Assembly: GCF_018145655.1 (NCBI RefSeq)
Contig: NZ_JAGSSY010000005.1
Location: 1-64,000 of the forward strand
DNA length: 64,000 nucleotides
Direction: 5' to 3'
Source of the DNA: Campylobacter anatolicus
Lineage (GTDB): Bacteria; Campylobacterota; Campylobacteria; Campylobacterales; Campylobacteraceae
The position numbers and the translations under genes are program-made. Position 1 is the stretch's first letter; the number at the start of each line of letters is the position of its first letter. The notes under the pieces are model-generated. The model had not been told where the DNA came from and searched no databases. It saw only the letters and a program-made list of their open reading frames with translations. Below are positions 1 through 64,000 of the stretch, piece after piece.

Positions 1-215
1 TTATCAACTTTTAGTGTGATATTTGAGCTATTGCTAACTTGCATTATAAATTTAATAACCAAATCTTTAGCACTACCTTGTGTTAAAAGTGGTTTGTATG
101 TCTTTGGTAGCTTTGCGATAGCAAAAAGGTCATTATTGTCCAAATTTCTTGAACACGCCACGCATAGAATCTACTTTAAAAAGATCGTTTGTTTGGCTAA
201 TATACTCATATTTTT
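1..215 (-). pseudogene. Broken ORF running off the left edge
   Basis: On the minus strand a protein-like frame is open from about 170 to the window edge (it contains NNDLFAIAKLPKTYKPLL), with no ATG at its head. Just upstream, in another frame at about 145-215, is a second protein-like stretch ending FKVDSMRGVFKKFGQ-stop. Joining the two by a frameshift gives a continuous protein-like sequence, so this looks like the decayed 5' part of a gene whose remainder lies outside the window. I do not recognise the family. The plus-strand ORF over the same bases looks like a shadow. Confidence 0.3.
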
Positions 216-312
216 ATAAAAATAAATTAAATATAAAATATAAACTTAAATTAAAGTATGCTTTTTAAGCATTTAAATGCTATATTTTATGCAAAAATTT
301 AATGGATAAAAT

Positions 313-672
313 ATGCGAAATCAACCAAAATATAACTTTTTCAAAAATACTCGCTACGCACTTGAAGGACTTGCTGAAATTTATAAAAACGAAAATGCAT
401 TTAAGATAGAGCTTTGTTTAATAGTCATGCTTATAGCAGTGTCATTTGCATTGCCGTTTGAAGCGTTTATGCGACTTAGTACGATTGTATCGCTATTATT
501 TGTGCTATTTGCCGAGTGCATAAATTCTGCTATCGAGCGTGTAGTTGATCTGGTAACAAGTGAGATTTGCCCACTCGCAAAAGTAGCAAAGGATGCTGGA
601 AGTGCAGCGGTGTTTATTAGTATAAGTATAGCCGTTTTAACTTGGCTTTTTGCAATATGGAGCATATTTTGA
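313..672 (+). CDS. dgkA: Diacylglycerol kinase DgkA
   Basis: Small integral-membrane kinase that phosphorylates diacylglycerol to phosphatidic acid, recycling lipid released by envelope-modifying enzymes. The 119-residue length matches the prokaryotic DgkA family. Visible family signatures are the ECINSAIERVVD motif (about residues 69-80), with the catalytic Glu and Asn, and KDAGSAAV just after it. There are three hydrophobic segments at about 35-50, 55-70 and 95-119. The start is the ATG after a weak purine stretch. The stop overlaps the start of the following HTH gene by 16 bases, so the two are probably co-transcribed. As I recall, C. jejuni also has a small regulator gene directly after dgkA. 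Confidence 0.95.
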   Translation: MRNQPKYNFFKNTRYALEGLAEIYKNENAFKIELCLIVMLIAVSFALPFEAFMRLSTIVSLLFVLFAECINSAIERVVDLVTSEICPLAKVAKDAGSAAVFISISIAVLTWLFAIWSIF

Positions 673-914
673 ACGAGCAAGAGACGGCGATACTTGGTGC
701 GATTTTAGGTGAGAAAAAGCTTGACGTTATCACGTTACTTATTAAGCGAGCAAACTCGGATGGGTTTGTAAATTTAAGTGTGTGTGAGATATGTGAGATA
801 TTAAATGTCAGCAAACCGACCGCTATCAGTACTATAAAATTGCTAAAGAGTGCAAAAGCCATAAAAAAGATCAAAAATGGCGTTTATAAATTAAATTTTA
901 AGGAGAAAGAGTGA
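657..914 (+). CDS. Small winged-helix DNA-binding protein
   Basis: An 85-residue protein if started at the ATG at 657. A TTG 15 bases further upstream would add five residues. The segment LSVCEICEILNVSKPTAISTI is a clear helix-turn-helix, followed by a KNGVYKLNF beta-wing, so it resembles MarR/ArsR-type or RepL-type winged helices. The target is unknown. It overlaps dgkA at its start and the Sel1-repeat gene at its end (GTGA, 4 bases), so it sits in the middle of a three-gene operon. It may be a local regulator, but no operator was identified. Confidence 0.75.
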   Translation: MEHILNEQETAILGAILGEKKLDVITLLIKRANSDGFVNLSVCEICEILNVSKPTAISTIKLLKSAKAIKKIKNGVYKLNFKEKE

Positions 915-1312
915 GAAAAATTTTAACTTTTCTAGCCGTTTGTATGGCAGTATTTGGCTCATCAAATGACGATATGCGTGGCTGTATAACTAAAGGTGAA
1001 GCAGCATCGTGTGAGAAATTTTTAACAAATTTACAAAAAGAGTGCAACAAAGGCGACCTATTAAAGTGCTATTATTTGGGTGATTATTACGCCAAAGGCT
1101 ATGACGGATATAAAGATCTTATCAAGGCTTTCGAAGTATTTAACGCCACTTGTGATAAAGGAAGTGCTGAGAGCTGCTACGAAGCGTCGGTATTTTATCT
1201 AAAAGGTGAAGGAGCCGAGTTTAGCTTTGAAAAATCTGCTGAAAGACTAAATAAGGCTTGCAAATTTGGCAGCAAACGTGCTTGCAATGTGTTAGAATAT
1301 GTACCAAGATAG
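911..1312 (+). CDS. Secreted Sel1-like repeat protein
   Basis: A 133-residue protein with an N-terminal hydrophobic signal sequence (about residues 1-17) and two or three Sel1-like helical repeats carrying regularly spaced cysteine pairs (CNKGDLLKCYYLG, CDKGSAESCYEA, CKFGSKRACN). This pattern is that of the Helicobacter cysteine-rich (Hcp) family, where each repeat is closed by a disulfide. It is probably periplasmic or secreted; the substrate or partner is unknown. The start is GTG with an AGGAG ribosome site six bases upstream. The gene is translationally coupled to the preceding HTH gene. A larger relative lies in the mcc region at 47888. Confidence 0.85.
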   Translation: MRKILTFLAVCMAVFGSSNDDMRGCITKGEAASCEKFLTNLQKECNKGDLLKCYYLGDYYAKGYDGYKDLIKAFEVFNATCDKGSAESCYEASVFYLKGEGAEFSFEKSAERLNKACKFGSKRACNVLEYVPR

Positions 1313-1661
1313 TAAAATAAGGTGCTTAGCATAGTAGATATAATCACTAGTTAAAAGTGCGACAAAAACGCTTATAAAAATAATCACAAACTCAACGAAG
1401 CTACTTGCACTGTACTCTTGTCAGCTTGTGTAACTATAAATGAATTTGTCAGTCTGACCGGAAATTCTAAAAACTACTCTATGAAAATCGGTCAAATAGC
1501 TTAAATATATCAAAATTTAAGACCCACTCACTTTTTACTTAATTATTTAAATTTACTTTAGGATAATCCTACAAAATCCTTGCTTAATTCTATAAATTTA
1601 AATTTAAATTCTTTCTAACAAAACATTAGCTAAAATATTCTAAATTTATAAAGGTAAAAAT
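1313..1661. other. Gap with gene debris before nrdB
   Basis: About 350 bases with no intact gene. A short open stretch at about 1440-1504 reads NEFVSLTGNSKNYSMKIGQ before a stop. It looks protein-like but has no start, so it is probably a relic. The last 40 bases hold the likely nrdB promoter and ribosome site. Nothing else is seen. Confidence 0.35.
1631..1636 (+). promoter_or_regulatory. Possible -10 box of nrdB
   Basis: TAAAAT lies 25 bases before the nrdB ATG in an AT-rich leader with periodic A/T tracts, as expected for epsilonproteobacterial sigma-70 promoters, which usually lack a clear -35 box. Prediction by eye only. Confidence 0.3.
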
Positions 1662-2684
1662 ATGAATAGAAAACGAATTTACAACCCAAGCTCAAACGAG
1701 ACACTTACCGATAGGCGTGTATTTGGTGGCAATCCACACGGGATTTTAAACTTCACTAAAGCAAAATACCAATGGGCGTTAAAGCTATGGGATCTAATGG
1801 AGGCAAACACTTGGTTTCCAAAAGAGGTAGATACCACAGATGATGTCAGAGATTATGCATATAACTTAACAGAGGCTGAAAAACGTATGTATGACCTTGT
1901 TTGGTCTCAACTCATCTCAATGGATAGTTTTCAGACGAATAACCTAGCTGATAACATCAATCCATACATAACGGCACCTGAGATAAACGCCTGTTTAGCA
2001 CGTCAAGCCTACGAAGAGGCAAACCACTCAAAGTCTTACGCTGTTATGGTTGAAGCGATATGTGATAATACTGATCTCATATACGAGATGGAAAAACACG
2101 ACGAGGTGTTGCGTGAGAAAAACGACTACATCTCAAGTGTATATGAAGAGTTAGCAGGCGAGGTAACAGATGAGAAGCTACTTCTTGCAATGGTAGCAAA
2201 TCAAATTTTAGAAGGGATTTATTTTTACAGTGGATTTACGGCGATTTATGCCTTAGCAAGGGCTGGGAAAATGCTAGGTTCAGCTCAGATGATACGCTTT
2301 ATCCAGCGTGATGAAATAACCCACCTTTTGCTTTTTCAAAATATGATAAACTCTGTTCGCAATGAGCGTCCAGACCTTTTTACTCAAGCGACAGAGGCAA
2401 AAATTTATGAGATGTTTCAAAAGGCTGGTGCTTTGGAGATAAAATGGGGGCAATATATCACACAAAACCAAATTATGGGTTTTACCGATGACATAATAGA
2501 GCAATACATCCACTATCTAATAGACCAACGCCTTGTGGCTATTGGCTTAAAACGTCGCTACAACGTGGCTCATCCTATAAAATGGGTAGATGACTTTGCG
2601 AAATTTAACGACCAAAAGTCAAATTTCTTTGAGGCAAAAGTTACAAACTACTCAAAGGGTAGCATAAGCTTTGACGACTTCTGA
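1662..2684 (+). CDS. nrdB: Ribonucleotide reductase, beta subunit
   Basis: Small subunit of class I ribonucleotide reductase, which makes the tyrosyl radical used by the large subunit to reduce ribonucleotides to deoxyribonucleotides. At 340 residues it has the usual length. The di-iron ligands and radical Tyr are visible as EEANHSKSY (Glu-x2-His-x3-Tyr, about residues 117-125), EGIYFYSGF and [10 protein letters not shown]. The start ATG follows AAAGG. The last 14 bases overlap the next gene, suggesting one transcript with the hydrolase and pcm. The alpha subunit is not in the window. Confidence 0.96.
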
Positions 2685-3408
2685 TCTATTTTTATATCCT
2701 ATCATCGTCAGTGGCAAAAACGCAACGAAGCGACAAGAAAATTTACTCTCCCAAATCGTCGCGGCTCCTGCAAACTCGCTAATATTAGCCAGTGAACTTT
2801 GCATTAGTGGATATGACTTTGATAGCGCTTTCACTGGAGTAAATGCCACCATGATGGACGATGCACTCTATAGATTTGATGCGATTTTATTAGAGCAGAT
2901 AGCAAACACGCTTGAAAGAGATAAATTTTTAGCATTTACACATTTAAATAGCGTAAAAGATGAAAAGAGCTTAACAAAAATGTATAACGAATTTATCCTT
3001 ATAAGTAAAGCTGGCGTGCTATATTCACAAAGAAAATCAAAGCTATTTTTGCCAAATAAAGAGCAAGAAAAATTTAGTGTAGGCGAAGAAAATAAGATTA
3101 ATTTTTTTGAGTTTAAGGGCTTAAAACTTGGTGTTTTAATCTGCTTTGAGCTTAGATTTACTGAGCTTTGGGCAAGACTTAAAGGTTGCGATGTCGTGCT
3201 TGTCCCTGCTATGTGGGGGCGAGAAAGGGCGGATGCGTATCACTCGCTTTGTAAAGCATTGGCGATCGCAAATAACTGCTACGTGGCATTTTCAAGCTCA
3301 CTTGATCTAGAAGTTTCGGGTGTTTTTCTACCAAATGGGAAATTAACGCAAAATACAAAATTTGATAGCAAGATGATAAATTTAGTAAAACAGGACTTAG
3401 GATTATAA
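2671..3408 (+). CDS. Carbon-nitrogen hydrolase (nitrilase superfamily)
   Basis: A 245-residue nitrilase/omega-amidase fold enzyme that hydrolyses a non-peptide C-N bond; the substrate cannot be read from the sequence. The catalytic triad is visible: Glu in [12 protein letters not shown] (about 43), Lys in RKSKLFLP (about 125) and Cys in [12 protein letters not shown] (about 161). The start is an unusual TTG inside the nrdB tail, giving a 14-base overlap. No ATG occurs until well inside the conserved domain, which supports TTG. The next gene, pcm, begins six bases after the stop, so the two are probably in one operon. Confidence 0.85.
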
Positions 3409-3413
3409 AGTAT

Positions 3414-4046
3414 ATGACAGCACTTGAGAGAGAAAAATGTACAAAAATGGCAGATGAGATAGCTGATGTAGTGCAACTTACACCTGCTTTATATAGAGCG
3501 TTTTGTGAGACACCACGTGAGATTTATACACCTATTGGAGCTCACGCATATCGTCTAGACGCTCAACCAATCGGTGGCAATCAATGGATAAGCTCACCTT
3601 TGACAGTTGCAAAGATGACTTTAGCCTTAGATATTGAAGGTTGCGATAATGCGTTAGAAATCGGCTGTGGTAGTGGATATCAAGCAGCGATTTTAGCAAA
3701 TTTAGTAAGGCGAGTTTTTAGCGTTGAACGTATAGAAAAACTTGCAATAGAGGCTAAAAAACGCTTTGAAAGCCTTAAAATTCGAAATATTCACGTGAGA
3801 TTTGACGATGGCAATAACGGATGGAGAAGCTACGCCCCATTTGAACGTATACTACTCTCAGCGGCGGCGGATAGCACACCTGTACATCTTTTTTCTCAGC
3901 TTAAAAATGGAGGAGTCTTAGTCGCTCCGATAAAGCAAAACGATAAACAATATATCATTAAATTTAACAAAGATGAAAACGGCAATATAAGCGAAACAAG
4001 GCTTGATGAGTGTTTGTTTGTACCACTTTTAAGTGGTCGTGAATAA
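3414..4046 (+). CDS. pcm: Protein-L-isoaspartate O-methyltransferase
   Basis: Repairs age-damaged proteins by methylating L-isoaspartyl residues with S-adenosylmethionine. It has 210 residues, the normal size. The SAM-binding motif LEIGCGSGYQAAILANL lies at about residues 80-96, preceded by the family signature around GGNQWISSPLTVAKM. It follows the hydrolase by six bases and is the last gene of the nrdB unit. A strong hairpin lies about 175 bases downstream. Confidence 0.95.
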   Translation: MTALEREKCTKMADEIADVVQLTPALYRAFCETPREIYTPIGAHAYRLDAQPIGGNQWISSPLTVAKMTLALDIEGCDNALEIGCGSGYQAAILANLVRRVFSVERIEKLAIEAKKRFESLKIRNIHVRFDDGNNGWRSYAPFERILLSAAADSTPVHLFSQLKNGGVLVAPIKQNDKQYIIKFNKDENGNISETRLDECLFVPLLSGRE

Positions 4047-4062
4047 AAGCAAAAACTAAGTA

Positions 4063-4215
4063 TTGATTAAAAGCTATAACGGCAAAAAATGTAAAGCTAG
4101 TAAATTTCTCAAAGAAGCATTAGCCAAATGCAATCTTAAAACGCGACAAATCGCAGAGTTAGAAAAATGGCACATAGCTATAAATTTAAAGTATCTTACA
4201 GATACAAAAACTTAA
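4063..4215 (+). CDS. Possible 50-residue ORF or gene relic
   Basis: Open frame with a TTG start and no good ribosome site. The translation is lysine-rich (SYNGKKCKASKFLKEALAKC, then KTRQIAELEKW) and looks like real protein rather than random sequence. I recognise no family. A somewhat similar SYN-K stretch occurs in debris near 37,890. It is more likely the 3' end of a lost gene than a functional gene. Confidence 0.3.
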   Translation: MIKSYNGKKCKASKFLKEALAKCNLKTRQIAELEKWHIAINLKYLTDTKT

Positions 4216-4221
4216 TCAAGT

Positions 4222-4250
4222 TAAATTTGGGGTGAGCTACCCCAAATTTA
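4222..4250. terminator. Strong bidirectional hairpin between pcm and recJ
   Basis: Perfect 12-base inverted repeat, TAAATTTGGGGT / ACCCCAAATTTA, with a 5-base loop (GAGCT), lying between convergent pcm and recJ. A T-rich stretch follows on the plus side (ATTTTATC), and As precede it for the opposite direction. It probably stops both transcripts. Confidence 0.75.
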
Positions 4251-4286
4251 TTGCGTAATTTTATCAAATTTAACCTTCCACTCTGA

Positions 4287-7509
<3,223 letters not shown>

Positions 7510-7602
7510 TTAATGATACGATTATACAATTAAAATATTTAGTAAGGAATTAAAATTTATGAAATTGAGTTTTAAGTTTCTTTATTATAGACTTATAAAA
7601 TT

Positions 7603-7818
7603 ATGTTACAAAAATACTTAAAAAATGCATTAATTTTATACATCGACGGCTTTAGAAATATGAATCTAGGCAAAAAACTATGGCTCGTCATAACCATAAA
7701 ACTTCTAATAATATTTGGTGTGCTTAAAATTTTTCTCTTTGATGAGACGCTAAATACAAAATTTAGTACCGACGAAGAGAAAAGTGAGTTTGTGATAAAA
7801 AATTTAATAAAGGAATAA
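7603..7818 (+). CDS. Small membrane protein DUF4492
   Basis: 71 residues with one hydrophobic segment (WLVITIKLLIIFGVLKIFLF, about residues 27-46) and a charged tail. It matches my recollection of the DUF4492 family, which is found directly before cydA in Campylobacter and relatives. The stop is two bases before the cydA ATG, so it is co-transcribed with the oxidase genes. A role in assembly or stability of the bd oxidase is an inference from position only. Confidence 0.8.
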   Translation: MLQKYLKNALILYIDGFRNMNLGKKLWLVITIKLLIIFGVLKIFLFDETLNTKFSTDEEKSEFVIKNLIKE

Positions 7819-7819
7819 A

Positions 7820-9337
7820 ATGTCAGAATTATCCTCAGTGGATTGGTCTAGGGCTCAGTTTGCATTAACCGCACTATATCACTTTTTATTTGTTCCGCTA
7901 ACACTCGGGCTTAGCTTTATTATTGCGATAATGGAGAGCATTTATGTTAAAACAGGCTCGCAACAGTGGCTAAGGATAACGAAATTTTGGCTAAAACTAT
8001 TTGGTATAAATTTTGCTATCGGTGTAGCAACTGGTATTATTATGGAGTTTGAGTTTGGCACAAACTGGGCAAATTATAGCTGGTTTGTGGGCGATATATT
8101 CGGTGCCCCACTTGCCATAGAAGGATTACTTGCATTTTTCCTAGAGAGTACATTTTTTGCTATTATGTTCTTTGGCTGGGATAAGGTTAGTAAGAAATTT
8201 CACTTATTTTCAACTTGGCTTGTAGCGATAGGCTCAAATTTATCCGCTCTTTGGATACTTATCGCAAACGGCTGGATGCAATATCCAATAGGTATGAAAT
8301 TTAACCCGGATACCGCTAGAATGGAAATGGAAAATTTCTTTGAAGTTGCTCTTAGTCCAGTTGGAATTATTAAATTTTTACACACCGTTACGAGTGGCTA
8401 TGTCATCTCAGCATTATTTGTTATAGGAATTTCTGCTTGGTTTATGCTAAAAGGACGTCATCTCATAATGGCAAAGAAAAGCATGATTGTTGCAGCTAGT
8501 TTTGGATTGGTTACATCGTTATTTTTATTATTTAGTGGCGATGAGAGTGCATATCAGACTACAAGAGTGCAGCCGATGAAGCTTGCAGTAATGGAGGGAC
8601 TTTATGAGGGTGATACTAGACAAGGGCTTATCGCTATAGGATTACTTGATCCAAATAAACAACCAGGAGATGGTAAAGATCAATTTTTAATAGATTTTGA
8701 GGTGCCATATATGCTCTCATTACTTGGTAAACGCGATATAAACGGCTTTATCGCAGGCATTGATGATCTTTTATATGGTAATGAAAAGCACGGAATAGAG
8801 AGCATAGAGAGCAAGATGATAAAGGGTAAAATCGCCATCAATGCACTCAAAGAGTATAAAAATGCACAAAAAATTGGTGATACAGATACAATGGATAAAA
8901 ATCGCCAACTCATTAATGAAAATATAAATTTTTTAGGTTATGGTCATATCAAAAAGCCTACCGATGCTGTGCCACCGGTAGCTTTAACGTTTTATAGTTT
9001 TCACATTATGGTTGCACTCGGCAGCTATTTTATAGTACTATTTTTTATTGTTATCTATCTTTGTATGGCAAATGATATTGAAAATTTCAAAAAGCTACTT
9101 TGGGTATGCGTATTTACTATACCGCTTGGCTACATTGCTGCTGAGACTGGCTGGATAGTCGCAGAAGTAGGACGGCAACCGTGGGCTATACAAGATCTTA
9201 TGACAGTTGGTATGGGTGCTACAAATTTAGCCGATACAAATATTAAAATTTCATTTGCACTATTTGCGATACTTTTTACTACACTTTTAATAGCAGAAGT
9301 AAAGATAATGCTAAAACAGATAAAGATAGGATTTTAA
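7820..9337 (+). CDS. cydA: Cytochrome bd-type quinol oxidase subunit I
   Basis: Main subunit of the bd-type terminal oxidase, which oxidises menaquinol and reduces oxygen to water in the inner membrane. 505 residues with many membrane segments. Haem and quinol residues are visible: the early His in ALYHFLFVPLTLG (about 21), and the GWIVAEVGRQPW signature. The Q-loop region between helices 6 and 7 appears short, as in the cyanide-insensitive (CioA) branch that, as I recall, Campylobacter carries. The operon is DUF4492-cydA-cydB-small ORF, with 1-9 base spacings. Confidence 0.95.
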   Translation: MSELSSVDWSRAQFALTALYHFLFVPLTLGLSFIIAIMESIYVKTGSQQWLRITKFWLKLFGINFAIGVATGIIMEFEFGTNWANYSWFVGDIFGAPLAIEGLLAFFLESTFFAIMFFGWDKVSKKFHLFSTWLVAIGSNLSALWILIANGWMQYPIGMKFNPDTARMEMENFFEVALSPVGIIKFLHTVTSGYVISALFVIGISAWFMLKGRHLIMAKKSMIVAASFGLVTSLFLLFSGDESAYQTTRVQPMKLAVMEGLYEGDTRQGLIAIGLLDPNKQPGDGKDQFLIDFEVPYMLSLLGKRDINGFIAGIDDLLYGNEKHGIESIESKMIKGKIAINALKEYKNAQKIGDTDTMDKNRQLINENINFLGYGHIKKPTDAVPPVALTFYSFHIMVALGSYFIVLFFIVIYLCMANDIENFKKLLWVCVFTIPLGYIAAETGWIVAEVGRQPWAIQDLMTVGMGATNLADTNIKISFALFAILFTTLLIAEVKIMLKQIKIGF

Positions 9338-9340
9338 GCT

Positions 9341-10459
9341 ATGTTTTTACTTGAGACTTTACAAATTTATTGGTGGATGATTGTTAGTTTACTAGGTGGA
9401 CTACTTGTATTTATGATGTTCGTTCAAGGCGGTCAGACGCTGTTATTTTCACTAGCTAAAACTGAGTTAGAAAAAGATATGATCATAAATTCTATGGGGC
9501 GAAAGTGGGAGCTGACATTTACCACGCTTGTGATGTTTGGTGGTGCGTGTTTCGCGGCATTTCCACTATTTTATGCGACTAGCTTTGGAGGGGCATATTG
9601 GGTGTGGTTCGCGATACTTTTTTGCTTTATCGTCCAAGCCGTGAGCTATGAATACCGCAAGAAACCGGATAACTTTTTGGGTTCAAAAACCTATGAAATT
9701 TTTCTTTTTATCAACGGCTCATTTGGTGTCATTTTAATCGGTATGGCGGTTAGCACATTTTTTACAGGAAGCAACTTTATATTAAATGATCACAACTTCG
9801 TTCAGTGGCAAACTCCTTGGCGTGGGCTTGAAGCATTAGCAAATCCATTCGTCTACCCGCTTGGTATAGCACTATTTTTCTTATCACGTATCGGCGGGGC
9901 TTTGTATCTTATAAATAATATACAAGATGATAGTATAAGAGCTAAAGCTAGAAAAGCTGTCCTAAAAAATACAATATACTTTTTACCATTTTTTCTGATA
10001 TTTTTGAGCTGGATATTTACAAAAGATGGCTTTGGATACGATGAAAACGGCATTGTGAGTATTGTTGAGTATAAGTATTTTATAAATTTAGTCAAAATGC
10101 CTATAATTGGACTGATGATTATAGCTGGGTTAGTAGTCATTGTCTATGGTATCGTGCGTGGTGCATTTAGTAAGAGTATATACGGTGTTGTTCCTTATGG
10201 GCTTGGCGTGGTACTTGTTGTTACATCGTTATTTTTACTAGCGGGACTAAATAATACAGCTTTTTACCCATCTTTTAGCAACTTACAAAGCTCGCTCACA
10301 ATAAAAAATGCAAGTTCAAGTCAATATACACTAAACGTTATGGCATATGTTAGCCTTCTTGTGCCAGTAGTTTTAAGCTATATTTTCGTGGTTTGGAGAG
10401 CAATTGATAGCAAAAAGATTACGCAAGATGAGATACGTAACGATCATCACTCATACTAA
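9341..10459 (+). CDS. cydB: Cytochrome bd-type quinol oxidase subunit II
   Basis: Second membrane subunit of the bd oxidase, pairing with CydA. 372 residues, close to the family length, with about eight hydrophobic helices. The N-terminus contains the conserved W and the GG/Q motif (FVQGGQTLLF). It starts three bases after the cydA stop. It is followed nine bases later by a very small membrane-protein gene preceded by AAGGAG. Confidence 0.95.
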   Translation: MFLLETLQIYWWMIVSLLGGLLVFMMFVQGGQTLLFSLAKTELEKDMIINSMGRKWELTFTTLVMFGGACFAAFPLFYATSFGGAYWVWFAILFCFIVQAVSYEYRKKPDNFLGSKTYEIFLFINGSFGVILIGMAVSTFFTGSNFILNDHNFVQWQTPWRGLEALANPFVYPLGIALFFLSRIGGALYLINNIQDDSIRAKARKAVLKNTIYFLPFFLIFLSWIFTKDGFGYDENGIVSIVEYKYFINLVKMPIIGLMIIAGLVVIVYGIVRGAFSKSIYGVVPYGLGVVLVVTSLFLLAGLNNTAFYPSFSNLQSSLTIKNASSSQYTLNVMAYVSLLVPVVLSYIFVVWRAIDSKKITQDEIRNDHHSY

Positions 10460-10468
10460 GGAGCAACC

Positions 10469-10624
10469 ATGACATCAGCTATATTTTTCTTCTCACTTTG
10501 GATCATCGCTCTTTATGGTGCGTATAAATTTGTACATCTAAATATCAAGCACGTTGAAAAACACGAGCAAAGATACTTTGAAAATTTAAATGAAACAGAT
10601 GAGACAGAAAAAGTGCAACATTAA
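10469..10624 (+). CDS. 51-residue single-helix protein after cydB
   Basis: Starts at ATG 10469 with a good AAGGAG site at 10458-10463. The product begins MTSAIFFFSLWIIALYGAYK and has one membrane helix, then a charged tail (HVEKHEQRYFENL). Its position directly after cydB and its single helix with a short polar tail are like CydX/CydH-type accessory subunits of bd oxidases. Sequence identity to those cannot be judged by eye, so the functional link is inferred from context. Confidence 0.7.
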   Translation: MTSAIFFFSLWIIALYGAYKFVHLNIKHVEKHEQRYFENLNETDETEKVQH

Positions 10625-10867
10625 ATTAAGAATAGTGAAAGCCAACTTAGTCGATTTTTGACTTATAAATTTATAAGCTTTACTTAACTTCTTAAAGAGT
10701 GCGATACGCAATAGAATTTGTGTGATTTTTATAAATAATCGCTAAATAGATTACGTTTGCTTTATTGCTATTTTAGTTACAAGTGTAGCTAAGTAAAATC
10801 AGTATAATGGCATTTTGCTTAGCTTTATTTGTAGTTACAAGCAAGAGCTTTTAAATTTATCAAACTT

Positions 10868-12358
10868 TTAAAGCCGTTTATCGCCTAAAGATTTATCATC
10901 TGTATTTTTTTCTATTAAATTTTCTAGTTTTTCAGTCTCGAAATGGGTATTTATCTCATTTAATTCAGGCATATTTTGAATAGCTTTATTTGAAATCTGC
11001 CGAAATTTCTCCACCCTGCCAACAAGCCCCTGTCGACCAACAAGCGATGTTATGACTTGATTGTAATGATTACTCGCTGTATTTAGTGTGCCGCCTAGTT
11101 TTAAAAGAGCTTCGCCAACGGCTATAACTTTGTTATATATATCTGCTGCACGAGTAGCGATCTCTAAGGCTTTGGCATTACCTTGCTCTATCCGCCATAA
11201 ATTTGCTATCGTTCGTAAAATTGGCATAAGAGTTGTGTGCGAGACCAAAACGACTCTACGTTCGTATCCGTAGTTAAAAAGCGTAGCATCAAATTTCATC
11301 GCCTCTATAAAAGCTGGCTCTATTGGCATAAACATCAACACAAAGTCAGGACTTCTACCATCCATAATAGAAGCATAATCCTTGCGTGAAAGCCCATCAA
11401 TGTGAGCTTTGATTGAATTTATATGCGACTTCATCGCACCTTGTAAGAGAGCTTCACTACCAACATTTGCCGCCTCTATCACCTCGCTATACGCCACAAG
11501 TGATACCTTGCTATCTATAATGACGCACTTGTTATCTGGCATAGCTACGACAAAATCAGGCACGAGATACAAACCATTATCGTCCTTAAACCTTTGCTGC
11601 GTGAAGTAATGCTCATCTTTTATTAGGCCAGCTGCTTGAAGTGTACGTTCTAGCTGTGCCTCGCCCCAGTTTCCAGCGATCTTGTTGCTACCTTTAAGTG
11701 CGGTCGTGAGATTTTTGGCTTCATTTGACATGCTTAACCCCACATTTAAGACGTTTTTTATCTGCTCACTTAGACTAGCACCACTTTTTAAACTTTCACT
11801 ATGCACCTCATTTACGCGATTTTGAAAGCTAATTATCTGCTCACGAAGTGGCTTTAAAAGGAGTTCTATTGAATTTTGGTTAAATTTATTAAACGCACTC
11901 GTTTTCTCATCAAAAATTTTATTTGCCAAATTTTCAAACTGAATGCTTAGGCTTTTTTGTGTTTCAGTAAAGTTTCGCTCTCTTTCTATTTCACTCTTTT
12001 GTCTTTCATTCAGTGTGCTTTTTAGTGCCGAAAGCTCTTGCAAAAGTGCGTTTTTATCCGAGTTTAAAGCCCTTATCTCGCTCTCACGTTCATTCAAACT
12101 CTCACGCCAAAACTCCCCTTGCTGTGCATATCCTTTAGCTCTTTCATTAGCCACACCAATCTCTTGTCGTAGCTCGCTTATCTCATGTTCTAGCTCACTC
12201 TCACGCTTTTTTAAACTTATTAATTCGCCACTTGTTTGTATAAGATCTTTTTGCAACTCAAATTTATCACGCTTGTAAGCAAATATCATAAAAGTTAAAA
12301 CTATCAAAATCACTACTAAAATGACAACAACAATATAAAACACTATAATCTTATCCAA
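10868..12358 (-). CDS. rmuC: DNA recombination protein RmuC
   Basis: 496 residues. An N-terminal membrane anchor (about 5-27) is followed by a long coiled coil rich in Glu/Lys (about 30-190). The conserved RmuC nuclease-like domain (about 210-420) contains GNWGEAQLERTLQ, YLVPDFVVAMPD and CVIIDSKVSL. RmuC limits DNA inversions and genome rearrangement at repeats. It stands alone on the minus strand with gene-poor flanks on both sides. Confidence 0.93.
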   Translation of the reverse strand: MDKIIVFYIVVVILVVILIVLTFMIFAYKRDKFELQKDLIQTSGELISLKKRESELEHEISELRQEIGVANERAKGYAQQGEFWRESLNERESEIRALNSDKNALLQELSALKSTLNERQKSEIERERNFTETQKSLSIQFENLANKIFDEKTSAFNKFNQNSIELLLKPLREQIISFQNRVNEVHSESLKSGASLSEQIKNVLNVGLSMSNEAKNLTTALKGSNKIAGNWGEAQLERTLQAAGLIKDEHYFTQQRFKDDNGLYLVPDFVVAMPDNKCVIIDSKVSLVAYSEVIEAANVGSEALLQGAMKSHINSIKAHIDGLSRKDYASIMDGRSPDFVLMFMPIEPAFIEAMKFDATLFNYGYERRVVLVSHTTLMPILRTIANLWRIEQGNAKALEIATRAADIYNKVIAVGEALLKLGGTLNTASNHYNQVITSLVGRQGLVGRVEKFRQISNKAIQNMPELNEINTHFETEKLENLIEKNTDDKSLGDKRL

Positions 12359-12963
12359 GATAATCCTTTAAATTTCAAGTAATATTGTTACTAGCACAAA
12401 GATAAGAGTTTAAGCCGTAACAATAAGCGATATCGCCTAACATAAACGATACTAAAAGATATTTAAATTTTAAACAAATTCCAGCACATGGTTATGATTA
12501 GCGGATTTTGTGTAATCTCTTTTATCGTTTGATATAACAAAATTTATTGCCTAGTAGACACTCACACAAAAATATTTATAAAGATAGCAAGAAATGCCAT
12601 CAATACAGCCACTATAGCAATACTGCTATCGACTTAGTATAAAATGAGATAAATTTGTGTGGTTCAAATTTAAAAAATATGTTTATCACAATTGACCATT
12701 GTACTAAACATTATAAAAATGGCTTTGTTATAGTGCACTTTAAGCCTGGCACTAGCTATCTAAAAAGTCGCATTGATGGCATAAAATGCAATAAACCAAC
12801 CAGTTAAACTTCTCCTAAAACTCCTCGCTTTTACAAAATATCGGCAAGATAACTACTAAAAGCGTCTGCATAAGCAACTCTTAAATCAACTATATTTTTA
12901 ATTTTATCACATATAGTGAGTAAATTTAATATTAAATTTATTATAACGCCAAATTTATAAGCT
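12359..12963. other. Gene-poor gap between rmuC and ilvD
   Basis: About 600 bases. The only protein-like frame is the 42-residue ORF at 12679-12807, listed separately. The rest has stops in all frames and looks like decayed sequence. No RNA gene, repeat or clear hairpin was found. Confidence 0.4.
12679..12807 (+). CDS. 42-residue ORF or relic
   Basis: ATG start without a convincing ribosome site. The product reads MFITIDHCTKHYKNGFVIVH, then FKPGTSYLKSR, and looks protein-like. I recognise no family. In a region of debris it is most simply a fragment of a lost gene. Confidence 0.25.
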   Translation: MFITIDHCTKHYKNGFVIVHFKPGTSYLKSRIDGIKCNKPTS

Positions 12964-14637
12964 TTACGCCTCTAATATCGCTCCATTACTTGCGTTTGTT
13001 ACAAGGCGACGATATTGACGTAGCCATCTGCTATTTAGCTCCTTTTCAATCGGCTTAAAATTTGCACGGCGAGATGCAATCTCGTCACTGCTTAAACGCA
13101 CGTTTATCTCGTATCTATCCACGTCTATATCAATTATATCGCCATCTTGCAAAAGCCCTATCATTCCACCCTCAGCTGCCTCTGGGCTGATATGTCCGAT
13201 ACTTAGTCCACGTGTTGCACCACTAAAACGTCCATCTGTAATTAGTGCCACATCAGCACCAAGTCCACGTCCCATGATAAGACTAGTCGGGCTTAACATC
13301 TCTTGCATGCCAGGACCACCCTTTGGTCCCTCGTAACGTATAACAACCACATCACCCTTGCTAACTTTACCAGCAGAAATCCCCTCTATCGCTTCATCTT
13401 GACTGTTAAAACAAACCGCTTTACCGCTAAATTTACGCTCTCCTACGATACCGGCTGTCTTTATAACACAACCTTGCTCGGCTAAGTTGCCAAATAAAAT
13501 CGCTAAACCACCAACTTTTGAATAAGCATTTTCTACTTTGTGTATTATCTTTTCATCTTCTATATCACTCGCACAAACACGCTCACTAAGTGTTTCCCCT
13601 GAAACTGTTAAATTTTCTAAGCTTAGCATTCCATTATCATGGCGTGAGATCTCTTTTATAACTGCATTCATGCCACCTGCACGACCGATGTCTTCCATAT
13701 GCACATTTGGTAGACTTGGGCTGATCTTGGCGATGTGAGCGATGTTTTGACTTATTTTATTTAGCTCACCTACTTCTAGGCTAACCCCAGCTTCACGTGC
13801 GATGGCCAGCATATGTAGCACGGTGTTTGAGCTACCGCCCATTGCCATATCCACCACAAGGGCATTTCTTACAGCTTTTTCGTTTAAGATATTGCGGATT
13901 TTATACCGATCGTCAAGAGCTATCTCACATATCCTTCTCCCTGCTTTACGCACTAGCTCCTCACGCTCAGGCGTAAGTGCTAGTATCGTGCCGTTGCCAC
14001 TAAGTGCGATACCCATGGCTTCGCAAAGTGTATTCATAGAGTTTGCGGTAAACATGCCAGAGCAGCTACCGCCACTTGGACAGGCATTACACTCTATATC
14101 TTTTAACTCTACTTCATCTATCTCTTTTGTTTCAAATTTACCCACTGCCTCAAATGCAGTCGCCAGATCTATAGGTACACCACTTTTTGTGTAGCCTTTT
14201 TTCATTGGGCCACCACTGACAAATACAGTCGGGACATTCACACGTAACGCTCCCATAACCATACCTGGCACGATCTTATCACAGTTTGGCATACACACAA
14301 GTGCGTCAAGTGCATGTGCGTTCATCACACTTTCAATAGAATTTGCAATGATCTCACGGCTTGGTAGAGAATAAAGCATACCGCCATGCCCCATTGCTAT
14401 GCCATCATCAACGCCGATAGTGTTAAACTCAAATGGCACACAGCCATTTTTGCGTATCTCATCTTTTAAAATTTCAGCATACTTGTTTAAGAAAAAGTGC
14501 CCTGGGATTATCTCTATAAAGCTATTTGCAATGCCGATAAATGGCTTATTAAAGTCCTCATCTCTTAGTCCGGTTGCTCTTAGTAGCGAGCGGTGCGGTG
14601 TGCGTGTGTAGCCCTTTTTAATTATATTGCTTCTCAT
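12964..14637 (-). CDS. ilvD: Dihydroxy-acid dehydratase
   Basis: Fe-S enzyme of valine, isoleucine and leucine biosynthesis that dehydrates 2,3-dihydroxy-3-methyl acids. 557 residues, the standard length. Cluster ligands and signatures are visible: [11 protein letters not shown] (about 118-128) and [20 protein letters not shown] (about 189-208). The C-terminus has [19 protein letters not shown]. It is monocistronic on the minus strand with its own leader. Confidence 0.97.
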
Positions 14638-14667
14638 ATTTTGCCCTTTTAAAATTTTAATTTCATA

Positions 14668-14673
14668 ATTGTA
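14668..14673 (-). promoter_or_regulatory. Possible -10 box of ilvD
   Basis: TACAAT on the minus strand, about 30 bases before the ilvD ATG, within TTGATACAATTATG. No clear -35, as is usual in this group. Prediction by eye. Confidence 0.35.
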
Positions 14674-14745
14674 TCAAATTTTCACTAAACAAAAATTTCT
14701 TATCTCATTAAATTTAATATTTTCTAAATTTAAGATAGCAAAATG

Positions 14746-14751
14746 TATAAT
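14746..14751 (+). promoter_or_regulatory. Possible -10 box of the antiporter gene
   Basis: TATAAT preceded by TG, about 29 bases before the ATG at 14781, with AAGGA as ribosome site. Divergent from ilvD. Confidence 0.45.
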
Positions 14752-14780
14752 AGCACTTTATAAATTTATAAGGAAATGCT

Positions 14781-16151
14781 ATGCTTTTAACTAACCCTGT
14801 TGTATTTAGCATACTCGTTATGACTGTGCTTTGTCTTCTTCGCTTTAACATACTTTTATCTATCCTAATCTCCGCACTTGTCGCCGGTATAATGTATAAG
14901 CACGGATTTGCAGGGTTTGAATACGGACTTGGTGCTGGACTTACCGGCTTTTTAAAAGCTCTATCAGAGACTACCTCCACCCTCATCACAGGTATGAAAG
15001 GGAATCTTGAAACATCACTTAGCTACATATTGCTTGGTGCCTTAGCCACAGCTATCGCACATACAAATTTAACTGCGATTTTGATAAACGCCATCAGTAA
15101 AACTCTAAGCTCAAACCGCATAATTTTTATCCTTAGCATAGCTTTCATAGCGTGTTTATCACAAAATCTAATCCCAGTTCATATCGCATTTATCCCTATC
15201 CTTATACCGCCACTTTTGGTGCTAATGAATAAAATAGGTATTGACCGTAGGGCAGTTGCGTGTGCCTTGACATTTGGACTAAAAGCCCCTTATGTATCGC
15301 TATCTGTTGGCTTTGGCTTGATATTCCACAGCATACTTAAAAAAGAGCTAGAGAACAATGGCATAAATGTAAATATCAGCGATATCGGCAATGTTATGTG
15401 GATAGGTGGATTTTCTATGCTTATTGGTTTATTACTTGCTGTTTTTGTATTTTATGCTAAAAAACGTGTCTATAAAGATACTGCTTACGAAGTACAAGAG
15501 TTAGATGAGCTAAAACACGTTGCAAATTTAAAGATGACACGTAAGGAATGGGCTGTGCTAGGCGGTGCTATAGTGGCATTTTCAGTTCAAATTTTAACAA
15601 GTTCTATGCCGCTTGGTGCTTTACTGGGGCTTGTTGTGATGATAGCTCTTGGTGGCATTGAATATAAAAAGGTAGATAAAATGATGGATGGTGGTCTAGC
15701 TATGATGGGCTTTATCGCTTTTATAATGCTTGTGGCAGCTGGATTTGGCTCGGTACTTCGTGAAAGTGGCGGCATAAATGAGCTAGTAACTGCAGCTAGT
15801 GCCTTAGCTGGTGGTAAGTTAGGCGGTGCTTTACTTATGTTATTTATCGGACTGCTTATAACAATAGGTATAGGTACGAGCTTTGGGACAATACCTATCA
15901 TCGCTTCTATCTATGTACCACTATCTGTAAATCTAGGGTTCTCTCCTGCGGCGATCATTCTTTTAGTAGGCATAGCAGCAGCACTCGGTGATGCAGGTAG
16001 TCCAGCCAGTGATAGCACACTTGGACCAACATCTGGGCTAAACGCAGACGGACAACACGATCATATCTATGATACTTGTGTGCCGACTTTTGTGTTTTTT
16101 AATATACCACTGATAATAGGTGGAGCAATAGGGGCGATACTACTATCATAA
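14781..16151 (+). CDS. Na+/H+ antiporter family membrane protein
   Basis: 456 residues with about 11-12 hydrophobic helices. The sequence has the style of the NhaC / Na_H_antiporter family, with conserved polar breaks such as GLKAPYVSLSVGFG, GIGTSFGTIPIIASIY and GDAGSPASDSTLGPTSG. The last motif (Asp and Ser/Thr rich) is typical of ion-coupled carriers of this fold. The true substrate could be an organic ion, because some relatives carry amino acids. It starts at ATG 14781 after AAGGAAATGC. A 13-base inverted repeat followed by Ts lies downstream. Confidence 0.8.
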   Translation: MLLTNPVVFSILVMTVLCLLRFNILLSILISALVAGIMYKHGFAGFEYGLGAGLTGFLKALSETTSTLITGMKGNLETSLSYILLGALATAIAHTNLTAILINAISKTLSSNRIIFILSIAFIACLSQNLIPVHIAFIPILIPPLLVLMNKIGIDRRAVACALTFGLKAPYVSLSVGFGLIFHSILKKELENNGINVNISDIGNVMWIGGFSMLIGLLLAVFVFYAKKRVYKDTAYEVQELDELKHVANLKMTRKEWAVLGGAIVAFSVQILTSSMPLGALLGLVVMIALGGIEYKKVDKMMDGGLAMMGFIAFIMLVAAGFGSVLRESGGINELVTAASALAGGKLGGALLMLFIGLLITIGIGTSFGTIPIIASIYVPLSVNLGFSPAAIILLVGIAAALGDAGSPASDSTLGPTSGLNADGQHDHIYDTCVPTFVFFNIPLIIGGAIGAILLS

Positions 16152-16210
16152 TAGTTCACTCAACAAACACTTTAACACTTTAAATTAGCTTAACAATTTT
16201 AGTGTAGCCT

Positions 16211-16273
16211 AGTGTAAAGCTTTATAAAAAATCAAACTAACAAATTTACATTACTTTACAAAAGCTTTACACT
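16211..16273. repeat. 13-base inverted repeat after the antiporter gene
   Basis: AGTGTAAAGCTTT at 16211-16223 and its exact reverse complement AAAGCTTTACACT at 16261-16273, separated by 37 bases and followed by TTTTT. AGTGTA also occurs just before, at 16201, as a short direct repeat. It could be a long-loop terminator for the upstream gene or the ends of a small lost element. Confidence 0.45.
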
Positions 16274-16552
16274 TTTTCCACTATCTTTTACAACCTTTTA
16301 AAAGCCATTTAAACCAAGTCCTTTTCATATGTATAATTAATAATAACTCACTATACTTCATACTATAGCCTTTGATATTTATGATGAATAAGCGTTGTCA
16401 TACTTAGCCCACTCACTTCCAGATAAAATTTAAAACTCTATCCAATTAATACTCCTACTAGGATTTATAAGCATGAGTGCAAGGCTGTGGGAAATTTATA
16501 GGACTGATTAGGGATGTGAAGTTGATTTAAAAAAGATGGTTAGAAAGTGGTT

Positions 16553-16619
16553 AAAATGAGAGTAAAAAAATGATAAAGTTTTAATCGCTATCATTTTAAA
16601 TGCAAGATACTCTCATTTT
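16553..16619. repeat. Nested inverted repeat, possible structured RNA or terminator
   Basis: Outer arms AAAATGAGAGTA (16553-16564) and TACTCTCATTTT (16608-16619) are perfectly complementary over 12 bases. Inside them AAAATGATA (16567-16575) and TATCATTTT (16589-16597) form a second perfect 9-base pair. The folded form would be a two-storey stem about 67 bases long. No adjacent gene explains it. Confidence 0.5.
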
Positions 16620-16741
16620 TGATGTGTGGATACAAATAATATAAAAAGATAAATTTTACGTTAGAAATCAAAGCGAAAAACATAGTTTTTTAACTCACTT
16701 TGATTAAGCATAAAATGACTCTGATCTCAAAAGTGGTTTGA

Positions 16742-16948
16742 CAGATTTGGGTTAAAAATGAGAAATTTTTTACAAAAAATGCAAGAAAGATTAGTTGGCA
16801 AGCACCTGAAATAGCATCGACCGCACTTAACTCAATGTATAATACTTTAATAAATTTAGATAGTCAAGAGGAAAAATTTCATAAAACTTTAAATAAAATG
16901 GAGCTAGATGTGCGGTATTTAAAAATAGCACTGAAAAGCTATCGATAA
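16742..16948 (+). pseudogene. Start-less 68-codon open frame
   Basis: Open from just after a stop at 16739 to the TAA at 16946, with no ATG near the front. It reads protein-like: KNEKFFTKNARKISWQAPEI near the start and QEEKFHKTLNKMELDVRYL near the end, consistent with a coiled or helical protein. Family unknown. Probably the C-terminal remainder of a lost gene. Confidence 0.3.
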
Positions 16949-17284
16949 AAGCTAAGTGTGAATGTTATGCTAAATATGCTAATATTTAACTAATAAAAAC
17001 AAGTTCTGTGCCAAATTATAAGACTTTAAATATCCATATCTCCGGCCAAAGCTTACATCACAAGTTAAGATAACACCCATTACGTGTTTAAGGTTTTGCT
17101 TTCTGTGGTCGTGATTACTAATAGCTACCTTGCAAAAAGCTCAAAAAACTAGAATGTTAAATTAAGCGTAAAAAGATAAGCAAGATATCGTGAGATAAAT
17201 TTGGATATTTTGCAAAATTTTAATATTCTGCCATAAATTTAAATTTTTAAAATCATTCAAAGATACCCACTAGACAAGCCATTT

Positions 17285-19015
17285 TTATAAAAGCCCTACT
17301 TTCTTATCTTCGCCAAATGCCGAACTCAGCTCACGCTCGATCGTCGTTTTAAAATCATCATAAGTAAATATCGCATCATCTCTCACAGCAACTTTTAAAG
17401 CTGTGTTTTTAAGAGCTAAGACAATCTGTGCACCACTTAGGTTAAACTCCGCAAGTCTCTCAATACTGAAATTTTCATCAAAACTTGCACTCTCAGGCAA
17501 AATTTTACGCCATATAGCAAGGCGTTGTCTAAAGTCGGGTTTTTTAAACTCTATCTTATAATCAAATCTTCGAGAGAACGCACTATCAAGGCTTTGTAAA
17601 AAATTTGTAGTCGCTATCAAAACGCCCTCAAACCGCTCAATCTGTTCTAAAAAGATATTTTGCATCTGGTTATGCATCTTATCAGACCCACTGCTGCTTT
17701 CAACTCTTGTGCTTAAAAACTGATCGGCTTCATTTAGTAATAGCACTGGCTCACTCTTGCTTTTAGTGCAAATTTCTTTATATGTATCAAAAATTTTGCG
17801 AACATTTTGCTCACTCTCACCGACATATTTACTTAAAATTTTAGAGCAGTCAAAGCTTAATATCTGCTTTTTAAGGCTCTTTGCAAGACCCATCGCACTC
17901 ATAGTTTTGCCAGTCCCGGCCTCACCGTAAAATATGATCTTAGCGTCTATTCCGCGACGAGACTTGATTCCCCAGCTACTTAAGCGAGATAAAACTTTTT
18001 TATCAACCTGTTTTAAAATTTGATCTAAAAGCTCCTTTGTATTATCGCTTAAAACAACGTCCTCAAGACTTGCGCTTGGCTCAATCAGCTCAAAAATTTC
18101 CTGCTCTTTAACAAGGCTTTCAAGCTTGATTTTTTTGCTCTCCTTTTCACTTTTTGGGTGCATTATGCTTTGCAAAATTTCCTCATTTATGAAAAAATTT
18201 CGGCTCACGTTTCCAAATGCATTTAGCACCTCATCGTAATCAATTAAGTTATTTTCAACAAGTCTCGCACCCTCTTCAAGCAGTGAGCGATTTTTAATAC
18301 GCTCTATCTCATTATCACTAATAAGACTCATAAGGGCGTTTAGGTCTCTACCGCTCTCAAAGTCTCCTGCGTATTCCTCTTTTAAAAGGGCAAGAAATAT
18401 TAGTTGCTCTTTATCATCTAGCGAGTTATCTTTAAAAATTTGTTCTATTTTTATGGTAATTTTGCTTAAATTCAGACGCTCTTTTATAAAACCTTCAAGC
18501 TCATTTATCTGCATTTTTAGACGTTTTTTAGCATCGTTGTTATCTCCTACAAACATAGAAAGCTTCGCGTAAAGCTCAATACGTAAAAACTGATCTTTTA
18601 GATACTGCAAGTGATCTTCGTATGGCGTTGGCTCATCAAGTTCAATACGTAAATTACCATCTTCTAAAATTTTAAGAAAAGATGATGAAAGTGCGATCTC
18701 TGCGTGAAGAAGTGAAAGTAGATTTATCTGATTTGACTTGCCACTATTGTCGCTACTCTTAAAAAGTCCATAACTTTGTGTAATCCAACCATAATCAAGC
18801 AAGGACTTCACATCTTTTAAATGCATCAGATATGCTCTATCTTTTGTACCAAATACTCCACAAAGTAGCTCATATGCACTTACACTTACTACTCCATCAA
18901 CGTAAATCACACTTAGATGACGTAGGATTTTAGCCTCATCTTCACTACACTTTATAAGCTTATAAATTTTACTATTTTTGACATCGGCACTTAAAAAATC
19001 AAGTAAAAACTGCAC
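17285..19015 (-). CDS. AAA+ ATPase
   Basis: 576 residues. The N-terminal 300 residues have no recognised domain. A C-terminal AAA+ module follows: Walker A IIFYGEAGTGKTMSAMGLA (about 358-376), a Walker B-like VLLLNEADQFL in which Asn replaces the usual first Asp, sensor ATTNFLQ and arginine finger DSAFSRRFDYKIEF. Such proteins remodel a partner; which one is unknown. The start is GTG, sharing its first G with the stop of the acyl-CoA synthetase gene, so expression is coupled. Last gene of the minus-strand unit 23262 to 17285. Confidence 0.85.
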   Translation of the reverse strand: MQFLLDFLSADVKNSKIYKLIKCSEDEAKILRHLSVIYVDGVVSVSAYELLCGVFGTKDRAYLMHLKDVKSLLDYGWITQSYGLFKSSDNSGKSNQINLLSLLHAEIALSSSFLKILEDGNLRIELDEPTPYEDHLQYLKDQFLRIELYAKLSMFVGDNNDAKKRLKMQINELEGFIKERLNLSKITIKIEQIFKDNSLDDKEQLIFLALLKEEYAGDFESGRDLNALMSLISDNEIERIKNRSLLEEGARLVENNLIDYDEVLNAFGNVSRNFFINEEILQSIMHPKSEKESKKIKLESLVKEQEIFELIEPSASLEDVVLSDNTKELLDQILKQVDKKVLSRLSSWGIKSRRGIDAKIIFYGEAGTGKTMSAMGLAKSLKKQILSFDCSKILSKYVGESEQNVRKIFDTYKEICTKSKSEPVLLLNEADQFLSTRVESSSGSDKMHNQMQNIFLEQIERFEGVLIATTNFLQSLDSAFSRRFDYKIEFKKPDFRQRLAIWRKILPESASFDENFSIERLAEFNLSGAQIVLALKNTALKVAVRDDAIFTYDDFKTTIERELSSAFGEDKKVGLL

Positions 19016-20682
19016 TACAACGCACCCTTAACCTGCTCTTTAAGCACACGTTTTAGCACCTTACCAGTAGCATTTCGTGGTAATTCTTCGGCAAAATATA
19101 TACTCTTTGGTAGCTTAAAATTTGCAAGATGCTGCTTTAGATAGCTACGCACATGCTTTTCATCTAAACTCATACCATCTTTAAGCTGGATAAACGCCAC
19201 TACCTCTTCATCTGCGTGTTCATCTTTTACTCCTATGACTGCAGCAGCTTCTATCTCTTCTAGTCTATAAAGCACCTCTTCTATCTCACGTGGATAGACA
19301 TTTATGCCTTTTGATATGATGAGGTCTTTTTTGCGATCCACGATATAGATAAATCCCTCGCTATCTACTCTGCCAAGATCGCCTGTTTTTAACCAGCCAT
19401 TTATAATGGTCTCATCAGTTATACTTTTTAACCCCAAATACCCCTGCATAACGCAATCACCTTTGACAATAATCTCACCAATCTCGCCTAGTGGTAGCTC
19501 TATCATTTCATCATCTACTATCTTTACTTCATAGTCTTCAAACGGCTTACCAACGCTTAAAATTTTCTGCTTTTCAAATAAATTTGCCGATACGATCGGA
19601 GAGCATTCACTTAACCCATAGCCTTCAACTAGTTTTGCACGTGGAAATTTAACTCTAAAATCATCAATAGTTTGCTGGGCTAAAGGTGCCGCACCGCTGA
19701 TAAATAGCCGAATACAGTTAAACCAGCGAAAATACCAAGGAATTTTAGCCTTGCCAATAGCAATGTAAATGGCTGGGATTCCTAAAAATATCGTAACTCG
19801 CTTTAAAAGTGTCTGTTTTAAGACATTTGAAAATGGAAAGACTGACTTTACGAGCACCATAGATGCACCAACAAACATCGGTAAAAGCACCATCGCCACA
19901 AGTGTGAAGCTATGAAACATCGGTAAAAATACGATGAATCTATCCTTTTGTCTAACGTGAAATCTATCATTTGCACCTTGCAAATTTGAAAATATATTTT
20001 TATAGCTTATCATCGCACCCTTTGGTTTGCCAGTTGTGCCTGATGTGTAGATAATATGCACTAAATCGTTTATGGTTGGCTGTTTATCGATATTTAATGG
20101 ATAGTTGTGAGAAAGCATATCTGTAAAATTTATATTTCTATCATCAACGCCATTTAGATCAAAATATCTATTTTCCATTCCGTCTAAATATCCATCACCC
20201 AAATAGACACTCTCGCCACCATTATATTGTGAAATTTCATCTTTAGCACCAGTATTTTTTGGACGCAAACTCTGCGGTATTTTGCCTATCCAAATGAGCT
20301 TTTTAAGATCCTTAAGCCTATTTAAATCTAAAAGCTCCTTTGCGAGCGAACTTGAAGCGATGAGAACCTGAGCTTTGCTATCGTTTATGATATACTCAAT
20401 CTCCTCTGATTTTAAAAAAGTATTCATCGGCACAGCGACCGCACCGATAGCGGTTATAGCTAGATATGCAGTTATAAATTCTTGAGAATTTGCCACACAC
20501 ATACCAACGCGATCGCCAAATTTCACGCCAATAGCTTGCAGATATGCAGCGGCTTTATCTACATCGTGCTTTAGCTTGGAATAACGTATCTTATCTTTAT
20601 CATAAAAGATGGCGACGCTACTTGAATATTTTTGAGATATTTGAGTTAAGAGTTCATAAAGATTTTGGTATGTGTATTGCAT
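19015..20682 (-). CDS. Fatty acyl-CoA synthetase (AMP-forming)
   Basis: 555-residue ANL-superfamily enzyme that activates a carboxylic acid, probably a long-chain fatty acid, via an acyl-AMP to acyl-CoA. Visible motifs are the P-loop-like IIYTSGTTGKPKGAMIS (about 210-226), VEGYGLSECSPIV, the GWLKTGDLGRVD hinge with DRKKDLIISKG, and a C-terminal GKVLKR catalytic Lys. The 60-residue stretch before the P-loop is somewhat expanded. It sits directly after a FadL-like outer-membrane protein gene (8-base gap), so the pair plausibly imports and activates fatty acids. Confidence 0.88.
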   Translation of the reverse strand: MQYTYQNLYELLTQISQKYSSSVAIFYDKDKIRYSKLKHDVDKAAAYLQAIGVKFGDRVGMCVANSQEFITAYLAITAIGAVAVPMNTFLKSEEIEYIINDSKAQVLIASSSLAKELLDLNRLKDLKKLIWIGKIPQSLRPKNTGAKDEISQYNGGESVYLGDGYLDGMENRYFDLNGVDDRNINFTDMLSHNYPLNIDKQPTINDLVHIIYTSGTTGKPKGAMISYKNIFSNLQGANDRFHVRQKDRFIVFLPMFHSFTLVAMVLLPMFVGASMVLVKSVFPFSNVLKQTLLKRVTIFLGIPAIYIAIGKAKIPWYFRWFNCIRLFISGAAPLAQQTIDDFRVKFPRAKLVEGYGLSECSPIVSANLFEKQKILSVGKPFEDYEVKIVDDEMIELPLGEIGEIIVKGDCVMQGYLGLKSITDETIINGWLKTGDLGRVDSEGFIYIVDRKKDLIISKGINVYPREIEEVLYRLEEIEAAAVIGVKDEHADEEVVAFIQLKDGMSLDEKHVRSYLKQHLANFKLPKSIYFAEELPRNATGKVLKRVLKEQVKGAL

Positions 20683-20690
20683 TTTCTGAC

Positions 20691-21941
20691 CTAAAATTTA
20701 TATTTTATGCTTGTTGCTACGATCTGTATCGATGCACGATCAAATTCACCATTCATAGTCTGCACAGACCTAGCATATCCACTTGGCACAGAGGTTGCAC
20801 GTTTAGCATCTCTTCTTTGATACAAATAACCAAGTGCTATCTCTAAATTTGGTGAAATTTGATAGTTTAAACCAGTAGAATACGCACGTGATTTGGTGTT
20901 TGGCAGATCAAGACTAGTGTTATATGAATCGTATGAAGCATCTTCATCGTATGTAAACCCTAGCATCAAGCGAAGTTTATCAGTCACTTCATATGCCAAA
21001 CCAACACGGTAAGTGCTAGTATCTTGATATTTACGATTCGTTGCTTTATCCATAAATCCTACAAATAAAGGGTTAGTTAATTGAGCATTTGTAGCGTTTG
21101 GATAGTCAAAGTCATATCCTTTAAATTTAGACCAGTAAGTTCGCTCATATGCCAAAAGTAGCGTTAAGTCATTAAATTTATAACCCGCAGCAAGGACAAG
21201 TTGAGCCGGTAATGGTATCTCTACATTTGCTGCACCACTGTAGTTTGCCCTTGGATCTATAAACGTCCCAGTCGCGTCACCTTTTATACTCAGATCAACT
21301 TTTGAACGATAAGTTGCAGCTAGACTTAAATTTTCTATCGGTCGATATGTTAAAGCGACGTTATATCCGTAGTCTATGCTATCACCTTCAAGTTCACGTT
21401 TGCCAACTATACCATAGTCATTTGCAACTCTACCTTTACTATAAACAGCTCTTGCACCAGCGGCAATGGCGAAGTTATCGCTTACGCGGTATGCAATAGT
21501 CGGGTTTAGCTCTATAACTTTTAGCTTAAATCTATGAGCACTAAATGCTGCTTCTTTATCGTCCCAGCCTATACCAACACCAGCGGGAACAGCAAGAGCG
21601 AGACCAAATCGCCAATTTTCATAATACTCTGGAGAGACAAAGCTAAAAGTCGAAGCCAGAGTGTCAAAGTTGTTTGAATTATAGACACTCCCATCATCTT
21701 TTTTATACCCAACACTATCTATATGAAACCAACCCAAAGTCCCCTCAACATAGTGCCCACTATGGTCTAAAAACATCATATTAGCTGGGTTGTAATACGC
21801 AGCATCTGCCCCAAAACTCATCGCCACATTGCTAGCTAGAAGTGCAACAGAGTCAGCACTTTGTTCAGGCACCTTATATCCACTCGCATTTAGTAGCGAA
21901 CATACTGTCGCTAAGCCGAGAATAACTTTTTTATTCACCAT
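20691..21941 (-). CDS. FadL/OmpP1-type outer-membrane channel
   Basis: Outer-membrane beta-barrel that lets hydrophobic compounds such as fatty acids across. I choose the ATG at 21941, which has AAGGAGT just upstream. It gives a clean signal peptide ([20 protein letters not shown]) and a mature start [17 protein letters not shown], typical of the family. An in-frame upstream ATG at 21986 would put 15 charged residues before it. There are many alternating beta strands and the protein ends in IKYKF with a terminal aromatic Phe. The start overlaps the nfo stop by seven bases. Likely partner of the adjacent acyl-CoA synthetase. Confidence 0.88.
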
Positions 21942-22783
21942 ACTCCTTTTGAAAAATTTCTTAAAATTTCTATCTCGTCTTTCCATATACTCTCATCTAT
22001 CGTCTCAAGCACAAGGGGTATATCATTTATACGTTCATCTCTCATAATGCACTCAAACGCTCCAAGTCCTAGATACCCCTTGCCAAGGCTCTCATGGCGA
22101 TCTTTTTTGCAACCGATATCAAATTTACTGTCGTTTAGATGCATAGCACTCAAAAACTCATACCCAACTATCCTATCAAACTCACTCATCGTCTTTTTAT
22201 ACGCATCAGGTCGCAAGTCATATCCTGCGGCAAATGCATGGCAAGTATCGATACAAACGCCAACACGATTCTTATCGCTCACTCGCTCTATCAGATAAGC
22301 TAAATGCTCAAATTTATAGCCCAAATTTGAGCCTTGTCCTGCAGTATTTTCTATCACAAGTTTCACACCATTTGTACATTTGATAGCTTCATTCATACAC
22401 TGAGCTATCAAATCTAGACACTCTTTTTCGCTTATCTCATTTAGATGTGAGCCTGGATGAAAATTTAAAAGTTCAAGACCAAGCTGACTAACGCGTTTTA
22501 TCTCATCGACAAATGCGTTAAAACTCTGCTCTCTTTTTACATCATCAAAATGCCCTAAATTTATAAGATAACTATCGTGCGGCAAGATATATTTTGGCTC
22601 GATACCGACGGCTTTACAGTTTTTCTTAAAGTCTTGTATATTTTTAGCTTCAAGCGGTTTTGCACTCCATTGACGCTGGTTTTTAACAAAAAGTGCAAAT
22701 GCGTTTGCACCGATATTTGCAGCATTTAACGGAGCGTTCTCCACACCACCACTTGCACTTACGTGTGCACCTATAAATTTCAT
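21935..22783 (-). CDS. nfo: Endonuclease IV
   Basis: Zinc-dependent AP endonuclease of base-excision repair. 282 residues, normal length. Signatures include the N-terminal [51 protein letters not shown] and [19 protein letters not shown], which carry the His/Asp/Glu metal ligands. Overlaps the preceding lipoprotein gene by four bases and the following porin gene by seven. Confidence 0.97.
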
Positions 22784-23262
22784 TTTAGCTCTTTGATTAT
22801 GATTTTTATATTTTTTGTGGTATCGATAAATTTAATATTATTTCCACAAACTTCGTATTTTATAAAATTTTTACTTATATTTTGCGTAAAACCACAATCA
22901 CTTTTTGTAAAATTTACTCCATTATAAATTTTGTTACGTGTTAAAATATCTTCAAAAAATGCGTCATAATGCTCGTTTAGAAAGAACTTTTTATTAAATT
23001 CTATTTTCTCAAAACAAGCACGATTTATACAAATTTGATCATCGATTTTGATATTTGCGGTATTGATTGCAGAACTATAAATTTGTAAATTTATATTATT
23101 TTTATAGTGATGTATAAAGCCAACATCATTTATCTTTATCATTGGAGATATGATAGTAATAGCAAAAGTTTGCGATGAAATCGGTGGTTGCTTTTCAAAA
23201 CAGCCACTAAAAATAATTGTAAAAATAGTAAATAACAAAAAATTTATAATTTTTTTTATCAA
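22780..23262 (-). CDS. Putative lipoprotein of unknown function
   Basis: 160 residues with a hydrophobic signal and a lipobox ending IFSGC (Cys about 21), so it is probably a lipid-anchored envelope protein. The mature part has several cysteines (CINRAC, a later SDCGF and EVCGN) that could form disulfides. No domain recognised. First gene of the unit that continues with nfo; the stop overlaps the nfo ATG (ATGA). Confidence 0.75.
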
Positions 23263-23300
23263 AAATATCCTTTTTTATATTTTTTTAAGTAAATCAAAGG

Positions 23301-23306
23301 TATAAT
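23301..23306 (+). promoter_or_regulatory. -10 box of tRNA-Glu
   Basis: TATAAT 28 bases before the first base of the tRNA, giving a predicted start about 20 bases ahead of the mature 5' end. Upstream is T-rich with no good -35. Confidence 0.55.
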
Positions 23307-23333
23307 CCAGAACTTCTTTAATTTAAACAAAGT

Positions 23334-23408
23334 GGCCCATTCGTCTAGCGGTTAGGACATCGCCCTTTCACGGCGGTAACACGAGTTCGAGTCTCGTATG
23401 GGTCACCA
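23334..23408 (+). tRNA. tRNA-Glu (anticodon TTC)
   Basis: 75-base cloverleaf including an encoded CCA end. The acceptor arm GGCCCAT pairs with ATGGGTC (one G-T). The D-arm region is TCTAGCGGTTAGGA, the anticodon loop CCTTTCACG carries TTC, and the T-arm is CGAGTTCGAGTCTCG. It lies alone, only five bases before the convergent end of the EAL gene. Confidence 0.95.
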
Positions 23409-23412
23409 AATA

Positions 23413-25836
23413 CTATTTTAAATTCATCGCCTTAGGCTTACCTAGTAAAAATCCTTGTGCAAACTGAATATCAAATTTTCTAATCTGTTCTAAAATTTCA
23501 TCTGAACTAACAAATTCCGCGACAATCTTATAACCTTGCTTTTTAGCAAAATTTACTATTGTTTCGACTAAAACGCGTGTGTTTTGATCGTATGGTAGCT
23601 TTTTGATGATTGAGCCATCGATCTTGATATTATCTATATCAAGCTCTAAAATTCGGTAATAGTTTGAATATCCTGAACCAAAATCATCAATAGAGATTTT
23701 ACATCCATAGCCTTTTACATATTTGATAAAGGAATTTATAATCTCATAATTACTCATCTCTTCACTCTCAAGCATCTCAAAACATATATGTTCTGGCTTA
23801 GAGCAAAGCGTTAGTTTCTCTTCTAAAAGCTTACGCACTGAGATGTCTGCAATGTCTGAGCTAGATAAATTTATAGAAAATGTATAGTCTGGATAACGCT
23901 CGACCAAGTTAAATGCGTGAGATATAACCTTTTTAGTTATCTGTACGTAAAGCTGCGTTCTCATAGCAACATCGAGAAATTCCCCAGGATAATGTATCTT
24001 ACCGCTTTGATCGATGATACGCACCAAAATTTCATAAAATTTAGCCTCTTTTTCACGACTAGCCATATCAAATATTCCTTGACATTCGACTACAACGCGA
24101 TCATTTTCTAAGGCATATTCAATGAGCTGAGTTATCATCTGGTTTTTGTGATACTGCATTTCAATGGCATCGTTTTCTTGATAGTAATAAATTTCTTTAT
24201 TGCTATCATAAGCTTGCTGATTTGCCAAAACTGATTGCATTAATCTATTTGTCTGTATCGTATCATTAGGTAAAGAAACCCCTATGACGATCTTTGGTGC
24301 AGGCAAACTCTCGACCTTATCATCGACATATATTTCTATCTCGTTGAAATTAAAATACTCCTTTATATATACTATATCACGCACGATATTATCTCCGTGA
24401 TACCATATGTAAAATGCATCATCTTGAAATCTAAAAAGCTCAGCATTGATCTCTGATGTATCTACGCAAAGTTTTAAAGTATTTGAAAATGACTTTATCA
24501 TCGCATCAATAATCTTTGTCTTATAAAAAAATCTTAATGTGCGGAAGTTTTTAATACTTATACAAATAAGCATTCCGTCTTTGTGCTGCTCAAGCCTCTC
24601 TGTCAAAGCAAAGTAGTTACCAAAGCCGGTTAGTTTATCTATAAGCGATTGTGCTTTTATCTGATCGTTTTTTATAGCTAGTTCGTTTAGCATATTTGTC
24701 TCAAGCGTCCTATCAAGCTTTGTCGAAACAAATCCTTGTAGCTTATCTCCATAAAAAAATGGTAAAAATTTTACTTTTTCGTGGATATAACTGCCGTCCT
24801 TTGCTCTGCTAATTAGATTATCGCACTCCCAGCTTGTTTCGTTTGCTATTGCATTTCGTATGCCGTTATAAAAATCTTCTGAATGAATATATGATTTTAA
24901 AATATGCGGATTTTTACCTACGATCTCATAAAATTTATATCCAGATATTCGCTCAAAAGTTTTATTTACGTAAGTTATCCTGTTTTTTGCATTTGATATT
25001 ACGATAGAGCTATGATCGTTATCTATAACGGTCTTAAACATATTTACATCACGCAATAACGCTACGCCTTTTTTGGTCTGATAAAATATAAATGCTATAA
25101 GCATACAAAGCAATACAAATGACAATACTTGCATAAGCTTAAATCTAATTAACACATCTTGGTATTGCTTAAAATACACATGCTTAATATCATCGATAAC
25201 TTTCCCAGCGTTTAAAGCATTATTTTGCTGATATATGTTGTTAAGTGCTATTAAAGAATTAGTCGCATAGCTTACTTTTTTAAGTATATTTATCTCATTG
25301 GTGCCACTTATATTAGCTGATAAATTTTGTATATCGTACTCGATATCGTTTATAATATCTATATTAAAAGATCTAATATTTTTTAATTTTAACAAAATCA
25401 CTTGAAATTTTTTCAGCTTTGGGTCAGTTTTTAGCTCATATTCGCTTGATAATATAAATGAAGATATCCCAGCATTGATAGAGTTTGACATATCAACAAG
25501 ATTACGTTTTTGATCATAAATTTTAGCCAAAGCATTTATCTTATCGGCATTTCCATATAGATTATCTATCGAGCCATCTTTGTCCATTATGGAAAGTTTT
25601 GTTAAATTTTTATCAAAATTTGCTAAATCATAATTTAAAATATCATAATTTGACGTCATAATACTATTTTGCATATTAAAATTTATAGTGTCGTTTAGCA
25701 GTCTTAGATCAACGATAGTGTTAACTATATCATTATTTATATCAACAACCCTGTTTATCTTATAAATAAAAAACGCACAGATAGTAAAAGCCACAGATAG
25801 TATAAATGATAAAAATTTAATCTTTTTGAGATCCAT
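23413..25836 (-). CDS. Membrane PAS-GGDEF(degenerate)-EAL phosphodiesterase
   Basis: 807 residues: a membrane segment near 8-26, a periplasmic sensor region to about 235, a second membrane segment, a PAS domain (about 270-380), a degenerate GGDEF domain and an EAL domain at the C-terminus. The GGDEF position reads FRFQDDAF, so cyclase activity is unlikely. The EAL domain keeps its catalytic residues: the EIL form of EAL in FYEILVRI, N in FSINLSS, FEMLESE, SIDDFGSGYSNY, KIDGSII and VAEF. It therefore probably degrades cyclic di-GMP in response to an envelope signal. The first 20 bases overlap the end of the di-haem peroxidase gene. Confidence 0.9.
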   Translation of the reverse strand: MDLKKIKFLSFILSVAFTICAFFIYKINRVVDINNDIVNTIVDLRLLNDTINFNMQNSIMTSNYDILNYDLANFDKNLTKLSIMDKDGSIDNLYGNADKINALAKIYDQKRNLVDMSNSINAGISSFILSSEYELKTDPKLKKFQVILLKLKNIRSFNIDIINDIEYDIQNLSANISGTNEINILKKVSYATNSLIALNNIYQQNNALNAGKVIDDIKHVYFKQYQDVLIRFKLMQVLSFVLLCMLIAFIFYQTKKGVALLRDVNMFKTVIDNDHSSIVISNAKNRITYVNKTFERISGYKFYEIVGKNPHILKSYIHSEDFYNGIRNAIANETSWECDNLISRAKDGSYIHEKVKFLPFFYGDKLQGFVSTKLDRTLETNMLNELAIKNDQIKAQSLIDKLTGFGNYFALTERLEQHKDGMLICISIKNFRTLRFFYKTKIIDAMIKSFSNTLKLCVDTSEINAELFRFQDDAFYIWYHGDNIVRDIVYIKEYFNFNEIEIYVDDKVESLPAPKIVIGVSLPNDTIQTNRLMQSVLANQQAYDSNKEIYYYQENDAIEMQYHKNQMITQLIEYALENDRVVVECQGIFDMASREKEAKFYEILVRIIDQSGKIHYPGEFLDVAMRTQLYVQITKKVISHAFNLVERYPDYTFSINLSSSDIADISVRKLLEEKLTLCSKPEHICFEMLESEEMSNYEIINSFIKYVKGYGCKISIDDFGSGYSNYYRILELDIDNIKIDGSIIKKLPYDQNTRVLVETIVNFAKKQGYKIVAEFVSSDEILEQIRKFDIQFAQGFLLGKPKAMNLK

Positions 25837-26719
25837 TGATTATCCTTGGCGGTTCACCATTTAAAGAGCCTAAAAAGTTATAAAGCAACTCAATCTCCTT
25901 ATCGCTTAGCTTATGCATAAGCTGACTTTCAGATATATCAAGCAAAGCATCTTTTAATGAAGCCACACTACCGTCGTTTAAGTATGGGGCAGTTCTTAAA
26001 ATATTTCTAAGAGATTGAGCACGACGAAGTTTGCTTTTGTTAAAATATCCTTCGCTATCAATGCCCGATAAAATGTCTTTTGAAAAAGTTAGAGTTTGCA
26101 TTAGATTAGCACCCAAATTTTTACCATTATGACAAGCGATGCAACCAAGCTCATTAAATAGCTCATATCCAGCTTTTTGATCACTATCAAGGGCATTTTC
26201 ATCACCGAGTAAATACCTATCAAATGGCGAATTTACGGTAGCTATTGCCTTTTCAAACTGCACAAATGCATCAACGATATTTTTATAGCTTACTCCATCA
26301 TCGTAAGCTTTTTTAAATAAAATTTTATACTCTTCTATGCTACTAATTATAGCGACGATTTTGGACTCATCTGAGTTTAGCTCTTTTTGCGATCTTATCG
26401 ACTCTTCTACTTGATCGTAAATATCTCTTATGTGTCCATCTGAATAAAATATGTAATTTAAAGCCGCATTAAGCACACTTGGCGGATTTAAAGTGTTGGT
26501 GCTGTTAAGTTTTTTATTTGTTCCGCTAAAATCCCAGTAAAGACTATGACAAGTTTCACACGAATAATTCGCATTTTTACTTAATCGTTTATCAAAAAAT
26601 AACTTCTTGCCTATAAGTGCTCTTTGCTCATTATATTCAACTGCCACAACTGGCGTAAATGACGAATTTACAGCAAAAGTAGCAATAGCAAAAATAGTTA
26701 AAAACACAAGTGCTCTCAT
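25817..26719 (-). CDS. Di-haem cytochrome c peroxidase family protein
   Basis: 300-residue periplasmic protein with a signal peptide (about 1-18) and two c-type haem sites: CETCH (54-58) and CIACH (193-197). This is the MauG/bacterial cytochrome c peroxidase layout; it would reduce hydrogen peroxide with electrons from cytochrome c. It is slightly shorter than classical CcpA. It precedes, with a 20-base overlap, the EAL-domain sensor gene, so peroxide or redox state and cyclic di-GMP turnover may be linked. The true substrate is unproven. Confidence 0.88.
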   Translation of the reverse strand: MRALVFLTIFAIATFAVNSSFTPVVAVEYNEQRALIGKKLFFDKRLSKNANYSCETCHSLYWDFSGTNKKLNSTNTLNPPSVLNAALNYIFYSDGHIRDIYDQVEESIRSQKELNSDESKIVAIISSIEEYKILFKKAYDDGVSYKNIVDAFVQFEKAIATVNSPFDRYLLGDENALDSDQKAGYELFNELGCIACHNGKNLGANLMQTLTFSKDILSGIDSEGYFNKSKLRRAQSLRNILRTAPYLNDGSVASLKDALLDISESQLMHKLSDKEIELLYNFLGSLNGEPPRIINGSQKD

Positions 26720-26752
26720 ACGCTCTCCATAATTTCAAACTCTTATTATACC

Positions 26753-27493
26753 TTAAAATACCAAAAGGCTCATTAAAGAGTTAATTTTCTCATCTACAAA
26801 GCCGTCTTTACAAAGTGGTTTTAGCATATTAGCAATCTCTTTTTTGTCAAATTTTAAGCCATTTATCTCTAAATGCCAACAGATATTTTCTAGTGCTTCA
26901 TCGTAGCTACGTCTGGCTTTACGTATTTCACTCATATATTTTAGCTCAAATTTCACACCCCTTTTTTCCAGCCACATTTGCAAACTATCCGATACCATAA
27001 AATCACCCGCACGTCTGCCAAATTTAATAAAAAATGGCTCAAGCAGATCACTCGTGCGTGGCTCTCTCCATCCAAGATAAATTTTAACTTTTGCCAAAGT
27101 ATCAAATCGCTCAAAATCTGCTACACTCTGTATCGCTGGGCTCATCGTAGTTATGGCTATATCATAAGTTTGTGTCTGTCTAAACTCACTCCAGGCAGCG
27201 TTTTGTATAGTATAGTTTTTAATACTAAATTTATTCGCATCTTTACATAAAATTTCAAGCATACCGATTGAGCTATCCACTCCTGTGATATGGTTGCATT
27301 TTTGAGCGATATTTAGTGTATAAACACCTGTTCCACAGCCTATATCTATGACATTTTTACCATTAAAATCTACACCAAATTCATCTAAACTTTTAAAAAA
27401 ATCTCGTTGAAATCTGCTCGTTGTGCCATCAAATCTCTGATACTTATCTGCCTTTTTATCCCAGATATTTTGCTTACTTTTATGCCACTGCAC
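26753..27493 (-). CDS. SAM-dependent methyltransferase
   Basis: 246 residues with a class I Rossmann SAM-binding motif VIDIGCGTGVYTLNIA (about 49-64) and a motif II region near GVDSSIGMLE. The substrate is unknown; the general look is of the Methyltransf_11/25 type. Starts at ATG 27493 after AAGGAGC. It runs in the same direction as the peroxidase gene 33 bases downstream. Confidence 0.85.
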   Translation of the reverse strand: MQWHKSKQNIWDKKADKYQRFDGTTSRFQRDFFKSLDEFGVDFNGKNVIDIGCGTGVYTLNIAQKCNHITGVDSSIGMLEILCKDANKFSIKNYTIQNAAWSEFRQTQTYDIAITTMSPAIQSVADFERFDTLAKVKIYLGWREPRTSDLLEPFFIKFGRRAGDFMVSDSLQMWLEKRGVKFELKYMSEIRKARRSYDEALENICWHLEINGLKFDKKEIANMLKPLCKDGFVDEKINSLMSLLVF

Positions 27494-27541
27494 ACTTGCT
27501 CCTTAAGTTTTAGCATAATTTTAGCAAAAAAGAATATAAAT

Positions 27542-27909
27542 TTGAAAGATTTTAGTTACAAAACCAAAGCCTCACCTCAAGCTATCGATACACACGGACA
27601 TATGAATAACATATATTATTTTATATTTATGTAAGAGCCCCATTTTAAACACTTAGCTAGTGTCGATAATATTTTAGATAAAAGTTTAAACACAATGAAA
27701 GTTGGTTAATATGCACCAATGAAGTCCGCTATATCAACCCTATAAAGTTTGGTTATGAGATAGAAATTTATACCTATATAGGCTGAAAGCAAGACAATAT
27801 CGCTTAAATTTTTTGAGATTGAAAAGATAATAAAATTTTTGCTCGTGATAGTACAAATTTTATATATTTTGATCCGATTTCACAATGTTTCAAAGCGATA
27901 CTTGATTAG
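27542..27909 (+). pseudogene. Decayed acyl-CoA thioesterase (hotdog fold)
   Basis: Pieces of one protein lie in order but in different frames: DFSYKTKASPQAIDTHGHMN (27548 onward), NEVRYINPIKFGYEIEIYTY (about 27717) and IFARDSTNFIYFDP (about 27837), then a stop at 27907. The D-THGHMNN motif and the EVRY-P-KFG-E-EIYT block match the 4-hydroxybenzoyl-CoA thioesterase / YbgC-type hotdog family. At least two frameshifts and several in-frame stops make it non-functional. Confidence 0.75.
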
Positions 27910-27920
27910 ATTTTAGCTCT

Positions 27921-28280
27921 TTATGAGTGATCGCACTCTTCACAAATTCCCTTTATCACGGCACTTTTGACGATCTTTGCTTGTGGTAATATCGGCACTT
28001 CGATATTTGTTATCTTATGGCACACATCACAGATAAAATATGCTTTAGCTCCATCGGCAAACTCATAATAGCTTTTATGATTATTTTCTGTTCTTACGAT
28101 CAATCCTTGCTCTTCTAGTAGCTCCATCGTGCGATATATCGTAGTTTTGTTAGCCTTTAAGCTTTGTAAAATTTCATCGTAGCTAAGTGGGATTTGGCTT
28201 TCATTTAGAGCCTTTACTATCTGGACTCTAAGCGTCGTAGGCCTGATATTGTGCTCACTTAAGAAATTTTGTATATCCAC
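27921..28280 (-). CDS. Fur-family metalloregulator, probably Zur-like
   Basis: 119 residues. The N-terminal winged helix includes IRPTTLRVQIVKAL and ANKTTIYRTMELLEEQGLI. The C-terminal structural zinc site has CDVC (about 88-91) and CEEC (about 113-116). It faces the znuA operon across a 156-base divergent promoter region, so zinc-responsive control of that operon is the simplest reading. A perfect 14-base palindrome just downstream of the predicted znuA promoter is a candidate operator. A PerR or Fur role cannot be excluded from the sequence alone. Confidence 0.85.
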   Translation of the reverse strand: MDIQNFLSEHNIRPTTLRVQIVKALNESQIPLSYDEILQSLKANKTTIYRTMELLEEQGLIVRTENNHKSYYEFADGAKAYFICDVCHKITNIEVPILPQAKIVKSAVIKGICEECDHS

Positions 28281-28353
28281 ATTTTGCTCCTTTGATTTTT
28301 GCTATATTACGCTAAAAATTTTAAAAATAATTTAAAATTTTGAAATTTTTTGA

Positions 28354-28392
28354 TACAATTTAAAAATTTATCAGCCTTTAAGTTGCAACTTA
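28354..28392 (+). promoter_or_regulatory. znuA promoter and palindromic candidate operator
   Basis: A -10-like TACAAT at 28354-28359 would start transcription near 28366. Right after it lies a perfect 14-base palindrome, TAAGTTGCAACTTA (28379-28392), placed where a repressor would block the start. The Fur-family gene is divergent on the other side. Assignment as a Zur box is an inference. Confidence 0.5.
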
Positions 28393-28436
28393 GTTGCTTT
28401 TTGCTAAACTTTGCGGATTATCTACAAGGAGTAAAA

Positions 28437-29342
28437 ATGAGAAAGATTTTCACTTTGTTAGTTTTAGGTACAGCATTAGCATTTGCTAAACCTATCGTAA
28501 CCGCAAGTATTTTGCCTACAAAATATTTCATCGAACAAATCGCTGGTAACACACTCGAAGTTAATGTAATGGTTGGTACCGGTGCAGATCCGCACACATA
28601 CGAGCCAAAGCCAAAACAGATGAAAGATCTGGAGGTTAGTAAGCTTTATTTTGCCGTTGGTATCGAATTTGAAGATACTTGGTTAGAGCGTTTTAGTAAA
28701 GCTTATAAAAATTTAAAGATTATCAAAACTGATGACGGTATCGAAAAGATCGCAATGAGCGATGAGCATGATCACGAGCACCACGATCATAAAGGCGATA
28801 TACACCACGACCACGATGAAGAAGGGCACGATCACGGACATCATCACCATCATCACGGCGGGCTTGATCCACATATCTGGCTTGATCCTATACTAGTTAA
28901 AACTCAAGCACAAAATATCGCAAATGCACTTATAGCCGAGTTTCCTCAAAATGCTAAAATTTACGAGCAAAATTTAGTTAAATTTAATGCAAAGCTTGAT
29001 GAGCTAGATAAATTTATAGCCGATAAACTAGCAAATGTGAAAAGTCGTGAATTTATCGTATATCACCCATCTTGGGGCTACTTCTCAAAACGATATAACT
29101 TAGAACAAATCGCCATCGAAGTAGAGGGTAAAGAGCCTAAACCAGCTCAAATCGCCGAACTCATCGAAGAGGCAAAAGAGCATAACGTAAAAGTTATCTT
29201 TGTAGCTCCGCAATTCTCACAAAAATCCGCTAAACTTATCGCAGCTCAAGCTGGAGCAAAAGTTAGTGAGCTTGATCAGTTGCCACTTGATTGGTATAAC
29301 GAGATGAAAAAAACGGCTGAGATATTAGCCCAAAGTCTTTAA
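28437..29342 (+). CDS. znuA: Zinc ABC transporter, substrate-binding protein
   Basis: Periplasmic metal-binding protein delivering zinc to the ZnuBC permease. I choose ATG 28437, with AAGGAG just before and a good signal peptide (MRKIFTLLVLGTALAFA). The frame extends 29 codons upstream without a ribosome site. About 301 residues. Metal ligands include the conserved His in GADPHTYEP and LDPHIWLDP. Between them is a histidine/aspartate-rich loop (about 113-142) typical of zinc-specific members. First gene of an operon with a NicO-family permease, znuC and znuB. Confidence 0.93.
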   Translation: MRKIFTLLVLGTALAFAKPIVTASILPTKYFIEQIAGNTLEVNVMVGTGADPHTYEPKPKQMKDLEVSKLYFAVGIEFEDTWLERFSKAYKNLKIIKTDDGIEKIAMSDEHDHEHHDHKGDIHHDHDEEGHDHGHHHHHHGGLDPHIWLDPILVKTQAQNIANALIAEFPQNAKIYEQNLVKFNAKLDELDKFIADKLANVKSREFIVYHPSWGYFSKRYNLEQIAIEVEGKEPKPAQIAELIEEAKEHNVKVIFVAPQFSQKSAKLIAAQAGAKVSELDQLPLDWYNEMKKTAEILAQSL

Positions 29343-29345
29343 TAT

Positions 29346-30896
29346 ATGCCTATGCGTGTCCTTTTGTTCTTGGCTTTTTCGCTTAGTGCATTTGGATGCG
29401 CTCTTTGTAGCCTTTATAGCCCAACTGCACACGTAAATACCGAGTTTATCACTCAAAATGACAAGATCAAAACGATAAAGTTTACTTGGAGTTTTTCTGA
29501 AAATTTCTCAAATTTAATGAGACAAAATTTTGACATAAACTCCGATGGTTCAATGGAAAAAAATGAGCTTCGCGAGATTAGGTTAAATCTACTTAACTAT
29601 CTTGTTCCACGCCACTATCTAACGCAAATCGAGCACTTTTACAAAGATGAGAATACGACTAAAATTGAGCTAAATCTCGATCATTATAAGCTCTATTTTG
29701 ATAACGAAAGGCTAAAATTTGATGTAGCATTTGATGCAGATATAGCCGTGCGAGATGGCGAAGTGATATCGATTGAAATATATGATGAGGGGCAATATTT
29801 TCATTTTAAGTTTGAAAACGAAAAGGCTTTAAAGCTAAATGATAAAATTTATGCCGTACCAAATGTAAATTCAAATATTATTTTTTACACGATGGCAGAT
29901 ACAAAAACCGCAAAAGAATACGACAAAAAGCCACGTCTTAGCGACATTGCTAAACAAGATAGACAAACACAATCGTCGCATGAATATTCAGAGATAGACC
30001 GCATAGATGAGATGAAATTTGACTCTATTTCAAATGCAAGTGCTTTGTCTTTATATCGTTTAAAAGAAATTTTAAAGCAAAACTTGGCTGAATTTGACGG
30101 TGTTTCGTTTGTATTTTTGCTTATCATCTCTTTTATCTACGGCTTTTTACACGCAGCTGGAGCCGGACATGGTAAGGCTTTAACAGCCGCATATTTTGCA
30201 TCTACTGGTGGTAGCTACACAAAGGCTGCGTTTTTTTCACTTAAGATTGGTTTTATGCATGTTATAGGTGCATTTTTGTTTGTTTGTATTATGTTTTTTA
30301 CACTCTCGCAAGTAAGTGCAAATTTTACCAAAAATGCTACACAAATAACAACTACAATATCAGCTTTTATCATTATCATCATTTGCATTTATCTAACTTA
30401 CAATAAATTTAAACTCTATCATAAACTTGCAAAATCGTCGCAAAAATCACATATGAATTTAAATAGTTTAAAATTTCAAGTAGCTTTGCAAAACACTCAC
30501 AAAAGCGTTATTTTTGCCACTAACCATCATATCAAAGATTGCACTTGCTCTGCTTGTGTGGCTATAGAAAATTTAAGCAAACCTAAAAAAAGCTACGCCG
30601 AGTGGCTCATCGCAGCCTGCGTAGCACTCATCCCCTGTCCTGGCACGATACTAATTTTCGTTCTAGCTCACGAGGTTGGAAGCTATTTTGCTGGATTTTT
30701 AAGTGGAATTTTTATGGCATTTGGTATGAGTGCGGTGATATTTATCGCAGCAATATTTGGTGCAAAGATTAATCAAAATGGTTTTTCGAGACTAAATAAA
30801 TTTAAAATTTATGCTGAATTTATGGCATTGTTTGTTATGTTTATAGTTGGCATTTTTATGATATATATTAGCACGACGCAGGTGAGTGTATTTTGA
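29346..30896 (+). CDS. DUF1007-NicO fusion, metal permease
   Basis: 516 residues. A signal peptide leads into a periplasmic DUF1007-like N-terminal half (about 20-200, including an EF-hand-like DINSDGSMEKNELRE). The C-terminal half has about six membrane segments of the NicO/RcnA nickel-cobalt permease family, with the HAAGAGHGKAL motif and a late CPGTILIFVLAHEVG. A Cys/His loop (NHHIKDCTCSACVA) lies between. Placement between znuA and znuC in an overlapping operon suggests a zinc-related role; transport direction and metal are not known. Confidence 0.8.
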   Translation: MPMRVLLFLAFSLSAFGCALCSLYSPTAHVNTEFITQNDKIKTIKFTWSFSENFSNLMRQNFDINSDGSMEKNELREIRLNLLNYLVPRHYLTQIEHFYKDENTTKIELNLDHYKLYFDNERLKFDVAFDADIAVRDGEVISIEIYDEGQYFHFKFENEKALKLNDKIYAVPNVNSNIIFYTMADTKTAKEYDKKPRLSDIAKQDRQTQSSHEYSEIDRIDEMKFDSISNASALSLYRLKEILKQNLAEFDGVSFVFLLIISFIYGFLHAAGAGHGKALTAAYFASTGGSYTKAAFFSLKIGFMHVIGAFLFVCIMFFTLSQVSANFTKNATQITTTISAFIIIIICIYLTYNKFKLYHKLAKSSQKSHMNLNSLKFQVALQNTHKSVIFATNHHIKDCTCSACVAIENLSKPKKSYAEWLIAACVALIPCPGTILIFVLAHEVGSYFAGFLSGIFMAFGMSAVIFIAAIFGAKINQNGFSRLNKFKIYAEFMALFVMFIVGIFMIYISTTQVSVF

Positions 30897-31744
30897 AACA
30901 TACGATAGAAATAACCGATGTCAACTTTGGTTATGACAAACAGTTGGCATTAGAAAATATAAATTTGACATATGATAGCAAAGACTTTTTAGCCATCATC
31001 GGTCCAAATGGCGGTGGTAAAAGCACACTTTTAAAGCTCATGCTTGGACTTTTAACACCGCAAAGTGGCGATATAAGGTTATTTGGCAAAAAACCACAAG
31101 ATGTGAGTAAATTTATCGGTTACGTGCCACAAAACTGCTTGGCAAATCAAAGCTTTCCTATGCGTGTTATCGAAGTCGTTTTAATGGGACTAATAGATAA
31201 AAAAATGTTTGGCTTTTACTCAAAGGCCGAGTGTGAGATCGCGATGAGATCGCTTGAAAAGGTCGGTATGGCTCATCTTAGCAATCAGCGTATCGGTGAG
31301 CTAAGTGGCGGCCAAAGACAACGCGTATATATCGCTAGAGCTCTTTGTGCGAATGCAAAAATTTTAATGCTCGATGAACCAACTGCAAGTATAGACGCAA
31401 GAGGTCAGGCTGAAATTTATACCATACTAAAACAGATAAATGCCCAAGGTATCGGCATAGTGCTAATAAGTCACGATATAAATATAGCGTTAAATTTTGC
31501 GACAAAAGTAGCTTATGTAAGTAAAAATTTGCACTTTCACGATATATCGCCACAGACAACAAAGCAAGATTTTATAATGCATTTAGCACATAGACATAGC
31601 CATTTTTGTGATGTTGAGATAGCACTTGGTGAGTGTGAGTGCAACAACAAAAATGTGGAACAAGCACAAGCAGATAGGCTTTTAACGATATATGGCACAA
31701 AAGATAAAAGAGATTTAAAAGAGACTATATGGTGGAGATCTTAA
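30893..31744 (+). CDS. znuC: Zinc ABC transporter, ATP-binding protein
   Basis: 283-residue ABC ATPase energising ZnuB. Walker A GPNGGGKSTLLK, signature LSGGQRQRVYIARAL, Walker B ILMLDEPTAS and H-loop ISHD are all intact. The C-terminus (HLAHRHSHFCDVE, then GECECNN) is rich in His and Cys, which could add a metal-sensing site. The start is TTG, overlapping the previous stop by four bases, and the end overlaps znuB by 16 bases. Confidence 0.92.
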   Translation: MKHTIEITDVNFGYDKQLALENINLTYDSKDFLAIIGPNGGGKSTLLKLMLGLLTPQSGDIRLFGKKPQDVSKFIGYVPQNCLANQSFPMRVIEVVLMGLIDKKMFGFYSKAECEIAMRSLEKVGMAHLSNQRIGELSGGQRQRVYIARALCANAKILMLDEPTASIDARGQAEIYTILKQINAQGIGIVLISHDINIALNFATKVAYVSKNLHFHDISPQTTKQDFIMHLAHRHSHFCDVEIALGECECNNKNVEQAQADRLLTIYGTKDKRDLKETIWWRS

Positions 31745-32535
31745 ACTTAAATTTTATGCAAAATGCCCTTCTTGCTGGGCTATTAGTTAGTATCGTATGC
31801 GGACTTATCGGTTCGCTAGTGGTGATAAATCGCATGACATTTATCGCTGGCGGTATAGCACACGGAGCATATGGTGGCATCGGACTTGCCTTTTTTCTTT
31901 CCCTTGACCCACTTTTGGGAGCTGGGCTATTTTCACTATTTTTAGCTATTCTCATCGCGACAATCACACTAAATGACAAGACAAAGATCGATTCTGTTAT
32001 AGGTGCCATTTGGGCTTTTGGTATGGCGATCGGTATCATATTTATCGACCTTACGCCCGGATATAGAGCGGATCTTATGAGCTATCTTTTTGGTTCGATT
32101 TTAGCCGTTAGTGATGCAGATCTTGTTTTTATTGGTATTATAGATGTAATATTTTTGCTTATAATATCTCTATTTTATCGTCAGTTTGTAGCGATTAGCT
32201 TTGACAGTGAATTTGCAAAGCTTAGAAGTGTCAATACTACTCTTTTTTACTACATTTTAGTCTGTATGATGGCACTTTGTGTGGTTGCGACGATCCGCGT
32301 CGTAGGGCTTATACTTGTTATTGCTTTGCTGACGATACCGCCATATATAGCACAAATCTTTGCAAAAAGACTAGGCTCGATGATGGCTATATCAACGATA
32401 TTTTCAGTTATTTTTTGTATCGCTGGTCTGACACTTAGTTTTTGTTTCAATCTAACAAGCGGTGCGAGTATCATACTCATCGCATCGCTTTGTTTTTTTG
32501 GATTTTGTTTTAAATTTAAGAGTTTAAGAAGTTAA
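31729..32535 (+). CDS. znuB: Zinc ABC transporter, permease
   Basis: 268-residue membrane subunit with eight or nine hydrophobic helices, family ABC-3 (ZnuB/MntB type). The conserved GLIGSLVVINRMTFIAGGIAH near the N-terminus is characteristic (about 24-44). Starts inside the znuC tail and ends in a four-base tail-to-tail overlap with the pseudopilin gene on the other strand. Confidence 0.92.
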   Translation: MVEILNLNFMQNALLAGLLVSIVCGLIGSLVVINRMTFIAGGIAHGAYGGIGLAFFLSLDPLLGAGLFSLFLAILIATITLNDKTKIDSVIGAIWAFGMAIGIIFIDLTPGYRADLMSYLFGSILAVSDADLVFIGIIDVIFLLIISLFYRQFVAISFDSEFAKLRSVNTTLFYYILVCMMALCVVATIRVVGLILVIALLTIPPYIAQIFAKRLGSMMAISTIFSVIFCIAGLTLSFCFNLTSGASIILIASLCFFGFCFKFKSLRS

Positions 32536-33029
32536 AATTTAACCGATATGCCACCGATAGCGATCTCGCCTTCGCCACTTTCACCACTGCTACCACTAGC
32601 ATTTGTGTATTGGAATTTTGACTTTATTATACGATCTACGCTACTAGTGGAAAGGACTTTTACGCATATAGTATCACCGCTATTATCTCCGCCACTGACC
32701 TTTAAAAATGCTGGTTTATTTGTCGAAACATCAAAGTCTTTTAGCTCAATCTTTATGCATTTTTTACCGGCTGAAGCTATTACGCCTGACTTACCATCAC
32801 TTGAACTATCGACTAGCTGAACATTTGTCATCTGCTCAAGTTTGCCAAGCTGCCCCTGAGATGTATAATAAACTCCGACATCGCCAATGAGTGTTGTTAA
32901 ATTTGTAGCTGCTTTTGCCACTTCTGCATCATCTCTAGTTGCGGCTAACCGAGGTATAGCAACAGTTGCTAATATACCTAATATAACAATCACAAAAATA
33001 AGCTCTATCATCGTAAAGCCTTTTCTCAT
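32532..33029 (-). CDS. Type II/IV pseudopilin-like protein
   Basis: 165 residues starting with a classic class III prepilin leader: MRKG, then FTMIELIFVIVILGILATVA with Glu at +5 and a single helix, cleaved by a prepilin peptidase after Gly. The C-terminal part has a Gly/Ser-rich tail and two pairs of Cys. No other secretion or pilus genes are near, so it is an orphan here; the machinery must lie elsewhere. Convergent with znuB. Confidence 0.88.
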   Translation of the reverse strand: MRKGFTMIELIFVIVILGILATVAIPRLAATRDDAEVAKAATNLTTLIGDVGVYYTSQGQLGKLEQMTNVQLVDSSSDGKSGVIASAGKKCIKIELKDFDVSTNKPAFLKVSGGDNSGDTICVKVLSTSSVDRIIKSKFQYTNASGSSGESGEGEIAIGGISVKF

Positions 33030-33240
33030 ACAAACTCCTTGGGTTAATTTTTAGGCGATTATAATAAATATGAAATAAATTTAAGATTATTTTATGTTTG
33101 CTCGATCTTAATTTAATAATTTATTTTTATTAAAAGTTACAATCTTACTCATAAATATGCTTACTATATTAAAAGTATAATGTTAAATTTACACCTTAAC
33201 TATCTTGGTTTTGTTTAGTATTTGAGCTAAAACATCGAGA

Positions 33241-34119
33241 CTATATTTTATTGTGTAAATACGACCCTATCTCACTGACCAAAACTCCTGCCATTATCGC
33301 CACTGCACCAAAAATTTGAAGTCCGCTTAGATGCTCTCCACCTACAAAATACCCAAGTATACCAGCACTAACTGGCTCAAGCGTAAAGATCAAGGCTGCC
33401 TTTATCGGAGTAGTGTGATAAAGCATCAAATGTTGCATAATAAAACCAAAAAGTGTAGCAAAAACTACCGATACAACCATCGCTTTATAAAACGCAAAGT
33501 CTAAATTTGGTACAATACCGCCATCAAAAATATAGGCAAAAGATAGTGAAAGGACACTCATTACGGCAAACTGCGTTGTTATGAGCATAAAAATCTCACA
33601 CCTTTTTACAAAGCGATTTGTAAAAATAATATGCATAGCCCACGCAAAAGCACATATAACGCTAAGACTCTCACCAAGTCCCACGCCAAGCTGGGCATTT
33701 GAGAGAAGATAAAGTCCCACAACACCCAGCAAAATTCCTATAAATGCACTCGTATAAAGCCTTTGGGCAAAAAATATATACATCAAAAATGGCACGACAA
33801 CGACATTTAGTCCGGATATAAACGCCACGCTTGAACTAAATGTAAATTTAAAAGCAAACGTTTGAACGCTAAAACCGCAAAATAAAATAAGTCCTAAAAT
33901 AAAACCATACTTAATAGAGTTAAAATCTATATCTTTAAATTTTAAAACAAATACAAACATAAGCAAAAAAGAGATAAAAAATCGCCAAAAAAGTATCGTA
34001 AATACACCATTTGTGGCAGTTGCACCAGCCATAGGAAGAAATGTAGCACCCCAAACTAAAGCGACAAAGATCAGTGGTATATCAGCATGAAATTCTTTTA
34101 TCTTTCTTATTTTTAACAT
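33241..34119 (-). CDS. EamA/DMT-family transporter (copy 1)
   Basis: 292 residues with ten predicted helices forming two five-helix EamA repeats, the drug/metabolite transporter fold. Cargo unknown. Clear tandem paralogue of the next gene upstream: both share FLPM, TNGVFTILFWRF, FALKY/FKFTFSSSVAF and VGGE-based motifs along their whole length. Starts at ATG 34119. Confidence 0.88.
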   Translation of the reverse strand: MLKIRKIKEFHADIPLIFVALVWGATFLPMAGATATNGVFTILFWRFFISFLLMFVFVLKFKDIDFNSIKYGFILGLILFCGFSVQTFAFKFTFSSSVAFISGLNVVVVPFLMYIFFAQRLYTSAFIGILLGVVGLYLLSNAQLGVGLGESLSVICAFAWAMHIIFTNRFVKRCEIFMLITTQFAVMSVLSLSFAYIFDGGIVPNLDFAFYKAMVVSVVFATLFGFIMQHLMLYHTTPIKAALIFTLEPVSAGILGYFVGGEHLSGLQIFGAVAIMAGVLVSEIGSYLHNKI

Positions 34120-34171
34120 AAAAACTCCAATAAAAATAAGATTAAATTATAGCTTTTAAATATAATTTAAT

Positions 34172-35056
34172 CTAAATTTGACATCTCTTTATGATATACG
34201 AGCCAATCTCGCTTATCAAAATACCGATTATAATGATACCAGCTCCACCAAGCTGAAGTGAGCTAAATCGCTCTCCACCCACAAAATACCCAAGAACTCC
34301 AGCACTAATAGGCTCAAATGTAAGGATAAGAGCTGTTTTAACCGGCGTTGTGTAGCGTTGCATTAAATTTTGAACGAAGAAGCAAAAGACGCTCGCAAAG
34401 ATTGATGTAACAATGATCGCAAAGTAAAAATCGTAATTTAAATTTGGCACAATACCGCCCTCAAAAATATATGCAAACACGAGTGAGAACACCGCGGTAG
34501 TAGCAAATTCTGCACACATAAATATAAAAATTTCACAACGATTTACAAAACGTGCAGCATAGATGATCTCTAGTGCGTAAGCGATCGCACATATCAAGCT
34601 TAGCTTCTCACCAAGCCCAAAGCCAAGCTCACCAGATGTTAAAAAATAAAGTCCAATCGCACTTAAAATCGCACCAACAATAGCATAAATACTAACTCTA
34701 GCTTTAAACAAGATAAAGCTTATAAATGGGACAAAAACAACCACAAGTCCAGTGATAAAAGCAACCGATGAACTTAATGCATATTTAAGCGCAAATGTCT
34801 GAAAGGCAAACCCAGAAAATAAAAATACGCCCACGATACTGCCGTATTTAATGGAATTACGATCGATGCTATCTATAAATTTAAAACTTATTATAGTCAT
34901 TAGCATAAATGCTATCAAAAACCTCCAAAAAAGTATCGTAAATACACCATTTGTATGCAATGCTTTTGACATCGGCAAAAATGTAATACCCCATACAATC
35001 GCGACTATAAATATCGCAAAATCGGCACCAAATTCTCTAAATTTTTTAGCTACCAA
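34172..35056 (-). CDS. EamA/DMT-family transporter (copy 2)
   Basis: 294 residues, ten helices, same family as its downstream neighbour 52 bases away and obviously a product of tandem duplication. The start is TTG at 35056 (MVAKKFREFG). Substrate unknown. Both copies keep the second-repeat motif EPISAGVLGYFVGGE or its equivalent, so both look functional. Confidence 0.87.
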   Translation of the reverse strand: MVAKKFREFGADFAIFIVAIVWGITFLPMSKALHTNGVFTILFWRFLIAFMLMTIISFKFIDSIDRNSIKYGSIVGVFLFSGFAFQTFALKYALSSSVAFITGLVVVFVPFISFILFKARVSIYAIVGAILSAIGLYFLTSGELGFGLGEKLSLICAIAYALEIIYAARFVNRCEIFIFMCAEFATTAVFSLVFAYIFEGGIVPNLNYDFYFAIIVTSIFASVFCFFVQNLMQRYTTPVKTALILTFEPISAGVLGYFVGGERFSSLQLGGAGIIIIGILISEIGSYIIKRCQI

Positions 35057-35065
35057 AGTCTAATC

Positions 35066-35818
35066 CTACTTTAAAACTTTATTTAATATACCATTTCCTT
35101 TGCCGACTATGCCACTTTTTAATCCACTCTCCTTTTCACTCATAACGTTAAAAAGCCCATCTAAAGTTTTACGTGTGATGTAGTCGTTTAAATCCTCGCC
35201 ACTGTCTGGGACATACTCGCTCATACCTAAATTTGAAGCTAGGTTTTTAACCGATTTTATCGTATCACTACTTGTTACTGAACTATTTGCGATAAATGAA
35301 TTTAGTCCGTTGTATGCAGTGGCAAATTTATTATCACTCATCATATTTTTAATAATCGGTTTAAAAACTTTTTGTAGTTTATCGCCTGATCTATCTTGTA
35401 AAAATTTAGTAAAGCTATCTTTACCACCGCTCATTACAGACTTGATCTCATCGTTATTCATATTTTTAATCGTATCGCTAAATATGCTCGCAGCCTCTGG
35501 TACAGCGGTGCTAGCGGCGTTATTTATTGATATTATAAGCTCATTTGCCCACTTCTCTCCACCTACCTTTTTAGCTAAATTTGCAGCCCCTTGCAGTCCA
35601 TTTGGAAGTGGGATCTTAGCTACTGCACTATTTAAATATCCACTATTTGATAGCTCTTTAACGGCTAAATTTAAAGCGTTTGAAACTATGGCTTTATAAT
35701 CCTTACTAACACTTAAGCTACTAGCTACCTTTAAGCCTGAGCTTATCGCATCACTCAAATTTGCATTTGTATCAATCGCCAAGCAACAAAGTAGTAAAAA
35801 TGTTACAAATTTTCTCAT
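35066..35818 (-). CDS. DUF4197 protein
   Basis: 250 residues with an N-terminal signal (about 1-19), then a helical protein with repeated GL, SNSG and NDYITRKTLDGLF-type motifs that match my memory of the DUF4197 family, secreted proteins of unknown function. It is ten bases upstream of the EamA pair in the same direction, so probably co-transcribed. No catalytic residues are recognisable. Confidence 0.8.
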   Translation of the reverse strand: MRKFVTFLLLCCLAIDTNANLSDAISSGLKVASSLSVSKDYKAIVSNALNLAVKELSNSGYLNSAVAKIPLPNGLQGAANLAKKVGGEKWANELIISINNAASTAVPEAASIFSDTIKNMNNDEIKSVMSGGKDSFTKFLQDRSGDKLQKVFKPIIKNMMSDNKFATAYNGLNSFIANSSVTSSDTIKSVKNLASNLGMSEYVPDSGEDLNDYITRKTLDGLFNVMSEKESGLKSGIVGKGNGILNKVLK

Positions 35819-35862
35819 TTTTATCCTTTTTTAGTTTTATTATATATAAATATCTTTTAAGC

Positions 35863-35868
35863 TACAAT
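35863..35868 (+). promoter_or_regulatory. Possible -10 box of mntP
   Basis: TACAAT about 28 bases before the mntP ATG. The whole leader is under 80 bases, too short for a yybP-ykoY manganese riboswitch, and none is seen. Confidence 0.35.
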
Positions 35869-35896
35869 TATCATTTTAAAAATTTAAAGGATATTT

Positions 35897-36445
35897 ATGC
35901 AGATTTTACTCATCGCCTTTGCCTTAGCTATGGATAGCGTTGCTCTTGCGATGGCAAATGGTGCAAAGTGTCAAAATATCAATATAAAACAAATTTTAAA
36001 ACTTGCATTTACATTTGGTGCATTTCAAGCTATTATGCCATTTTTAGGTTATATTTTAGGGCTTAGCTTTATAAGTTTTATAGCCTCTATCGATCACTTC
36101 ATTGCATTTTTTATACTAATTTTTCTAGGAATTAAAATGATACACGAGGCCTATGAGAGCAAAGATGATAATTGTGTATTAAATCTTTCAAACAAAGAGC
36201 TCATCCTTGGTGCGATCGCTACAAGTATCGATGCACTCGCTGTTGGTATAACTTTTGGCTTTGCTGATATTAAAATAGTTAACGCTTGTGTAATCATAGG
36301 CGTGACCTGTTTTATACTCTGTTTTATCGCCTGTTATATCGGTAAAATCGTAGGCGAAATTTTAGAGCACAAAGCTCTTGTTTTAGGCGGTTTAATACTT
36401 GTTTTTATTGGATTTAAAATTTTAATAGAACACTTAAATGCATAA
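35897..36445 (+). CDS. mntP: Manganese efflux pump MntP
   Basis: 182 residues in six membrane helices, exporting Mn2+. Both inverted half-repeats carry the conserved acidic motif: MDSVALAMANG (about 12-22) and SIDALAVGITFG (about 110-121). A ribosome site AAAGGA precedes the ATG. Divergent from the DUF4197 gene. Confidence 0.93.
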   Translation: MQILLIAFALAMDSVALAMANGAKCQNINIKQILKLAFTFGAFQAIMPFLGYILGLSFISFIASIDHFIAFFILIFLGIKMIHEAYESKDDNCVLNLSNKELILGAIATSIDALAVGITFGFADIKIVNACVIIGVTCFILCFIACYIGKIVGEILEHKALVLGGLILVFIGFKILIEHLNA

Positions 36446-36603
36446 TATTTTAATTATATATTTATATAATTAAAATATTCTTGTAAAAAAATATTACATT
36501 TTTTTATTTAAAATATTATCATAAAATTTGTGCTAAATTTAGCTTACTTAAAATTTACAATAAGCTATTATACAAGATAAATTTAACTTTTTGGAGTATA
36601 AGA

Positions 36604-37743
36604 TTGCTATTAAAACAAGTATTTGTATGGAATAAAGACTTCGAAACAACATACGAAAGTATCGATACTGAACATAAATATCTAGTTGATTTACTAAATT
36701 CTCTAGGTGATAAAATATCTGATAAATCAACAAAAATACAAGATTTAAAGCATATATTTGATGAGCTTATTGACTATACAGGTTATCATTTTAACAACGA
36801 AGAACAACTATCAAAGATGATTGGTGTAGATACGCGACACCGCAATGAACACGTTGCAGCACATAAGAGATTTGTTAAGCGTGTTTTAGAACTTAGAAAT
36901 AACGTAGAAAGTAGTGTTGATTTTAGAGTGGAAGGTAAAGAAACTCTTGACTTTTTAGTTAGTTGGCTTACATTTCATATACTTGGTATGGATAAGCTTT
37001 TAACTCTACAAATGCGGATGATAGAGCAAGGCAAAAGTCCAGCTGATGCATATGAAATCGTCATCAACTCAGGCGATAATAGACAAATAAATGCTCTTGT
37101 AAATTCGTTTAATAGCGTGTTTGGCTCCCTTGTGAAATACAATGAAGAGCTTTTGGCTATGAAAAGAGCTCTTGAGTCGGAAGTGTCAAAACGTACAATA
37201 GAACTAGAGATAGCAAATAAAAAATTGCAATTTATCGCGATGTCTGACCATCTGACTGGACTTTCAAATCGACGAATGGCAATTAGTACAATACAAGAGT
37301 GCATAACCACGCTACAAACAAAGGGTAAAATTTTTTCTGTTATTATGTTAGATCTTGACCGTTTTAAGTCCATAAATGACAAATATGGACACGACGCTGG
37401 GGATAGGGTACTTTGTGAGTTTTCAAAGGTGTTAAAATTTGAAAGTCGCACTGATGATGTAGTGTGCCGTCTCGGTGGCGATGAGTTTTTGATCATATGT
37501 CCTGATACTAATACTAATGGTGTTATAAATTTAGCACTAAAACTACTAAAAGCAATAAATAAAATTTGTATCAAATTTGATGACGGTGGTGAATGGTCCG
37601 GCTCTTCAAGCATTGGTATAGCTACAGCAAATAGCGAGACAAAAACAACAGAACATATCATCAAATCCGCAGATATAGCAGTCTATAAAGCAAAAGAATT
37701 AGGCAGAAACTGCGTCTGCAACGCCTATGGTAAAATAAGCTAA
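36604..37743 (+). CDS. Bacteriohaemerythrin-GGDEF diguanylate cyclase
   Basis: 379 residues. The N-terminal haemerythrin domain (about 5-135) has the full di-iron set: H24, H62, E66, H83, H87, H125 and D130. A short coiled linker (about 165-205) leads to a GGDEF domain with intact RLGGDEF and an inhibitory RTDD site exactly five residues before it. It would bind oxygen at the di-iron centre and adjust cyclic di-GMP synthesis. The start is TTG with GGAG eight bases upstream; no ATG is available before the domain. Cytosolic, monocistronic. Confidence 0.93.
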   Translation: MLLKQVFVWNKDFETTYESIDTEHKYLVDLLNSLGDKISDKSTKIQDLKHIFDELIDYTGYHFNNEEQLSKMIGVDTRHRNEHVAAHKRFVKRVLELRNNVESSVDFRVEGKETLDFLVSWLTFHILGMDKLLTLQMRMIEQGKSPADAYEIVINSGDNRQINALVNSFNSVFGSLVKYNEELLAMKRALESEVSKRTIELEIANKKLQFIAMSDHLTGLSNRRMAISTIQECITTLQTKGKIFSVIMLDLDRFKSINDKYGHDAGDRVLCEFSKVLKFESRTDDVVCRLGGDEFLIICPDTNTNGVINLALKLLKAINKICIKFDDGGEWSGSSSIGIATANSETKTTEHIIKSADIAVYKAKELGRNCVCNAYGKIS

Positions 37744-38400
37744 ATTTATAAACTCCTTGGCTATATCTTTAAATTTTTGCCAAATTTGGATTAAATTTAA
37801 ACTAACAAAACTGATAAATTTAAAGAGTATTATGCAAAACTACAAAATGATACTACGCAATGAATGCTCGTAAAAGTATTTTAATTTCAAAGCTATAACG
37901 TTAAAAATGTTCTAGAGCTAGTAGAGCAAAACTCGTGCTAGTTAATTTATGAGATATTATGTCTTTATAGGCTTAAGCAAGATAGCGACAAGAGTGATAA
38001 AAAATAGCTTTAAAGCTTGGCTATTTCACAATATAATCACAATAGTGACAACTACCCTAAATATCTTCTAAGAAATACTAAAGCACAAATAGATAAGCAA
38101 AATGGACATTTTGAGTTGAGTAAAGGCAGGAAATTGACATACTAAAGATTAAAAACTATGACGAATACAGTGGTTTTAAGGGCTGATAGCGGAGTGTCTG
38201 TTGTAGTTTGTACTGTAGCAAATATAAAACCTGAGTTAGTATAGAAAATGCGTGATTGGTTATTAAATTTATATCAATGTGAGTTGGATTAGCCCATTTA
38301 TGCCTATTTTGTGAAATATATTTATTAAAATTTAAATTAAATCAAATTTTTAAGCTTATATATGCTAATATAATTAAATATTATAATCAAAAGAGGCTTT
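37744..38400. other. 650-base gap with relics before mccR
   Basis: No intact gene. Short protein-like stretches remain, for example YNHNSDNYPKYLLRNTKAQI near 38,020-38,145, MQNYKMILRNECS at 37831 and ANIKPELV near 38,220, separated by stops and frame changes. These look like one or more decayed genes. The last 35 bases carry the likely mccR promoter. Confidence 0.45.
38369..38374 (+). promoter_or_regulatory. Possible -10 box of mccRS
   Basis: TATAAT about 26 bases before the ATG of the response regulator. A second TATAAT at 38382 lies too close to the ATG to be the main one. Confidence 0.35.
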
Positions 38401-39096
38401 ATGAGCGAGATTAATTATAGTGTATTGGATATTTTGTCAAACAAGAAAGCTCTTTGCCTTGAAGATGAGCCTAAAATTTTAAAAAATTTAACTGAGTCTT
38501 TAGAGCTTTTCTTTAGTGATGTTGTTGGAGTGAGAGATGGTAAAGAAGCTCTTGATGAAGCCTTAAGCGGACTTTATGATGTATTAATTTTAGATATCAG
38601 CGTCCCACATATAGATGGCATAGAGATCGCAAGGTGTGTGCGTGAAAAAAATCACAAAATCCCGATAATAATCATAACAAGCCACACCGAACAAGAGTAT
38701 CTTTGGCGTGTAGTAGAGCTTAAAATAACAAGATATATACCAAAGCCATTCGATAAAGAAACTATCATAACCGCTTTAAAAGATGTCGCACTAGATTTGA
38801 CAGATCATCAGCCAATCATAAAGCTAAAAGATGGCGTTAGATATGATCCAGCCAAAAAAATCATCTACACAAATAATGAAATTTTTCACATTTCAAAGAG
38901 TGAAAGTCGACTGTTAGAGTATTTTTTAAGACACAAAAATAAAAATATTACTTATGAAGAGCTGTTTGATTATCTGTGGGAGTTTGACCAGCCAAGCAAA
39001 GAGGCGATAAAAACTATTGTCAAAGAGCTACGCAAAAAGATAGGCAAAGATGTGATTAAAAATTTATATGGCGTGGGGTATCTGTGTGAAATATAG
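38401..39096 (+). CDS. mccR: Response regulator of the sulfite-respiration locus
   Basis: 231-residue OmpR-type regulator. The receiver domain has acidic residues LEDEP (about 20-24), the phosphorylation Asp in VLILDISVPHIDG (about 65) and the conserved Lys in IPKPF. A winged-helix DNA-binding domain (about 135-230) contains ESRLLEYFLRH and EAIKTIVKELRKKIG. It overlaps the kinase gene. Position directly upstream of mccA in the same direction fits the MccR regulator known from the Wolinella mcc locus (my recall). The likely target is the mccA promoter. Confidence 0.85.
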   Translation: MSEINYSVLDILSNKKALCLEDEPKILKNLTESLELFFSDVVGVRDGKEALDEALSGLYDVLILDISVPHIDGIEIARCVREKNHKIPIIIITSHTEQEYLWRVVELKITRYIPKPFDKETIITALKDVALDLTDHQPIIKLKDGVRYDPAKKIIYTNNEIFHISKSESRLLEYFLRHKNKNITYEELFDYLWEFDQPSKEAIKTIVKELRKKIGKDVIKNLYGVGYLCEI

Positions 39097-40507
39097 ATTT
39101 GCGATAATTATATTTATGTTTATAATGCTTTACTCTATAATAATAGGCTTATTTTTCAACTTCTATAAAGAATTATCCATAAAAGACGCTAAGATAGAGG
39201 CTTTTCACGTACTTGAAACTATGAATGCAGTCAGAGACTATGTTGCAAATATCCAGCGTCCGCTTATAGATGAGCTAAAACAAAATGGCACAATGTCACC
39301 TGAATTTTTCGATGCTAGATTGCTCTCATCATCTTATATATCAAATGAAATTTATAAGATCCAAGCATCCAAAAAAAACATACACTACACTTACAGACTA
39401 GTCGCTACTGATCCATTAAATCCAGCACATGAGGGCACGGAGTTTGAAAATGAAATTTTAGAAGGATTTAAACAAAAAAAATATGAATTTTACTCAAAAA
39501 TTATCAGCGAAAATAACCAGCGTTATATATTTGTCGGACTACCTATTAAAAATTCTCAAGCCTCCTGTGTAACGTGCCATAACATAAACTCAGCACCAAA
39601 AAGCATGAAAGAAAGTTATAAAAACATAGATAGTTTTGAGGGTAAAGTTGGCGATACGATAGCGATGATGTCTCTTAAAGTCCCAGTAAAAAGTGTGCTA
39701 AACAATCATAAAGATGAATTTATGTTTAGTGGAGTTTTGATATTTATTGTATTTTTGATGTTGATGTTTTTTGTATTTAAAATACATGAAAAAGTCGCTA
39801 AGATCAAGGCACAAAATGAACTTTTGATGATAAATCAAAGTCGCCTTGCCTCAATGGGCGAGATGATACGAAATATCTCGCACCAGTGGAAGCAACCACT
39901 TGCACAAATAAGCTCAACACTTGTAAATTTAGAGCTTTATAACGAACGTGGAAAGCTAACAAAACAGATGCTTGAAGAGAAGATTAAAGAGACTGACGAG
40001 CAAGTTAAATTTATGTCTGATACGATCGATGACTTTAAAAATTTCTTTAACCCAAATATGCCAAAGAGCGAATTTACAAGCGAACAAGCCATAACACAGA
40101 CATGCAAGTTACTAAATGCGGCACTTAAAAAATATATAATACATATAAATATAGATATAAAAGAAAATTTTATCTGTTTTGGAAATATTAACGAAATTAT
40201 ACAAATTTTAATCAATATTATAAACAACGCAAAAGAGGCTTTTAGTACATCACATGTAAAAGATAGATATATCAATATCTCTTCATTTGTCGATAAAAAC
40301 AAAAAAACAATCACTATCGAAAATAATGCTGGAAATATCGACAAAAACGTAATAAACAAGATCTTTAATCCAAATTTTAGTACTAAAAAAACTGGAAGTG
40401 GGCTAGGACTTTATATGAGTAAAATGATAATAAAAAAATACAACGGAGAGATCGAAGTTGATAATATAAATGATGGCGTAAAATTCACAATTAATATTTT
40501 TTGTTGA
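39086..40507 (+). CDS. mccS: Haem-binding sensor histidine kinase
   Basis: Two membrane helices (about 4-25 and 215-235) flank a periplasmic domain of the Tll0287-like/DUF3365 type that ends in CVTCH (about residues 161-165), a covalent c-haem site. The cytoplasmic kinase follows: H-box MGEMIRNISHQWKQPLAQIS, N-box INNAKEAF and G-box TGSGLGLYMSK. I favour the GTG at 39086 (MKYRFAIIIF after the start), giving an 11-base overlap with mccR. An ATG 18 bases earlier is the alternative. The haem suggests direct sensing of redox state or of sulfite or a gas ligand. Confidence 0.87.
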   Translation: MKYRFAIIIFMFIMLYSIIIGLFFNFYKELSIKDAKIEAFHVLETMNAVRDYVANIQRPLIDELKQNGTMSPEFFDARLLSSSYISNEIYKIQASKKNIHYTYRLVATDPLNPAHEGTEFENEILEGFKQKKYEFYSKIISENNQRYIFVGLPIKNSQASCVTCHNINSAPKSMKESYKNIDSFEGKVGDTIAMMSLKVPVKSVLNNHKDEFMFSGVLIFIVFLMLMFFVFKIHEKVAKIKAQNELLMINQSRLASMGEMIRNISHQWKQPLAQISSTLVNLELYNERGKLTKQMLEEKIKETDEQVKFMSDTIDDFKNFFNPNMPKSEFTSEQAITQTCKLLNAALKKYIIHINIDIKENFICFGNINEIIQILINIINNAKEAFSTSHVKDRYINISSFVDKNKKTITIENNAGNIDKNVINKIFNPNFSTKKTGSGLGLYMSKMIIKKYNGEIEVDNINDGVKFTINIFC

Positions 40508-40520
40508 TAATTCATTAAAA

Positions 40521-40554
40521 TTCCCCCTTTTCCACCCCCATTTTTTAGTAATAT
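40521..40554 (+). promoter_or_regulatory. mccA promoter with C-rich direct repeat
   Basis: TTCCCCC and CCACCCCC form two C5 runs 12 bases apart (40523-40527 and 40535-40539), very unusual in this AT-rich context. They lie just upstream of a -10-like TAATAT (40549-40554), with a predicted start near 40561 and a leader of about 50 bases to mccA. This is the place and shape of a direct-repeat activator site, most simply for MccR. Confidence 0.5.
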
Positions 40555-40611
40555 TCTCAATACGAAGTCTTTTTGATTTTAGATTAAAACTTTTTGCAGG
40601 AAGGAGAACAC

Positions 40612-42690
40612 ATGAAAAAGTTGGATAAAGTGTTACTCGGACTTGTTGCTGGCGTTAGCATCTTTGCGGCAGGAGCCTGTGCCGCCCAAGCTGATGCTCA
40701 CGTTCATATGCAACAAACCGAGATGGCACGAAGTATTATGGCAAACCCTAAAGGGACGCTAAAAGAAAGAGGTGTTATATCCTTGCAAGACTACATTGTA
40801 GAAGAGCAAGAGATGTATAACTGGCTTTTTAAAAACCACCCAATTTTTACAAAATATGGTGGTAAAGTAGATGGTAAGCTCAACGTCGTGGATCGCGGTC
40901 ATGAGTGGATAGAAGAGGGACACGGAAAGGATCTATCAAAGGTAACTAAGCGTGATAATGGAAAAGGCTATAGTTCTATGATGTATAGAATCCCAGCCAC
41001 TTCAACTCTTATGTTTCCTAACAAATTTGTAGGTCCAGAAAAGTGTGGCGAATGTCACCCAGCACAGTATGAAGCTTGGAGCAGATCAAGACACTCGACA
41101 ACCATTCGTTTCCCTGGTGAACACCCAGAGGTAAATAATAACTTAACAGATCCAGTATTTGCAGCAGATACTGCACCTATTTTGCCACAAGGTATCACAC
41201 CTGATGTTGTATATGCAACAATTGGACACCTTAGAACAAAAATGGGCTTTATCGACCAATGGTTGCTACGCGGAACATACCACGTAGTAGGCGGTCTATT
41301 AAGAGATGGTACAGGAACGATAACACCAGGATCAAACCAATGGCAAAGAACTTGGGCGTTAAATTTAACTCCTGAAACTGTTAAAAAGATCAAAAAATGG
41401 ATCCCTGAGTTCCCTGAAACTCTTGAAGAGTATGGCTTAAATACTGGCTATGTAAGAGGTCTTGCATCTTATGCTGCTAAGTATAAACACACTATGAATT
41501 TCCAAGCAAACAGCTCATACTGCGAAGTATGCCACCCATTCAAATTTGATTTTAAATCAAGCGAAGAGTTTTATGCAGCACTTGGTAACGCTAAAGAGCT
41601 ACAAAAACACACTGTCTCAAAAGGTGTATCCTGTGAGGAGTGCCACGGAGCTGGTGGACACCTTGATGGTGCTACAAATTTTAGAATATCTAACTGCGAA
41701 CGTTGCCACCAAAGATTTAACTGGGATCCAGACACTTATAAGGCACATCCGCTTGCAAAAGTTGCTCCAGATTTAGCACTTAACTCTAAATTTAAATCAA
41801 TGGGACCAGGATGCGGATCTGAAGGATCACAGTCATTCTTTACAGCCCACTATTCAAAAGGTATGAGATGTGCTACTTGCCACGATCCACACGACACTAC
41901 AGGTCTTGTAACTGGTGATAAGAACATCAAAGGACTAAACTATAACTCAGAGCAAGGATACCTAAGCTCACTTTATAGTAAACCAAAACTTAAAAAAGAG
42001 TGTGCTGATTGTCACAAAGAGCAAGCTTATATAGCAGCTAAGGCAGAGACTCACAAAACTAACTCTTGTGCATCTTGCCATATGCCGTTTATGATGAGTT
42101 GCGAGAACTTCTATGCTATTCAATTCCAAGACAATGCTGGTTTTGATACTCAAAGAAGATCACATATTTGGAAGATAGATGTTAGTCCAGATCGCAAGTC
42201 TCTTGTAGCTGGCTCAACTTCAAAAGATGCTAGAGATGGTAAAGATTGGCACTTCCAAAGAAATGAAGACGGTAGAAACTTTATTGATCTAATGTGGGCT
42301 TGCGCTAGAACATCTTGGGCTGATCTTGATATGGTTGAAAACAAAGGTTGTCATAGTCCTGTTCTCTCAGAATTAAAAGAGACATTACACTTCAAATCAC
42401 AAAAACAAGCTTATGATGAAGTTATGGGATGGCAAACTCCTATCAAGAATGAATTTACTGCAGTTAAGATTGGTATAGAGGGAATGTTTAAAATTCTTGA
42501 AACAACTAAACTTGATCCAAGTGCTAAGACAAGAGTCTATGAGTTGATTGAAAAAGCACAAGACACCGTTGATCTAATCCAAAAAGATGGATCTTGGGGT
42601 ATGCATGCATTCAAATACACTAAACAAAGACTTGACGCTGCTAAAGGATACGTAGAAGAAGCTCAAAGAATTTTGAATAGTAAAATGTAA
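40612..42690 (+). CDS. mccA: Octahaem sulfite reductase MccA
   Basis: Periplasmic respiratory enzyme reducing sulfite to sulfide with six electrons. 692 residues from ATG 40612 (AAGGAG site), with a signal peptide ending near ADA (27-29). Seven CxxCH haem sites start at C145, C304, C341, C362, C420, C464 and C486. An eighth, non-canonical CX15CH site runs from C564 to C580-H581. This exact set defines MccA. The Wolinella enzyme has a haem-copper active site with Cu held by two cysteines (C399 and C495 as I recall); C401 and C497 here have the same 96-residue spacing. The first mcc structural gene, followed by mccBCD and ccsA1. Confidence 0.96.
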   Translation: MKKLDKVLLGLVAGVSIFAAGACAAQADAHVHMQQTEMARSIMANPKGTLKERGVISLQDYIVEEQEMYNWLFKNHPIFTKYGGKVDGKLNVVDRGHEWIEEGHGKDLSKVTKRDNGKGYSSMMYRIPATSTLMFPNKFVGPEKCGECHPAQYEAWSRSRHSTTIRFPGEHPEVNNNLTDPVFAADTAPILPQGITPDVVYATIGHLRTKMGFIDQWLLRGTYHVVGGLLRDGTGTITPGSNQWQRTWALNLTPETVKKIKKWIPEFPETLEEYGLNTGYVRGLASYAAKYKHTMNFQANSSYCEVCHPFKFDFKSSEEFYAALGNAKELQKHTVSKGVSCEECHGAGGHLDGATNFRISNCERCHQRFNWDPDTYKAHPLAKVAPDLALNSKFKSMGPGCGSEGSQSFFTAHYSKGMRCATCHDPHDTTGLVTGDKNIKGLNYNSEQGYLSSLYSKPKLKKECADCHKEQAYIAAKAETHKTNSCASCHMPFMMSCENFYAIQFQDNAGFDTQRRSHIWKIDVSPDRKSLVAGSTSKDARDGKDWHFQRNEDGRNFIDLMWACARTSWADLDMVENKGCHSPVLSELKETLHFKSQKQAYDEVMGWQTPIKNEFTAVKIGIEGMFKILETTKLDPSAKTRVYELIEKAQDTVDLIQKDGSWGMHAFKYTKQRLDAAKGYVEEAQRILNSKM

Positions 42691-42699
42691 TCAAACAAT

Positions 42700-42719
42700 G
42701 GGAGCCGCCTTTGGCTCCC
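42700..42719 (+). terminator. mccA-mccB intergenic hairpin
   Basis: GGGAGCC and GGCTCCC form a perfect 7-base stem with a 6-base loop, ten bases after the mccA stop. No T-run follows, so it is more likely a partial terminator or mRNA-end stabiliser that makes mccA mRNA more abundant than the downstream genes. Confidence 0.6.
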
Positions 42720-42737
42720 TATCTAAAAGGGCAAAAT

Positions 42738-43502
42738 ATGCAAAAACAAATTTTAAAAAGCTTCATCTCGGTCTTATTTTTAACAAGTTGTGCTTTTAGC
42801 GTTGAGCTTAACACTGATACTCAAAAAGAGTCTTACAGTATCGGAGCATCTACTGGTGGGCATATAGCAAACCAAATTTTAGGACACAAAAAACTTGGAG
42901 TTTTAACTGACGTAGATGCATTAGTGCAAGGCTTTATCGATGGTCTTAAAAAACAAAACAAGCTTTCAGACGATGAGATATTAAATTCGTTAAACAAAAG
43001 AGCTGACGCACTAAATAAGGCAAATGAAGCTATCAAAAAAGCAGAGCTTGATAAAAATAAAAAAGCATCAAAAGATTTTATGAACAAAAACGCAAAAAAT
43101 AAAAATGTAAAAACTACAGCTTCAGGCTTACAATATGAAATTTTAAAAGCAGGGAAAGGTGAAAAGCCAAAGCCTGAAAGCATAGTTTTAGTTAATTATA
43201 GAGCGTATTTACCAAACGGCGAAGTTTTTGAGGATAGTTATAAAGCTAAAACATCCGTAACACTATCACTAATAACTGTTATAGAGGGTCTAAAAGAAGG
43301 TTTGGTATTAATGAATACCGGATCAACATATAAATTTGTCATACCGAGCGAACTTGCTTACGGAGATGAAGATGTTGATGTGATTCCTGCTGGCTCTGCC
43401 GTAGTTTTTGAAGTTGAGCTTTTGCAAGTTGGTAAACCAGGGACAACATTTAATAAAACAGATAAAAATAGCGAAGATAACAAGTCTAGTGCTAAGCAGT
43501 AA
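42738..43502 (+). CDS. mccB: FKBP-type peptidyl-prolyl isomerase MccB
   Basis: About 254 residues from ATG 42738. The signal ends in LTSC (a plausible lipobox) or at AFS-VEL. An FKBP N-terminal dimerisation region (about 20-120) is followed by a lysine-rich helix and the FKBP catalytic domain, with SGLQYEIL, VLVNYRAYLPNGEVFEDSY and PSELAYGDEDVDVIPAGS. Folds prolines in periplasmic proteins. Between mccA and mccC it presumably assists maturation of MccA, as proposed for Wolinella. Confidence 0.9.
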   Translation: MQKQILKSFISVLFLTSCAFSVELNTDTQKESYSIGASTGGHIANQILGHKKLGVLTDVDALVQGFIDGLKKQNKLSDDEILNSLNKRADALNKANEAIKKAELDKNKKASKDFMNKNAKNKNVKTTASGLQYEILKAGKGEKPKPESIVLVNYRAYLPNGEVFEDSYKAKTSVTLSLITVIEGLKEGLVLMNTGSTYKFVIPSELAYGDEDVDVIPAGSAVVFEVELLQVGKPGTTFNKTDKNSEDNKSSAKQ

Positions 43503-43531
43503 TTCCTTTCTGCTAAAAATGGAGGAGAAAT

Positions 43532-44215
43532 ATGGACACTAAAAACAACAGAAGAGCGTTTATGAAGTATGTCGCTCTTGGCTCTGCTGCGATTGGTATG
43601 ACAGCTTATGCTGTGGCAGATCCACAAACAAACTCAGAAAAAGAAGAGACAAAAAAACCACATTTTGGTATGATTTTTGATCAAAACAAATGTGTTGGTT
43701 GCACCGAGTGTGAGTTAGCCTGTGTGAAAACTAACTTGGTGCCAAAAGGACAGATGAGACTTTTTGTAGAGGATAAAACAGATCAAAATAACCGCTTAGA
43801 GCGTAGATTTGTTAGAATTTCTTGTCAACAATGTCAAGATGCACCTTGTGTTAACGTATGTCCTACAAACGCTTGTTGTAGAGATGAAAAAACTGGCATC
43901 GTTACTATGAATACCGATGACTGCATCGCCTGTAAATACTGCATTGTAGCCTGCCCTTATGATGTAAGGTTTATAAATCACGAAACAAAAGCAGCTGAAA
44001 GCTGTAACTTCTGTATAGATACAAAACTAGCTAAAGGCGAAGAGCCAGCTTGTGTATCTTCTTGCAGATACGATGCACTTGTATTTGGTGATTTAAACGA
44101 TAAAAATTCTCATATAAGTAAGCTTTTAGCCATAAAAGATAGCTTAAGAATGCGTCCAGAATGTGGCACAAGCCCTAGTTTAAGATATATACCAGCCGTA
44201 AAGATGGGGGTGTGA
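43532..44215 (+). CDS. mccC: Periplasmic four-cluster Fe-S protein MccC
   Basis: 227 residues with a twin-arginine signal (NRRAFMKYVALGSAAIG). Four ferredoxin-like [4Fe-4S] cysteine groups follow: CVGCTECELAC, CQQCQDAPCVNVCP, CIACKYCIVACP and CNFCIDTKLAKGEEPACVSSC-type. NrfC/PsrB-like electron carrier. It would be exported folded by Tat and pass electrons from MccD to the haems of MccA. The stop is one base before the mccD ATG. Confidence 0.94.
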   Translation: MDTKNNRRAFMKYVALGSAAIGMTAYAVADPQTNSEKEETKKPHFGMIFDQNKCVGCTECELACVKTNLVPKGQMRLFVEDKTDQNNRLERRFVRISCQQCQDAPCVNVCPTNACCRDEKTGIVTMNTDDCIACKYCIVACPYDVRFINHETKAAESCNFCIDTKLAKGEEPACVSSCRYDALVFGDLNDKNSHISKLLAIKDSLRMRPECGTSPSLRYIPAVKMGV

Positions 44216-44216
44216 T

Positions 44217-45173
44217 ATGAATGGTGCTATAAATTTTACACAAACTTTCTCGCACGGAGCTGTTATTTGGCATTGGCCTATCGCTGTGTATTTATTACTT
44301 GCTGGTATGAGTGGTGGGGCACTTATAGTAGCTATTATGATAAAGTATTACAAAAAACAAACTGGCATCACGCCACTTTTTAAAGCTGCTAGTTCGCTCG
44401 CACTTGTAACTATACTTCTTGGTATGGTTTGTCTTGTTGGTGATCTTGATAGACCACTTTTATTTTGGAAAATTTTAATCAACTATAACTTCAAATCAGT
44501 TATGTCTATCGGTGTTGCAGCACTTTGTATCTATATACCACTATGTTTTGTTATGTGTATTTATGCGTTTGAAGAAGAGCTTAAAAAGACACCTTTAAAA
44601 AGACTTGTAGAAATTTTAATGGCTATTTTAAATCCACTTCGAAAACCATTATATACTCTTGCACTAATATTTGCAATTGCAGTTTGTGCCTATACTGGCT
44701 TTCTTATCTCTGTATTGGTTAGATTTCCTATACTTAACACAGCTGTTTTACCGGCACTTTTTGTCGCTTCTGGTCTTTCTGCCGGTATCGCTGGTTCAAG
44801 CCTTATCGCAACAGCTTGTTTTAAAGAAGAGACTCACAGTAGCGATATGAAGATACTTCATACGATAGAATGGCCTGTATTAGTAGCTGAAATTTTACTA
44901 ATTACAATGCTTTTTGTATCACTTATAATCGGTAGCGAAGTACAAAAAATTGCAAGCACAGCATTCCTTGATGGTTTTTATGCTAAAATGTTTTGGATAG
45001 GCGTAGTTGGCATAGGTTTTGTCGCTCCTATCGTGATAAACTTCTGTCTTGGTAAAAAATTTGCCTCAACGCATTTTGCATTTTATCTAAGTGCTATTGC
45101 TAGTATTATTGGTGTTTTGATGCTACGTATGTTTATACTATACGCAGGGCAGACTTATAGCATTTTGATTTAA
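44217..45173 (+). CDS. mccD: NrfD/PsrC-type membrane quinol dehydrogenase MccD
   Basis: 318 residues in about eight helices. The N-terminal WHWPIAVYLLLAGMSGGAL is the conserved NrfD quinol-site helix region. Oxidises menaquinol in the membrane and hands electrons to the Fe-S protein MccC. One base separates it from mccC and 15 bases from the synthase gene. Confidence 0.93.
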   Translation: MNGAINFTQTFSHGAVIWHWPIAVYLLLAGMSGGALIVAIMIKYYKKQTGITPLFKAASSLALVTILLGMVCLVGDLDRPLLFWKILINYNFKSVMSIGVAALCIYIPLCFVMCIYAFEEELKKTPLKRLVEILMAILNPLRKPLYTLALIFAIAVCAYTGFLISVLVRFPILNTAVLPALFVASGLSAGIAGSSLIATACFKEETHSSDMKILHTIEWPVLVAEILLITMLFVSLIIGSEVQKIASTAFLDGFYAKMFWIGVVGIGFVAPIVINFCLGKKFASTHFAFYLSAIASIIGVLMLRMFILYAGQTYSILI

Positions 45174-45188
45174 CTATATGGAGGTAAA

Positions 45189-47870
45189 ATGGGAACAAAA
45201 ATGACAAAGATACTTTTTTCTTATAAATTTGTTCTCATTCTTCTTGCTATCTTAGCCATAGGTGCTGGGATAGCGACTTTTTTAGAGAGTATTTACGATA
45301 CTGCAACAGCTCAAATTTATGTCTATGAGGCACTTTGGTATGAAGCCTTAATGCTTTTAATTAGCATTTCGTTACTTGGTATTATCATTAAGAGCAAAAT
45401 GTATCGACGCTTTGGTGCATTTGCTATACATATAGCTTTTATTATCATTATCTTTGGTGCATTTATGACAAGATTTTTTGGCGAAGAAGGTGTTTTGCAC
45501 GTGCGTGAAGGCGAGAGTTCAAGCGAAATGATAAGCGTCAAGCCATACTTGCAAATTCGTATTGACGATGACATATATGAATACTACACAAAGCTATCAC
45601 AGATAGGCAAAAACGACTTTACTATCATACAACCAATAGATGGCAAAGATTTTATTATCAAATTTCAAAGTTATGAGCCATCTATCAAAGGCAGACGATC
45701 AAATTTAAACGTATTAGCTGGTTTTAATGATAATCTTGAAGCCATTAGGCTAAACGGTGGTATTGGTTGGCTAGGTGAGCCAAAAGTAGTGGAGCAAGAT
45801 GGCAAACAAATAATGCTATCTTGGGGATCAAAGCTAACGCAACTGCCGTTTTCTATAAAGCTTTTAAATTTTAAACTCCAGCGTTATCCCGGCTCACAAA
45901 GTCCATCATCATATGCAAGCGATATTGAAGTTTTTAAGGGCGAGAAAAAGGTGCTTGAGTATGAAATATTTATGAATAATCCACTGGTATTTGATGGGTA
46001 TAAGTTCTTTCAGTCATCATATGATAAAGATGAACATGGAACGATCTTAGAGATAAATCGCGATCCAGGAAAGATTCCAACCTACATTGGATATTTCTTA
46101 CTTTGCGTTGGATTCATAGGGAATTTTTTCACACCAAAAAGTAGATTTGCTCACCTTAGTAAATTTATAAAAAATAGTCAAATTTTACTGATCTTTGTTT
46201 TGATATTTTTTATAAATTTTAACCTTCAAGCAGCAGATGAAGGTGCTTTAGAACATTTTAAACAAAACACCAAAGCTCACGCAAACGGCGAATTTGCTAC
46301 ACTTTTAGTGCAAGACTTTATGGGTCGGACAAAACCTATTAGTACACAAGCATTTGAAGTACTTAGCAAGATGAGTATGAGTGAGAGCCTTTTTGGACTT
46401 AGCCCAGAACAAGTCGTGCTAGGTATGAGTACTAACCCAACTTTGTGGCAAGATCTTAAAACCATTAGAGTTAAAAACAGTGAGATAAAAAAGCTTTTAA
46501 ATTTAAATAGCAATGAGAAATTCGTAAGCTTTAACTTTATGTTTGACGAACAAGGTATGTATAAACTAGCTAAAGAGGTCGATAATGCTAATGCTAAACC
46601 TGCATCAAAACGCTCAAAATTAGATAACGATCTTATAAAATTTGATGAGCGAATAAATATTGCTTATCTTACGCTAAAAGGGGTGTTTTTTAGATTTGTT
46701 CCAGTAAAAGGTGACGCAGATGATAAGTGGCTCTCTCCAAACGACGCATTTATGGCGTATGGGCTCGATAAAGAGGCAAAAGTCATCTTAAATGATTATC
46801 TGGTTGGGCTAGAAAGTGGTGTCGCGATAAATCAATGGGATAAGGCAAACGAAGCACTTCATAAACTAAAACAATACCAAAGAGTCGCTTCAAGCCATGC
46901 TTTACCGAGTGATACGCAGATCAAAGCTGAGGTCTTTTATAACAAATTTATGATTTTTAAAAAGCTTGTCTATTTTTATATGATACTTGGATTTGTCGCA
47001 CTTGGACTTGGATTTGTCAGTGTGTTTCGCACAAAGAAATTTAAAACATCAAAAAGTATAATATTTTGGCTATTTGTGTTTGGCTTTATCGCTCACACAT
47101 TTGGACTGATAATACGTGCCTACATCTCAGGACATGCACCTTGGAGCGATAGCTATGAGAGCATGATCTACATTGGCTGGTCGGCAGTTTTAGCGGGTAT
47201 TGTATTTTTTAGAAGCTCACTTTTAAGTATTGCGGCGTCAGCGATTTTAGCAAGTATCGTTATGCTTGTTGCACATATGAGCTTTGTAAATCCACAGATA
47301 ACTAACCTTGTGCCTGTTTTAAAGTCATACTGGCTAAGCATTCATGTCTCAGTTATCACCGCAAGTTATGGATTCTTAGGACTTAGCTGTTTGCTCGGGC
47401 TTTTGGGACTTATCCTAATGAGTCTAAAAAATTTCAAAAACCAGCCACATATAAACGAACAAATTCGTTACATTACAGCTATAAACGAGATAAGTTTGAT
47501 AGTAGGGCTTTCTATGCTTACAGTTGGTAACTTTTTTGGTGGCGTGTGGGCTAATGAGAGCTGGGGGCGATACTGGGGCTGGGATAGCAAGGAGACCTGG
47601 TCGTTTGTCTCTATCATAGTATATGCGATCGTGCTTCATTTAAGATTTGTACCAAAGCTAAACTCTATCTATGTCTTTTGTGTAGCTAGTATGTTTGCAT
47701 ATAGCTCGATCATAATGACATATTTTGGTGTAAATTTTTACCTTACAGGTATGCACTCATACGCAGCAGGTGAAGCACCTGGTGTGCCTAATACGCTCTA
47801 TTGCATCATTGCGATTTTGATTGCACTTAGTGTATTTGCATATCGCGGGAAAAATATCAAAAATATATAA
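45189..47870 (+). CDS. ccsA1: Dedicated cytochrome c synthase CcsA1 (ResB-CcsA fusion)
   Basis: 893-residue CcsBA-type haem lyase. The N-terminal ResB/CcsB half has membrane helices near 10-30, 50-70, 75-95 and 300. The C-terminal CcsA half carries the haem-handling WWD motif WGRYWGWDSKETWSF and flanking His residues. It attaches haem to cytochromes c in the periplasm. In Wolinella a special isoform in the mcc locus attaches the CX15CH haem of MccA. Location here makes the same dedicated role very likely. A general CcsBA for ordinary CxxCH sites should be elsewhere in the genome. Confidence 0.93.
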   Translation: MGTKMTKILFSYKFVLILLAILAIGAGIATFLESIYDTATAQIYVYEALWYEALMLLISISLLGIIIKSKMYRRFGAFAIHIAFIIIIFGAFMTRFFGEEGVLHVREGESSSEMISVKPYLQIRIDDDIYEYYTKLSQIGKNDFTIIQPIDGKDFIIKFQSYEPSIKGRRSNLNVLAGFNDNLEAIRLNGGIGWLGEPKVVEQDGKQIMLSWGSKLTQLPFSIKLLNFKLQRYPGSQSPSSYASDIEVFKGEKKVLEYEIFMNNPLVFDGYKFFQSSYDKDEHGTILEINRDPGKIPTYIGYFLLCVGFIGNFFTPKSRFAHLSKFIKNSQILLIFVLIFFINFNLQAADEGALEHFKQNTKAHANGEFATLLVQDFMGRTKPISTQAFEVLSKMSMSESLFGLSPEQVVLGMSTNPTLWQDLKTIRVKNSEIKKLLNLNSNEKFVSFNFMFDEQGMYKLAKEVDNANAKPASKRSKLDNDLIKFDERINIAYLTLKGVFFRFVPVKGDADDKWLSPNDAFMAYGLDKEAKVILNDYLVGLESGVAINQWDKANEALHKLKQYQRVASSHALPSDTQIKAEVFYNKFMIFKKLVYFYMILGFVALGLGFVSVFRTKKFKTSKSIIFWLFVFGFIAHTFGLIIRAYISGHAPWSDSYESMIYIGWSAVLAGIVFFRSSLLSIAASAILASIVMLVAHMSFVNPQITNLVPVLKSYWLSIHVSVITASYGFLGLSCLLGLLGLILMSLKNFKNQPHINEQIRYITAINEISLIVGLSMLTVGNFFGGVWANESWGRYWGWDSKETWSFVSIIVYAIVLHLRFVPKLNSIYVFCVASMFAYSSIIMTYFGVNFYLTGMHSYAAGEAPGVPNTLYCIIAILIALSVFAYRGKNIKNI

Positions 47871-47887
47871 AATTTCAAGGAGAAAAA

Positions 47888-48721
47888 GTGAAAAAGTTAA
47901 TACTAGCGTTGGCTATTGCAGTTATTGCAAATGCCGGATTTATAAAAGATGGTATAGACGCACAACAAAGCGGAGACCATAATAAATTAGTTGAAATTTA
48001 CGAACAAGCGTGCAATAAAGATAAGAAAGCATCAGGATGCTATAACCTAGCCGTGGTTTATGACGAAGGCACTGGTGGCGTGGCGAAGGATTACGATAAA
48101 GCAAGAGAGTATTACAAAAAAGCATGTGAAGCAAACTTTGCATCAGGTTGTAATAACCTAGCTCATATGTATGAAAGCGGACGCGGTATAGATCAAAATT
48201 TTACAATGGCAAGTATAATTTATGAAAAAGCTTGCAAGGACAACGAAGGTTGTACATCTTTAGGGCTTTTATATGCAAATGGTGCAGGTGTAGCAAAAGA
48301 CGCAAAAAAGGCAAACGAACTTTACAAAAAAGCATGTGAATATGGCGATATGTGGGGGTGCAATAACCTAGGATATGCCTATATGCAAGGTAGTGGTACA
48401 GAAAAAGACTTTGAAAAAGCAAAACAATACATAGAGTTAGCTTGTAACGGTGGCGTTGGCATAGGATGCAATAACTTAGCATTTTTATATGCAAACGGCA
48501 AAGGCGTAAAGCTTGATATGCCAAAAGCAAAAGAGTATTTTGAGAGAGCTTGCAACATGGGCTATAATAGAGGATGTAATGAGCTTGGCATACTCTATGC
48601 TGATGGCAAGGGCATTGAAGCTGACGCAAAAAAGGCGAGAGAGTATTTTAAGAAAAGTTGCGATGATGGCTTAGTTGAAGCGTGTGATAATATGAAACTA
48701 CTTGACAAGATAACAAAATAG
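47888..48721 (+). CDS. Sel1-repeat (Hcp-like) secreted protein in the mcc locus
   Basis: 277 residues. The signal peptide is followed by about seven Sel1-like repeats of about 36 residues, each with a Cys pair (for example CEANFASGCNNLAHMYESG). These fold as disulfide-closed helical hairpins in the Helicobacter Hcp family. It starts at GTG with AAGGAG upstream and ends three bases before the NosL gene region. Sel1 proteins are usually scaffolds, so it may hold maturation partners together; this is inference from position. Confidence 0.88.
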   Translation: MKKLILALAIAVIANAGFIKDGIDAQQSGDHNKLVEIYEQACNKDKKASGCYNLAVVYDEGTGGVAKDYDKAREYYKKACEANFASGCNNLAHMYESGRGIDQNFTMASIIYEKACKDNEGCTSLGLLYANGAGVAKDAKKANELYKKACEYGDMWGCNNLGYAYMQGSGTEKDFEKAKQYIELACNGGVGIGCNNLAFLYANGKGVKLDMPKAKEYFERACNMGYNRGCNELGILYADGKGIEADAKKAREYFKKSCDDGLVEACDNMKLLDKITK

Positions 48722-48729
48722 GAGTGAAA

Positions 48730-49770
48730 ATGCTAAAAATTTTATTTGCAAGTACAATTTTAATAATAAGTTTAAACGCACAGATGTTCCAAAGCGTAGA
48801 ACCTAGTCAAGCTACACTAATACAAAGTGGCAAAGGACGTGAATACTGCCCAAATTGCGGTATGAATTTAGTTAAATTTTATAAGACAAATCACGCACTC
48901 AATGGCAAACAATACTCATCTCTTCACTGTCTTTTTGAAGCGACAAATGGGCAAATCCCAACTGGTGCAATGGTAGTTGATACTAAAAATTTAAATTTTA
49001 TAGATACAGCAAAAGCCTTTTATGTAGTCGGTAGCAAGATCAAAGGAACAATGACACAAAATAGCAAATATGCCTTCTCTACTGAAGCTGATGCTAAGGA
49101 ATTTCAAGCAGAAAATGGCGGTGAAATAATGGACTTTAAAGCTGCTTACAAAGTTGCCGGTGCTGATTTTAACAAAGACAATGAGATGATAAAGGCTAAG
49201 CGTGAGGGTGGTGTATATAAAAAAGGTAGAGAGTTTTATGAGCAAAACTGCCCAAGAGTTAGCAAACGTGGCTTTGAAAATATCGCTGAACTTAAAGCAA
49301 AGTTAAAAAGTGTATGTAAAAATAGCGATGATGCAGCACTTCAAGCAGCTGCACTTTACATCTGGGATAACCCAAAACTAACAACAAAGCAGGCTGAACG
49401 CATAAAGATTCCTGATGATGCAAAATGTCCAGTATGTGGTATGCTAGTAGCTAAAAATCCAAATTGGGCGACAATGATACAAGATAAGGACAAGAGCTTT
49501 TACTTTGATGGTGTTAAAGACTTGATGAAGTATTATTTTCAAAACGATAAGAAATTTGATAAAATTTTTGTTAGCGATTATTATAAACTTCACAAAATAG
49601 AAGCAAAAAAAGCATTTTACGTTATCGGCTCAAACGTCTTTGGTCCTATGGGTGATGAACTAGTGCCATTTGAAAAGGAGAGCGATGCGAGAGAATTTGC
49701 AAAAGACCATCTCGGTAAAGCAGTACTTAAATTTGATGAGATAGACGAGAAGGTAATAAGAGAATTATGA
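48730..49770 (+). CDS. Double NosL protein with haem-less cytochrome-like insert
   Basis: 346 residues from ATG 48730 (AGGAG five bases upstream; the GTG at 48724 would overlap that site). Signal peptide, then two NosL-type copper-binding modules with CPNCGM (about 40-45) and CPVCGM (about 233-238). Between them, about 160-215, GREFYEQNC and AALQAAALYIWDN resemble a cytochrome c domain that has lost CxxCH. NosL proteins deliver copper to the nitrous oxide reductase. Here a copper-chaperone role for the MccA haem-copper site is likely. As I recall, Wolinella has a NosL-like protein (MccL) in this context. Confidence 0.87.
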   Translation: MLKILFASTILIISLNAQMFQSVEPSQATLIQSGKGREYCPNCGMNLVKFYKTNHALNGKQYSSLHCLFEATNGQIPTGAMVVDTKNLNFIDTAKAFYVVGSKIKGTMTQNSKYAFSTEADAKEFQAENGGEIMDFKAAYKVAGADFNKDNEMIKAKREGGVYKKGREFYEQNCPRVSKRGFENIAELKAKLKSVCKNSDDAALQAAALYIWDNPKLTTKQAERIKIPDDAKCPVCGMLVAKNPNWATMIQDKDKSFYFDGVKDLMKYYFQNDKKFDKIFVSDYYKLHKIEAKKAFYVIGSNVFGPMGDELVPFEKESDAREFAKDHLGKAVLKFDEIDEKVIREL

Positions 49771-49955
49771 GAGCGATAGTGGCGGTATTTAGCTTTTTTG
49801 TAGTGATTTATACACTTATTTTTATTCACTATATTAGCTTTGATACAGACACTAAAGATACACAAATAGCTAAAATTTCAGCCAAGATAAAAGATGTGCG
49901 TCCATCATTTAGCTTTATAAGTGATGAATATAAAGGCTTTGTCTATGCTAAGTAA
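49767..49955 (+). CDS. Small single-helix protein
   Basis: 62 residues with one membrane helix (about 3-25) and a polar tail outside. Its start overlaps the NosL gene stop by four bases and its end overlaps the FtsX-like gene by 11, so it is a genuine part of the unit. Function unknown; it may be a small subunit of the following ABC transporter. Confidence 0.7.
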   Translation: MRAIVAVFSFFVVIYTLIFIHYISFDTDTKDTQIAKISAKIKDVRPSFSFISDEYKGFVYAK

Positions 49956-51054
49956 AGTTTTTATTGATTATGCAGTACTTTTACTGCGTAAAGATAGAGC
50001 CGACCATACCTTTAGTTTTTTGATATTTTGCTTTATCGTTTTTATCTTAAGCTCTGTGCTTTTCATATCAAGTTCAATCCAGCAAGACATCATAAAAAGT
50101 GTGAAATCACATCCTGATATCGTGGTAGAGGCTCTACGTGCTGGTAAGCGAGATACCATGCACGATGGCTATATCTATGATGCCAAACAGATAAGTGGCG
50201 TTAGTGATGTGGTTGGCGTGGTTGATGGGTATTATTACTTTGCACAAAAACGCACATGGTTTCACATCATAGGTGACAACTCACTTAATGAAGATGAGAT
50301 GATTATCGGTGAAGGCGTAAAAAGAGCGATGAAAGAGCTATACTACGAAGATGTTTTTAATTTCTTGACAGAAGAGAATTTAATACCTATAAAAATAAAT
50401 AAAACCAGCCCACACTCTACAAATATCATCTCAAATAACGTTATATATATGCACGAAGATAACGCAAGAGAGGTCTTAAGCCTTGATGACAATGAATACA
50501 CAAAGATGTATGTCAGCGTTCCAAACTCAAATGAGATAAGTGAAGTCGCACTTAAATTTATGAACCTATATCCAAACACTTTTGCCAAAACCGCAGAAGA
50601 TAGGATAGCTGAGGTAAAACATATCTATTATTACAAAGGCGGCATTTTTATGGTGCTTTATATCGTAGCGATGATCTCATTTTTCATACTGCTTAAAAAT
50701 CAAATTTCATTAGCATATGGACAGAAGAAAAAGGAGATAGCAATCCTACGAAGCATAGGATATAGCATAAAAGATATCATAGCTTTAAAATTTATACAAA
50801 ATTTTATAGTCGCCGTAAGTGCCTTTTTGCTTGGATGTGCATTAGCGTATATTTACGTCTTTGTGTTACACGCACCACTTTTACGTGAGATATTTTTAGG
50901 CGGTGAGATTGATAACTCTATCACTTTTACGCCGATATTTGACTTTGATACGCTATTTTTACTATTTTTATTTAGCGTAGTGCCATTTCTTGCATTTGTC
51001 ATCATACCTTCATGGCGTGTAGCTATAAGTGATATGAGCGAGGCGGTAAAATGA
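49945..51054 (+). CDS. FtsX/MacB-type ABC permease
   Basis: About 369 residues from ATG 49945 (the frame begins 24 bases earlier without a ribosome site). One N-terminal helix, a long periplasmic domain (about 45-220), then three C-terminal helices with the FtsX signature AYGQKKKEIAILRSIGYS (about 255-272). Paired with the next ATPase, it fits MacB/LolCE-type machines that move or release substrates at the outer face of the inner membrane rather than pumping across it. Location suggests a role in NosL or copper-site handling. Confidence 0.85.
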   Translation: MLSKVFIDYAVLLLRKDRADHTFSFLIFCFIVFILSSVLFISSSIQQDIIKSVKSHPDIVVEALRAGKRDTMHDGYIYDAKQISGVSDVVGVVDGYYYFAQKRTWFHIIGDNSLNEDEMIIGEGVKRAMKELYYEDVFNFLTEENLIPIKINKTSPHSTNIISNNVIYMHEDNAREVLSLDDNEYTKMYVSVPNSNEISEVALKFMNLYPNTFAKTAEDRIAEVKHIYYYKGGIFMVLYIVAMISFFILLKNQISLAYGQKKKEIAILRSIGYSIKDIIALKFIQNFIVAVSAFLLGCALAYIYVFVLHAPLLREIFLGGEIDNSITFTPIFDFDTLFLLFLFSVVPFLAFVIIPSWRVAISDMSEAVK

Positions 51055-51719
51055 TAGAGATAAAAAATCTTTTTAAAATTTACAACGAAGCAAAACCGAA
51101 TGAATTTAAGGCATTAAAAGATATAAATTTAAGCATAAATGACGGTGAGATCGTGATAATAAAAGGCGTTAGCGGCAGTGGTAAAAGCACTCTACTCTCA
51201 CTAATCGCAGGATTTAGTATGCCAAGCAGTGGCGAGATCTTAATAAATTCGCAAAATATCTCAAAGCTACCTGACATAATGGGCTCAAACATCCGCCATA
51301 CACAAATAGGCTTTATATTTCAGTCATTTAACCTACTTGATGGACTAAACGTAGAGCAAAACGTTCAAGCACCACTAAGTCTGACAAAGCTTAAAAAAGA
51401 TGAGCTTAAAAGCATGACAGAAGAGGCGATGAATATCGCAAACATAGCTCATAAAAAATGGCAGAATATCTCAAGTCTAAGCGGTGGCGAGAAGCAAAGA
51501 TGTGCGATAGCAAGGGCTTTAGTAATGCAACCAAACATTATCTTAGCAGATGAACCAACTGCGAATTTAGACAAAGAAAACTCACTTATATTTATAGATA
51601 TGATTAAAAAATTTAAAGAGCTTAATAAAACGCTCATCATAGCTACTCACGACTTGCTATTTGATGAGCTTAGCTTTGTAGATCGCATAATACATATGCA
51701 AAATGGCGAAATTTTATGA
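51051..51719 (+). CDS. LolD/MacB-type ABC ATPase
   Basis: 222 residues with all ABC motifs: GVSGSGKSTLLSLIAG, LSGGEKQRCAIARAL, IILADEPTANLD and IATHD. The closest style is LolD/MacB, matching the FtsX-like permease it overlaps by four bases. Its end overlaps the next membrane protein gene by four bases. Confidence 0.9.
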   Translation: MIEIKNLFKIYNEAKPNEFKALKDINLSINDGEIVIIKGVSGSGKSTLLSLIAGFSMPSSGEILINSQNISKLPDIMGSNIRHTQIGFIFQSFNLLDGLNVEQNVQAPLSLTKLKKDELKSMTEEAMNIANIAHKKWQNISSLSGGEKQRCAIARALVMQPNIILADEPTANLDKENSLIFIDMIKKFKELNKTLIIATHDLLFDELSFVDRIIHMQNGEIL

Positions 51720-52669
51720 GTATATTTCTTTCAAACGCACTCATCGTATTTTTAGCCATTGAGCTTGTCATCATCGCACTTTTGACTATCTCACAGTTTA
51801 ATGTAATACAAATCATACGTAGCTGGGACTTTGGAGCTACCACAAATTTGCAATACTCATTAGAAAAGCGAAACTACCTTGTAAATACTATTTTATTTTT
51901 CACAGTTGTGTGCAAGATGGTCTTATTTATATTTTTTGCAGTAGTGCTAAATGAGTTAGCAAATATCGTCCCAGGTGCTATGTGCTCGGCCGGTGTAGTT
52001 GGTGCAAACAAATACGGCAATATGCTTTTGCTACTTAAAATTTTACTTATTTTTGGACTTGGGCTATGGCTGATTATCAATAAGCTTGATTTAAAGGCTA
52101 TAAATTTTCCATTTTTAAAGCGTAAATATATCATTTTCACCGCACTTTTTGCATTTATCTTAGTTGAGTTTGTGCTTGAACTACTATTTTTTACAAATAT
52201 CCCACTTAAAGTGCCAGTATTTTGCTGCTCGGTAGTATTTCAAGCTCCAAAGCTACCTTTTGGCTATACTCAAGCGATGCTTGCTAGCTTTTTTTATATG
52301 ATTTTAGTAGTGATTTTAGTGCTAAATTTCTTAAAACAAACTATGAGTAGCTTTGCTTTAAATTTATTATTTTTATTTGTAGCATATTATGCTATTACCT
52401 ATTTTTTCGGGCTTTATGTATACGAACAACCTAACCATAAATGCCCTTATTGTATGCTCTTGAGTAATTATTACTATATAGGATATTTCATCTGGGGGTC
52501 GCTATTTTTGGGGATTTTCTTTGGGATAGTGCCATTTTTAGTTGAGTTAATCACTAAAAACTCATACACTCACTATCTTAAATACTCATCCATTTGGCTG
52601 ATCGTAAATGCATTAATATGTAGTTTTTATGTTATAAAATACTACTTGCAAAATGGGGTGCTACTGTGA
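51716..52669 (+). CDS. Cys-containing polytopic membrane protein, unknown family
   Basis: 317 residues with about eight hydrophobic helices. Cysteines sit at or near helix ends: PGAMCSAG, VFCCSVV and a KCPYCM motif (about 240-245) in a loop. The last resembles a thioredoxin-like or metal-binding CxxC pair. I do not recognise a family. Overlaps by four bases on both sides with the ATPase and the NosL-like protein, so it belongs to the same module; copper passage or redox handling is a guess. Confidence 0.75.
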   Translation: MSIFLSNALIVFLAIELVIIALLTISQFNVIQIIRSWDFGATTNLQYSLEKRNYLVNTILFFTVVCKMVLFIFFAVVLNELANIVPGAMCSAGVVGANKYGNMLLLLKILLIFGLGLWLIINKLDLKAINFPFLKRKYIIFTALFAFILVEFVLELLFFTNIPLKVPVFCCSVVFQAPKLPFGYTQAMLASFFYMILVVILVLNFLKQTMSSFALNLLFLFVAYYAITYFFGLYVYEQPNHKCPYCMLLSNYYYIGYFIWGSLFLGIFFGIVPFLVELITKNSYTHYLKYSSIWLIVNALICSFYVIKYYLQNGVLL

Positions 52670-53181
52670 TAAAACGGCTCTTTGCAAGTATACTTATACT
52701 TGGTGTTTTAACACTTTTAGTAATATCGGCTGACATCAGCACAAACCGCATAGACATCGTGCATAATAACACCGCAAAACAACCCATAGATATTGAGCTA
52801 AATAGATATATCTGCACTGAGAGCCGTATGCTCATAACCGATCTTTACAACTCAGCCCAAGCCATAATGCCAAATGGTGATACATACTTTTTTAATGACA
52901 TAGGCAACGCCTTTATCTGGCTAATGCGTCAAAAAAACAAAGATGAGATCATACTTTATGTCTATGCAACCGACTCGAAGCACTACATCTTAGCTAAAAA
53001 TGCGTGGTATTCACGCGATGAGGCGACACCAATGGGATATGGCTTTGGTGCGTATGAGTTTCATATGTATGGTACGTGTGATTATTATTATGATGAGGTT
53101 TTACTATGTGCAGCACGTGGTGAAACGCTAATAAATCCATTCATTTACACACTTTTACAAAAGGGTAAGCAACTTCTTTAA
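52666..53181 (+). CDS. Degenerate NosL-like protein
   Basis: 171 residues with a signal or anchor helix (about 4-24). The pattern ICTESRMLITDLYNSAQ followed by YFFNDIGNAFIWL matches the NosL fold (C-x2-C-GM-I-D--y-AA, FDDIG--i-Wl) but with Ser in place of the second Cys and Arg in place of Gly before Met. Contains other Cys (MYGTCDYYYD). Last gene of the mcc region. Possibly a paralogue that uses Met or Cys alone to hold copper. A hairpin overlaps its stop codon. Confidence 0.65.
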   Translation: MIKRLFASILILGVLTLLVISADISTNRIDIVHNNTAKQPIDIELNRYICTESRMLITDLYNSAQAIMPNGDTYFFNDIGNAFIWLMRQKNKDEIILYVYATDSKHYILAKNAWYSRDEATPMGYGFGAYEFHMYGTCDYYYDEVLLCAARGETLINPFIYTLLQKGKQLL

Positions 53182-53200
53182 TAATCTAAAGAAGTTGCTT
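53167..53200 (+). terminator. Terminal hairpin of the mcc region
   Basis: Perfect 14-base stem AAGCAACTTCTTTA / TAAAGAAGTTGCTT with a 6-base loop, overlapping the last codons and stop of the preceding gene. No long T-run follows, but the stem is very stable. It marks the end of the mcc transcript(s). Confidence 0.65.
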
Positions 53201-53275
53201 GACTAGCCGCTCTTAGCATGCGATTTGATTTACCACTTTTTAGCTTTTTATCAAGCGTAACTGAAGAAGCATACT

Positions 53276-53485
53276 TTATAGGATCGGATCTGTATTGCAA
53301 GTACAACTCCTGCCCTCATCTAAAATATCAATTATACAGCGTATTTCATATAATCTTAAGTCTTGTCCGCATTCATTTTTACACTCAGGACGAATGTGAA
53401 GTATGTCGTGCTTATCACCTGCAATAATTGTGGCTTCTATCTTTATATCTAATGCCTTTTCACTCTTTTTTAATAATATTGTAGC
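53276..53485 (-). pseudogene. Start-less 69-codon minus-strand frame
   Basis: Open from just after a stop at 53488 to the TAA at 53276. It reads protein-like (KIEATIIAGDKHDILHIRPE, then CKNECGQDLRLYEIRCIIDI) and has several Cys, but no start codon and no recognisable family. Probably a gene fragment. Confidence 0.3.
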
Positions 53486-53545
53486 TTAGTCTATCAAGTG
53501 CAAATGCATTAATGAGAAGCTTTTTAAATTTTTATTTATTCTTAA

Positions 53546-53785
53546 AATTCTCAAAACAATAAAATTAAGATAGAAAACAAAAATAGCTTTTTATCTACTC
53601 CTAATATTTCGCCGTTGTTAAAAAAGAACATTCAAAATAGACCATTTTTCCCATTATTTAACAAGATTGATAGCCTTAATGCAAAACTAGACAAACTAGA
53701 AATTTCAGACAAAGCACCTATGCTTTATGATGCGTATCATAGGCTATCTTTTATAAAGTCTTTTGATAAAAAGCTCGTTTTTTGA
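53546..53785 (+). pseudogene. Start-less 79-codon frame
   Basis: Open after a stop at 53543, ending TGA 53783. Protein-like (PFFPLFNKIDSLNAKLDKLE, then YDAYHRLSFIKSFDKK) with no ATG at the front. It ends inside a terminator-like hairpin, which suggests it is the true 3' end of a former gene. Family unknown. Confidence 0.35.
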
Positions 53786-53792
53786 GCTTTTT
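53768..53792 (+). terminator. Intrinsic terminator
   Basis: AAAAAGCTC and GAGCTTTTT pair over nine bases around a T-rich loop. The right arm ends in a T-run, the normal rho-independent form. It closes the start-less frame above. Confidence 0.6.
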
Positions 53793-53841
53793 GCTCTATA
53801 TTTTAAAATGGCGTCAATGAACTTTTAAAGGAGATACTTTT

Positions 53842-54299
53842 ATGGATAAAAATTCTAGAAAATTTTGGATAAATTAAAGCTAGAACTCGACATAAACCGA
53901 TAAAAAACTCCGTGAAAAACTTGATATAAAGCGACCTGCAATGGATAAATGGATTAATAGAAATTCTATGGATGATAGATTTTTTGTTCCACTTGATTTT
54001 TAAAAACTATTATAAAAAATGATAAACTTCGCATGGCTTAAGTTGGCGACTATTTTATGGTGCCTATGTTGCAGGGTTATTTTTGAAAGAACAAAAGAAT
54101 TTAAAGGCAATGGGCTATATTTTACAAAAAATTCCACGCGGTAATGTATATCAAAAGCAATAATAAAGATTATGAAAGCTTTGAGCTAGACAAGGACACT
54201 CAAAATTGTTGCTATATAGTTGACAAAGTCATTAAATATATTATTAAAAAGCTTAAAATGATGATTAATCAAATAATGATAATTTTTAAGCTTCAGTGA
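53842..54299 (+). pseudogene. Broken phage CI-type repressor with S24-like C-terminus
   Basis: AAAGGAG and ATG at 53842 begin MDKNSRK, but a frameshift and stops follow. In other frames the HTH continues as DKKLREKLDIKRPAMDKWIN and NRNSMDDRFFVPLDF, as in Bacteriophage CI repressor N-termini. Further on, MYIKSNNKDYESFELDKDTQ (54144 onward) and YIVDKVI match the end of LexA/CI-like S24 peptidase domains. At least three disruptions. The order and spacing are those of one repressor gene. Confidence 0.65.
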
Positions 54300-54376
54300 A
54301 TATCTATAGCTATTTTTCTAATGATTAATCGCCTAAATTTCAAAGCTATATTTTTATAATTTGGCAAAAAACTTTG

Positions 54377-54585
54377 CTATTTTTCTAAATTTTTCGCCAT
54401 TTTTTCAGTGTTTAAAATGCTTTTAAATAAGTATTGTTTTTCCGCTACTTTGAGATAAAATGGACAATTTGGATTATATGGATTTTCTTGCTGTAAATTT
54501 CTTGCATTACGACTGAGAGTAAAGCAACTTTAACGCCTATTTTAGCCACTTTAGTAAAATCATTTCTAAAATTTTCCACTCTCAT
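54377..54585 (-). pseudogene. Frameshifted small ORF divergent from the repressor relic
   Basis: ATG at 54585 begins MRVENFRNDFTKVAKIGVKV and stops early. A shift into another frame continues RNLQQENPYNPNCPFYLKVA and EKQYLFKSILNTEKMAKNLE to a stop at 54377. Together this makes one plausible protein of about 70 residues, broken by one frameshift. It has no known family. Head-to-head with the repressor relic across a shared region is not the case (they converge), so it may be a separate phage gene. Confidence 0.4.
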
Positions 54586-54822
54586 TTTCTTTACTCTCCC
54601 CTCTTTTCACAAAATAGTTTGTTTTTTGAGTATTTTTAAATTAGTTTTTAATTTTTTCACTGCGACATATTATATGTCTAGTCTTGTAGAGTGTAATTCT
54701 AGTCCATTGTTTATTAATAAAATAAAGTATAAACAAAAGAAAATTTATAAACTAGTAAGGCAAAGTAGCCAAAACAACCCCTTATTGAGCGAGTAAATAT
54801 TTTAAAACGTCACAAAGTGCGA

Positions 54823-54828
54823 TATAAT
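54823..54828 (+). promoter_or_regulatory. -10 box of panD
   Basis: TATAAT in GCGATATAATAATGC, 30 bases before the panD ATG; AAAGG is the ribosome site. Confidence 0.5.
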
Positions 54829-54857
54829 AATGCGATAAAAACATCAAAGGTTAAAAA

Positions 54858-55202
54858 ATGAAAATAGAAATGCTTTTTAGCAAGATCCACCGTGCAAAGG
54901 TAACAGATGCAAATTTAAACTACGTCGGTTCTATCAGCATAGATGAAGAGTTAATAAAGGCAGCAAATTTAGTAGTAAATCAAAAGGTTGAGATACTAGA
55001 TATAAATAACGGCGAACGTTTCTCAACTTACATTATAAAAGGCAAAAAAGGCGAGATCTGCTTAAACGGAGCAGCAGCTCGCAAAGTTTGCGTGGGCGAT
55101 ATTGTCATCATCGTAGCTTACGCTTCAATGAGTGTAAAAAAAGCTAAAAAATTCTCTCCAACTATCGTTCATGTAAATGAAGAAAATGAAATAGTAAAGT
55201 AA
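54858..55202 (+). CDS. panD: Aspartate 1-decarboxylase
   Basis: Makes beta-alanine for pantothenate and coenzyme A. 114 residues, normal for the proenzyme. Self-cleavage between G24 and S25 (NYVGSISID) creates the pyruvoyl cofactor. Other signatures: [12 protein letters not shown] and [19 protein letters not shown]. Monocistronic in the window. Confidence 0.96.
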
Positions 55203-55292
55203 ACTATTTCATTTTTAATAATTCGTAAATATCGTATTGAAGAAAATAGATCTTTAATGCTATATTTATACTTATTTTTATTGTTTAATTAA

Positions 55293-55481
55293 GACTTTTT
55301 TGCTCTTTTTAATTCAACTAAATTCAAGTATATCTTAAAGATTATAGCAAATTCTGAGCTTGGAGATATGGATGTTGATTTACTTAGTTCAAATTTAAGT
55401 AGCAATGTGGTGTTAAACTCAGAGTTTTGTATAGATATAAGAGATGATATAAAAGCAAGAGAGTCTATCTCTTGCTTTTAA
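55293..55481 (+). pseudogene. Start-less 62-codon frame after panD
   Basis: Open after a stop at about 55290, ending TAA 55479. Protein-like, acidic (ANSELGDMDVDLLSSNL, then EFCIDIRDDIKARES) without a start codon. The last codons form the left arm and loop of the following terminator. Probably a gene fragment; family unknown. Confidence 0.3.
55451..55479. terminator. Bidirectional terminator before dsbI
   Basis: AAAAGCAAGAGA and TCTCTTGCTTTT pair perfectly over 12 bases with a 5-base loop (GTCTA). A/T flanks suit both strands. It sits seven bases after the dsbI stop on the minus strand and closes the plus-strand transcript as well. Confidence 0.75.
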
Positions 55482-55485
55482 GTTG

Positions 55486-57000
55486 CTACTCTAGTTCAAA
55501 AACAATGTTCTTGCCATCTTGATAAGACAATATATAGGTTTTATCGTTATTAAAGTATAGACTTCTAGCATTTTTTATATCACTTGGAAATGAGATGGTT
55601 TTTACGATCTCTTCACTCTTTGTATCGATTGCAACAATGACATTGTGGTTTTTGCTAAGTGCGTATAAAAGCCCATCTTTAAAGATCATTGATGTTATAT
55701 ATAAATCCCTAAGTGTTTTGCCATCTTTTAAATTCGCCTTTGGTGTAAATTCGCCAGATAATGTGCGATCTGCAACTAAAATTTTAGATATGATAAATTT
55801 TTCCTGATCTTTGTTATTTGGAACGGTTGCTGTATAGATATATCTTTCATCACTTGCTACACTTGCGATATGGTGAAATTTTGCCCTGACTGTATCTATC
55901 CTAGCACGCCCAAGATGTTTGCCCTGACCTTCAAATTTATCAGCACCACGCACAAAGTCAGCGTATTGTAATGCTTCGTCTGCATTGCTATTTTTACCAA
56001 ATCTAAGTAGCGTTTTATTTGAGCCCATAAGGATAAATTTATCTTGCATAAATGGTATCACGCCTACTATAGGATCGATAGTTGCTGAGAAATATGGGTC
56101 TATTTCAAAGTCTGATTTTACACTAAAATTTTCATCCATAAAAAACACTTCCCACTTTGAACTAGCTACAAATTCGCCGTTTATTAGGCTTAAAGAGTTT
56201 AAAGGCTTATTAAATTCTAGCTCTTTTTTTGCTGTTATGTTTATACTTTGATCTATATTTAGTGGAGCATTGTTTGCGTCATTATCAAATTTAATACCTA
56301 GCTTTTGACTAGCTGGTGCAAATGCGTAATCTGGTGCCTTGACATCTCTTTTGCCTAAAAATGAGATGTTTTTATATAATTCGCTATTTCCACTTGCACT
56401 CCAAATGATATATTTTGGATTAAGTGTAAAACGCACTGGATCGCCTTGTCCTGAGTAAGGAGGGATACCTGTACTGACAAACGCTTGAAATACATTTGAA
56501 GCAATGATAAATGCAACTATGCAAAATGCCCAAAATGTTGGTTTATTAAATTCCCTTACCTTTTTACCATTATTCTCTTCGTCAAATGCACTAAATTTAG
56601 GTGCAAAGAAAAATATAACACCAAGTAGTATAATAACCGCCCAAAATACAACTTCTGCCCAAAAATAAGTATGTATGCCAAATACAGCAAGGCCAAACCC
56701 CTGATCTAAATCACGATGAGCATGGTTACCAAAGTGTGCCAACGATTGCCACAAGCCAACGCCAGTCATTATTAAAAGCATAGCGATATATTTTGCTTTC
56801 ATTCCGTACCTTACGATAAAAAGTGCCACAACACCAATAAATATCATAGCTTCTCTTTGTCCCCAGCAAAGTGTGCAAGGGCTATCTTTTAGCACGTAGC
56901 CAAAGAAAAAATTTGCGATGCCAACAGGAAGAAGGATTATCAAAAATCCAGCAAGAGCCATTAGGCTATAAAATAGTTTTGCCTTTTTTATATCGTTCAT
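55486..57000 (-). CDS. dsbI: DsbI-type disulfide oxidoreductase with beta-propeller
   Basis: 504 residues. The N-terminal DsbB-like membrane domain (about 1-185, five helices) has an active-site CTLC in DSPCTLCWGQRE (about 42-45). The second DsbB cysteine pair, expected in the loop after HFGNHAHRDLD, is absent. The C-terminal 300 residues look like a periplasmic beta-propeller. This layout is that of Campylobacter DsbI. It would oxidise periplasmic thiols or a partner Dsb protein, passing electrons to quinone. The ten-base-upstream gene is dba, its usual partner. Confidence 0.92.
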   Translation of the reverse strand: MNDIKKAKLFYSLMALAGFLIILLPVGIANFFFGYVLKDSPCTLCWGQREAMIFIGVVALFIVRYGMKAKYIAMLLIMTGVGLWQSLAHFGNHAHRDLDQGFGLAVFGIHTYFWAEVVFWAVIILLGVIFFFAPKFSAFDEENNGKKVREFNKPTFWAFCIVAFIIASNVFQAFVSTGIPPYSGQGDPVRFTLNPKYIIWSASGNSELYKNISFLGKRDVKAPDYAFAPASQKLGIKFDNDANNAPLNIDQSINITAKKELEFNKPLNSLSLINGEFVASSKWEVFFMDENFSVKSDFEIDPYFSATIDPIVGVIPFMQDKFILMGSNKTLLRFGKNSNADEALQYADFVRGADKFEGQGKHLGRARIDTVRAKFHHIASVASDERYIYTATVPNNKDQEKFIISKILVADRTLSGEFTPKANLKDGKTLRDLYITSMIFKDGLLYALSKNHNVIVAIDTKSEEIVKTISFPSDIKNARSLYFNNDKTYILSYQDGKNIVFELE

Positions 57001-57009
57001 TGTTTGTCC

Positions 57010-57177
57010 TTATAAATTCATATTTGTTAGTAAATTTGTTGATTTATGACCGATATATAAGCATATCATAAATATCCAAGCCACAACTACGAGAGTGAAT
57101 GCCAATCGCTCTTTCTCTGGTTTTGCTATGATAACAATAATTGCTATCAAAACTAATAAAAGTTGTAAAAACTCCAT
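57010..57177 (-). CDS. dba: Small membrane protein Dba
   Basis: 55 residues, start ATG 57177 with GGAGT just upstream, ending nine bases before dsbI. Two hydrophobic segments separated by AKPEKERLAF. In Campylobacter a tiny gene, dba, lies directly upstream of dsbI and is needed with it; length, topology and position match. Sequence is given only by inspection, so the name rests on context. Confidence 0.75.
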   Translation of the reverse strand: MEFLQLLLVLIAIIVIIAKPEKERLAFTLVVVAWIFMICLYIGHKSTNLLTNMNL

Positions 57178-57342
57178 TAATACTCCTTATTTTTTGTTGT
57201 CTACTAAAAAGTAGATATAAATTATTTCAAAATAAAACTTAAAGTATTATTTATCATAAAGAATTAATATTCTAAAACTATTGAAATTTAATTTATAAAA
57301 CGACAAAAATACTTAAAAATTTTACCTTAAAAATAAATTTGC

Positions 57343-57348
57343 TATAAT
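57343..57348 (+). promoter_or_regulatory. -10 box of the ebfC-tkt operon
   Basis: TATAAT in TTGCTATAATCAGC, 24 bases before the ATG of the YbaB-like gene, with AAGGTGA as ribosome site. Confidence 0.5.
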
Positions 57349-57371
57349 CAGCAAAAATTAAAGGTGAAGTT

Positions 57372-57683
57372 ATGTTTGAGGGACTTGATTTTTCTAAAAT
57401 GGGCGAGGTGTTTGCTAAGGCAAAAGAACAGGCACAGCAGTTTGAGGAGGAGAGCTTTCGTAAAGAATTTAGTGCTAAAAGCGGTGGCGGACTAGTCAGC
57501 GTGAGAGCTAACGGCAAGGGCGAAGTACTTGATATTACGATAGATGATAGTTTGCTTGATGATAAAGAGAGTTTACAAATTTTACTCATCAGTGCCGTAA
57601 ATGACACTTTAAAGATGGTAGAAGATGACAAAAAAGCGATGGCGACTAAGATGCTAGGTGGCTTTGGTGGACTGAACTTATGA
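57372..57683 (+). CDS. YbaB/EbfC nucleoid-associated protein
   Basis: 103-residue small DNA-binding protein that coats the nucleoid. The family pattern is visible: an N-terminal helix (MGEVFAKAKEQAQQFEEES), a central GGGLVSVRANGKGEVLDITI sheet and a C-terminal helical tail ending MLGGFGGLNL. Its stop overlaps the PDZ protein start by four bases. First gene of the operon leading to tkt and uppP. Confidence 0.9.
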   Translation: MFEGLDFSKMGEVFAKAKEQAQQFEEESFRKEFSAKSGGGLVSVRANGKGEVLDITIDDSLLDDKESLQILLISAVNDTLKMVEDDKKAMATKMLGGFGGLNL

Positions 57684-58789
57684 GTAAATTTATCAAATTT
57701 ATCGTCGTTTTAGCTACTTTTGCGACTACAGTTTTGGCAGATCCACGTCCTACGCAAGATGACTTTAATGCTTGTTATGAGAAAAATAAAAACTCTATTA
57801 TTTCTGTCAATCGTCATTTTGGCGTTGCTATCACAAAAGACCTCATTGCCGTGCCAAAGAGTGGCTCTGAACCGATAAATAACTATGTGAAATTTGACCC
57901 ATATTTGCAGCTTTATCTTGTACGTTCAAATGAGAGCTTGCAAGTACCAATGATGGCCGACGAGACCGATGATGAGCGGATCAAAAAAAGTACTTGGATC
58001 GGTATACTAAGTGATAATAACAATACAAAAATGGGACATATCAAGCAGCTTGGGGTAAATTTAGGTGACTTTGACACACTTAGTTTTGAGCATAATGCAA
58101 CCGGTATGATAAATACACCGTGTTGCAAGATGATAGGTATCGCAATAGGTGGAGATAAATTTATACCAAATCGTTATTTAAAGCATTTTGCGGCATATGA
58201 TGATGTGTATTACGGCGATATTGGGGCAAATTTTTATGAAAAAGATAGTAAATTTTATGTTGGTATGGTTGATCCACTTGGGCGGGGTAAGATGCTGATG
58301 GTGGGCGATGAGCTTATTAGCATAAATGGCAAAAAGCCAAAGAGTTTAAGAGAAATAAATGAGACAATTTTATTTGCTCCAAAGGGTGCAAAGTTAGATG
58401 TAATCGTACAACGTGAACTAGCTCAGTTACTTTTTCAGATACTGGTTTCAGGTGATCTTAAATTTAGCCAAAGTTTAGAAGCTATCTCGCCAAATAGTAG
58501 CAATATAAAAAATTTAAACGCTATGCCAGACACCATTACAAGCGAGTTTGACGATAGAATTTTGATAGATTATGGCATAAATGTGAATAAAAATTTAGTC
58601 GTTACAAAAGTTGCTGAGCATTCAAATGCACAAAAATTTGGTATAAAAATAGGCGATAAGATACTCCAAATAGACAAACAACTAGTAAAAAATCGATCCG
58701 AGTTAGCCGAGAATATCGGAGATAAGCAGAGTTTTTTATTGTTATTTAGCAGAGGCGGGTTTCAGTTTTTTGCACGAGCACCAAAATGA
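57680..58789 (+). CDS. Periplasmic double-PDZ protein
   Basis: 369 residues with a signal peptide (about 1-20). A central globular region has a CC pair (NTPCCKMIGI). Two PDZ-like domains follow: VDPLGRGKMLMVGDELISING (about 195-215) and AEHSNAQKFGIKIGDKILQID (about 313-333). No protease triad is seen, so it is probably a binding or scaffold protein. As I recall a similar gene precedes ispA in C. jejuni. Overlaps ebfC and ispA by four bases each. Confidence 0.82.
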   Translation: MSKFIKFIVVLATFATTVLADPRPTQDDFNACYEKNKNSIISVNRHFGVAITKDLIAVPKSGSEPINNYVKFDPYLQLYLVRSNESLQVPMMADETDDERIKKSTWIGILSDNNNTKMGHIKQLGVNLGDFDTLSFEHNATGMINTPCCKMIGIAIGGDKFIPNRYLKHFAAYDDVYYGDIGANFYEKDSKFYVGMVDPLGRGKMLMVGDELISINGKKPKSLREINETILFAPKGAKLDVIVQRELAQLLFQILVSGDLKFSQSLEAISPNSSNIKNLNAMPDTITSEFDDRILIDYGINVNKNLVVTKVAEHSNAQKFGIKIGDKILQIDKQLVKNRSELAENIGDKQSFLLLFSRGGFQFFARAPK

Positions 58790-59685
58790 GAGAGAACTTA
58801 TTAACTGATTTTATTAAATTTAGAGAAGCAAATCTCCCTAAAGCACCAAGCTTTCATCCATATTTTGAGGAGGCTTTGGGCTATACGCTAAGCTCAGGTG
58901 GCAAACACTTTCGTGCGATGTTGTTGCTTGGCGTGGTGAATGCCCTACGTCCAGAGCTTACTACAGATGCCTTTGACATCGCACTTGGCTTTGAGATGAT
59001 GCATAGCTATTCACTTATTCACGATGATCTACCTGCGATGGACGACTCAAATTTAAGGCGTGGAGTACCGAGTCTTCATATAAAATATGATGAAGTTACT
59101 GCTATACTCGTTGGAGACGCACTAAATACACATGCATTTTATCAGCTAAGTCGTGCAAATTTAGACGCACATATTAGACTAAAATGTATTGAAATTTTAA
59201 GTCAAAATGCTGGTGCGAGTGGTATGGTGCTTGGTCAGGCTATAGATTGTTTCTTTGAAAATAACCCTAAAAATGCCAAAATCAAACAAGCTCTTGGACT
59301 AAATAATAAAAGGCTAAACCTTGATGAGCTTACATTTTTGCATATGCATAAAACCGCCAAGCTCATAGCCGCTAGTTTACAAGCAGGTGCGGTTATTGCT
59401 AGTATGAGCGAGAGCAAGTGCGAGAAAATTTATAATATAGGACTTGAGCTAGGTTTGGCGTTTCAAATACAAGACGACATCATAGATGCTACTGCAACGA
59501 GCCAAGAAGCCGGTAAGCCTACTTTAAACGATAGCGAGAAAAACTCATTTACAAATTTACTAGGCGTTGCTGAAGCAGTGCGGTGTAAGAATGAGATGAT
59601 AAAGAACATCATAAAAGAGCTTAGCGAATTTGAGCCAAGCATAAAAACGATGATAATAAATTTAATAGACAAACACTTAAAGTAA
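58786..59685 (+). CDS. ispA: Geranyl/farnesyl diphosphate synthase
   Basis: 299-residue trans-prenyltransferase joining IPP to DMAPP and GPP, feeding quinone and undecaprenyl synthesis. The first aspartate-rich motif DDLPAMDD (about 81-88) and second QDDIID (about 227-232) are intact. GGKHFRAMLLL near the N-terminus fits the family. Undecaprenyl diphosphate phosphatase (uppP) in the same operon uses products of the same pathway. Confidence 0.94.
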   Translation: MRENLLTDFIKFREANLPKAPSFHPYFEEALGYTLSSGGKHFRAMLLLGVVNALRPELTTDAFDIALGFEMMHSYSLIHDDLPAMDDSNLRRGVPSLHIKYDEVTAILVGDALNTHAFYQLSRANLDAHIRLKCIEILSQNAGASGMVLGQAIDCFFENNPKNAKIKQALGLNNKRLNLDELTFLHMHKTAKLIAASLQAGAVIASMSESKCEKIYNIGLELGLAFQIQDDIIDATATSQEAGKPTLNDSEKNSFTNLLGVAEAVRCKNEMIKNIIKELSEFEPSIKTMIINLIDKHLK

Positions 59686-59694
59686 GGATAAAAA

Positions 59695-61605
59695 ATGCTA
59701 AAAAAACAGGCAGATACGATAAGATTTTTATGTGCTGATATGGTTCAAGCCGCAAACAGTGGGCACCCGGGAGCTCCAATGGGACTGGCTGATATAATGG
59801 TTGTTTTATCAAAACACCTAAAACACAATCCAAAAGATCCAACGTGGCTAAACCGTGATAGGCTCGTATTTAGTGGCGGACACGCAAGTAGCCTCGTGTA
59901 TAGTTTTTTATACCTTAGCGGATATGATTTAAGCTTGGATGAGCTTAAACGTTTTCGTCAACTTGGCTCAAAAACACCAGGGCACCCTGAGATCCACACC
60001 GCTGGGGTTGAAGTAGCTACTGGGCCATTGGGTCAAGGTATAGCAAATTCAGTCGGCTTTGCGATGGCGGCAAAATCAGCGGCAAATTTATTAAACACTC
60101 CAGAAAATGAGCTGATAAATCATAAAATTTACTGCCTTTGTGGCGATGGCGACTTGCAAGAGGGCATAAGCTATGAGGCTTGTGCTTTAGCTGGAAGACT
60201 TGGGCTTGATAACTTAGTGCTGATATATGACTCAAACCACATTACCATCGAGGGTGACACAGCTATAGCGTGGAGCGAAGATGTGAAGCTACGTTTTGAG
60301 GCACAAGGATGGGAGGTCGCACGTATAAATGGACACGATTATGACGAGATAGAATTTGCCATAAGCGAGGCGGCAAACAAAGAGGCCCCATATCTCATAA
60401 TCGCGAATACAAGCATCGCAAAGGGTGCTGGTGAGCTTGAAGGCTCTCATCATAGCCATGGAGCACCACTAGGTGAGGAGATCATCCGTGTAGCAAAAGC
60501 TGCAGCTGGATTTGACCCTGAGCTTAAATTTCATATTGATGATGATGTACTTTTACGTTTCCGTGTGGCGGTGGAGCTAGGAGATCTAGCCCAGGCTGAG
60601 TGGAATAAGCAGCTTTTAAATTTAGATAGTGATAAAAAGCAACTTTTAGATGAGCTTTTAAATCCTGACTTTAGTAAAATTTCATATCCTGATTTTAGCG
60701 ATAAAAAGTGTGCGACAAGAGATAGTAATGGAGCGATATTAAACGCCATAGCAACGGCACTACCCGGTTTTATAGGTGGCTCAGCCGACCTTGCTCCATC
60801 AAATAAAACAGAGCTAAAAGGTAGAGGCGACTTCCCATATGGAGCAAACGTGCATTTTGGTATTAGAGAGCATTCGATGGCAGCGATAAATAATGCATAT
60901 GCTAGATACGGGCTATTTTTGCCATTTTCGGCAACATTTTTTATATTTAGTGACTATTTAAAGCCAAGTGCAAGACTAGCAGCACTTATGGGACTAAAGC
61001 ATTATTTCATTCTAACTCACGATAGTATCGGCGTTGGTGAAGATGGTCCAACACATCAGCCTATTGAGCAACTTAGTCAGTTTCGTGCTATGCCAAATTT
61101 TTATACATTTCGTCCAGCCGATGGTAACGAAAATGTAGCTTGTTGGCAAGTCGCTTTAAGTTTAAATGCACCAAGTGCTTTTGTACTAAGTCGCCAAGGA
61201 CTCGCACCGCTTAGTGGTGGCGTAGTAGGTAGCGTAAAAAATGGAGCGTATCTATTAAAACGAAGTGAGAATGCCAAAATAACGCTAATAGCGAGTGGTA
61301 GTGAGGTAGAACTAGCCCTTAAAACTGCTACGATTTTAGCCACTGATAGCATAGGAGTAAATGTCGTATCAGCCCCATGCTTTGATTTACTTTGCGAACA
61401 AGATAGTGAGTATTTAGAGCAAATTTTAGACAAAAATACTAAGATCATCGCAGTAGAAGCCGCTAGTGCATTAGAGTGGTATAAATTTGCTGATTATGTC
61501 TATGGTATGAGTAGCTTTGGTGCATCTGGTAAGGCCGATGACCTGTTTAAACACTTCGGTTTTGAGCCAAATGCGTTAGCGACTTATGCCAAAAGTGTGC
61601 TTTGA
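59695..61605 (+). CDS. tkt: Transketolase
   Basis: 636-residue thiamine diphosphate enzyme of the non-oxidative pentose phosphate pathway. Signatures: ANSGHPGAPMGLADIM (about 20-35), the ThDP motif GDGDLQEGISYEA (about 149-161) and the central SIGVGEDGPTHQPIEQ (about 444-459). Starts nine bases after ispA. The stop overlaps the uppP ATG (TGATG). Confidence 0.97.
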   Translation: MLKKQADTIRFLCADMVQAANSGHPGAPMGLADIMVVLSKHLKHNPKDPTWLNRDRLVFSGGHASSLVYSFLYLSGYDLSLDELKRFRQLGSKTPGHPEIHTAGVEVATGPLGQGIANSVGFAMAAKSAANLLNTPENELINHKIYCLCGDGDLQEGISYEACALAGRLGLDNLVLIYDSNHITIEGDTAIAWSEDVKLRFEAQGWEVARINGHDYDEIEFAISEAANKEAPYLIIANTSIAKGAGELEGSHHSHGAPLGEEIIRVAKAAAGFDPELKFHIDDDVLLRFRVAVELGDLAQAEWNKQLLNLDSDKKQLLDELLNPDFSKISYPDFSDKKCATRDSNGAILNAIATALPGFIGGSADLAPSNKTELKGRGDFPYGANVHFGIREHSMAAINNAYARYGLFLPFSATFFIFSDYLKPSARLAALMGLKHYFILTHDSIGVGEDGPTHQPIEQLSQFRAMPNFYTFRPADGNENVACWQVALSLNAPSAFVLSRQGLAPLSGGVVGSVKNGAYLLKRSENAKITLIASGSEVELALKTATILATDSIGVNVVSAPCFDLLCEQDSEYLEQILDKNTKIIAVEAASALEWYKFADYVYGMSSFGASGKADDLFKHFGFEPNALATYAKSVL

Positions 61606-62405
61606 TGGATATTATACAAGTTATCGTTTTAGCCCTAGTGCAAGGTATTAGCGAGTTTTTACCGATATCTAGTTCGGCTCATCTTGTGCTAGTACCAAAG
61701 CTCTTTAACTGGGTGGATCAAGGACTTGCCTTTGATGTCGCGGTACATATAGGTACACTTGTAGCGATTATTATCTACTTTAAAGACCGTATTTTTAGAC
61801 TTTTAAGTGATTTTTTCGTCTCCATTATAAAACATAAAAGTATTGGCGAGAGTTCGCTTGTGTGGGCAGTATGCTTTGCGACCATACCAGCTGGATTATT
61901 TGGTTTGGCATTTAATGACATAATAGAGAAATATGCTAGAAGTGGTGTTATGATCGCGGTTATGACGATCATTTTTGGCATAGTTTTATATGTAGCTGAT
62001 AAAAATGTCGGTACAAAAAGCGAGTATGATGTAACGATAAAATTAGCTTTGCTTATCGGTTTAGCTCAAGCTTTGGCTCTGATACCCGGCGTTTCACGCT
62101 CTGGCGTAACTATAAGTGCGGCTTTATTGCTTGGATTTTCAAGAGTGGCGAGTGCAAATTTCTCATTTTTGATGAGTATTCCCGTAATACTTCTAGCTGG
62201 TGGACTTGAGAGTTTAAAGCTTATTAAAGATGAGACGACACATATTTATTCATGGAGTGATTTAGGGCTTGCATTTGTGCTAAGTGCGGTAAGTGCGTAT
62301 ATATGCGTTAGGCTATTTATGGTATTTATTTCAAAGGTAAGCATGTTGCCGTTTGTGATATATCGTATTTTACTTGGAATGTTTTTATTGGGAATTTTTC
62401 TATAA
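61605..62405 (+). CDS. uppP: Undecaprenyl-diphosphate phosphatase
   Basis: 266 residues, about eight helices, BacA family. Dephosphorylates undecaprenyl diphosphate at the membrane to recycle the cell-wall lipid carrier, and confers bacitracin tolerance. Motifs: GISEFLPISSSAHLVLVP (about 14-31) and PGVSRSGVTIS. ATG 61605 shares its A with the tkt stop codon; a TTG three bases earlier is the alternative. Last gene of the operon. Confidence 0.95.
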   Translation: MDIIQVIVLALVQGISEFLPISSSAHLVLVPKLFNWVDQGLAFDVAVHIGTLVAIIIYFKDRIFRLLSDFFVSIIKHKSIGESSLVWAVCFATIPAGLFGLAFNDIIEKYARSGVMIAVMTIIFGIVLYVADKNVGTKSEYDVTIKLALLIGLAQALALIPGVSRSGVTISAALLLGFSRVASANFSFLMSIPVILLAGGLESLKLIKDETTHIYSWSDLGLAFVLSAVSAYICVRLFMVFISKVSMLPFVIYRILLGMFLLGIFL

Positions 62406-62410
62406 AATTT

Positions 62411-62429
62411 AGGCGGTTTAAAGCCGCCT
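62411..62429. terminator. Terminator between uppP and the siderophore operon
   Basis: AGGCGG and CCGCCT pair over six bases (7-base loop), with AAATTT before and TTTTAAATTT after, giving a weaker extended stem and a U-run on either strand. Lies between convergent transcripts. Confidence 0.65.
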
Positions 62430-62436
62430 TTTAAAT

Positions 62437-63360
62437 TTATTTTAAAGCTTTTTCTATATCGCTTAACATTATATCCATCGAGTGAATACCACCTTCGCTT
62501 AGATACCAAGGTGCTGGAGTGAGATAGAAAATTTTATCACTTTTATATGCTCTTGTCTTTTTGACTAGCTCATTGTCTATCACCTCTTTTGCGATCTTTG
62601 CACCTGGTTTTGCGATAGCACTATCACGATCAAGGATAAAAAGATACTCTGGGTCAAGTTTTACAAGTAGCTCAAAAGATGACTCATTGCCATGCGTTGA
62701 GCCGACATCTTTTGCTAAATTTTCAAATCCAGCATCAGTTGTTATCATCGCACAACGTCCACTGTTACCGAGTGTGTGAAGGCTTGAGCTTGTTACTAGC
62801 CCTATGATAGCACTCTTGCCATTTGCCTTTTGTTTTATCGCGTCCATACGTTTGTCAAAGCCACTCACGATACCATCAACTTTGCCATCAAGTCCAAAAA
62901 TTTTAGCTATCGTAGCTATGTTTTGCTTCGCACTTTGCAGACTTCCGTTTGCATAGTTTATCTCTAAATGCACAACTGGAGCGATCTTTGAAAGCTCATC
63001 GTATTTTGGTGCCAATCTACCACTGATAAATATCACATCAGGTTGTGAGCTGATGAGCTTTTCCATATCTACCTCTTTTGCAGTACCGATATTTATGATC
63101 TTTTCGTTATTTACGTATTTCATTAGGTATTCTATCTTTTGAGACTTTGGCATAGCTACGACATGATCGCCAACTCCAAGTGCATCGATAGTGTCTAGTG
63201 CAGCCAGATCGATAGTCGCTACTCTTTTTGGATTGAGCGGAACTTTGAGCGTTATAGGCTCTTTCTTACCGTTTAGTGCGTTTACCTCAACATTGGTCGC
63301 TGATAAATTTAAAGAGCTTAAAAGCCCAACTACAAGTAAAAATTTAAAAAATTTTTGCAT
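62437..63360 (-). CDS. Ferric-siderophore ABC transporter, binding protein (CeuE-like)
   Basis: 307 residues with a signal peptide (about 1-21). Periplasmic-binding-protein fold of the iron-siderophore type: VPLNPKRVATIDLAALDTID (about 40-59), SSQPDVIFISGRLA and a late TPAPWYLSEGGIHSMDIML. Closest in style to Campylobacter CeuE/FatB enterobactin-type binding proteins. Expressed with the ATPase gene eight bases upstream; the permeases would lie beyond the right edge. Confidence 0.88.
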   Translation of the reverse strand: MQKFFKFLLVVGLLSSLNLSATNVEVNALNGKKEPITLKVPLNPKRVATIDLAALDTIDALGVGDHVVAMPKSQKIEYLMKYVNNEKIINIGTAKEVDMEKLISSQPDVIFISGRLAPKYDELSKIAPVVHLEINYANGSLQSAKQNIATIAKIFGLDGKVDGIVSGFDKRMDAIKQKANGKSAIIGLVTSSSLHTLGNSGRCAMITTDAGFENLAKDVGSTHGNESSFELLVKLDPEYLFILDRDSAIAKPGAKIAKEVIDNELVKKTRAYKSDKIFYLTPAPWYLSEGGIHSMDIMLSDIEKALK

Positions 63361-63368
63361 TATGCCTC

Positions 63369-64000
63369 CTAAAAATATATTGATAATGGTTTGTCGTGGA
63401 TATTTAAAATTTCAAAATCCACATTGTAAATTTCTGATAAATTCTCCTTTGTCATCACATCATTGACTTCACCGTATTTTACGACTTTGCCATCCTTAAA
63501 CGCACAGATATAGTCTGAGTAAAATGCAGCTAAATTTAGCTCGTGAAGCACCATAATGATCGTCTTACCAAGCGTTTGAGATAAAAATTTGACATTTTTC
63601 ATCATCTGTATGGAGTGATAGATATCAAGGTTGTTTGTCGGCTCATCAAGTAGCACGAATTCCGTATCTTGTGCTATAATCATCGCTATAAACGCTCTTT
63701 GACGCTGTCCACCACTAAGCTCGTCAAGATAGCGTTCAGCAAACTTAGTAAGCTGCATTTTTTCAAGTGCATCATCTACGATTTTTACGTCATTTTCATC
63801 CAGTTTTGAGCCACTATATGGAAAGCGTCCGAAGCTCACCAGCTCTCTGACACTAAGCTTCATTGCTATGTTATTGCTTTGGGTTAATATCGCGAGGTGT
63901 TTAGCTAGATCTTTGCTCTTATAATCGCTTAAATTTTTACCACCAAATATCACCTCTCCGCTATCTTTTTGTATGAGTCGTGAGATTATGTGCATTATAG
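63369..64000 (-). CDS. Ferric-siderophore ABC transporter ATPase (5' end missing)
   Basis: C-terminal 208 or more residues of an FepC/CeuD-type ATPase, running off the right edge. Signature LSGGQRQRAFIAMI, Walker B FVLLDEPTNNLD and H-loop VLHELN are present. Walker A and the first ~40 residues lie outside the window, so the internal ATG near 63995 is not the true start. Same operon as the binding protein. Confidence 0.9.
   Translation of the reverse strand, partial: IMHIISRLIQKDSGEVIFGGKNLSDYKSKDLAKHLAILTQSNNIAMKLSVRELVSFGRFPYSGSKLDENDVKIVDDALEKMQLTKFAERYLDELSGGQRQRAFIAMIIAQDTEFVLLDEPTNNLDIYHSIQMMKNVKFLSQTLGKTIIMVLHELNLAAFYSDYICAFKDGKVVKYGEVNDVMTKENLSEIYNVDFEILNIHDKPLSIYF

Follow-up and report, generated by a model that had tools for sequence, protein, structure and literature searches.

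A NosL-linked ABC module in the mcc sulfite respiration locus of Campylobacterota and its putative role in copper-site maturation

How does copper reach the active site of the haem-copper sulfite reductase MccA? We found no explanation in the literature, and the data presented here point to a defined module. The starting point is a stretch of 64,000 nucleotides of Campylobacter anatolicus DNA (the window), in which an earlier sequence-only reading had noticed seven genes behind a sulfite respiration locus and had proposed for them a dedicated role in copper insertion or maturation.

Organization of the mcc locus

Positions 38401-53181 of the window carry 14 collinear genes, all on the plus strand, in the order mccRSABCD-ccsA1 followed by a tail of seven genes. 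Gene set, order, strand and range agree in full with the sequence-only reading. The first gene, mccR (38401..39096), encodes an OmpR-type response regulator (Pfam Response_reg and Trans_reg_C) and holds the same position in the type-1 mcc loci defined below. It is followed by mccS (39068..40507), coding for a sensor kinase with a Tll0287-like sensor domain assigned by Pfam. The CXXCH motif of this domain, at residue 167, is kept in 36 of 36 orthologues, and MccS may be a haem c-sensing kinase. MccA (40612..42690) is an octahaem copper sulfite reductase of type 1 that matches the Wolinella succinogenes enzyme (PDB 4rkm) over its full length (1273 bits, 76% identical) and contains seven CXXCH motifs, one CX15CH motif and both copper-ligand cysteines. 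The latter, which we take to be Cys399 and Cys495 in 4rkm numbering, sit in the conserved stretches GPGCGSEGS and FMMSCEN. The products of the next genes are an FKBP-type peptidyl-prolyl isomerase (mccB, 42735..43502; Pfam FKBP_N/FKBP_C), an NrfC-like 4x[4Fe-4S] protein (mccC, 43532..44215; Pfam/NCBIfam), an NrfD-type quinol dehydrogenase (mccD, 44217..45173; Pfam NrfD) and a ResB-CcsA fusion, the predicted haem lyase for the CX15CH site (ccsA1, 45189..47870; Pfam Cytochrom_C_asm and ResB). With mccRSABCD-ccsA1 present in full and in order, the locus is, by its gene content, a complete mcc sulfite respiration operon.

The tail comprises sel1, nosL2 (double NosL), smp, ftsX, lolD, cysM and nosLx, where cysM is a label coined in this analysis and the ftsX start codon was chosen by comparison with orthologues. 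The distance from ccsA1 to sel1 is 17 nt and that from sel1 to nosL2 is 2 nt; overlaps of 4, 17 (smp-ftsX), 4, 4 and 4 nt follow, a pattern that fits a single translationally coupled unit. Gaps or overlaps of 2-4 bases, claimed earlier for all junctions from sel1 on, are thus found everywhere except between smp and ftsX.

The tail had been taken for an addition behind the system known from Wolinella, and this view did not hold. One genome of our set encodes an MccA with a 193-residue stretch identical to 4rkm and is therefore W. succinogenes. Like the window, its locus (L117) contains mccRSABCD-ccsA1 and all seven tail genes in the same order, mccB being recovered by tblastn; the tail thus belongs to the mcc locus already described. 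The Wolinella locus differs by an extra open reading frame of 177 aa (11024-11557) between ccsA1 and sel1 that is absent from the window; some Sulfurospirillum loci (L113, L114) have reading frames of similar size at this place. At least one tail product, MccL, has reportedly been studied in W. succinogenes by Eller, Hein and Simon (2019, BBA Bioenergetics). Our literature search returned no discussion of MccL.

Linkage of the tail to one clade of MccA

The distribution of the tail was surveyed in 347 genomes of Campylobacterota, and the distribution data refer to this phylum; the loci obtained from one scan of all genomes likewise all came from Campylobacterota. MccA was found in 92 of the 347 genomes. 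Its tree, built such that clade assignment does not rest on the presence of the tail, splits into two deep and fully supported clades, here called type 1 and type 2. The haem motif CX15CH is present in all type-1 rows, whereas type-2 proteins have CX17CH (38) or CX18CH (2). The set of haem motifs is otherwise similar, and every row that spans the two copper cysteines retains them, in type 1 and type 2 alike. In all 40 type-2 loci (L042-L049, L127-L158) mccA adjoins a gene for a fused rhodanese-multihaem-cytochrome b protein, an electron partner other than that of type 1, and mccBCD were not found near mccA in the type-2 loci of the tree. A CcsA homologue is encoded near most of them.

All 51 genomes with type-1 MccA carry the tail. 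In 50, mccA and a close relative of cysM are no more than 16 kb apart, and in the remaining one (G208) mccA is at a contig edge with the rest of the operon on another contig. Among the rows of the MccA tree, 43 of 45 type-1 loci and 0 of 40 type-2 loci have the tail, the two type-1 exceptions (L051, L125) being contig-end cases. No mcc-type tail was found in the remaining, non-type-1 genomes among the 92 with MccA. Type-1 loci keep their gene order across seven genera, and this conservation is far beyond chance. In the cysM tree the mcc-linked copies form one clade (support 99/98); in the ftsX tree the mcc group contains a single intruder, L094, whose module is located within a nos cluster. 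As read from these sequences, the seven-gene tail is an integral part of the locus and is inherited together with type-1 MccA. Searches of plasmids with cysM and MccA by tblastn gave no match. In one Sulfurospirillum-like genome of the genus group of S. diekertiae (L093), mccRSAB and part of mccC are lost, while mccD, ccsA1 and an intact tail are kept.

The type-2 clade offers a natural control. Since type-2 MccA retains both copper cysteines but never has the tail, the latter is not universally required for enzymes of the MccA family. The MccA fold can exist without the tail, and copper can perhaps enter it by other means. An SCO1/SenC gene beside type-2 mccA was considered as a general substitute route for copper and rejected, as it occurs in only 1 of 40 type-2 loci.

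Relatives of cysM extend well beyond the mcc loci. They occur in 136 of the 347 genomes, 84 of which hold distant copies only, and 77 of these 84 lack MccA. The sequence-only reading had named a module found mostly in genomes without mccA as an outcome that speaks against its proposal. This is what the family as a whole looks like (77 genomes against 51), but not the mcc branch. It had also suggested asking whether the tail goes with mccA or with nosZ. The mcc branch accompanies type-1 mccA in 51/51 genomes; of the diverged modules, 19 were inspected, and 7 of these belong to or adjoin nos clusters. The clearest cases are the Sulfurospirillum modules between nosF and nosY (L108-L110) and L094. 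Like the tail, these modules consist of homologous FtsX-LolD-cysM-NosLx genes in the same internal order; unlike it, they stand among nosF, nosY and nosL, and their cysM falls outside the mcc clade. Other diverged modules are found among housekeeping genes. Many paralogous modules have no recognisable copper enzyme nearby, and several copies stand alone. Where a genome has more than one module, the mcc copy and the nos copy remain distinct.

The gene for N2O reductase, nosZ, is absent from 12 of the 51 type-1 genomes, including that of the window, and all of these keep the tail, which is therefore not a NosZ cassette there. For the window's genome we thus rejected a function of the tail for NosZ. 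This genome has two NosL domains in all, both encoded in the tail. A relative with NosZ (G013) has a nos cluster (L175) with nosZ, B, D, G, H, F and Y and no NosL. In the Wolinella genome, nosZ is split, with about 1.3 kb between its two parts (L173, 2022-5919), consistent with an inserted element.

Components of the tail

The first tail gene, sel1 (47888..48721), encodes an exported Sel1-repeat protein with six Pfam Sel1 stretches and 14 cysteines, including Hcp-like cysteine pairs in the repeats. The product of nosL2 (48724..49770) is exported and, as the sequence-only reading had it, truly double: two stretches exceed the Pfam NosL cut-off (109 and 52 bits), and the CxxCxM motif of the family is seen in the alignment as CPNCGM and CPVCGM. 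Its form varies between double with a linker (Campylobacter, Wolinella), double without a linker (Sulfurospirillum) and a single domain in some C. concisus. In L038 and other C. concisus loci it is the second NosL domain that is retained, in an open frame of 150-165 aa. The next gene, smp (49767..49955), codes for a membrane protein of 62 aa with a single TM segment; it has no Pfam match above cut-off, and its position is conserved in most type-1 loci.

The last gene, nosLx (52666..53181), encodes a membrane-anchored, diverged protein that had been described as NosL-like, and this description was borne out. The window protein itself has no Pfam match to NosL even at E 10, and hhalign with shallow genus-level profiles of nosLx and nosL2 gave a probability of 2.5. 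The relation was settled by deeper alignment and by a fold search. The mcc-linked orthologue in L119 reaches the Pfam NosL cut-off (29 bits), the structure of nosLx is predicted with confidence (pLDDT 93), and its best Foldseek matches are the NosL chains of NosDFYL (7znq_L, E 1e-4, probability 1.00). We conclude that nosLx, as modelled, has the NosL fold. The CxxCxM motif is intact in the mcc-linked proteins of L118, L119 and L124, and one Cys is left in Campylobacter, Wolinella and Sulfurospirillum (C50 in the window); in these three genera the protein may thus serve for structure or docking.

Between the NosL-type genes lie those for an ABC pair and cysM. The permease ftsX (49939..51054; Pfam FtsX) is of the FtsX/LolC type, with four TM-like segments and a large extracytoplasmic domain by hydropathy, and lolD (51051..51719; Pfam ABC_tran) encodes a LolD/FtsE-type ATPase with Walker A, signature and Walker B motifs. 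A four-TM permease of the FtsX fold with a periplasmic domain and a separate ATPase, as judged here from sequence and hydropathy, is the make-up of a type-VII (mechanotransmission) ABC system. The locus contains neither a NosD gene nor an ABC-2 type NosY. CysM (51716..52669) is a Cys-rich membrane protein with eight helices in its AlphaFold model (pLDDT 89). Across 61 distinct family members, mcc and nos copies included, M89, C90, C170, C171, H241, C243 and C246 are invariant; the cysteines include a CPYC motif. Of the two sides of the membrane, the loops with the five invariant cysteines occupy the one with fewer Lys/Arg residues (5 vs 9), and they are thus probably periplasmic. CysM has no Pfam match, and a Foldseek search of the PDB gave chance matches only (best E 1.8). 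CysM represents a widespread family of membrane proteins with invariant cysteines that has neither a Pfam model nor a relative among PDB structures.

A candidate copper-loading module and its alternatives

The reading that we consider probable is that the tail is the mcc-dedicated branch of a copper-site maturation module composed of NosL chaperones and an FtsX/LolD-type ABC system. For the CuZ site, NosL is well known to act as a Cu(I) chaperone (PMC6530538, PMC7558416). On the periplasmic side, Cu(I) would be taken up and retained by the exported double NosL and the membrane-anchored NosL-like protein. Permease and ATPase, of FtsX and LolD type respectively, would form a type-VII (LolCDE/MacB-like) machine in which cytoplasmic ATP powers movements in the periplasm, with no transport of copper through the membrane. 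CysM, whose five invariant cysteines are distributed over three loops of predicted periplasmic orientation, may serve as a Cu(I) or thiol relay; Sel1 and the small membrane protein would probably scaffold or hold MccA. By analogy to NosDFYL, ATP hydrolysis might then drive the release of copper to apo-MccA, where it would occupy the Cys/Cys site adjoining the catalytic haem. The arrangement would work like NosL and NosDFY in the assembly of N2O reductase, with FtsX/LolD replacing NosDFY.

That machinery (7znq, 7osf) likewise combines NosL-fold proteins with an ABC gene pair beside a periplasmic copper enzyme. The tail differs by its FtsX/LolC-type permease and LolD-type ATPase, the lack of NosD and the additional eight-helix Cys and small membrane proteins; its nosL2 is double and has an N-terminal signal without evident lipobox. 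In the Shewanella sir locus, sirAIGCDJKLM, a nosL (SO0485) and a nosY (SO0488) accompany sirA (PMC5955497, PMC6976685), so NosL and an ABC transporter stand beside an MccA-type sulfite reductase there too, although the permease there is annotated as NosY, a different ABC type.

In support of a copper role, every type-1 MccA is accompanied by the tail, the tail encodes two NosL-fold proteins, paralogous modules occur in nos clusters, and type-1 genomes without nosZ retain the tail. The argument that weighs most is the association with two distinct copper enzymes, in units that also encode NosL proteins. Against it speak type-2 MccA without the tail, the window nosLx without CxxCxM, modules near no copper enzyme and the tail of L093 without mccRSAB. 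The earlier copper-maturation proposal thus stands as the best reading for the type-1 loci, but does not extend to a requirement across the MccA family.

Alternatively, the ABC part could be a thiol or sulfur device, exporting sulfur species or maintaining the haem- or copper-site cysteines by disulfide/thiol upkeep before haem and copper are inserted, with NosL only accompanying it. The cysteines of cysM with their CPYC motif and probable periplasmic orientation, the cysteine-rich Sel1 protein, the DsbD_2-domain protein adjoining L094 and the former proposal that NosDFY supplies sulfide for CuZ (PMC6530538) would fit such a device. However, type-2 MccA has similar haem motifs and the same copper cysteines without the ABC part, and the ABC genes are flanked by two NosL-fold proteins in one coupled operon. 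The copper site of MccA is also not known to need a sulfide bridge, and we regard a thiol device as unlikely.

It is quite improbable that the module is a general copper supply for all periplasmic copper enzymes (NosZ, cbb3 oxidase, MccA), placed behind mccA for convenient co-regulation. The breadth of the family, its many genomes without MccA and the solitary copies would be expected from such a supply, yet the mcc copy forms its own clade that accompanies type-1 MccA in 51/51 genomes, and multi-module genomes hold distinct mcc and nos copies. An ordinary LolCDE/MacB-like exporter of lipoproteins or peptides, unrelated to the metal sites of MccA, would agree with the sequence comparison in that the best-matching families are LolD and LolCE. 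The NCBIfam scores fall far below the cut-offs (193 of 308 bits for LolD, 32 of 362 for LolCE), and the genes are strictly linked to NosL genes and to mccA or nos clusters, which makes this account most implausible.

The sulfite system as such was already known; as far as we searched, the new element is the putative NosL-linked copper maturation unit built on FtsX/LolD, with its undescribed eight-helix Cys protein. One gene family links sulfite respiration to the maturation of N2O reductase. More tentatively, and as a proposal we would not yet favour outright, Campylobacterota might possess a second class of machine for the assembly of copper sites that does without NosDFY, in which NosL chaperones, a mechanotransmission-type FtsX/LolD ABC system and an eight-helix Cys-rich relay of new fold act together, with one branch for MccA and one for NosZ.
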